Source: Candidatus Dormiibacterota bacterium
GTDB taxonomy: Bacteria > Chloroflexota > Dormibacteria > Aeolococcales > Aeolococcaceae
Direction of reading: 5' to 3'
NCBI GenBank assembly: GCA_036495095.1
Contig: DASXNK010000080.1
Location: forward strand, 1 to 32,458
Length of the DNA stretch: 32,458 bases
A program made the position numbers and the translations under genes. Below, piece by piece: positions 1-32,458 of the stretch. The notes below the pieces were generated by a model. It did not search any database. It saw only the letters and a list, made by a program, of their open reading frames with translations, and was not told the origin of the DNA. The number at the start of each line of letters is the position of its first letter. Position 1 is the stretch's first letter.

Positions 1-1986
1 ACGAGGCTGCTGCGTGCCCTGCTGGCAATGGCGATCGCGTGCACGGCCGCGCTGTGGGCGGTGCCGGTGTTCGCCGCCACGGTGTCCGCCACATCACACC
101 AGGTCGTCGCAGGCGGAACCCTGGACGTCAGCGCCATCGGAGGCCTGGATTCCCCCAGCCCGTTCACGGTTTCCGTCGCGCTGTGGATCGGCGCCGGCAC
201 CCCGGTGCAGTTGACGCCGGAGCTCACCCACGATCCCTCCGGAAACGCCACCGGCGTGGTCACTGTGCCCCCGTCGACGCCGCCTGGCAGCTACACCCTC
301 GCGGTCTGCAACAACCCCGCGCCGTGCCTCCAGATCAACCAGCCCGGAAACCAACCCCCTGCGGGGACCGACAGCCAGGCGGTCGACGTCACCGCCGCTC
401 CCACCCCCACGCCGACGCCGGTCCCCACGCCCACGGCCACCCCGACACCCGCCACCACGCCCACGCCCCACCCCACCCCGAAGCCCACCGCCGCCCACAC
501 CGCGACCCCGGCGCCGACCCCGACCGCCACGCCCACGCCCGCGCCGACCCCGACCGCCACCCCCGAGCCCACCGCGCTGCCGCTGGCCTCCGTGGCCACT
601 CCTCCGCCGGCGGCGCCGCCGCCCTCCTCCAGGCCACCGGCGGGACCGCTCGCCTACGACGTCGCCGCCCACGCCCCCGCGATCGTCAACCTCCAGGTCA
701 CCGCCTTCGCCCTGCTCAGCATCGTCGGCGGCGGCGGCCTCGCCGGCGCCGGGATGGCGCTGCGTCCGGCCGCGGCCGGCGGCGGCCGCAGGTCGGGATC
801 GATCGCCTCGGGCAAGGTCAAGCACGCCAAGTACGCGGGCGACCGGACCGCCCCCGGCGACCAGTCGCTCACCTGGCGCTGGCCGGGGACCGCGCTGCTC
901 GACGGCCTCAGCCTCGCCCTCCCCGCCCGGGTCGCCCCCCGGTCACCGCTGCTGGCCCGCCTCCTCGTCGACGGCGCGCACCTGCGGGCGATGCTCGGTT
1001 CGCTCTCCCTGCTCGCCCCCGCGCTCGGGGTCGTGCTCGGCGCCCTCGCGCTCCACGACACCGGCGGCCACGCCCTGCCCCCGCAGCTTCCGCTGCTGGC
1101 CGCGATCTGCGCCCTCAGCGTCGTCGACGCGATGGCGGGCATCGCCGCCGCCCTCGTGTTCGGGGCCGGCGTCGTCCTCAGCGGCGGCCTCGCCACCGCC
1201 GACGACCTCCGGGTCCTGCTCGGGCTCGGCGGCCTCTGGTTCGCCGCCCCGCTGATCGCCAGCGCCGCCCGCCCGCTGCGCCGCCCTCCCGGCGAGACCG
1301 GGGCCGAGCGCTGGGACCGGCTCGCCGACCTCGTCATCGCCTCCCTGGTCGGCGCCTGGGCGGTGCAGAAGCTGGCCTCGGCCCTCCCCGGGCTGGCCGG
1401 CCACGCCCTCCCGGTCTCCTCCCAGACCGGGGCCCTCGCCCTGGTGGTGCTCGCCGCCCTCACCGGCCGGTTCCTGGCCGAGAGCCTGGTGACCCGGCTC
1501 TATCCGCAGCGGCTCGCCCAGGTGCTGCCGGCGAAGGTGCCGTTCGCCAGCCCGCTGCAGCGGCTGGGCGCCACCGCGGTGCGCACCGGCCTGTTCCTGC
1601 TCGTCGCCATCCCCTTCATCGGGTCGCGGTGGCAGCTCTACGTGGGCGCGGTGCTCTTCGTGGTGCCGCAGGTGCTGAGCATCTTCGAGAGCCGGTTCCC
1701 GAACTGGCCGGGCGTCTACGCGGTGATCCCCCGCGGCATCCTCAAGACGGTGCTGATGCTCTTCTTCGGCAAGGCGTTCGGCACCCTGGTCACCAGCCAT
1801 CTCCACGACCCGCGCCAGCTCATCGCCGACTGCTTCGTGCTGCTCGCCCTCCCCGGCCTGGTGCTCTCGCTGCTCGACCTGGTCGCCCGCGACGGCACCA
1901 GGCGCGAGCTGACCTGGCTCCACCGCATCGGCGGCACCGCCGTCCTGCTCGTGGGCGTGCTCTTCGTCCTCGGGTACGTCGGCTAG
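1..1986 (+). CDS. Secreted-domain plus polytopic membrane protein, 5' end outside window
   Basis: The frame is open from base 1, and the codons before the first ATG (28) read TRLLRALLA, which is the basic start of a signal peptide. The true start is therefore probably just left of the window. The order is: signal peptide (to about residue 33), a beta-rich extracellular domain with a Cys pair (about 35-135), a Pro/Thr linker (about 137-195), then about 9-11 hydrophobic segments to the C-terminus. The linker DNA carries repeats. No enzymatic motif is visible. The architecture suggests a surface domain on a stalk tethered to a multi-span membrane module. Function is unknown. It is convergent with tetR, with 3 bp between the genes. 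Confidence 0.8.
   Translation, partial: TRLLRALLAMAIACTAALWAVPVFAATVSATSHQVVAGGTLDVSAIGGLDSPSPFTVSVALWIGAGTPVQLTPELTHDPSGNATGVVTVPPSTPPGSYTLAVCNNPAPCLQINQPGNQPPAGTDSQAVDVTAAPTPTPTPVPTPTATPTPATTPTPHPTPKPTAAHTATPAPTPTATPTPAPTPTATPEPTALPLASVATPPPAAPPPSSRPPAGPLAYDVAAHAPAIVNLQVTAFALLSIVGGGGLAGAGMALRPAAAGGGRRSGSIASGKVKHAKYAGDRTAPGDQSLTWRWPGTALLDGLSLALPARVAPRSPLLARLLVDGAHLRAMLGSLSLLAPALGVVLGALALHDTGGHALPPQLPLLAAICALSVVDAMAGIAAALVFGAGVVLSGGLATADDLRVLLGLGGLWFAAPLIASAARPLRRPPGETGAERWDRLADLVIASLVGAWAVQKLASALPGLAGHALPVSSQTGALALVVLAALTGRFLAESLVTRLYPQRLAQVLPAKVPFASPLQRLGATAVRTGLFLLVAIPFIGSRWQLYVGAVLFVVPQVLSIFESRFPNWPGVYAVIPRGILKTVLMLFFGKAFGTLVTSHLHDPRQLIADCFVLLALPGLVLSLLDLVARDGTRRELTWLHRIGGTAVLLVGVLFVLGYVG
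403..585 (+). repeat. Pro-Thr codon repeats of the surface linker
   Basis: The stretch alternates CCC/ACC/ACG codons and encodes PT/PTPTA repeats. A perfect 20-bp direct repeat, GCGCCGACCCCGACCGCCAC, lies at 511-530 and 541-560. Such repeats can change length by slippage in units of codons. Confidence 0.7.
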
Positions 1987-1989
1987 GGA

Positions 1990-2556
1990 TCACCGGCCCG
2001 CGGTCACCGCCTTCAGCTCGTCCATCGAGTCTCGGACCAGCTGGGGCAGGTCTCGCCGGCCGGTCTCGTCGATCCAGCGTTCGAACGCGATCCGGAAGAC
2101 GGCGATCCCGGCCTCGGCGGCCAGGCTCGCGGCCGGCTCGCCGGCGCCGCGCCGGCGGAGCGCGCCGGCGAGCGCCGCGGCCAGCGATGCGAGCTTGATC
2201 AGCTCACGCTCTCGCAGCTCGGCGTTGGCGGCGATGACCGCGTGGCGCTGCCGGGCGTGGTCCCGGCGCTCCTGGAGCACCGCTCCGGCAGCCTCCAGGG
2301 CGGCGGCGACGGCGTCGATCGGCGTCGCGGAGTCGGGCGCGCCGGCGACCGTGGTCACCAGGAACTCCTGCAGCTGGCCCGCGCCCCAGAACAGGACCTC
2401 ACGCTTGTCGGCGAAGTACCGGAAGAAGGTTCGCTCCGTGAGCCCCGCCCGCCTGGCGATCTCCGCCACCGTGGTCTGCTCGAAGCCGCGCTCGCCGTAG
2501 AGGGCGAGGGCTGCCTGCTCCAGCCGGCCACGCGCGTCCGGTTCCCATCGACCCAC
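1990..2556 (-). CDS. TetR/AcrR family transcriptional repressor
   Basis: A 188-residue one-component regulator. Residues 8-56 form a TetR DNA-binding domain; the HTH runs from T28 (TTVAEIARRAGLTERTFFRYF) to about 50. The C-terminal helical part should bind an unknown ligand and dimerise. I chose the GTG at 2556-2554 because a -10-like TACCAT (2568-2563) lies 6 nt upstream, which fits a leaderless transcript; an in-frame ATG at 2589 would place the start upstream of that box. The gene is divergent from the reductase at 2678, and two operator-like repeats lie between them. It probably represses itself and that neighbour (inference). Confidence 0.9.
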   Translation of the reverse strand: MGRWEPDARGRLEQAALALYGERGFEQTTVAEIARRAGLTERTFFRYFADKREVLFWGAGQLQEFLVTTVAGAPDSATPIDAVAAALEAAGAVLQERRDHARQRHAVIAANAELRERELIKLASLAAALAGALRRRGAGEPAASLAAEAGIAVFRIAFERWIDETGRRDLPQLVRDSMDELKAVTAGR

Positions 2557-2571
2557 GCCCCGATGGTAGTT

Positions 2572-2623
2572 GATGGCAGCGGCTGACATCGGTGGTATGC
2601 TGCGATGGCAGCAACTGACATCG
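2572..2623. promoter_or_regulatory. Twin operator between tetR and the reductase gene
   Basis: Two 20-bp copies, GATGGCAGCGGCTGACATCG (2572-2591) and GATGGCAGCAACTGACATCG (2604-2623), match at 18 of 20 positions and are 32 bp apart, about three helical turns. Each is an imperfect dyad (GATGGCAGC against GCTGACATC). The TATGCT -10 candidate for the reductase (2596-2601) sits between the copies. The first copy covers the spacer/-35 region of the tetR promoter. Confidence 0.7.
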
Positions 2624-2677
2624 ATCGATCCGCCAGGCCGCGTGCCGCGCGGACATCGACCGCCTGGAGGTTCTCTC

Positions 2678-3613
2678 ATGCGCGTGTTCGTGACCGGCGC
2701 GTCCGGCTGGATCGGCTCCGCCGTCGTGCCCGAGCTGATCGCCGCCGGCCATCAGGTCACCGGGCTGGCCCGCTCGGATGCCTCGGCCGCGGCTCTCATC
2801 GCGGCGGGGGCCGACGTGCAGCGCGGCACCCTCGACGACCTCGACGGCCTGCGCGGCGCAGCCGCGGCGTCGGATGGCGTCATCCACCTCGCGTTCAAGC
2901 ACGACATCGCCTTCTCCGGGGACTTCCAGGGCGCCGCCGACGCGGATCGCCACGCCGTCGAGACCTTCGGCGAGGCGCTCGAGGGCTCCGATCGACCGTT
3001 GCTCATCGCCTCCGGGACGCTCGGGCTCGCACCGGGGCGGGCGGCGACCGAACGGGACGGGCGTGATCCCGGCGCGGAGGCAGCTCGGTTCGGCGGTGCG
3101 GAGACCCGGATGGCCACCGCGCAGATGACGCTCTCCCTCGCCTCCCGCGGGGTCCGCGCCTCGGTCGTGCGACTCCCGCCGACGGTGCACGGCGAGGGGG
3201 ATCACGGCTTCATGGCGAGGCTGGTCGGCATCGCCCGCGACCGGGGCGTCTCCGGCCACATCGGCGACGGGTCCAACCGCTGGCCCGCCGTGCACCGGTT
3301 CGATGCCGCGCACCTCTTCCGGCTGGCGCTGGAGCGGACTCCGGCGGGATCGGTGCTGCACGCGGTCGCCGACGAGGGCGTGCCGATCCGCGCCATCGCC
3401 GAGGTCATCGGACGGCATCTGGACCTGCCCGTGGTCGCCGTCTCTCCCGACGACGCCGGCGAGCACTTCGGCTGGCTGGCCGGCGTCCTCGCGGTCGACA
3501 GCCCGGCTTCGAGCACGCTGACCCGCGACCTGCTGGGGTGGCACCCGGCCCACCCCGGGCTCGTCGACGACCTCGACAAGGGCCACTACTTCCGCCCCCG
3601 GCAGGAGGGGTAG
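2678..3613 (+). CDS. NAD(P)-binding atypical SDR-family reductase/epimerase-like protein
   Basis: A 311-residue Rossmann protein. TGASGWIG (residues 6-13) is the TGxxGxxG dinucleotide loop of extended and atypical SDRs. The usual YxxxK pair is not visible around residues 120-150, where the sequence reads RFGGAETRMA; this is common in atypical SDRs of this type, so the reaction cannot be named. The ATG at 2678 has GGAGG at 2666-2670. The C-terminal third (VHRFDAAHLFRLALE and following) matches the substrate-side region of the family. It is controlled from the divergent tetR intergenic region and is a likely target of that repressor. Confidence 0.85.
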   Translation: MRVFVTGASGWIGSAVVPELIAAGHQVTGLARSDASAAALIAAGADVQRGTLDDLDGLRGAAAASDGVIHLAFKHDIAFSGDFQGAADADRHAVETFGEALEGSDRPLLIASGTLGLAPGRAATERDGRDPGAEAARFGGAETRMATAQMTLSLASRGVRASVVRLPPTVHGEGDHGFMARLVGIARDRGVSGHIGDGSNRWPAVHRFDAAHLFRLALERTPAGSVLHAVADEGVPIRAIAEVIGRHLDLPVVAVSPDDAGEHFGWLAGVLAVDSPASSTLTRDLLGWHPAHPGLVDDLDKGHYFRPRQEG

Positions 3614-3725
3614 GAGGCAATCCCCCAGGTCGAAGAGATCGGACATGCACGCCACCCTCACCCACCGCGATGATGCTCCCGGGGGCGGACGGTCGACATC
3701 CCTGCCACAACCAGGAGGCCCGGTC

Positions 3726-4619
3726 ATGCACCTGCCCCGCAGGCTCCTCGCGATCGCGGCGGCCGCCGCCTGCCTCGGCGCCGGGATCACCCCGGTGGCG
3801 GCCACGGTGAGCGCCCCGCCGCCGCAGCCGGGGGCGGGCTCACCCCCCGGCGCCAACGACTGGAGCTGCCGGCCCGGCCCCGCCCATCCCCGGCCGGTGG
3901 TCCTGGTCCACGGGCTCACCTCGAACATGGGCGAGAACTGGAGCTACATGTCGCCGCTGCTCGCCGCCCAGGGCTACTGCGTCTTCGCCCTCACCTACGG
4001 GGTCGATCCGCGGCTCCCCGTCCCCCCCTTCGACCAGCGGGGCGGGATGGTGCCGATGGAGCGGAGCGCGCAGGAGCTGGCCACCTTCGTCGACCGGGTC
4101 CTCGGCAGCACCGGGAGCGCGCGGGTGGACATCGTCGGCCACTCCGAGGGCAGCCTGATGCCCGACTGGTACGTGCGCTTCCTCGGCGGGGCGGCGCGGG
4201 TGGCGCACTACGTCGGCATCACCCCGCTGTGGCACGGCACCAACCTGCTCGGGCTGGCGACCCTCGACGGGCTGGGACGGTCGCTCGGCCTCTCCGGGGT
4301 GTCGGGGGCGGCGGTCGGCCTGCTCTGCGGCTCGTGCCCGGAGTTCCTCACCGGCTCCGACTTCCTGGCGAGGCTGAGCGCGGCCGGCGGCCCCACCGCT
4401 CCCGGGGTCACCTACACCAACCTCATGACCAGCCACGACGAGGCGGTGGTGCCCTACACCAGCGGCGTGCTCGACACCCCGGGGGTCACCAACATCGTGG
4501 TCCAGGACCAGTGCCCGAACGACCCGTCCGACCACGGCGCCATGGCCTTCGACCCGGTGGTCGCCCGCGACGTGCTCAACGCCCTCGACCTCGCCCATGC
4601 CCGTCCGGTGAGCTGCTGA
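3726..4619 (+). CDS. Secreted alpha/beta-hydrolase lipase/esterase
   Basis: A 297-residue extracytoplasmic hydrolase. It starts with a signal peptide (RR at 5-6, hydrophobic 7-26). The oxyanion strand is VVLVHG (58-63), the nucleophile elbow is GHSEG (Ser140), and the likely acid and base are D238 (SHDEAVVP) and H270 (SDHG). Several Cys residues (48, 85, the CGSC pair, and one near 263) suggest disulfides. The layout matches bacterial family-I / Lipase_2 triacylglycerol lipases. The ATG at 3726 has AGGAGG at 3713-3718; an upstream in-frame ATG at 3645 would bury the signal peptide. The next gene starts 5 nt after its stop. Confidence 0.88.
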   Translation: MHLPRRLLAIAAAAACLGAGITPVAATVSAPPPQPGAGSPPGANDWSCRPGPAHPRPVVLVHGLTSNMGENWSYMSPLLAAQGYCVFALTYGVDPRLPVPPFDQRGGMVPMERSAQELATFVDRVLGSTGSARVDIVGHSEGSLMPDWYVRFLGGAARVAHYVGITPLWHGTNLLGLATLDGLGRSLGLSGVSGAAVGLLCGSCPEFLTGSDFLARLSAAGGPTAPGVTYTNLMTSHDEAVVPYTSGVLDTPGVTNIVVQDQCPNDPSDHGAMAFDPVVARDVLNALDLAHARPVSC

Positions 4620-4624
4620 CCGCG

Positions 4625-4996
4625 ATGCAGCCGTGCCTCTTCCAGGCCGCGGTCGAGTCCGGCGACCCCGGGGCGGTGCGCGACAGCCTCAGCGCCGACA
4701 CCGTGTTCAGCAGCCCGGCGGTCTTCTCCCCGTACCGCGGCCGCGACGCCGTCGCCACCGTGCTGGCCGCGGCCATCGACGTGTTCCAGGACTTCCGCTA
4801 CACCGCCCAGATCGGCGAGGGCGACCACCGGGTGCTGGTGTTCGAGGCCCGCGTCGGCGACCGGAAGCTGCAGGGGGTCGACATCCTCCGGCTCGACCAC
4901 GAGGGGCTGGTCGCCGAGCTGACGGTGATGCTCCGGCCCCTGTCCGGGCTCGCCGCGATGGCCGACGCGATGCGCCAGCGGCTGGCGGCGGGGTAG
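4625..4996 (+). CDS. NTF2-like / SnoaL-like small protein
   Basis: A 123-residue protein with the cone-fold pattern: N-terminal helices (FQAAVESGDPGAVRDSL), then SPYRGRDAVATVL, then strands ending in GVDILRLDHEGLVAELTVMLRP. This matches the nuclear transport factor 2 / SnoaL superfamily, whose members bind or isomerise small hydrophobic molecules. No catalytic residue can be assigned. It follows the lipase with a 5-nt gap and no separate promoter, so it is probably co-translated with it. Its role in that operon is unknown. Confidence 0.75.
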   Translation: MQPCLFQAAVESGDPGAVRDSLSADTVFSSPAVFSPYRGRDAVATVLAAAIDVFQDFRYTAQIGEGDHRVLVFEARVGDRKLQGVDILRLDHEGLVAELTVMLRPLSGLAAMADAMRQRLAAG

Positions 4997-5039
4997 CCCT
5001 CAGGCGCAGGAGCGAGCGGCGACGTCAGACTCCGTGCCC

Positions 5040-5786
5040 ATGGAGATCTCGGAGCACATCGCCGTCCTCCGCCGCGATGGCGACCTCCTCGCCGTCGCGG
5101 CGGCCGCCGCCGGGCCCGACGCCCCGGTGCCGACCTGTCCCGAGTGGCGGGTGCGCGACCTGGTGCGCCACGCCGGCGGGGTGCACCGCTGGGCGGCGGC
5201 GCACGTCGCCGAGGGCCGGGCCCGGCGCATCGCCGACCTCGACGCGGTGGTCGCCGCCTGGCCGGGCGACGCCGAGCTGGTCGAGTGGTTCGGCGAGGGC
5301 TGTGCCCGGCTCGCCACCGCCCTCGAGCAGGCCCCGCCGGACCTCGCCTGCTACAGCTTCCTTCCCGCGCCCTCGCCGCTGGCCTTCTGGGCGCGGCGCC
5401 AGGCCCACGAGACCGCCATCCACCGGGTCGACGCCGAGAGCGCGGTGGGGCGGGTCACGCCGTTCGATCCGGAGGTCGCCGCCGACGGCATCGACGAGCT
5501 GGTGATGGGGTTCGTCAGCCGTCCCGGCGGCCGGCTGCGCTCGGAGCAGCCGCGCACGCTGGCGATCGTCCCGACCGACTCCGACTCCCGCTGGCGGGTG
5601 CTGATCGGGCCGGATGGAACCCGTGGCGTCCGCGAGGCCGGCGAGGCCGGCTGCATCCTCCGCGGCGCCGCCTCGGACCTCCACCTCCTGCTCTGGAACC
5701 GGCGTGACGCCGGCGCCATCGAGGTGCTCGGCGACGCCGGGCTGCTGGAGAGCTGGCGGAGCTCGGTGCAGATCCGCTGGCGCTGA
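5040..5786 (+). CDS. Maleylpyruvate isomerase-family (mycothiol-dependent type) DinB-fold protein
   Basis: A 248-residue protein. The N-terminal four-helix region has the family look (TCPEWRVRDLVRHAGGVHRW) and histidines that could form the metal triad: RHAGGVH near residue 45 and HETAIH near 125. The C-terminal part (about 165-248) resembles the MDMPI C-terminal domain. Characterised members use mycothiol as cofactor; many others are of unknown function. The start is ATG 5040, with a GTG two codons upstream as an alternative. It is convergent with the histidine kinase, with no base between them. The CysS/MshC-like ligase at 15475 would be relevant if this organism makes mycothiol. Confidence 0.82.
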   Translation: MEISEHIAVLRRDGDLLAVAAAAAGPDAPVPTCPEWRVRDLVRHAGGVHRWAAAHVAEGRARRIADLDAVVAAWPGDAELVEWFGEGCARLATALEQAPPDLACYSFLPAPSPLAFWARRQAHETAIHRVDAESAVGRVTPFDPEVAADGIDELVMGFVSRPGGRLRSEQPRTLAIVPTDSDSRWRVLIGPDGTRGVREAGEAGCILRGAASDLHLLLWNRRDAGAIEVLGDAGLLESWRSSVQIRWR

Positions 5787-6904
5787 TCAGGGCAGGAACA
5801 GGGTGACGGTGGTGCCCTCGCCGGGCACGCTGGCGACGTCGACGCTGCCGCCGTGCGCCTCGACGACGTCCCGGACGATGGCCAGGCCCAGCCCCGAGCC
5901 GGGCGATCCGTCGCCCTTCACGAAGCGCTCGAGCACGTGGGGGAGCAGCTCTGCGGGGATGCCCTCGCCGTCGTCGACGACGCTCAGCTCGACCCCGGGC
6001 GGCGCGGCCGCGGGCCGTGCCACCACCCGCACCGACCCGCCCGGCGAGCTGTGGCGGAGCGCGTTGCCGACCAGGTTGGACAGAACTCCGCGGAGCCGCG
6101 CCGGGTCGGCCTCCAGCGCCGCCGGCGCGCCGCTGAGGTCGGCGCTCAGGGTGACCCCGGCGGTGGCGGCGGCGGCACGCTGCGCCTCGAGGGTGTCGTG
6201 GACGAGCACGGCGAGATCCACGGGCTCGCGCCGCAACCGCAGCGCGCCCGCCTCGGCGAGGCCCAGGGTGGTGAGGTCGTCGACCAGCACCTCGAGGCTG
6301 CGCACCGCGTCGAGGATCGGGATCATCCGCTCGGGACCGGGCGTGTAGACGCCGTCGGTGACCGCCTCGGCCTGGCCGCGGATGATCGAGAGCGGGGTGC
6401 GCAGCTCATGGGCGACCTCGGCGACCACCGACCGGCGCCGCGCCTCGGTGGCCTCCAGGCGGCCGCTCATCGAGTTGAAGGCACGCGCCAGGCTGCGCAG
6501 CCCGGCGGGTCCGCGCACCGGGACGCGCACGCTGAGGTCGCCCGCCTCGATGCGGCCGGCCGCGTCCACCAGCCGCTCGGCGGGAGCGGCGAGGCGCCGC
6601 CCGGCGGCGACCGCGGCCACCAGCGCCAGCGCTCCGAGGAGCAGCCCGGCGACCGACACCAGCCGGGCGAAGGTGCCGGTGGCCACGATCCCCAGCGCGC
6701 TCGCCAGCAGCCACACCGCGCCGGCGCCGGCGATGCCGAGCAGGGCGAGCACCAGGGTGATGGCGCAGCCGGCACGGCGCAGCATCCGGTGGGCACCGGG
6801 ACCCTTCCAGCCGGCGCCTCCGTGCGGCGGCCAGGGCTCGCCCTCGGGCCACCAGGGCGGACGGCGGCGCCCGTCCCACCTCCAGGGACCGTGGCCGCCG
6901 GGCA

Positions 6905-6905
<1 letters not shown>
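5787..6905 (-). CDS. Sensor histidine kinase
   Basis: A 372-residue membrane kinase. An unusual Trp/Pro/His/Gly-rich cytoplasmic N-terminus (1-40) precedes TM1 (about 48-68) and TM2 (about 82-101), which are joined by a loop of only about a dozen residues. Then come HAMP (about 103-155), the H box AHELRTP (His166), the N box NLVGNALRHS, G1 DDGEGIP and G2 GSGLGLAIV. All catalytic boxes are intact. The tiny external loop suggests sensing within or at the membrane. The ATG overlaps the response regulator stop (TGATG), so the two are translationally coupled. It phosphorylates that regulator. Confidence 0.95.
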
Positions 6906-7591
<686 letters not shown>

Positions 7592-7631
7592 GGCGGAGAT
7601 CGTAGACGGGTGCACGGCGCTGTCCCGGCGG

Positions 7632-7871
7632 TCACGCCGACACCGTCTCCTCGGTGCGCGGCGCCGCCACCTCAGCGCCGCCGCGACAGCCGTGCCAGGG
7701 GCCGTGGTGGTGATGACCTCCCCAGCCGAAGCCGAGCAGCCGCGGCAGCCAGAGGCCGCCGAGGAAGGTGATGACCACGAATCCGGGTCGCTGGGTGGTG
7801 ATCCCCACCGCCGCGGCGCCGGCGATCGTCGCCAGCGCCCATCCGATCGCCAGGGGTGATCTGCGTTGCAT
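7632..7871 (-). CDS. Small two-TM membrane protein with His/Trp-rich tail
   Basis: A 79-residue protein. Two hydrophobic segments (about 7-24 and 29-46) are followed by GWGGHHHHGPWHGC and an acidic end. The ATG at 7871 has AGGAG on the minus strand about 8 nt upstream. The His cluster and Cys could bind metal, but no family is recognised. It lies 40 bp upstream of the response regulator gene in the same direction. Its HGPW motif recurs in the kinase N-terminus (GGHGPWRW), which hints at a shared ligand or partner. Confidence 0.75.
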   Translation of the reverse strand: MQRRSPLAIGWALATIAGAAAVGITTQRPGFVVITFLGGLWLPRLLGFGWGGHHHHGPWHGCRGGAEVAAPRTEETVSA

Positions 7872-7920
7872 CTCGGTTCTCCTCGAGCCGGCTGATTCCG
7901 GCATCTCCAGGCTCGGGCCG

Positions 7921-7998
7921 GGATGTGCAGAGGATGTGAACGCGATGCGGAGGTCTGCGGCAGCGCTGCGAGGACACGTTCTCCCAGGAATCTCCCAG
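7921..7998. promoter_or_regulatory. 11-bp-phased direct repeats, probable response-regulator sites
   Basis: GGATGTG at 7921 and 7932, with a weaker CGATGCG at 7943, form three repeats at exactly 11-bp spacing. Separately, TCTCCCAG occurs at 7980-7987 and 7991-7998, again 11 bp apart. OmpR/PhoB regulators bind tandem direct repeats with this phase. A -10-like GATGGT (8010-8015) lies 11 bp after the second pair and could serve the gene at 8085. Confidence 0.6.
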
Positions 7999-8084
7999 CC
8001 GATTGCCGGGATGGTCTGAGCGACGGCCCGCAGAGTGAGGTCATGGCCGGGACGCGCCCGGCGAGAACACCAGGAGACACCTGC

Positions 8085-8429
8085 ATGGACGACCTCGAGT
8101 ACACCCCGCCGGCGCAGCCCGCCCGCCCCACCCTCTTCGGCCTCGGCCGTCGCGGCGCCGCGGCGGTGACCGCCATCGGCCTCATGACCGGCGGCGTGCT
8201 CGGCGGCTACGTGGTCTCGCACGCGGCCACCGCGAGCACCAGCACCGCCACCCCCGCGCCGAGCGGCAGCTCGTCGAGTGGCACCGCGCCGAGCGGCACC
8301 GCGCCGAGCGGCACCTTCCACTCCAACGAGGATCCCACCCACGAGGCCGGCGAGAGCGCGGCGCGTGAGGCCCAGGAGAACTCGGGCCAGATGCCCGCGC
8401 CGCCCGCGAACGGCGCCCCCGGCGGCTGA
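8085..8429 (+). CDS. Small membrane-anchored protein with Ser/Thr/Ala-rich exterior
   Basis: A 114-residue protein with a short cytoplasmic N-terminus, one TM (about 24-46), a Ser/Thr/Ala/Pro-rich stretch and an acidic helix (SNEDPTHEAGESAAREAQE). I recall similar SNEDPxHE-type tails in small actinobacterial proteins, but cannot name a family. The ATG at 8085 has AGGAG at 8072-8076. A 15-bp unit encoding GTAPS is tandemly repeated at 8280-8315. The gene is divergent from the His-rich protein and close to the two-component genes, so it is a likely member of that regulon. Confidence 0.75.
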   Translation: MDDLEYTPPAQPARPTLFGLGRRGAAAVTAIGLMTGGVLGGYVVSHAATASTSTATPAPSGSSSSGTAPSGTAPSGTFHSNEDPTHEAGESAAREAQENSGQMPAPPANGAPGG

Positions 8430-8466
8430 CCCGCCACCCCGACCCAGCCCCTTTCCGCAGCGCGGG

Positions 8467-8495
8467 GCGGGGGCCGGCACCGCGCCGGCCCCCGC
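8467..8495 (+). terminator. Strong GC hairpin after the small anchored protein
   Basis: A perfect 12-bp stem (GCGGGGGCCGGC with GCCGGCCCCCGC) closes a 5-nt loop. No U-tract follows, which is common in very GC-rich genomes. It lies between the stop at 8429 and the parB promoter. Confidence 0.65.
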
Positions 8496-8519
8496 TCTCG
8501 TGCCCCGCCAGGTCTGGCC

Positions 8520-8557
8520 CGAAAGTGTGAAGCGCGGCTCGCCGGCGGACCTATGGT
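8520..8557 (+). promoter_or_regulatory. parB promoter region with 16-bp shared element
   Basis: CGAAAGTGTGAAGCGC (8520-8535) is repeated exactly at 10665-10680, and similarity continues for a few bases (CTCG). A -10-like TATGGT (8552-8557) lies 9 nt before the ATG at 8567, which has no Shine-Dalgarno. Confidence 0.5.
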
Positions 8558-8566
8558 GCGACACCA

Positions 8567-9376
8567 ATGGACGGCGTGCAGGAGCGAGACCTCGCGCGGT
8601 CTGCTGTCGCACCGCCGGAGCGAGAGCAGCTCCGCCGGATCCCGCTCGCGCTGCTGCGCCCCCGCTCCGACCAGCCGCGGCGGCGCATGGGGGAGCGGGC
8701 GCTCGCGGAGCTCGCCCAGAGCATCCGCACCCACGGCGTGCTGCAGCCGATCCGCGCCCGGCAGCAGGGTGAGGTGTACCGGATCATCGCCGGCGAACGG
8801 CGGTGGCGGGCGGCGCGCATGGCCGGCCTGCGCGACATCCCCGCGATCATCGTGGAGAGGGACGACGAGCGCGCCTACCTCGAGGCGCTGATCGAGAACG
8901 TCCAGCGCGAGGAGCTCAACGCCGTCGACCGTGCCCTGGCGCTGAAGCGGCTGCGGGTCACCTACCACCTCGGGTCGTGGCAGGAGGTGGGCGAGCTCGT
9001 CGGCCTCTCCCGCCAGCACGTCCACAACCTGCTCAAGGTGACCCGGCTGCCCGAGGCGATGCGCGAGGACGTCCGCGCCGGCGACCTCACCGGCAAGCAC
9101 GCCCGTGCCCTGCTCCGCCTCCAGGACCGCCCCGACGAGCAGTCGCGGCTCTGGGAGCGGATCCACGCCGAGAAGCTCTCCGCGCGGGCCACCGACCGGG
9201 CGGCGCGCGCCGCCACCCCGGCGGCGGCCGCGGTGTCGCCGGCCACCGACCTGGCCTCGCTGGTCGACGAGATGATGGCCGGGCTGACCGCGGCGGGCAC
9301 CGAGGGGCTGCGGGCGGCGCATCACCAGCTCCTCGACCTCCACCAGCGGCTGACCCGGGTGCTGGGAACCGGCTGA
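8567..9376 (+). CDS. ParB/Spo0J-family DNA-binding CTPase-like protein (orphan)
   Basis: A 269-residue ParB. The N-terminal motifs that form the CTP pocket are present: QPR (36-38), VLQP (58-61), GERRWRAA (76-83) and ENVQREELN (110-118). The central HTH is around 135-160 (WQEVGELVGLSRQHVHNLL). The C-terminus is short but ends in a helical stretch that could dimerise. Canonical ParB acts with ParA in chromosome segregation. No parA is adjacent and no full parS site was seen, so this is either a separated parB or a Noc-like or regulatory paralogue. The start is supported by the TATGGT box 9 nt upstream. Confidence 0.9.
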   Translation: MDGVQERDLARSAVAPPEREQLRRIPLALLRPRSDQPRRRMGERALAELAQSIRTHGVLQPIRARQQGEVYRIIAGERRWRAARMAGLRDIPAIIVERDDERAYLEALIENVQREELNAVDRALALKRLRVTYHLGSWQEVGELVGLSRQHVHNLLKVTRLPEAMREDVRAGDLTGKHARALLRLQDRPDEQSRLWERIHAEKLSARATDRAARAATPAAAAVSPATDLASLVDEMMAGLTAAGTEGLRAAHHQLLDLHQRLTRVLGTG

Positions 9377-9403
9377 GGCGCCGCCCGGTCGAGCTCCTCC
9401 CCC

Positions 9404-9418
9404 GTACGAGTCGTAGGT
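9404..9418 (+). promoter_or_regulatory. Palindrome and -10-like box before the HTH-TM gene
   Basis: TACGAGTCGTA (9404-9414) is a perfect 11-bp palindrome overlapping a TAGGTT -10 candidate (9413-9418). It could be an operator for autoregulation by the HTH protein encoded downstream (inference). Confidence 0.35.
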
Positions 9419-9471
9419 TTCGCGACTGCTCGGACGTTGAAGGGTGGGCCACCGAGAAGGGAGAGACGGCG

Positions 9472-10635
9472 ATGGCGGACCACCCGAGCGAGCAGCTGCC
9501 GATCGGCCAGCGGATCATGCGCTACCGGGTCCGGGCCGGCATGTCGCGAGCTCAGCTGTCCGGCCTCATCGGCAAGTCGCCGAGCTGGCTCTACAAGGTG
9601 GAGCGCGGTCTCCTCACCCCCGACCGGCTGTCGGTCCTGTCCGAGCTGGCCGCCGTCCTCCGGGTGGACATCAGCGAGCTCGCCGGCGCCCCCGTCCATC
9701 CCGCCCTGGTGCCGCCGCCGCCCGCGAACGTCGCCGCACCGGACGGCGCCGCGCCGCCCGCCCCCGAGCCGCCGGCCCCGCCGCCCGCTCCGGTCGTCGT
9801 TCTGGCCGCGGTGGAGGACGCCGCCCCGCCGGTGCCGGAGCCACCTCCGCCGCCCTGGCCCGCGACCTGGCCGTGGGAGCGCCGCCGCGCGGTCGTGGCG
9901 GTGCTCGCCGCGGCGGTCGCCGTCGTCCTCTGTGTGCTCCTCCGCGGCGCCATCTCCCCCCACGGCGGCGGCGACGACCCCCGGGCCCGGGCGGCGCCGC
10001 CGATGACCGTGTTCCCGGCCTCGCCGCAGGGGCCGCCCGGCCCCGCGGCCGCCGGCGCCCCGGAGCCGGTGGCGGACTCGAGCCCGGTGGTCGCCGCCCT
10101 CCCCCCGGCCACCGGACCGCAGCCGCCGCCGCCCGGATCGACGGCCGCGCACCCGCCCGGCGGCGCGCCCGGAGCGGCCCGCTCCCAGGGCGCCGCCGCC
10201 CGGACCTCGACCGCGGCCGCCGCCCCGCCGGGCCCGGCGTCGCCATCCCCCTCGACCCGGGACCTGGCGGCGTGGTGGCCGTGGGCCGCCGCCGCGTCCT
10301 CCGGCGCCTGCGACGGGTCGCAGTCCGGTGGCTGCAGCCAGGGCAGCGGCCAGGCGGGCAGGTGCTCGAACGCCGCCTACGACGGCGACACCGGTGCGGT
10401 GCCGGACGCCGCCTCCTGGCACCTCACCGTCCAGGTGGGGAGCGGGGGGACGCTGTGCGCCCACTGGAACAACCCGGGCATCGAGGGAACGCTCACCGGA
10501 CCCGACGGACGCAGCCGGGTCGTGCACGGCGACACCTGGATGGTGCTGAGCGCCGGCCCGGGCCGGTACACGCTGCAGCTCCGCCGGGTGGACCCGAGCC
10601 GGCCGGACCACGCTCTCCTGCAGCTGTTCGTGTAG
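9472..10635 (+). CDS. XRE-type HTH protein with one TM and a Cys-containing external domain (RodZ-like layout)
   Basis: A 387-residue protein. A cytoplasmic XRE helix-turn-helix (about 11-66, QRIMRYRVRAGMSRAQLSGL and following) is followed by a Pro/Ala-rich linker (75-135), a single TM (139-158), a long Pro/Ala/Ser-rich extracellular stretch (160-275) and a compact C-terminal domain (about 280-387) with four Cys residues and a beta-rich end. RodZ has the same order, but its HTH is divergent and contacts MreB; here the HTH looks like a true DNA binder. The ATG at 9472 has AAGGGAG about 8 nt upstream. It may link envelope state to transcription, or tether DNA to the membrane next to ParB; this is a guess. 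Confidence 0.8.
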   Translation: MADHPSEQLPIGQRIMRYRVRAGMSRAQLSGLIGKSPSWLYKVERGLLTPDRLSVLSELAAVLRVDISELAGAPVHPALVPPPPANVAAPDGAAPPAPEPPAPPPAPVVVLAAVEDAAPPVPEPPPPPWPATWPWERRRAVVAVLAAAVAVVLCVLLRGAISPHGGGDDPRARAAPPMTVFPASPQGPPGPAAAGAPEPVADSSPVVAALPPATGPQPPPPGSTAAHPPGGAPGAARSQGAAARTSTAAAAPPGPASPSPSTRDLAAWWPWAAAASSGACDGSQSGGCSQGSGQAGRCSNAAYDGDTGAVPDAASWHLTVQVGSGGTLCAHWNNPGIEGTLTGPDGRSRVVHGDTWMVLSAGPGRYTLQLRRVDPSRPDHALLQLFV

Positions 10636-10664
10636 CCCGGCGGACCACGATCCCAGATTGCGCA

Positions 10665-10680
10665 CGAAAGTGTGAAGCGC
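10665..10680 (+). promoter_or_regulatory. Second copy of the 16-bp parB-upstream element
   Basis: An exact copy of CGAAAGTGTGAAGCGC, 92 bp upstream of the ATG at 10757. The shared position before two genes of one cluster suggests a common regulator or sigma factor. Confidence 0.5.
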
Positions 10681-10756
10681 CCCTCGGCGCCGCGCCCAGC
10701 ATGGCGCGGGGTCGGGCTGCACCGGCCCGTCGGTCCGGGAACCGGAGGAGTGCGCG

Positions 10757-11203
10757 ATGCGGTTCGATGCGGTCACGTCCTGGGCGCTGCCGCTGGTGAT
10801 GCGGCGCCCGCTGTGCATGGTGGCGACGCTCTGCCTGGTCGCGGCCGCGACCAGCGCGGTCACCCTCGCGGTGATTCCGCCCGACCACCTCGCCGCCGCC
10901 TCCGAGCCCTTCGACGGCCTGCCCTACGGCTCCGCGACCTCGGGCGCGCCGGCGCCGGGCCCGGTGCGGGCGGCGAACCCGCCGGTGCTGGACGCCCCGG
11001 CGTCACCGCACACCGCGTCCGCCCCGGCGCACCGCCCCGACCGGCCCACCGTGCCGGCCACGGCCGCCCTCGGAGTGCCCGCTCCGCCGCCGCCCACCGC
11101 GGGGACCGGCAGCCACCGACCCGGGCTGATCGAGCCCCACCTCCCCGCGCCGGCAGCCTCCCTCCTGGAGACGGTCGGATGGCTCATCCCCGGCGGGGGG
11201 TGA
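10757..11203 (+). CDS. Small membrane-anchored Pro-rich protein
   Basis: A 148-residue protein with a hydrophobic segment at about 19-40, acting as an uncleaved anchor or signal, and a Pro/Ala-rich exported remainder without domains. The ATG at 10757 is preceded by CGGAGGAG about 6 nt upstream, a strong ribosome binding site. It shares the 16-bp upstream element with parB and follows the HTH-TM gene in the same direction. No family is recognised. Confidence 0.7.
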   Translation: MRFDAVTSWALPLVMRRPLCMVATLCLVAAATSAVTLAVIPPDHLAAASEPFDGLPYGSATSGAPAPGPVRAANPPVLDAPASPHTASAPAHRPDRPTVPATAALGVPAPPPPTAGTGSHRPGLIEPHLPAPAASLLETVGWLIPGGG

Positions 11204-11468
11204 CCGCGGGAGCGCCCGCCGTCCATCCGGGTTCGGCTCCGCGGGGCGGCACCATCCCAGCGCCTCGTAGCGGCCAGCGCGTGCGCCGCTGCCGGGGTGG
11301 TTGACGTGCGTCAACCCACTCTGTGCCTGATGCAGTCAGACCGAGCCGGTACGCTCCCGGACGTTCTCCGGACGTCCTGCTGACGCACCCGAACGTCACA
11401 GCCCCCTCCCACGCACCTGGACGTCAGCGACCCAGCGGAGTCGACGCCTCCAACCGGGCAACCGAGCG
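11204..11468. other. Non-coding stretch with palindrome and ACGT boxes
   Basis: No convincing gene. It holds a weak GCGGG/CCCGC hairpin (11206-11219), a perfect 18-bp palindrome (11299-11316), a TACGCT -10-like box (11350-11355) and four ACGT-core octamers (11359, 11370, 11391 and 11419). Base composition is less extreme than in its neighbours. Confidence 0.5.
11299..11316. promoter_or_regulatory. Perfect 18-bp inverted repeat, probable operator
   Basis: GGTTGACG-TG-CGTCAACC has 8-bp perfect arms. TTGACG inside it also looks like a -35 element. No obvious regulator gene is adjacent; the closest is marR at 12073. Confidence 0.55.
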
Positions 11469-11960
11469 ATGCGAAGCGGGATACCCCGAATCCTTGGCGA
11501 CACGGCGGTGCAGGTCGGTGACGGCCGCATCGCTGTCGCCCTCATCTTCCTTGCCGTCATCGCTCTGATCCTCATCGGGAGGATGACGTCGGCCAAGACG
11601 AAACGACTCTCGCCCGGGGAGGACGCCCCCTGGACCGGCCGGTACGGGATGACCTTGAAGGCGCATGCGAACGTGGACAGGGGCGTTCAGCTCCCGCCGC
11701 CAAATCCGTCGCGGAAGGACGAGAAGTGGAGACTCGAGAACGCGCACTCCGGATCGGGATGGCTCGTCGTCGTCCTGGCATTGGCGGTCGTGGGCGCGCT
11801 TGCCTACGGTCAGGTCGACGTGTCGGGTCTTCAACGACTCGGCTCGAACGCGACCGGCTCGGCGAGCCTGGCACCACCTCCACCGCGGCAACCGGCTGCT
11901 CGCCAGCACCTGCGACAACATGGCCGCCACGGCGTCCGGACCCATCGTCCGAACGACTAG
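11469..11960 (+). CDS. Hypothetical two-TM membrane protein
   Basis: A 163-residue frame with two clear TM segments (about 20-39 and 97-113) separated by a polar region of about 55 residues (WTGRYGMTLKAHANVDRG), and a Pro/Arg/His-rich tail that may be read-through of poor coding quality. There is no strong ribosome binding site or -10 box; GTG 11508 is an alternative start. Codon third positions are less GC-biased than in neighbouring genes. The hydrophobic segments argue for a real gene, but I cannot name it. Confidence 0.45.
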   Translation: MRSGIPRILGDTAVQVGDGRIAVALIFLAVIALILIGRMTSAKTKRLSPGEDAPWTGRYGMTLKAHANVDRGVQLPPPNPSRKDEKWRLENAHSGSGWLVVVLALAVVGALAYGQVDVSGLQRLGSNATGSASLAPPPPRQPAARQHLRQHGRHGVRTHRPND

Positions 11961-12072
11961 GGCCGGGAAGGCCGGTGGCGCCGCCATGGCGCCGCTCGCT
12001 TCCAGGGGCGCAGATCGCGTCCACACCGGCGCTGTGACCGCCGGTGCCGGCTCGGCGGATGCCCCGGCGGTC

Positions 12073-12540
12073 CTATCGCCCCGGGGCCACCCTCCGCGGG
12101 GCCCCGGGCAGCTCCTCCAGCACCCTCTCCAGGGCACCGCGCACCACCCGGGTCTCCTCGGCGCTGAGATGCCCGGAGAAGTACGACGCGATGCCGCGCA
12201 GGTGCACCGGAGCGGCCCGGCGCAGGGCGGCGCGACCGTCACGGGTGATGGTCGCGAACCACGACCGCCGATCCGCCGGGTCCGGCTCCCGCTCCACCAG
12301 CCCCGCCTCGACCATCTCGTCGACGATCCGGCTCACCCGGGTGCGGCTGACCACGACCCGCTCGCCCAGCTCGCTCATCCGCAGCCGCCGCTCCGGGGCG
12401 GAGCTCAGCGCCAGGAGCACGTCGTACCACGCCAGCGAGAGCCCGCGCTCCGACTGCAGCTCGAGCTCGAGGCGCCCCACCAGCGCCGCGTGACAGCGCA
12501 GCAGCGCCGCCCAGGCGGCGACTCCGTCGTCGTCCCTCAT
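12073..12540 (-). CDS. MarR-family transcriptional regulator
   Basis: A 155-residue winged-helix regulator. The DNA-binding part lies around 45-105 (LRMSELGERVVVSRTRVSRIVDEM, then the wing DPADRRSWFATITRDGRAAL), between dimerisation helices. The ATG at 12540 has TAGCGT (12553-12548) 7 nt upstream, suggesting a leaderless transcript. MarR proteins usually repress themselves and a neighbouring transport or detoxification gene in response to small aromatic ligands. No such intact target is next to it; the divergent side is a 347-bp stretch of poor coding quality. Confidence 0.9.
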   Translation of the reverse strand: MRDDDGVAAWAALLRCHAALVGRLELELQSERGLSLAWYDVLLALSSAPERRLRMSELGERVVVSRTRVSRIVDEMVEAGLVEREPDPADRRSWFATITRDGRAALRRAAPVHLRGIASYFSGHLSAEETRVVRGALERVLEELPGAPRRVAPGR

Positions 12541-12887
12541 CGGCGGCACGCTACCACAGCATCGCGTGCGTCCACATCTTGTGCATGAGCACGCATCGAT
12601 AGCATGGTCCACGCCGGCGGCGGGCATCGGCCGGATCATCACCGGAGACGGTCATGAACACCATCGGTCGCAAACCCGGCTCAGGGCGAGGAGCGACCGT
12701 GGAGACGTCGTCCCGGTGGAGGCGCTTCCCCCCGCCCACCACGCGCGCGAGCACCCTCCCGGGGCGTCCCCGAGCACGCCGAGGGCAGGGGGGACCGGAT
12801 CGGGGCCGGCCTCCCCGTCGACAGCGGCGTCGCCGCCCCAGGCTGATTCGGCGGCCGCCGCGGTGCGCGGCCTCATACTGGCGGGCG
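12541..12887. other. marR upstream region, possible gene remnant
   Basis: Holds the marR promoter, a GTGC-ATGA-GCAC dyad (12581-12592) that may be the MarR operator, a plus-strand TAGCAT box (12600-12605) and an ATG at 12654 with GGAG 8 nt before it. The frame from 12654 continues into the next gene, but it encodes an Arg/Pro-rich stretch with poor third-position bias. I treat it as untranslated or decayed. Confidence 0.4.
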
Positions 12888-13832
12888 ATGCCCCTCTTCC
12901 GCCGGCGCCGGGAGCCGCCGCCCGAGCCCGAACCAGAGCCCGAGCGCGAGGCGCCGCCGGCGTCCGAGCCCGGGTACTGGCAGCGCATCCTCGAGGCCGA
13001 CCAGCAGCGGCTGCTGCTCAGCTGTGTGACCGGCGACCTGCGCGGCCGCGGCCACCTGCCGCGCATGGAGGGCTCCGTCGTCGTCATCGACCGTGCCTCG
13101 GGCCCGCTGGTGCTGGGCCTCGACAACCTCGCGCAGGTCTGCGCGCAGCATCCCTCCGGCGAGTGGCCCGAGCTGGTGCGCGCCCACTTCGACTCGATGC
13201 CGCTGCGCGAGCTGCCGCTTCCTCCCGATTTCGCCAGCGCGAGGGCGATGCTCCGCGTCCGCCTCTACGGCTCCGACACCAACCTCGGCGAGGCGCTGCG
13301 ACGGCCACTGACCGAGTCGGTGGCGGTGGTGCTGGTGCTCGACTACCCGCGAGCGATCCAGTCGGTGTCGTCCGAAACTCTGCAGGGCTGGGACGTCTCC
13401 GAGGACGAGGCGTTCTCGGCGGCGGTCGAGGGCACCTGGGCCGAGCCGGTGCCGGAGCGCGAGGAGGTCGGCGACCCCGACGCCGCGGGCTTCACGGTGC
13501 TCCACGGCGAGTCGTTCTACACCGCGTCGCACGTGCTCCACCTGCCCACCCTGATGCACGACCTGCCGCCCGCGGGAGCGCTGCTGGCGATCCCCAACCG
13601 GCACCTGGTCGGCGTCCACCTGCTGCGCAGCGCCTCCGGAGCGCTGGGCGCGGTGGGCGCGATGATCCCCTTCGCCGCCGACTTCCATCAGCGCGGGCCG
13701 GGGGCGATCTCACCGGGGCTGCTGTGGTGGCGCAACGGGGGCTTCGTCGACCTGCCGGTGGTGCGGCGCACCGACCGGGCCGAGCTCCATCCGCCGGGGG
13801 AGTTCACCGCCCTGCTCGACACCCTGCCCTGA
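12888..13832 (+). CDS. DUF1444-like hypothetical protein
   Basis: A 314-residue soluble protein with a short basic N-terminus, a Pro/Glu stretch (8-25) and a folded remainder. The segment LVLDYPRAIQSVSSETLQGW, followed by DVSEDEAFSAAVEG and later PPAGALLAIPNRHLV, resembles the YtpQ/DUF1444 pattern (L..W.vs.de...A, then a ...vaiPnRd.l strand). This is inference from memory, and the function of that family is unknown. The ATG at 12888 has CATACT (12874-12879) 8 nt upstream and no Shine-Dalgarno, which decides this start over the in-frame ATG at 12654. Confidence 0.7.
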   Translation: MPLFRRRREPPPEPEPEPEREAPPASEPGYWQRILEADQQRLLLSCVTGDLRGRGHLPRMEGSVVVIDRASGPLVLGLDNLAQVCAQHPSGEWPELVRAHFDSMPLRELPLPPDFASARAMLRVRLYGSDTNLGEALRRPLTESVAVVLVLDYPRAIQSVSSETLQGWDVSEDEAFSAAVEGTWAEPVPEREEVGDPDAAGFTVLHGESFYTASHVLHLPTLMHDLPPAGALLAIPNRHLVGVHLLRSASGALGAVGAMIPFAADFHQRGPGAISPGLLWWRNGGFVDLPVVRRTDRAELHPPGEFTALLDTLP

Positions 13833-13833
13833 G

Positions 13834-13855
13834 GGTGGCGGCCAGCGCCGCCACC
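13834..13855. terminator. Bidirectional hairpin between convergent genes
   Basis: GGTGGCGGC and GCCGCCACC form a perfect 9-bp stem with a 4-nt loop in the 32-bp gap between the DUF1444-like gene and the lipid kinase. No U-tract. Confidence 0.6.
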
Positions 13856-13864
13856 GCCGCCGGC

Positions 13865-14794
13865 CTACGCATGCTCGACGTCGACGAAGCTCTGGGCCAC
13901 CGCCACCCGCAGCCCCTCGGCGGCGAGCAGGAAGTCCCCGGGGATGTTGCCGGCGAGCTCGCCGTCGAGGATGACCCCCTGGAGGGTGTCGCTGTGGACG
14001 CGCAGGCCGCCGGTGTGCTCGAGGAGGAGGCCACGGGGCAGCCGGTGGGGGCGGAACACCACCGACACCGCCGCGGCGATCAGGCGGTGCAGCGGCATGT
14101 CCTCGACGGCGAGGACGTCGAGGCGCCGGTCGTCGAGGTCCGATCCGGGGAGGGCCAGCCGCAGCCAGCCGCCGAAGATCGGCGCGTTGACCACGGAGAG
14201 ATGGATGACGGTGGTCTCGACCTGCCGGCCGTCGAGGTGGAGCGTGCAGGTGAAGGGGTTGCGGTGCCGCAGCGCGACCAGCGCGGCCACCGCGTAGGTG
14301 AGATGGCGGAGGCGCCGCCGGATCGTCGGCCGGGTCGCCAGCTTGGCGAACTCGACGTCGATGCCCATGGCGGCGGCGTGGACGAAGTGGCGGGCGGGAG
14401 CTCCGGGGGTCACGAACTGGCCGACGTCGATGGTGGCCACCTTGCCGTCGACGAGCACGCGCACCGCGTCCTCGACCCGGGCGGGGATGCAGAGGCTGCG
14501 GGCGACGTCGTTCGACGTCCCCAGGGGGAGGATGCCCAGCACCGCGCCGGTGTCGGCGACGCAGCCGACCACCGCTCCCACGGTGCCGTCGCCCCCGGCG
14601 GCGACGATCAGCGGCCGCTCGGGCTCGGGCCGCGCCGCCCACCCCTCGACCCTGCCCAGCTCGCGGATGTCCACCTCCTCGACGATCTCCAGCCCGTTGC
14701 GGACGAGGGCGTCCCGGGCGGTGCCGAGCAGCCGCGCCGACCTCCCGGCGTGCGGATTGCTGACCAGGACGACGGTGCGCGGCAGCTGTGACAT
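13865..14794 (-). CDS. Diacylglycerol kinase-family lipid kinase
   Basis: A 309-residue protein of the DagK/YegS type. The nucleotide loop GGDGT is at 67-71 and LGTSNDVAR at 91-99, both diagnostic. The C-terminal beta-sandwich domain carries RRLDVLAVEDMP and ends with the DGELAG-type motif. It would phosphorylate diacylglycerol or a related lipid at the inner face of the membrane, recycling lipid into phospholipid. The ATG at 14794 has TAGCCT (14809-14804) 9 nt upstream, again the leaderless pattern. Exact lipid substrate unknown. Confidence 0.92.
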   Translation of the reverse strand: MSQLPRTVVLVSNPHAGRSARLLGTARDALVRNGLEIVEEVDIRELGRVEGWAARPEPERPLIVAAGGDGTVGAVVGCVADTGAVLGILPLGTSNDVARSLCIPARVEDAVRVLVDGKVATIDVGQFVTPGAPARHFVHAAAMGIDVEFAKLATRPTIRRRLRHLTYAVAALVALRHRNPFTCTLHLDGRQVETTVIHLSVVNAPIFGGWLRLALPGSDLDDRRLDVLAVEDMPLHRLIAAAVSVVFRPHRLPRGLLLEHTGGLRVHSDTLQGVILDGELAGNIPGDFLLAAEGLRVAVAQSFVDVEHA

Positions 14795-14861
14795 GGGTGA
14801 TCCAGGCTACCGCTCGGGACGGCGCACACGGCCCGGGCGGTGATCGGTGACACTGGAGTCC

Positions 14862-15260
14862 ATGAGTGAGCAGTCCGAGGCGCTGGAGCGCATCGCCGGC
14901 TCGATCGCTCCCCTGCGGTCGTCCACCCCGGCCGAGGTGCGGGACATGACGGAGCGCCCGTTCGCCGTGACCGCGAACCTCGCCCGGTGGCTGGTCGAGA
15001 ACCGCAGCGACCTCGCGGACACCGAGCTCAGGGCGCTCTTCGACGCCATCGAGCGGCAGCTTCTCGCCGGCAGCAGACCGGTCCGCGAGCTGGTGGCCGA
15101 GGGGCTGCTCGAGGACCTGCAGACCCTCGGCGCCAAGCAGGGGACGCCGGACGAGGCGTGGGTCCAGCACCTCGGCGCGCGCACGCTGCAGACCTGGCGG
15201 CTGATCCAGGACCTCTGGGCGGGCCGCATCACCGCTGAGGACTACCGGCGCCGGCTGTGA
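14862..15260 (+). CDS. Small helical protein, DUF7674-like (tentative)
   Basis: A 132-residue, mainly helical protein. The core (FAVTANLARWLVENRSDLAD followed by LRALFDAIERQLLAGSRPVRELVAEGLLEDLQ) resembles the DUF7674 pattern, an immunity-protein-like family, from memory; treat as tentative. The ATG at 14862 has TGGAG just upstream and a GACACT box 7 nt away; a GTG at 14847 is possible. The gene stands alone between the lipid kinase and tRNA-Asp, and no toxin gene is next to it. Confidence 0.7.
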   Translation: MSEQSEALERIAGSIAPLRSSTPAEVRDMTERPFAVTANLARWLVENRSDLADTELRALFDAIERQLLAGSRPVRELVAEGLLEDLQTLGAKQGTPDEAWVQHLGARTLQTWRLIQDLWAGRITAEDYRRRL

Positions 15261-15275
15261 TCTCCGCGCCCCGCG

Positions 15276-15290
15276 CCGGGATTCTCCCGG
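15276..15290. terminator. Short hairpin between a convergent gene and tRNA
   Basis: CCGGGA-TTC-TCCCGG, a 6-bp perfect stem lying downstream of both the small helical protein and tRNA-Asp, so it may end both transcripts. Confidence 0.45.
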
Positions 15291-15300
15291 GGAGCGCCGC

Positions 15301-15379
15301 TGGCGACCCCGATCGGATTCGAACCGACGATCTCCACCTTGACAGGGTGGCGTGTTAGGCCAGGCTACACCACGGGGCC
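15301..15379 (-). tRNA. tRNA-Asp (anticodon GTC)
   Basis: On the minus strand the acceptor arm GGCCCCG pairs with CGGGGTC (one G-T pair), the anticodon stem CCACC/GGTGG holds the loop CTGTCAA with anticodon GTC, and the T arm contains GGTTCGAATCC. The discriminator is G73, as expected for Asp, and the 3' CCA is encoded (15303-15301). A TATCAT -10 candidate lies at 15400-15395. Confidence 0.97.
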
Positions 15380-15394
15380 GCGGGCGCTGCCGGG

Positions 15395-15400
15395 ATGATA
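15395..15400 (-). promoter_or_regulatory. -10 box of tRNA-Asp
   Basis: TATCAT on the minus strand, 15 nt before the mature 5' end; the -35 region is weak (CCGAGG at 17-bp spacing). Confidence 0.45.
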
Positions 15401-15474
15401 GCACCGGCCTCCGGCGGCCTCGGCCGGCATCCCGGCGCCGCCGCGGACCGCCCGCCTCCGTAGAATCGTCCGAG

Positions 15475-16707
15475 ATGCAGCTGTACGACACGGCGGCACG
15501 CACGGTGCGGCCCCTCGAGCCCGCCGGCGACCCCGTGAGCCTCTACGTCTGCGGCATCACGCCCTACGACGCCGCCCACCTCGGCCACGCCTTCACCTAC
15601 CACGTCTTCGACGTGATCACCCGGCGGCTGCAGGCGGCGGGCCGGGAGGTGCGGAGCGTCCGCAACGTCACCGACATCGACGACGACATCTTCCGGGTCG
15701 CCCGCGAGCGCGGCGTCGACGCCCGGGCGCTGGTCGCCTTCCAGGTGTCGCGCTTCGACATGGAGATGGCGAGCATCGACATCCTGCCGGTGACGGTGCC
15801 GTACGCCTCGGCGCACGTCCCCGAGATGGTCGACTGGATCGGCCGGCTGGAGGCCGCCGGCTTCGCCTACCCGCGGGACGGCCGGGTGTACTTCGACACC
15901 GCAAGGTTCGACCGCTACGGAAGCCTCAGCGGCCTCGACCGCGAGCAGATGATCGCGCTCAGCCGCGAGCGTGGCGCCGATCCCGACGACCCCCGCAAGC
16001 GCGACCCGCTCGACTTCATCCTGTGGCAGCCCTCGCTGCCCGACGAGCCGCACTGGCCCAGCCCCTGGGGCGACGGCCGTCCCGGCTGGCACATCGAGTG
16101 CTCGGTGCTCGCCACCCGCGAGCTGGGCGAGACCGTCGACATCCACGGCGGCGGTGACGACCTCGTCTATCCCCACCACGAGTCGGAGATCGCCCAGACC
16201 GAGGCGCTCCAGGAGCAGCCCCTCGCCCGGCACTGGGTGCACGTCGCGATGGTGCAGCTCGACGGCGTGAAGATGAGCAAGTCACTCGGCAACCTGGTGT
16301 TCGTCCGCGACCTCGTCGCCAGGGCGCATCCGGGGGCGGCAAGGCTGGTGCTCGCGGCCCACCACTACCGCACCTCCTGGTCCTACACCGAGGACGACCT
16401 CGAGGCCGCGCAGCGCCGCCACCACTCCTGGTCCGGGGCGTTCGGCGAGGGCGAGCGGCTCGGGCTGACCATCGACCCCGACGAGGCCGCCGCCGCCGAG
16501 CGCGAGTTCTTCGCCCGGCTCGACGACGACCTCGACACCCCGGGGGCGCTGCTCGTGCTCGACCGGATCGCCACCGGGGCGAGCCGGTCTCAGGCGGGCG
16601 CCGGGGTTCCCGTGGCGCCGCTGATGGCACGGCTCAGCGGGGTGATCGGCGTGGAGCTGGACCGCATCGTCACCCGGGAGCTGACGACTCCGCACTCGGC
16701 GAGCTGA
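15475..16707 (+). CDS. Cysteinyl-tRNA synthetase / MshC-type cysteine ligase
   Basis: A 410-residue class I synthetase-fold enzyme that should adenylate cysteine. Zinc/Cys-site residues are C26, C209, H234 and E238. The HIGH-like motif is HLGHA (35-39) and KMSKS is at 266-270. YVCGITPYDAAHLGHA is the signature of MshC (mycothiol ligase), where CysS has CGPTVYDxxHIGNA. The later motifs DPLDFILW, IHGGGDDL, PHHESEIAQ and KMSKSLGN are CysS-like. The length fits MshC and is shorter than a full CysS (about 460), with a reduced C-terminal domain. The start is fixed by TAGAAT (15461-15466) 8 nt upstream. Either MshC or a short CysS lineage is possible. Confidence 0.85.
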   Translation: MQLYDTAARTVRPLEPAGDPVSLYVCGITPYDAAHLGHAFTYHVFDVITRRLQAAGREVRSVRNVTDIDDDIFRVARERGVDARALVAFQVSRFDMEMASIDILPVTVPYASAHVPEMVDWIGRLEAAGFAYPRDGRVYFDTARFDRYGSLSGLDREQMIALSRERGADPDDPRKRDPLDFILWQPSLPDEPHWPSPWGDGRPGWHIECSVLATRELGETVDIHGGGDDLVYPHHESEIAQTEALQEQPLARHWVHVAMVQLDGVKMSKSLGNLVFVRDLVARAHPGAARLVLAAHHYRTSWSYTEDDLEAAQRRHHSWSGAFGEGERLGLTIDPDEAAAAEREFFARLDDDLDTPGALLVLDRIATGASRSQAGAGVPVAPLMARLSGVIGVELDRIVTRELTTPHSAS

Positions 16708-17716
16708 GCGGGCGGCGCAGCGCCTCGGCGACCCGGCGCAGCTCGTCCATCAGCTCGCCGAACTGCGCGAAGGTGAGCGACTGGGGACCGTCGCTGAGCG
16801 CCTCGTCGGGGTTCGGATGCACCTCGACCATGAGCCCGTCGGCCCCGCTGGCGAGCGCGGCGAGGGCCATGGGGGCGACCAGGTGGCGGTGCCCGGTGGC
16901 GTGGGAGGGGTCGACGATGATGGGGAGATGGGAGAGCGAGCGCACCAGCGGCACCGCGCTGAGGTCGAGGGTGTTGCGGGTCGCGGTCTCGAAGGTGCGC
17001 ACCCCGCGCTCGCAGAGGACCACGTCCCGGTTGCCGTGGCTGACCACGTACTCGGCGCTGAGCAGCCACTCCTCGACGGTGTTGCTGAGGCCGCGCTTCA
17101 GCATCACCGGCCTGCCCGCCTGCCCGACCGCCTCGAGGAGGGAGAAGTTCTGGGCGTTGCGGGTGCCCACCTGGAGCATGTCGGCGCTGGCGGCGACGAG
17201 CTCGACGTCGGCGGGGGTGAGCACCTCGGTGACCACCGGCAGCCCGGTCTCCTCGCGCGCCCGGACCAGCAGCTCGAGCCCGGCGGCGCCGAGCCCGCGG
17301 AACGAGTACGGGTTGGTGCGGGGCTTGTAGGCGCCGCCGCGGAGCATCACCGCGCCGGCGGCGCGCACCGCCCGCGCCGTGGAGGTCAGCTGGGCCTGGT
17401 CCTCGACCGCGCAGGGGCCGGCGATCACCGAGAACTCGGTGCCGCCGAAGCGCACCCCGGCGACGTCGACCACGGTGCGCTCCGGCTGCCACTCCCGGCC
17501 CACCTGCTTGTACGGCTTGCTCACCGGAATGGCGTCGACCACCCCGGGCAGGCCGACGACGTGGTCGCGCACCCCGATCGGGTTGGCACCCAGCACCCCG
17601 ATCGCCAGCCGCTCGGCGCCGGGCAGCTCGATCGGCTGGTAGCCGTGCTGGCGAACGTGGGCGAGCACCGCGTCGATCTCGGGGCGGGTGGCCTGCGCCC
17701 GCATGAGGATGAGCAT
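16670..17716 (-). CDS. aroF: 3-deoxy-7-phosphoheptulonate synthase (DAHP synthase, type I beta)
   Basis: A 348-residue first enzyme of the shikimate pathway: phosphoenolpyruvate plus erythrose 4-phosphate gives DAHP. An N-terminal ferredoxin-like/ACT-like domain (about 1-70) precedes the TIM barrel, which carries GPCAVED, KPRTNPYSFRG, GTRNAQNFSLL, KRGLSNTVEEWL, DPSHATGHR and EVHPNPDEALSDG. All of these are expected in the AroF/KdsA-like subgroup. The ATG at 17716 gives the usual MLILM start; a start at 17803 would add an unrelated extension. Its 3' end overlaps the ligase gene by 38 bp on opposite strands, an unusually long convergent overlap. Confidence 0.94.
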   Translation of the reverse strand: MLILMRAQATRPEIDAVLAHVRQHGYQPIELPGAERLAIGVLGANPIGVRDHVVGLPGVVDAIPVSKPYKQVGREWQPERTVVDVAGVRFGGTEFSVIAGPCAVEDQAQLTSTARAVRAAGAVMLRGGAYKPRTNPYSFRGLGAAGLELLVRAREETGLPVVTEVLTPADVELVAASADMLQVGTRNAQNFSLLEAVGQAGRPVMLKRGLSNTVEEWLLSAEYVVSHGNRDVVLCERGVRTFETATRNTLDLSAVPLVRSLSHLPIIVDPSHATGHRHLVAPMALAALASGADGLMVEVHPNPDEALSDGPQSLTFAQFGELMDELRRVAEALRRPLSSPSAESSAPG

Positions 17717-17801
17717 GGCGCGGTCATCCTCGCAGATCGCCACGGGGGCGGCGCCGGAGGTGCGCCGGAGGTGGTCCGGCGCATACGATCGGAGCACCCT
17801 C

Positions 17802-18626
17802 ATGGCGACAGTGGCTCGCGCCGTCCGGCGTCTCTCCACCCGTGACTCGGGACCCGTTCTCGACCTCCTCGACGCCGACCCGGTCGGCAACGCGTTCCTG
17901 CGCAGCGAGCTCCGCCTGGGAGCGCTGACCGGCAGCGGCTGGTGGGGGGTGGAGCACCGCGGGCTGATCACCGCCGCGCTCCTCGCCGGCGCCCTGGTGA
18001 TCCCGTGCGTCCCCGGCCAGGAGGACGCCGAGCTGCTCGCCGGGGTGCTCGACCGCCACTCGCCGCCACGGATGATGGTGGGACGCCGCGAGCAGGTCCA
18101 CGCCCTCCACCGCGCCCGGCGGCTGGCGCCGGAGCCGCGCGAGGTGCGCGACCCCCAGCCGCTGATGGCGGTGTACCGCGGCCGGCTGCGGGGCCGGCCC
18201 AGCCCCGCGGTGCGCCGCGCCGAGCTCACCGACCTCGACCTGCTGGTGGTGGCAGCGGCGGCGATGCACCGCGAGGAGATGGGCATCGACCCCCTCGCCA
18301 TCGACCCCGCCGGCTGGCGAGCCCGGATGGCGGTGCTCATCGACCGGGGCTGGAGCTGGGTGTGGATCGAGGAGGGCACGGTGCTCTTCAAGGCGGAGCT
18401 GAGCGCCTGGACCGCCGAGGTGGTGCAGGTGCAGGGCGTGTACACGGCGCCGTCGGCGCGCGGCCGCGGCATCGCCACCGCCGGCCTCGCCGCGGTCTGC
18501 GCGGCGCTCCACGACGAGGTGCCCACCTGCTCGCTCTACGTCAACCACTTCAACGTGGCGGCGCTGCGCGTCTACACCCGGCTCGGGTTCGAGACCGTCG
18601 GCGAGTTCGCCACGATCATCCTCTGA
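17802..18626 (+). CDS. GNAT N-acetyltransferase with DUF4081-like N-terminal domain
   Basis: A 274-residue protein. The N-terminal half (about 1-130, PVLDLLDADPVGNAFLRSEL and following) matches the DUF4081 type found ahead of GNAT domains in actinobacteria. The C-terminal GNAT fold has the acetyl-CoA loop ARGRGIATAG and the LYVNHFNVAALRVYTRLGF helix. Substrate unknown. The ATG at 17802 has TACGAT (17784-17789) 12 nt upstream plus a short CGGAG. It is divergent from DAHP synthase, with 85 bp between the starts. Confidence 0.88.
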   Translation: MATVARAVRRLSTRDSGPVLDLLDADPVGNAFLRSELRLGALTGSGWWGVEHRGLITAALLAGALVIPCVPGQEDAELLAGVLDRHSPPRMMVGRREQVHALHRARRLAPEPREVRDPQPLMAVYRGRLRGRPSPAVRRAELTDLDLLVVAAAAMHREEMGIDPLAIDPAGWRARMAVLIDRGWSWVWIEEGTVLFKAELSAWTAEVVQVQGVYTAPSARGRGIATAGLAAVCAALHDEVPTCSLYVNHFNVAALRVYTRLGFETVGEFATIIL

Positions 18627-18670
18627 GCGCCGGGGTGATCGCTGCGCACCGCGGTGGTACCGTGACCTCC

Positions 18671-19123
18671 GTGATCGAAGCCCGTGCCACCGCCACCATG
18701 CCGGTGCCGCCGGACGAGGTGTTCGCGGCGGCGACCGATCTCGAGCACGCCGACTGGCTCCCCGCCGTCCGCGGTATGCGCCGCATCGCGGGCTCGGCGC
18801 CCGGGGTGGGCTCGCGCTACGCCGTCGAGGTGGGTCTGATCGGCCGCCACCTCAGCGGCGTGCTCGTCGCCCGCGACATCGAGCCTCCGCGCCGCGCGCA
18901 GTACGTGCTCGAGGAGGGGATGGACCTCACCATCACGATCACGGTGACGCCGACCGCCGGGGGCTCGACCCTGGAGCTGGTCGCCGCCTACTCGGTGGGC
19001 GGAGGTCCGCTCTCCGGAGCGGTGGAGCGCGCCAGCGCCGGGGCGGCGCGGCGGGAGGTCGCCCGTGCCGTCGAGCAGTTCGCCGCGCGCTTCGGCCGCA
19101 AGGCCGGACGGGTGCCGGGATGA
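18671..19123 (+). CDS. SRPBCC (START-like) ligand-binding protein
   Basis: A 150-residue polyketide cyclase/dehydrase-type protein: strand (ATATMPVPPDEVFAAATD), then DLEHADWLPAVRGM, central strands (PPRRAQYVLEEG) and a long C-terminal helix ending AARREVARAVEQFAARF. These bind hydrophobic ligands in a deep pocket. The start is set at GTG 18671 because TACCGT (18658-18663) lies 7 nt upstream; GTG 18662 would fall inside that box. The stop overlaps the next gene by ATGA, so it is the first gene of a three-gene operon. Confidence 0.82.
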   Translation: MIEARATATMPVPPDEVFAAATDLEHADWLPAVRGMRRIAGSAPGVGSRYAVEVGLIGRHLSGVLVARDIEPPRRAQYVLEEGMDLTITITVTPTAGGSTLELVAAYSVGGGPLSGAVERASAGAARREVARAVEQFAARFGRKAGRVPG

Positions 19124-19740
19124 GGGACCCGGGCGTCGACACCGCCCTCGACAGCCTCGCCGCCCAGGTGCGCACCCGGCCGCCGCTGCCGCTCGAGGAG
19201 GTGGCGGACCTGCTCGGCGAGGTGCGGCGCGAGGGCGCGGGCGACGCCAGGACAGCGCTGGTGGAGCATCACCTCGGCATCGCCCTCGACGCCGCCCTCG
19301 CCCGCGCCGAGTCCGGCGTCGACGTCGGCGACCTCTACCAGGAGGGGTCGATCGCGGTGGTCACCGCGGTCGGCGAGTACGCGGCGCGCAGCGGTGAGGC
19401 CGCCGGCCTCCGCGCCTACGTGCGCCGGGTGGTCGACCTCTTCGTCGACGCCGCGGTCGAGCGCGAGCTGACCGAGCGCAGGACCGTCGAGGGCATGGTC
19501 GAGGACAGCCGCCTGCTCGACCTCGCCGAGGTGGGGATGCGCAAGCAGCTGGGCCGGGACGCCACCTCGCTCGAGCTCGCCGCGGTGCTCGGCTGGCCGC
19601 TGGAGCGGGTGACGGTGATCGGCGACCTGCTCGCCGAGGCCCGGGCGCAGAACGACGCCAGCCTGCTGCCGTTCCTCGACGATCTCGACGACATCGACGA
19701 CCTCGACGACGACGCCGAGGGTGACCGGCGCCGGGCGTGA
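19120..19740 (+). CDS. Sigma-70-like protein lacking region 4
   Basis: A 206-residue protein. Residues about 45-112 follow the sigma region 2 pattern (LVEHHLGIALDAALA, then DLYQEGSIAVVTAVGEYAAR, then LRAYVRRVVDLFVD), and about 130-175 resembles region 3 (LRKQ-like RKQLGRDATSLELAAVLGW). There is no region 4 helix-turn-helix; the protein ends in an acidic run (LPFLDDLDDIDDLDDD). It could bind core RNA polymerase without -35 recognition, so it may be a regulator, a decoy or a sigma fragment. It overlaps its neighbours by ATGA upstream and GTGA downstream. Confidence 0.78.
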   Translation: MRDPGVDTALDSLAAQVRTRPPLPLEEVADLLGEVRREGAGDARTALVEHHLGIALDAALARAESGVDVGDLYQEGSIAVVTAVGEYAARSGEAAGLRAYVRRVVDLFVDAAVERELTERRTVEGMVEDSRLLDLAEVGMRKQLGRDATSLELAAVLGWPLERVTVIGDLLAEARAQNDASLLPFLDDLDDIDDLDDDAEGDRRRA

Positions 19741-20780
19741 GCTCACTCGACGAGCAGCTGCGGCGCTGGCGCGCCGCCGGGCTGCTCGACGATGCGACGG
19801 CCGCAGCGATCCGCGGCCACGAGGCGCGGCTCGCCCGGGCCGGCGACCGGCAGGACCGCTCCCGGGTCAGCCTCCAGGAGGTGATCGCCTACGCCGGCGT
19901 GGCCCTCGCGCTCGCCGGCGGCGCCCTCTTCGTCAGCCTCCACCGCGACGACCTCGGCCTCCCCGGGCGGCTCGCCGTCTACGTGCTGGCGACGGCCGCC
20001 GCGCTGGTCGCCGCCGTCACGCTCCGGCGCGGCGGCGCGGCGGGCAGCCGGGCGGCGGCGGGATGCGTGATGGTGTCGATCCTCGGGGTCGGTCTCGCGA
20101 TCGGCGACGCCGCCACCGCCGGCGGCTGGTTCACCGTCCTCCATCACCATCCCGGGTACGGTCCCTACGCGCCCGCATACGACGAGGTCGACCACAACGG
20201 CAACGCCGCCCTCGCCCTCGCCGCGGTCGCCCTGCTCGCCCTCGCCGCCACCTGGTGGACGCGCAGCGGGCTGCTCGCGCTGGTGCTCGCCGGCGCCACC
20301 TTCGGCGCCACCTTCACCGAGCTCGCCTCGCGGCACGCCGACGGCACCGCCGTGGCCCTGGTCGCCTGCATCCCCGGTGCCGCGCTGGGTGCGGCCTCGT
20401 TCACCCACCGGCTGCGCGGCGACCTCGCCGGCGAGGTGCTCCGCTTCTTGGGGACCCTGCTCCCGGCGATCATCCCGCTCTTCGCGGACGGGCCGCTGGT
20501 CGCCCCGCTCACCGGGCTCGCCGGGGCGATCAGCGCGGCGGCGCTGGTGGCCTCGCCGGCCCTGAACAGCAACGCCCTGGCGGTGGCCGGCGGCCTTGGC
20601 CTCTTCGGCCTGGTGGTCGACGTCGGGGTGCGCTGGTTCTCCGGCCCGCTCGGGCTGCCCCTGGTGCTGATCGGCGCCGGGGTGGCGCTGATCGGCGTCG
20701 CCGCCCTGATCCAGCGGATCGTCAGCGGGAACCGCACCCGCGCCGCCGGCAACGACGCGGCCGCCCAACCCACCGACTAA
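19737..20780 (+). CDS. DUF2157-like polytopic membrane protein
   Basis: A 347-residue protein. An N-terminal soluble helix pair (LDEQLRRWRAAGLLDDATAAAI) is followed by roughly ten hydrophobic segments from residue 46 to 333, the layout of DUF2157 membrane proteins. A short His/Tyr-rich loop (LHHHPGYGPYAPAYDEVDHNG) lies around 137-157. The GTG start at 19737 overlaps the sigma-like stop (GTGA). It is the last gene of the operon, and its TAA shares the sequence CTAA with the dinB stop on the other strand. Function unknown. Confidence 0.82.
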   Translation: MSSLDEQLRRWRAAGLLDDATAAAIRGHEARLARAGDRQDRSRVSLQEVIAYAGVALALAGGALFVSLHRDDLGLPGRLAVYVLATAAALVAAVTLRRGGAAGSRAAAGCVMVSILGVGLAIGDAATAGGWFTVLHHHPGYGPYAPAYDEVDHNGNAALALAAVALLALAATWWTRSGLLALVLAGATFGATFTELASRHADGTAVALVACIPGAALGAASFTHRLRGDLAGEVLRFLGTLLPAIIPLFADGPLVAPLTGLAGAISAAALVASPALNSNALAVAGGLGLFGLVVDVGVRWFSGPLGLPLVLIGAGVALIGVAALIQRIVSGNRTRAAGNDAAAQPTD

Positions 20781-21976
20781 CGGAGGTCGTCGCCCCGCCA
20801 ATCGAGGTCGCGCAGACCCGGGGCGGAGGCGCCGCGACGGGGGGCGCCGTCGCCGAAGCGGCGGTGGAGGTCGTCGAGGACGCGGTCGAGCCTCGACTCG
20901 CGCGCCACCTCGGCGTCGAGCAGGTCGAGCTGGCCGGCGTCGGCGAGCGAGCTGGTGCCGACCCCGAGCAGCCGCAGCGGCTCGCCGCCCCAGGCGGTGG
21001 TGAAGAGCTCGAGGGCGGCGGCCGCGATCAGGCGGTCGGCGTCGACCGGCGCCGCCAGGGTGCGCTGCCGGCTGCTGGTGACGAACCGCGAGTCGCGGAG
21101 CTTGAGGCTCACCGTCGCCGCGGTCCAGCCGCCGCCGCGGAGGCGGCGGCCGACGTCGGCGGAGAGCTGCCGGATCCGGTCCTCGAGGAGGCGGCGGTCG
21201 CCCACGTCCTCGACGAAGGTCTCCTCGCGGGAGACGCTCTTCGGCCGTCCCGGCACCGTCACCGGGGCGTCGTCGATCCCCCGGGCGCGGCGCTGCAGCG
21301 AGCGCGACGCCGCCTCGCCGAGGCGGCGGCGCACCGCGTCCTCGGGGAGGGCGGCGAGCTGGCCGAGGGTCGATACCCCGAGCCCGCCGAGCCCGGTCTC
21401 GGCGGCGGGGCCGAGGCCGGGGAGGGCGCGCAGCGGCAGCGGTGCCAGGAACCCGGCCTCCTCGCCGGGGGCGACCACCACCATCCCCCGCGGCTTGCGC
21501 ACCTCGGACGCGATCTTGGCGACGGTCTTCGAGGTGGCCACGCCGAAGGAGGCGTGGAGCCCGCACTCGCCGAGGATGCGGTCGCGGATCTCCACCGCGA
21601 TCGCCGGCGGCGGGCCGAAGCGCCGCTGCGAGCCGGTGACGTCGAGGTACGCCTCGTCGAGGGAGAGGGGCTCGACCTGCGGGGTGTAGCCGCGGGCGAT
21701 GCCGAAGACCTGGGCGGAGGCGGCACGGTAGGCGGGGAAGTCGACGGGCAGCACCACCGCGGTGGGGCACAGCCGCAGCGCGGTGACCAGCGGCATCGCC
21801 GACCGCACCCCGAAGGCGCGCACCTCGTAGGAGGCGGCGCTCACCACGCCGCGACGGTGGTCGGGGCCGCCGCCGCCGACGATCACCGGGCGGCCGCGCA
21901 GCTCCGGCCGGCGCAGCTGCTCGACCGATGCGTAGAAGGCGTCGAGGTCGAGGTGGATGACGGCGCGGGGCCACAC
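20777..21976 (-). CDS. dinB: DNA polymerase IV (Y-family translesion polymerase)
   Basis: A 399-residue lesion-bypass polymerase. Catalytic acidic residues are D10 (IHLDLDAFYASVE) and D107/E108 (SLDEAYLD); Y15 next to F14 is the steric-gate region. The thumb HhH is LRALPGLGPAAETGLGGLG, followed by a little-finger domain. QLDLL near residue 343 fits the beta-clamp binding motif. The start is GTG 21976. No LexA-like site could be recognised upstream. It converges with the DUF2157 gene with a 4-bp overlap. It extends mismatched or lesion-containing primers at the replication fork. Confidence 0.95.
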   Translation of the reverse strand: MWPRAVIHLDLDAFYASVEQLRRPELRGRPVIVGGGGPDHRRGVVSAASYEVRAFGVRSAMPLVTALRLCPTAVVLPVDFPAYRAASAQVFGIARGYTPQVEPLSLDEAYLDVTGSQRRFGPPPAIAVEIRDRILGECGLHASFGVATSKTVAKIASEVRKPRGMVVVAPGEEAGFLAPLPLRALPGLGPAAETGLGGLGVSTLGQLAALPEDAVRRRLGEAASRSLQRRARGIDDAPVTVPGRPKSVSREETFVEDVGDRRLLEDRIRQLSADVGRRLRGGGWTAATVSLKLRDSRFVTSSRQRTLAAPVDADRLIAAAALELFTTAWGGEPLRLLGVGTSSLADAGQLDLLDAEVARESRLDRVLDDLHRRFGDGAPRRGASAPGLRDLDWRGDDLR

Positions 21977-21990
21977 GTCAGGAGCCTGGG

Positions 21991-22668
21991 TCAGACCGCG
22001 GGCGGAAGCTCCCGCCGCCGGCGGCGCCGGGGAATCCGCAGCGGCTCCTCGGAGAACTCGTCGTAGACCTCGGTGAAGCGGCGCCGGGCCCGGAAGAGCA
22101 GCGACTCGACCGCGGAGACCGAGAGGTTCATGCGCTCGGCGATGTGCGGGTAGTCCATGCCCTCGAGCTCGCGCAGCGCGAGGATGCGGCGGTAGCGCTC
22201 GGGCAGGTGCTCGATGACCCGCACGATGAGCAGCCGGATCTCGCGGCGCTCGGCGGCGCGCTCCGGGTGGCCCTCGTGGTAGCCCTCGAGCGCCCGGTGC
22301 AGCTCCTCCGCGGGGGAGGCCTGCTCCTGATAGTGCTGCATGGTGCGCAGCCGGCGGTGCTCGTCGATGGCGAGGTTGGTGGTGGTGCGGTGCAGCCAGG
22401 CACGCACCCGGATCTCACCCTGGTGGGAGAGCAGCTGGCGGGCCAGCCGCAGGAAGGCCTCCTGGGCGATGTCCTCGGCGCGGTGCGGGTCGATGATGAT
22501 CCGCCGCGCCAGCATCTCGACGTAGCGGTGGTGGTCGCGGTAGATCGACTCGAAGGCGAAGACGTCGCCGGCGCGGAAGGCGCTCACCAGCGCGGCGTCG
22601 GGGTCGCCGGGCTCGGCGTCGTGGTCGGGCCAGCCGGCCTGGTGCGAGGACGAGGCGACCGCGCTCAC
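21991..22668 (-). CDS. RNA polymerase sigma factor, ECF-type (regions 2 and 4)
   Basis: A 225-residue sigma factor. Region 2 spans about 35-100 (FESIYRDHHRYVEMLARRII, then DIAQEAFLRLARQL and WLHRTTTNLAIDEHRR). Region 4 is about 150-205 (LPERYRRILALRELEGMDYP, then the HTH IAERMNLSVSAVESLLFRARRRF). A strongly basic tail (PRRRRRREL) follows. The GTG at 22668 overlaps the stop of the XRE gene (GTGA), which fixes the start and couples translation. No anti-sigma factor gene is adjacent; the HTH protein upstream may take the regulatory role. Confidence 0.92.
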   Translation of the reverse strand: MSAVASSSHQAGWPDHDAEPGDPDAALVSAFRAGDVFAFESIYRDHHRYVEMLARRIIIDPHRAEDIAQEAFLRLARQLLSHQGEIRVRAWLHRTTTNLAIDEHRRLRTMQHYQEQASPAEELHRALEGYHEGHPERAAERREIRLLIVRVIEHLPERYRRILALRELEGMDYPHIAERMNLSVSAVESLLFRARRRFTEVYDEFSEEPLRIPRRRRRRELPPAV

Positions 22669-22952
22669 ACCGAGGAGGTCCCGGCCTCGGCCGCGGGGGC
22701 GGCGGGGCGCCGCGAGGCGAGCCACTCCTCGATGTCCGCTTCCCGGAGGTAGCCGGCGGCGATCAGCAGCTCGGTGTAGCCGACACCGAGGTGGGGCGCG
22801 GCGCGGCGGAGCACCCAGGGCGGCGGGTTCTCCTTGTTCTTGTTGATCGCCTGGTAGAAGTAGATCTGGTTCAGATCGCAGAGCAGCGCCAGGCGATGGA
22901 GGGAGATGCCACGCTCGCGGCACCTCTCCTTCAGGTAATCGCGGAAGTCCAC
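22665..22952 (-). CDS. Small XRE-like HTH regulator paired with the sigma factor
   Basis: A 95-residue protein with one helix-turn-helix domain: FRDYLKERCRERGISLHRLA, then LLCDLNQIYFYQAINKNKEN and a helical C-terminus (YTELLIAAGYLREADIEEWL). The start is GTG 22952, with AAAGGGAGGG on the minus strand just upstream; the in-frame ATG at 23015 lies before the ribosome site and its N-terminal extension looks non-coding. It is the first gene of a two-gene unit with the ECF-type sigma gene (4-nt overlap). It probably regulates the shared promoter. Confidence 0.8.
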   Translation of the reverse strand: MDFRDYLKERCRERGISLHRLALLCDLNQIYFYQAINKNKENPPPWVLRRAAPHLGVGYTELLIAAGYLREADIEEWLASRRPAAPAAEAGTSSV

Positions 22953-23004
22953 GAGCCCTCCCTTTCCCCCGACCGCGCCCGCAGCGGGTCTGAACCGGAT
23001 CCCG

Positions 23005-23033
23005 AGTATAGCCATCGCCTAAGAAGGCGTCGG
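23005..23033 (-). promoter_or_regulatory. Promoter of the XRE-sigma pair with a spacer palindrome
   Basis: On the minus strand, TATACT (23010-23005) is a good -10; CCGACG at 17-bp spacing (23033-23028) is a weak -35. CGCCT-AAGA-AGGCG (plus strand 23016-23029), a perfect 5-bp dyad, fills the spacer and is a candidate operator. Confidence 0.5.
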
Positions 23034-23065
23034 GACCGTCTCATAGACGTCAACAGGGAAAACCC

Positions 23066-23821
23066 TCAGGTCTTGCGGTGCCCCTCCACCAGCGCGATCA
23101 CCCCGGCGAGCCGGTCGAGGACCGCGTCGGGCGCGGTCTCGCCGCCGGGGTCGGCACGGTGCTCGCGGAGCAGGGCGGCGCGCATCCCCACCGCGTGGGC
23201 GCCGTCGACGTCCTCGCGGCCGCGGTCGCCGACCATCAGCGTCTCCTCGGGGCGGGCGTCGAGCTCGGCGAGGGCGCGCTCGAAGATCACCGGCGAGGGC
23301 TTGCGCCAGCCCACCCCGCTGGAGAACACGGCGGCGTCGAGCAGCGGCAGCAGGCCGAGCCGGGCGAGCTGCTGGTGCATGCTCGCCGCCCGGTACGGGG
23401 CGTTCGAGACCAGCCCCAGCCGCAGCCCCCGGCGGCGCAGCTCGCGCAGGGTGGGGACGGTGTCGGGGGCGACGCTGATCCCCTCCACCCAGGCATCCTG
23501 CTCGAGGCGGCGGACGTCGTCGAGCAGCGCCGCGGTGAGCTCGAGGCCGAGGGCGCGGTAGGCGGCGGCGGTGACCGGCTCGAGGTCGATCTCCTCGAGG
23601 CCGCCGCCCCGCTCGTGGGCCTCGACCGCGGCCTCGACGACGTCGTGGACGGCGGTGAGCAGCCGCGCGCCCTCGGGGACGGCGACCCGGAGCCGGGCGG
23701 CGAGCAGGCGGGAGATCCGCTCGTGGGCGCGCTCGAGGGCGGCCTCGGGGCGCCGGTAGGTGACCAGGGTGAGGCCGTAGTCGAAGAGCACCGCGGCCGG
23801 GGGCGGGCCGTCGAGCCTCAT
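23066..23821 (-). CDS. HAD-superfamily hydrolase with atypical motif I
   Basis: A 251-residue HAD subfamily IA-type protein. Motif I is FDYGLTL, so the nucleophile D14 is kept but the usual second Asp (general acid, +2) is Gly16. Motif II is LVSNAP, motif III is K in WRKPSPVIF, and motif IV is VGDRGREDVDGA. The alpha-helical cap is about 20-110. DxG variants exist among HAD proteins; activity may be altered. The ATG at 23821 overlaps the larB stop (ATGA), so it is co-translated with larB. Substrate unknown. Confidence 0.9.
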   Translation of the reverse strand: MRLDGPPPAAVLFDYGLTLVTYRRPEAALERAHERISRLLAARLRVAVPEGARLLTAVHDVVEAAVEAHERGGGLEEIDLEPVTAAAYRALGLELTAALLDDVRRLEQDAWVEGISVAPDTVPTLRELRRRGLRLGLVSNAPYRAASMHQQLARLGLLPLLDAAVFSSGVGWRKPSPVIFERALAELDARPEETLMVGDRGREDVDGAHAVGMRAALLREHRADPGGETAPDAVLDRLAGVIALVEGHRKT

Positions 23822-24597
23822 CCCACCCAGGGATCGTCGGAGCGGCGCCGGGCGATCAGGGCGGCAGCCGCCCCGGCGCCCACCCCGTTGTCGACGTTGA
23901 CCACCACCAGCCCGGGGGCGCAGCCCTGGAGCATGGAGAGCAGCGCCGCCCGGCCCCGCCCGCCGGCGCCGTAGCCGGTGGAGACGGGCAGCCCGATCAC
24001 CGGCAGCCCGGCGAGGCCGGCGACCACCGATGCCAGGGCCCCGTCCATCCCCGCCGCCACCACCAGCGCGTCGGCGCCGGCGCCGAGCATGGCGCCGAGG
24101 GGGGCGAAGAGCCGCTCCAGGCCGGCCACGCCGACGTCGACCGCGGTGGTGGTGGCGCAGCCCGCCGCCTCGCAGACCATCCGCGCCTCGGCGAGCGGCT
24201 CGATGTCGGAGGTGCCGGCGGCGACCAGCCCGACCAGGCCCCGCCGGGCCGGCTCCACCGCGTCCGGGGCCACCAGCCGGCAGCAGCGGCGGCCGTGGGC
24301 CTCGAGGCGGGCGCCCCGGGCCACCGCCACCGCCTCGACGGCCCGGCGGTGGCGGGGACGCATCCGGCTCACGCACGCCGAGCCGGTGCGCTCGAGCAGG
24401 GCGGCGGTGATCTCCGCGACCTCGTCGGGATGCTTGGGGCCGGCGAGCACCACCTCGGGGATGCCGGTGCGCATCCGCCGCCCGAGGTCGAGGACGGCGA
24501 TCTCGCCGAGGCGTTCGACCCCCTCGCCGCGGAGCAGCCCGGCCGCCTCCTCGGGGCTCAGCTCGCCGCGAGCGACGCGGTGGAGGAGCTCGAGCAC
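23818..24597 (-). CDS. larB: LarB, nickel-pincer cofactor biosynthesis carboxylase/hydrolase
   Basis: A 259-residue protein. The C-terminal half is AIR-carboxylase-like (PurE fold), with GTSDIEPLAEARMVCEAAG, AAGMDGALASVVAGL, PVIGLPVSTGYG and NVDNGVGAGAAAA, all typical of LarB. LarB carboxylates nicotinic acid adenine dinucleotide in the first step of the cofactor used by LarA-type racemases. LarC, LarE and LarA are not in this window. The GTG start at 24597 has TAAGCT (24609-24604) 6 nt upstream, suggesting its own leaderless promoter inside the operon. Its first 40 bp overlap the upstream gene in another frame. Confidence 0.92.
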   Translation of the reverse strand: MLELLHRVARGELSPEEAAGLLRGEGVERLGEIAVLDLGRRMRTGIPEVVLAGPKHPDEVAEITAALLERTGSACVSRMRPRHRRAVEAVAVARGARLEAHGRRCCRLVAPDAVEPARRGLVGLVAAGTSDIEPLAEARMVCEAAGCATTTAVDVGVAGLERLFAPLGAMLGAGADALVVAAGMDGALASVVAGLAGLPVIGLPVSTGYGAGGRGRAALLSMLQGCAPGLVVVNVDNGVGAGAAAALIARRRSDDPWVG

Positions 24598-25199
24598 CCG
24601 AGTAGCTTACCGGGGCCGCCACCATCGCCCGGTGGCGCAGCCCCGGGTGAGCTCGCCTCCCCGCCGCCGCCGCCGCCGCCGCCACCGCCGCCACCGCGGC
24701 CGCGCCGGCCCGAGGGACGGCGGCGGCGGCGGCGGGCTCCGGTGGCCGCCCCCTCGGCCGGAGGCGGCGCGGCCGCGGCGGCCGCGGCCTCCGGGGGCCG
24801 CCTCTGCCGGCGCTGCTGCTGCGGCGGCGGCTGCTGCTGCTGAGAGGCCGATGCCGCCGGCGCCTCCTGGCCGCCACCCCGCCCGCCGCGGCCGCGGCGG
24901 CGGCCGGTGGTCGTCCTGCCGCGGGGCCCTCCGAAGCGGTCGAAGAAGGCCATCACCGGGTGCTTCGCCGAGGGCGTGCCCGCCACCGCGTCCGGGTTGG
25001 CGGCGATCCGGGCGGCGTACTCGGCGAGGAGCTCCTCGAGCGGCCGCTTGTTCTTCGAGGCGGGCGCGACGTTCTCCGCCCAGGGCTGGTACTTGGCGGA
25101 GTTCTCCGGGCTCACCGGGTCACCGAGGTCGGGGATCTGCTCGAGGACGCTGTCGATCGCCCGCTGGACCAGGCTGTCGGCGTCGCCGGCGGCGGTCAC
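24558..25199 (-). CDS. Disordered RGG/poly-Gly-rich protein with short folded N-terminus
   Basis: A 213-residue protein. Residues 1-85 look folded (VQRAIDSVLEQIPDLGDPVS, then KYQPWAENVAPASKNKRPLE and EYAARIAANPDA). The remainder is disordered: GRRRGRGGRGGG, a Gln/Pro run, ARRRRRRPSGRRGRG, a run of more than ten Gly, and a Ser-rich end. RGG-like tails often bind RNA or drive condensation; that is inference. The GTG at 25199 overlaps the Nudix stop (GTGA). The C-terminus overlaps larB by 40 bp. The Gly run is encoded by a CCG/CCA triplet tract on the plus strand, so it could vary in length in frame. Confidence 0.7.
   Translation of the reverse strand: MTAAGDADSLVQRAIDSVLEQIPDLGDPVSPENSAKYQPWAENVAPASKNKRPLEELLAEYAARIAANPDAVAGTPSAKHPVMAFFDRFGGPRGRTTTGRRRGRGGRGGGQEAPAASASQQQQPPPQQQRRQRRPPEAAAAAAAPPPAEGAATGARRRRRRPSGRRGRGGGGGGGGGGGGEASSPGAAPPGDGGGPGKLLGCSSSSTASLAAS
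24661..24725 (-). repeat. Triplet tract encoding poly-Gly
   Basis: Near-perfect CCG repeats with two CCA interruptions (plus strand), followed by CGG-rich triplets. Because units are triplets, slippage would keep the frame. Confidence 0.6.
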
Positions 25200-25786
25200 A
25201 TTCCCTCCTCCAGCGGAGGCAGCAGGCCGGCGAGGGCGAGGCCGCCGAGGGTCTTGCAGTCGGTCTGGCCGGTGCGCACCAGCTCGGCCACCTCGCCGGG
25301 CTGGAAGATGCGGACGTCGAGGAGCTCGTCGGGGTCGGTCGCCGCGGTGCCCTCGGCAAGCCCCTCGGCACGGAAGAACCAGAGGATCTCGCGGGAGTAC
25401 CCGGGGGAGACGCAGGCCTCGCCGAGCGCCCGCCAGCGGGCGGCGGTGTAGCCGGTCTCCTCCTGCAGCTCGCGCCGGGCGGTGATCGCCGGGTCCTCGC
25501 CCTCCTCCCGGGTGCCGGCGGGGATCTCCCAGAGCGCCCCCTCGCAGGCGTGCCGCCACTGGCGGACGAGGAGGATGCCGCCCGCGGAGACGGTCGCCAC
25601 GATGGCGACCGCCCCGCGGTGATGCACGATCTCGCGCCGCGCCTGGTGCCCGTCGGGCAGCCGCACCTCGTCCTCGTAGACGTGGAGCAGGCGGCCGTCG
25701 TAGACGGGCCGGCGGGACACCAGCGTCTCGCGCAGGTGGTCGACGGCGCTCGAGGTATCCGCGCTCACGCGCGGAGTCTGCGACAT
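25196..25786 (-). CDS. Nudix hydrolase, ADP-ribose pyrophosphatase type
   Basis: A 196-residue protein. The Nudix box is complete: G-TREEG-E ... RELQEETG (about 95-117), with the catalytic REXXEE. The layout VYDGRLLHVYEDEVRLPDG, then VVATVSAGGILLVRQWR-like strands and WEIPAG, is that of ADP-ribose/NDP-sugar pyrophosphatases (NudF-like). It would hydrolyse ADP-ribose to AMP and ribose 5-phosphate. Start ATG 25786; a GTG seven codons later is possible. It is the first gene of the Nudix / RGG protein / larB / HAD unit, with short overlaps at each junction. Confidence 0.92.
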   Translation of the reverse strand: MSQTPRVSADTSSAVDHLRETLVSRRPVYDGRLLHVYEDEVRLPDGHQARREIVHHRGAVAIVATVSAGGILLVRQWRHACEGALWEIPAGTREEGEDPAITARRELQEETGYTAARWRALGEACVSPGYSREILWFFRAEGLAEGTAATDPDELLDVRIFQPGEVAELVRTGQTDCKTLGGLALAGLLPPLEEGM

Positions 25787-25830
25787 CTCCGGCCCCGGGC
25801 GCGGCCCGGTCCGGTCAGCGGGTCAGTCCG

Positions 25831-26415
25831 TCAGGCGCAGCCCCATGCGCGGGCGCCGCCGTGGGACAGCATGGTCGCGGTGATCTCCGCCTGCTGGGAG
25901 GGGTCCCAGACGTCGGTCCCGCCATGGGCGCGGAAGGTCGACATGAGGAACTGGAAGATCCCGTAGTAGGGCCCCACCGGATTGAAGGCGTGGGGACGGA
26001 GGCCGGATTCGCACCGTGCGATCTTCACCATCCAGTCCGGGGACACTCCGTGGCGCGCCGCGGCGGCACGGATGATGCCCTCGACCGAATCGGGTGCGAG
26101 CACGGGTCCGACCGGGAGGCCCAGAGCGGCCGCGGGAGTGGTCGCCGGGCGAGCGGGCCTCGGCGCCCTGTGGGGCGGGCTCAGGATGGGAAGAGCCGTC
26201 GCTGTCGGATCGGGAAGACCCACCTGGGGGTCGCGTACGAGGAGCGGCTTGATCGAGCGCTCGAGGCCCGTGACGCTGGCGGGGGCCACGAAGGCCACCT
26301 GCTGGGATACGGTCGCCGCGGCCAGGTGGCTCCGGGCGAGGATGGCGAAGATCGGGGCGAGGAGGAGGACGAAGAGTCCCGCCATCACGCCCCGCGTTCG
26401 TTGTGGCAACCGCAA
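25831..26415 (-). CDS. Membrane-anchored lytic transglycosylase-like (Rpf/SLT) protein
   Basis: A protein of about 194 residues. An Arg-containing N-terminus and one TM or signal segment (about 11-30, VMAGLFVLLLAPIFAILARS) precede a Pro-rich linker and a lysozyme-like domain (about 120-194): WMVKIARCESGLRPHAFNP, then YYGIFQFLMSTFRAHGGTDVW, ending AWGCA. The Glu of CESG fits the catalytic acid, and two Cys residues may form a disulfide. It would cleave peptidoglycan. I prefer the TTG at 26415 because GGAGG lies 7 nt upstream; GTG 26463 lacks a ribosome site. It has a long leader. Confidence 0.82.
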   Translation of the reverse strand: MRLPQRTRGVMAGLFVLLLAPIFAILARSHLAAATVSQQVAFVAPASVTGLERSIKPLLVRDPQVGLPDPTATALPILSPPHRAPRPARPATTPAAALGLPVGPVLAPDSVEGIIRAAAARHGVSPDWMVKIARCESGLRPHAFNPVGPYYGIFQFLMSTFRAHGGTDVWDPSQQAEITATMLSHGGARAWGCA

Positions 26416-26747
26416 ATACAAACCTCCCAAAGCTTCTGTCCCCCCTTCTCGGTGCACGCGCACTCAGCGGACGCGACGGAGGTGGAGCCCTGCGACATCC
26501 ACCACTGTCTCGGGTGGGATCGCCGCCCCCGGACTCCGGTCCTCACAACCCGGGCACGAGAGATCGGCGAGCGGCGGATGAGAGGGCTAACCGGCCGCGT
26601 CGGCGGCACCCTATCACAGGTATCCCGCTCAACGCCAACCCCGACCGGTGGGGGGCGGGCGCCGCGACACCGCCGCGGTGAGCCTGTCAACGGACCGTTG
26701 ATGGGCGGTGTCCGATCCTCGACGGGGGCGAACATACGATCCGCGAC
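26416..26747. promoter_or_regulatory. Divergent upstream region with a long leader for the transglycosylase
   Basis: On the minus strand a TAGGGT box (26613-26608) would start a transcript of about 185 nt before the start codon. The leader is GC-rich with an 11-bp palindrome (CCGGA-G-TCCGG, plus 26529-26539). On the plus strand, TACGAT (26735-26740) is the deacetylase -10. I could not match the leader to a known riboswitch. Confidence 0.4.
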
Positions 26748-27824
26748 ATGCCCCCCTCGCGGGTGCGGCCGCGCCCGACGCTCCCCGGCCGCCGCCTCGC
26801 CCTCACCGCCGTCGCGCTCGCCTGCGCGCTGGTCGCCACCGTGCCCGGGGCACTCGTCGACGCCGGCCGGCCGCTGCCCGAGACCGCCGCCGCCGCCCCG
26901 GTCACCGACCCTCCCTCCGGCTCGGCCGTCCCGGCGGTGAGCATCGAGGACACCGCCGACGGCGCCGGCATCCCGCTCGCCGACCTCCTGCTCCCCGGCA
27001 ACGAGGACCGCCTGCTCTCCGCCCTGCCCCACGACGCCGTCGACGTCCGCCGCCGCTCCGGGCCGCGCCTGGTCGTGCCCATCCTCATGTATCACTACAT
27101 CCGGGTGAACCCGCTGCCGCACGACCGCCTCGGCGGCAGCCTCTCGGTGACCCCCCGGGACTTCGCCGCCCAGATGGCGCTGCTCCACCACGCGGGGGTG
27201 ACCACGGTGACCCTCGACGACGTGGTCGCCGCGCTCGGCGGCGGCCGGCCGCTGCCGCCGCGGGCGGTGGTGCTGACCTTCGACGACGGGTACCGGGACT
27301 TCACCACCGCGGCGGTCCCGGTGCTCCGGTCCCACGGGTTCCGGGCCACCGTGTTCGTGGTCAGCGGCTTCCTCGGCCGTCCCGGCTACATGACCGCGGC
27401 CGACGTGGTCGCCGCCGCCGCCGCGGGGATGACCATCGGAGCCCACACCGTCCACCACGTCCAGCTCGCCCACATCCCCGCATCCCTCGCCCGGGTGGAG
27501 ATCGAGGTCTCCCGCCAGCAGCTGGAGCAGCTCTCCGGGCAGCCGGTGAACGACTTCGCCTACCCCTACGGCGACACCTCGCGCACGGTCCAGGCGATGG
27601 TGGCGGCGGCCGGCTTTCACGACGCCGTCACCACCGCCTTCGCCGCCTCCGAGGAGCCCCGCCAGCAGCTCAGCCTGAGCCGGGTGCGGATCGAGGGCGG
27701 AGACAGCCTGGCCACCGTCGCCGCCAAGGTGCTGGCCCCGCTCGGCCTCCGCCGGGCGCCGGGGCCGGCCACCCTGCCCTCCCCCACCGGCCTGGCCGAG
27801 CGCGTCGCCGGCGCCCCGTACTAG
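26748..27824 (+). CDS. Polysaccharide deacetylase (NodB/CE4)
   Basis: A 358-residue exported enzyme. A basic N-terminus and signal or anchor (about 15-37) are followed by a linker and the NodB domain: PILMYHYI (strand 1), TFDDGYRDF (motif 1, with the DD pair), HTVHHVQLAH (motif 2, metal His residues) and FAYPYGD (motif 3). It would remove N- or O-acetyl groups from a cell-wall or surface polysaccharide. The ATG at 26748 has TACGAT 7 nt upstream. It is divergent from the transglycosylase, so both may act in wall remodelling. Confidence 0.92.
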   Translation: MPPSRVRPRPTLPGRRLALTAVALACALVATVPGALVDAGRPLPETAAAAPVTDPPSGSAVPAVSIEDTADGAGIPLADLLLPGNEDRLLSALPHDAVDVRRRSGPRLVVPILMYHYIRVNPLPHDRLGGSLSVTPRDFAAQMALLHHAGVTTVTLDDVVAALGGGRPLPPRAVVLTFDDGYRDFTTAAVPVLRSHGFRATVFVVSGFLGRPGYMTAADVVAAAAAGMTIGAHTVHHVQLAHIPASLARVEIEVSRQQLEQLSGQPVNDFAYPYGDTSRTVQAMVAAAGFHDAVTTAFAASEEPRQQLSLSRVRIEGGDSLATVAAKVLAPLGLRRAPGPATLPSPTGLAERVAGAPY

Positions 27825-27848
27825 CTCCGCCCACCAACTTACTGTTCG

Positions 27849-27895
27849 ATCAATTGATAGTGCGGTTGCAGGGATTCGCCCGGGGCTGATAGCGT
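27849..27895 (+). promoter_or_regulatory. Promoter of the small Ser/Pro-rich protein
   Basis: TTGCAG (27866-27871) and TAGCGT (27890-27895) are spaced 18 bp. ATCAATTGAT (27849-27858), a perfect 10-bp palindrome in an AT-rich patch, lies just upstream and may be an operator. Confidence 0.5.
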
Positions 27896-27931
27896 GGGTC
27901 GGGTACCTCGTGACCCTCTCGGGAGATGTCC

Positions 27932-28303
27932 ATGAGCTCTCTGCCGCCGTCGCCGCGCGCCCCGACCCCACCTCCCGACCGCCCCCGGCGCCGATCCCAG
28001 CGCGGTCAGAACACCGCCTCGATGATCGCCGGGGTGGCTGCCCTGATCACCGCCGTCGGCGGCACCGTCGGCATCCTCGTCCAGACCGGGGTGATCGGCC
28101 ACCATGCCGCCGCCCCGGCGACGAGCCCGTCACCGGGCGCCTCCCCGTCGCCCGGCGGCGGCGCCTCGCCGTCGTCCTCGGACAGCCCGTTCGGGACCAC
28201 CGCGTCGCCGAGCCCGGGATCGTCGCCGACTCCGAGCCCGAGCCCGTCGCCGACCCCCGGCAGCACCCCCACCCCGGGCGGGGGCGGCATCCTGTTCCAC
28301 TGA
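27932..28303 (+). CDS. Small membrane protein with Ser/Pro-rich exterior
   Basis: A 123-residue protein with a basic, Pro-rich N-terminus (about 5-28), one TM (about 31-55, SMIAGVAALITAVGGTVGIL) and a low-complexity SPSPGA/TPSPSP tail. No domain is recognised. The ATG at 27932 has GGGAG at 27921-27925 (6-nt spacing); the ATG at 27926 directly abuts that site and is unlikely. The tail resembles surface stalks in other proteins of this genome. Confidence 0.7.
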   Translation: MSSLPPSPRAPTPPPDRPRRRSQRGQNTASMIAGVAALITAVGGTVGILVQTGVIGHHAAAPATSPSPGASPSPGGGASPSSSDSPFGTTASPSPGSSPTPSPSPSPTPGSTPTPGGGGILFH

Positions 28304-28328
28304 GAGGGCGCGGGGGGACGCCCCTCAG
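28300..28328. terminator. Bidirectional hairpin containing both stop codons
   Basis: CTGAGAGGGCG pairs with CGCCCCTCAG (one bulged A). The 5' arm carries the TGA of the plus-strand gene and the 3' arm carries the pyrE stop on the minus strand. Confidence 0.7.
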
Positions 28329-28888
28329 GCGCCGGCGGGGGCGGGGAACTCGCTGCGCCGGAAGAGGGCGTGGAGGGGCAGGCCGGCGGCGCTGAGCGCG
28401 GCCTCGCCACCCTCCTCGCGGTCGACGAGGGCGAGCGCCTCGACCACCTCGGCGCCGGTGCCGCGCACCTGCTCCAGGGCGGTGAGGAAGCCGGCGCCGG
28501 TGGTGACCACGTCGTCGACCAGCAGGCAGCGGTCGTGGGGGCCGAGCGAGGGGCCCTCGATCGCCCGGCCGGTGCCGTGCTGCTTGGTCTCCTTGCGGAC
28601 GATGAAGGCGCGCAGCGGGATCGGGTCGGTGCCGCTCAGCGCCACCACCCCGGCGGCGATCGGGTCGGCGCCCAGGGTGAGGCCGCCCACCGCGCTCACC
28701 TCGAGCTCGCGGCAGCGGTCGAGGATGAGGCGGGAGGCGAGGTAGAGCCCCCGGCCCTCCAGGGTCACCTGCTTGCCGTCGAAGTAGAAGTCGCTGCGGC
28801 GGCCGCTGCTGAGCAGGAAGTCGCCGTAGCGGAAGGACCGGCGGTGGAGCAGCGCCTGGAGCTCGGCCCGGAGCGCCTCGCCGGTCAC
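28325..28888 (-). CDS. pyrE: Orotate phosphoribosyltransferase
   Basis: A 187-residue pyrimidine enzyme: orotate plus PRPP gives OMP. The PRPP loop is LLVDDVVTTGAG (about 121-132), the N-terminal part has DFLLSSGRRSDFYFDGK, and the flexible loop is RKETKQHGTG. The GTG at 28888 overlaps the gcvPB stop (GTGA), so it is translated from the glycine cleavage transcript. No other pyr gene is adjacent, which is an unusual setting for pyrE. Confidence 0.95.
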   Translation of the reverse strand: MTGEALRAELQALLHRRSFRYGDFLLSSGRRSDFYFDGKQVTLEGRGLYLASRLILDRCRELEVSAVGGLTLGADPIAAGVVALSGTDPIPLRAFIVRKETKQHGTGRAIEGPSLGPHDRCLLVDDVVTTGAGFLTALEQVRGTGAEVVEALALVDREEGGEAALSAAGLPLHALFRRSEFPAPAGA

Positions 28889-30404
28889 GTGCTGCTCGTG
28901 TCCGGGGACCAGCGCAGCACCGGCCGCCGCGCCGCCTGCACCTCGTCGACGCGCTCGACCGGGGCGTTGTGCGGCGCCGCCTGGACGAACGCGAGGTCGG
29001 CCTCGGCCTCGTCGACGATGGTCGCGAGGATGTCGGCGAGCCCGTCGAGGCTGCGCCGCGACTCGGTCTCGGTGGGCTCGAACATCATCGCCTCGGGCAC
29101 CGTGGTGGGGAAGTACACGGTCGGCGGGTAGACGCCGAAGTCGATCATCCGCTTGGCCACGTCCATCGCCCTCAGGCCGGGGACGCGGCCGCCGCGGGTC
29201 GTGGCCACGAACTCGTGCATGGTGGGGGCGTCGACGGCCATCGCGAAGAGGCCGCGCAGCCGGGCCTGCAGGTAGCGGGCGTTGAGCACCGCGTCCCGGG
29301 CCACCTGGGGGAGGGTGTCGCCGTAGGCGCGGATGTAGGCGTAGGCGCGGACGAGCATGCCCACGTTGCCGTGGAAGGCGCGCACCTTGCCGATGCTGTG
29401 GGGGCGGTCGTCGTCGAGGAGGAAGCGGTCACCGTCCCTCTCGACCGTGGGTGAGGGCAGGAGGTCGACCAGCGCCGGCGCGACCCCCACCGGGCCGGCC
29501 CCGGGGCCGCCGCCGCCGTGGGGGGTCGAGAAGGTCTTGTGGAGGTTGAGGTGGACCACGTCGAACCCCATGTCGCCGGGCCGGGCGATGCCCACCAGGG
29601 CGTTGAGATTGGCGCCGTCGTAGTAGAGGAGCGCACCCGCCTCGTGGGCGGCCTCGGCGATCTCGAGGATCTCGGTCTCGAAGACCCCGAGGGTGTTGGG
29701 GTTGGTCATCATCACCGCGGCGGTGGTGCCGTCGAGGTGGCGGCGGAGGTCGGCGACGTCGACGGTGCCCTGGGCGGTGCTGCGCAGCGTCACCACCTCG
29801 AGCCCGCTCATCCCCGCCGAGGCGGGATTGGTGCCGTGGGCGCTGTCGGGGACGAGCACCCGGGTGCGCCCGGAGTCGCCGCGGGCGGCGTGGTGGGCCT
29901 GGATCATCCGCAGGCCGGTCCACTCGCCGTGGGCGCCGGCGGCGGGCTGCAGCGACATCCGCGCCATCCCGGTGATCGCCGCGAGCAGCCGCTCCAGCTC
30001 CCACATCAGCTCGAGCGTGCCCTGGACGTCGGCGGCGTCCTGGTAGGGGTGGAGGTCGGCGAAGCCGTCGAGCCCGGCCAGGTGCTCGTCGACGATCGGG
30101 TTGTACTTCATGGTGCAGGAGCCCAGCGGGTACATCCCCTGGTGGAGGTTGTGGTTGCGCCGGGCGAGGCGGCCGAGGTGACGGGCGAGCACCGGCTCGG
30201 CCACCGCGGGGATCGCGGCGGGGGCGCGGCGGAGCAGCCGCGACGGCAGCAGCTGGTCGAGCGGCGGCACCGGCACGCCGGCGGCGGGCACCCGGGGGGA
30301 GGCGTCGAGGTCACCGCCGAGCTCGAAGACGACCGGGTCGGCACCCGCCCAGGCGGCCTCCGGCGGCGAGCCGCCGGCGGGACGGGCGTGCCCGTTGCCG
30401 GAGC

Positions 30405-30408
<4 letters not shown>
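28885..30408 (-). CDS. gcvPB: Glycine dehydrogenase (decarboxylating) subunit 2
   Basis: A 507-residue PLP subunit of the P-protein. The Schiff-base Lys lies in HLNLHKTFSTPHGGGGPG. Other family segments include GMYPLGSCTMKYNP, QPAAGAHGEWTGL and PDSAHGTNPASAGM. With GcvPA it decarboxylates glycine and passes the aminomethyl group to lipoyl-GcvH. The N-terminal 25 residues are an extra Gly/Pro-rich stretch. The ATG at 30408 overlaps the gcvPA stop (ATGA). gcvT and gcvH are not in the window. Confidence 0.97.
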
Positions 30409-31772
<1,364 letters not shown>

Positions 31773-31859
31773 CGCCTCCAAGTATGCCGCGCCGTGCCGT
31801 ACCGACCGGCGGGCGTGCCCGGGCCCGTGATTCCCTCAGAGTTGGTACCCTGGGTTCAC

Positions 31860-32072
31860 ATGGCGAAGCGCACCACCGTGTCCATCGACGACGTCCTCAC
31901 CGCGGTCGAGACCGCCCGCGACAAGGTGATGGCCGACGAGGTCAAGCAGCTCATCAAGCTGGGCCTGCCGAAGAACGTCGCCCTGAAGATGGTCGCCGAG
32001 CGCTACCGCCAGCGCGGCGAGGGCGACGAGGGCGAGCAGGGCGAGCAGTCGCCCTGGCCGGACATGGGCTAG
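31860..32072 (+). CDS. Small basic/acidic helical protein
   Basis: A 70-residue protein. An N-terminal RTTVSIDDVL is followed by helices (ADEVKQLIKLGLPKNVALKM) and an acidic Gly/Glu tail. The start resembles a ribbon-helix-helix strand, but the rest does not clearly fit, so no family is claimed. The ATG at 31860 has TACCCT (31846-31851) 8 nt upstream, consistent with a leaderless message. It is divergent from gcvPA. Its TAG shares CTAG with the stop of the next gene on the other strand. Confidence 0.72.
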   Translation: MAKRTTVSIDDVLTAVETARDKVMADEVKQLIKLGLPKNVALKMVAERYRQRGEGDEGEQGEQSPWPDMG

Positions 32073-32458
32073 GTCCCCGGGCGGGGGAACTGCCGGGCGA
32101 GGACCGCGTCGAAGGCGCGGTCGGGGAGCACGGCGTGGAGCCCGATCATCACCCGTGCCCCCACCGTCACCACGTAGCGCGGTCGCGGCCGCGCCGCGGT
32201 CAGGGCACGCTCGATCACCCGCGCCACCGCCCCGGGGCCGGCGCCGAGCACCCGGCCCATCATCCCCGCATAGGCGCCGGCGGTGGTCGCGGCCACCGCG
32301 TCGGAGAAGCGGGCGTAGGGCCCGTCGCCCTCGGGCAGCGTCGCCAGGCTGCCGACCGCGGTGGTGCCGAAGCTGGTCCGGATCAGGCCCGGCTCGATCA
32401 GCACCACGCCGACGCCGAAGCCGGCGACCTCGAAGCGCAGCGCGTCGCTCAGCGCCTC
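32069..32458 (-). CDS. Short-chain dehydrogenase C-terminal part (truncated by window edge)
   Basis: The visible 129 residues are the C-terminal end of a classical SDR: EALSDALRFEVAGFGVGV, then VLIEPGLIRTSFG, a typical SDR segment after the active-site helix. The following FSDAVAATTAGAYAG and VARVIERALTAARPRPRY region is common in SDRs acting on lipids or small aldehydes. The catalytic YxxxK and Rossmann loop are beyond the right edge. The frame is open to base 32458. Confidence 0.85.
   Translation of the reverse strand, partial: EALSDALRFEVAGFGVGVVLIEPGLIRTSFGTTAVGSLATLPEGDGPYARFSDAVAATTAGAYAGMMGRVLGAGPGAVARVIERALTAARPRPRYVVTVGARVMIGLHAVLPDRAFDAVLARQFPRPGT

Follow-up and report, generated by a model that had tools for sequence, protein, structure and literature searches.

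A sigma-70-like protein without region 4, retained across one class of Chloroflexota, as a possible pseudo-sigma of core RNA polymerase

Introduction

What can a protein do for its host when it resembles the central part of a sigma-70 factor and stops before region 4? The question is raised by an open reading frame (ORF) located at 19120-19740 on the forward strand of the window, the name given here to the whole stretch of 32,458 nucleotides that was analysed. This ORF, which encodes a 206-aa protein with a very acidic C-terminus as initially described, is packed between two other ORFs of the same strand. Upstream, at 18662-19123, lies a gene for a 153-aa SRPBCC protein (Polyketide_cyc2 / Rv0910-like) that starts with the GTG at 18662, an alternative start being the GTG at 18671. 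Its identity is firm (PF10604, E=1.7e-17), and it also matches the NCBIfam Rv0910-family model, under the cut-off of that model (E=6e-12). Downstream, at 19737-20780, lies a gene for a 347-aa DUF2157-like polytopic membrane protein, an assignment that is weak (PF09925, E=8.5e-6, under the Pfam cut-off). The coupling of the sigma-like gene to both neighbours, which had been noticed from the start, is seen as 4-bp stop/start overlaps on either side, ATGA at 19120-19123 and GTGA at 19737-19740.

The first-pass annotation of this DNA proposed that the three proteins form a set that senses a ligand or a membrane state and modulates core RNA polymerase. To our knowledge, truncated or degenerate sigma proteins have so far been described in phages, as one two-piece factor of Bacillus and as one two-component decoy. 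Nothing fitting the family described below was found in open-access papers on sigma factors without region 4.

Homology to primary sigma factors and absence of region 4

Taken alone, the 206-aa protein matches Sigma70_r2 with E=0.0013 (residues 47-102, encoded at 19258-19425, forward strand) and Sigma70_r3 with E=0.017 (residues 140-165, at 19537-19614, forward strand), both under the Pfam gathering score. It also matches the NCBIfam primary sigma models (E=8e-7) and SigB/RpoD in the PDB (E about 1e-5). The homology becomes firm because it can be built at the level of the family, the lone protein being sub-threshold. Fifty-two members, all of 185-220 aa, were taken from the matches in related genomes and from two 'Chloroflexi bacterium' MAGs, CF_165 and CF_170, and 29 of them were used to build a profile (alignment A1). 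Sigma70_r3 is matched by 24 and Sigma70_r2 by 19 of these 29 members (E<=0.01). Thus, the search for these two Pfam profiles that had been suggested as a check falls below the cut-off for the single protein but succeeds for the family. Furthermore, the family profile matches primary sigma factors of the PDB with E down to 2.1e-22 over profile positions 31-170, a homology that spans regions 1.2/2.1 to 3.1, and a profile-profile comparison with sigma factors of the same genomes (hhalign) gives E=1e-17. Within the region 3-like segment, L157 and W159 are invariant. At the sequence level, the 206-aa ORF is a true sigma-70 homologue. An AF2 model of the protein, made from 3 sequences, is all-helical with a pLDDT of 68.8 and an unreliable domain arrangement; when this medium-confidence model was used for a Foldseek search, the matches listed were all sigma factors (best E=7.6e-5, TM about 0.3).

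The absence of region 4, as initially proposed, holds throughout the family: none of the 29 members matches this region, and none is encoded beside any family locus when searched with the region 4s of the class's own sigma factors, an ECF factor and a stand-alone region 4 protein. Ordinary sigma factors, used as positive controls in this locus search, were detected. The sole region-4 match near family loci is a separate ECF gene, 1.3-2.3 kb off, in the genus of the window. No other recurrent domain, a receiver domain included, was recognised in the 185-220 aa of the family. An artefact, a pseudogene or a frameshifted sigma gene was considered and rejected, as no region 4 occurs downstream in any frame, dN is lower than dS (see next section) and members from four families of the class (f1 to f4) all stop at the same point.

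Distribution and retention

The search of related genomes with the 206-aa protein gave matches in 57 of 61, the few weakest being ordinary sigma factors. With profile A1, exactly one match with E<=5.6e-47 was obtained in 100 of the 110 genomes of the class. When only good genomes of the class are considered, 36 out of 37 carry the gene, the missing one being a genome of 1.5 Mb, and a phylum-wide draw gave the gene in 24 of 25 class members. In the same draw, 176 sampled genomes from other Chloroflexota classes yielded no member, solely matches of the level of ordinary sigma factors (E>=6.5e-25). This gap of more than twenty orders of magnitude indicates that, within the sampled genomes, the family is restricted to one class. 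A pattern-based scan of genome contigs, other phyla included, retrieved two members of the class and one ordinary sigma factor.

An origin from a phage or a plasmid was also considered and rejected, since no convincing copy was found on plasmids, phages or viral contigs. The plasmid search gave no match to the family, the viral-contig search gave no relative of it, and the best phage match is weak and partial (29% over 86 aa, in an unannotated phage). In all nine pairs of members tested, dN is lower than dS, with dN/dS from about 0.07 to 0.6. This, together with the single-copy retention in 100 of 110 genomes, argues that the resemblance to sigma factors is more than chance. The gene appears to have been fixed early, in single copy, in one class of soil Chloroflexota.

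A core-binding motif kept and a promoter-reading surface lost

The most conserved seven-residue stretch of the family is DLYQEGS (residues 71-77, encoded at 19330-19350, forward strand), which corresponds to the region 2.2 motif DLIQEGN (403-409) of sigma70. Residues D403, Q406 and E407 of sigma70 region 2.2 touch the beta' clamp helices of core RNA polymerase. Their equivalents are kept: D71 is Asp in 51 of the 52 members, Q74 is Gln in all 52, and E75 is Glu in 46 and Asp in the 6 others. L72 and G76 are also kept (50/52 and 49/52). The core-binding residues of region 2.2 are thus present in the family, at least as read from the alignment.

The adjacent block shows the opposite pattern. Regions 2.3/2.4 (residues 95-113, encoded at 19402-19458, forward strand) are degenerate: no member has Trp at the equivalents of W433 and W434 (0/52 each), the equivalent of T440 is Asp in 31 of the 52, R436 and Q437 are not kept, and R451 and H455 are mostly not kept. 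The family does not carry the -10 recognition and melting set formed by W433, W434, Q437, T440, Y425 and T429. The lost -10 residues are invariant or nearly so in ten full-length sigma factors of the class. The net charge of the 2.3/2.4 block is -0.75 in the family versus +3.1 in full-length sigma factors, and identity to the sigma consensus falls from 42% in region 2.2 to 10-12% in regions 2.3 and 2.4. The initial reading of kept regions 2 and 3 is therefore only partly right: region 3 and the 2.2 core motif stand, but the promoter residues of 2.3/2.4 are lost.

Beyond region 3, a conserved motif, [YH]DxE(L/I)xxYLDD, with an invariant Asp (D179), precedes the acidic tail. In the window it reads NDASLLPFLDDLDD (residues 178-191, at 19651-19692, forward strand). 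A global profile alignment, which is forced, sets it on the sigma70 finger, DEDSHLGDFIED. In a motif scan of 11 sigma factors, the region 3.2 site was among the two best-ranked in 10, although not always at the top. This motif is likely, albeit tentatively and from sequence comparison, the equivalent of the sigma finger (region 3.2). The tail that follows (19693-19740 with the stop codon, forward strand) differs in length and sequence among members; the mean net charge of the last 20 residues is -7.2 across the family. Hence, of the acidic tail said to take the place of region 4, the lack of region 4 was confirmed, but the first part of the segment taken as tail aligns, tentatively, with region 3.2.

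A candidate pseudo-sigma and its rivals

From the homology, the truncation, the retention and the residue pattern, we infer core binding, competition and an effect on transcription. The protein would be a relative of primary-type sigma-70 that ends after region 3.2 and whose promoter-reading surface is gone. Its intact region 2.2 would most likely bind the beta' clamp helices of core RNA polymerase, while the C-terminal part, from region 3 through the finger-like motif to the acidic tail, would lie in or near the main channel. Such a protein would neither read nor melt the -10 element and, having no region 4, would be unable to contact either the -35 element or the beta flap. Since -10 reading and melting and region 4 are all missing, it should not start transcription. 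It could act as a competitor of sigma factors for core binding or, alternatively, hold or modulate core as a sigma antagonist, a storage factor or an elongation-phase factor. With moderate confidence, we favour this pseudo-sigma, which would bind core RNA polymerase and compete with sigma or modulate core, with no reading of promoters. A narrower form, which we put forward more tentatively, is a chromosomal pseudo-sigma, common to the class, that would sit on core where sigma binds and serve the cell as an in-built antagonist of sigma or as a storage factor for core enzyme.

Several observations weigh against the pseudo-sigma. Within and next to region 2.2, the equivalent of N409 is Ser or Thr and that of L402 is not kept. 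The genome of the window has about 32 intact sigma factors, and thus other ways to control core. The finger assignment depends on the forced alignment and on the motif scan mentioned above, and the AF2 model, with so few sequences behind it, has a domain arrangement that cannot be trusted. Finally, binding of an anti-sigma factor could also explain the conservation of region 2.2, as region 2 is a usual target of anti-sigma factors.

This last point leads to a decoy, in which the protein would mimic a sigma factor and titrate an anti-sigma factor, thus freeing the real sigma. In PhyR, NepR is sequestered by a sigma-like domain whose regions for interaction with promoter and core are degenerate (PMC8103513). 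The family shares with PhyR the loss of promoter-reading residues in a protein that keeps sigma homology and should not initiate alone. However, PhyR, an alphaproteobacterial protein, mimics an ECF sigma factor and has a receiver domain, whereas the family has no such domain and the sigma mimicked would be of the primary type. The decoy fits less well because the core-binding region is reported to be degenerate in PhyR (PMC8103513), yet it is the best conserved part of the family. Moreover, no anti-sigma gene was recognised as a neighbour in either of the two genomic settings described below (SRPBCC in f1, gcv in f2-f4). A decoy therefore seems unlikely.

The protein could also be one half of a split sigma factor, whose region 4 would be supplied by a separate protein, as with RsoA of SigO-RsoA in Bacillus subtilis (PMC8103513) or T4 gp55 with gp33 (PMC2988020). 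Like RsoA, the family has sigma region 2 on a protein without region 4; unlike RsoA, which has a region-4 partner and activates promoters (PMC8103513), it has region 3 and no conserved partner was found. Like gp55, a phage late sigma factor, its members are small and divergent; they have a segment that resembles region 2 but lack region 4. However, gp55 binds the sliding clamp and recognises late promoters through a -10-like TATA box (PMC2988020), while the matching residues are gone in the family, and no phage or plasmid copy of the family was found. The genome of the window does encode a 92-aa protein with a stand-alone region 4 of the primary type (G000:C32:1029-1307, forward strand, locus L094; PF04545, 56 bits). 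None of the 60 other genomes gave a recognisable stand-alone orthologue of it; the further matches there are of the level of ordinary sigma region 4, most of them in long open frames. The candidate partner is thus confined to one genome, whereas the sigma-like gene occurs in nearly all genomes of the class. This region 4 protein may be a relic, or a partner peculiar to that genome. A conserved stand-alone region 4 partner was rejected, as none was found in relatives or next to the gene, although a gp33-like partner devoid of sigma homology would escape such a search for region 4. A split sigma factor appears quite improbable.

Compared with primary and group 2 sigma-70 factors (RpoD, SigA, HrdB, SigB, RpoS), the putative pseudo-sigma shares colinear regions 1.2/2.1-3.1, the 2.2 motif and possibly region 3.2, but lacks region 1.1, region 4 and the -10 recognition and melting residues. 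If the pseudo-sigma is real, a chromosomal gene present once in nearly every genome of the class encodes a sigma derivative in which binding to core is uncoupled from the reading of promoters. It could then represent a novel means of adjusting how much RNA polymerase is free or active in a soil lineage that is for the most part uncultured. The class-wide retention of a protein in which these two surfaces are separated raises the interest of the family; the absence of a sensor module lowers it.

Genomic settings of the sigma-like gene

In family f1, that of the window, every one of the 26 loci for which upstream sequence is available (25 if a contig included twice is counted once) has the SRPBCC gene directly before the sigma-like gene, and in 18 of the 26 pairs a start codon is available at a 4-bp overlap. 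The usual order is cysS, a DAHP synthase-like gene (reverse strand), GNAT, SRPBCC, sigma-like and dinB/PolIV (reverse strand). The DUF2157 gene was absent from the sigma-like locus in every relative inspected. For example, in two congeners dinB/PolIV comes immediately after the sigma-like gene, without DUF2157. Relatives of the DUF2157 protein occur in 3 of the 61 genomes, that of the window included. As it is present at the locus solely in the window genome, the DUF2157 protein is probably not part of the system. The conserved SRPBCC/sigma/DUF2157 neighbourhood expected from the window thus extends, within f1, to the SRPBCC gene but not to DUF2157.

In families f2-f4, the setting is different. 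There, gcvT lies directly downstream of the sigma-like gene in 24 of 27 loci, in a run gcvT-gcvH-gcvPA-gcvPB whose gene identities were confirmed by NCBIfam in one locus, and the sigma-like gene overlaps gcvT by 4 bp in at least 10 loci. Since the settings differ between families, SRPBCC in f1 and gcv in f2-f4, the role of the sigma-like protein is independent of SRPBCC or DUF2157 as a neighbour. A ligand or membrane sensor linked to these two proteins and controlling RNA polymerase would account for the way both neighbours overlap the sigma-like gene by 4 bp in the window and for the constant SRPBCC-sigma pair of f1 with its frequent overlap. However, DUF2157 is peculiar to the window locus and three other families have gcvT instead, which leaves such a sensor a low probability. 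The sensing trio with a membrane protein is therefore not supported; an action on core RNA polymerase remains plausible, judging from the retained 2.2 motif, but not as part of that trio.

The gcv genes suggest another role, that of a regulator tied to glycine cleavage or one-carbon metabolism and unrelated to global control of RNA polymerase. Besides the frequent gcvT neighbour and its overlaps in f2-f4, gcvPA, gcvPB and pyrE are found in the window at 28340-31772 (reverse strand), some 9 kb away from the sigma-like gene; in four other f1 genomes the gcvPA-gcvPB-pyrE cluster lies within about 7-14 kb of it. This proximity supports positional orthology between the f1 gene and those of f2-f4. 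However, the sigma-like gene is unlinked to gcvT in genera g17 and g18, there is no coupling in f1, and the co-location may reflect mere shared transcription. Such a metabolic regulator is very improbable.

Other features of these loci can be mentioned. In an example from f2-f4 (locus L062, 3733-8712), the sigma-like gene heads the gcvT-gcvH-gcvPA-gcvPB run. The sigma-like gene and the gcv run are divergent from a glucose-6-phosphate dehydrogenase gene in f2 and, according to a reading of the sequence, from a stomatin/NfeD-like gene set in f3 and f4. The window also carries, at 21991-22740 (reverse strand), a gene beside PolIV for an ECF sigma factor of the ordinary kind, which has both region 2 and region 4; among the loci inspected, this gene was seen next to PolIV only in the genus of the window. 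At 22665-23015 (reverse strand), it encodes a small helix-turn-helix-like protein (DFRDYLKERCRERGISLHRLALLCDLNQIYFYQ...NPPPWVLRRAAPHLGV) without NCBIfam match, which recurs beside PolIV in the f1 loci inspected.
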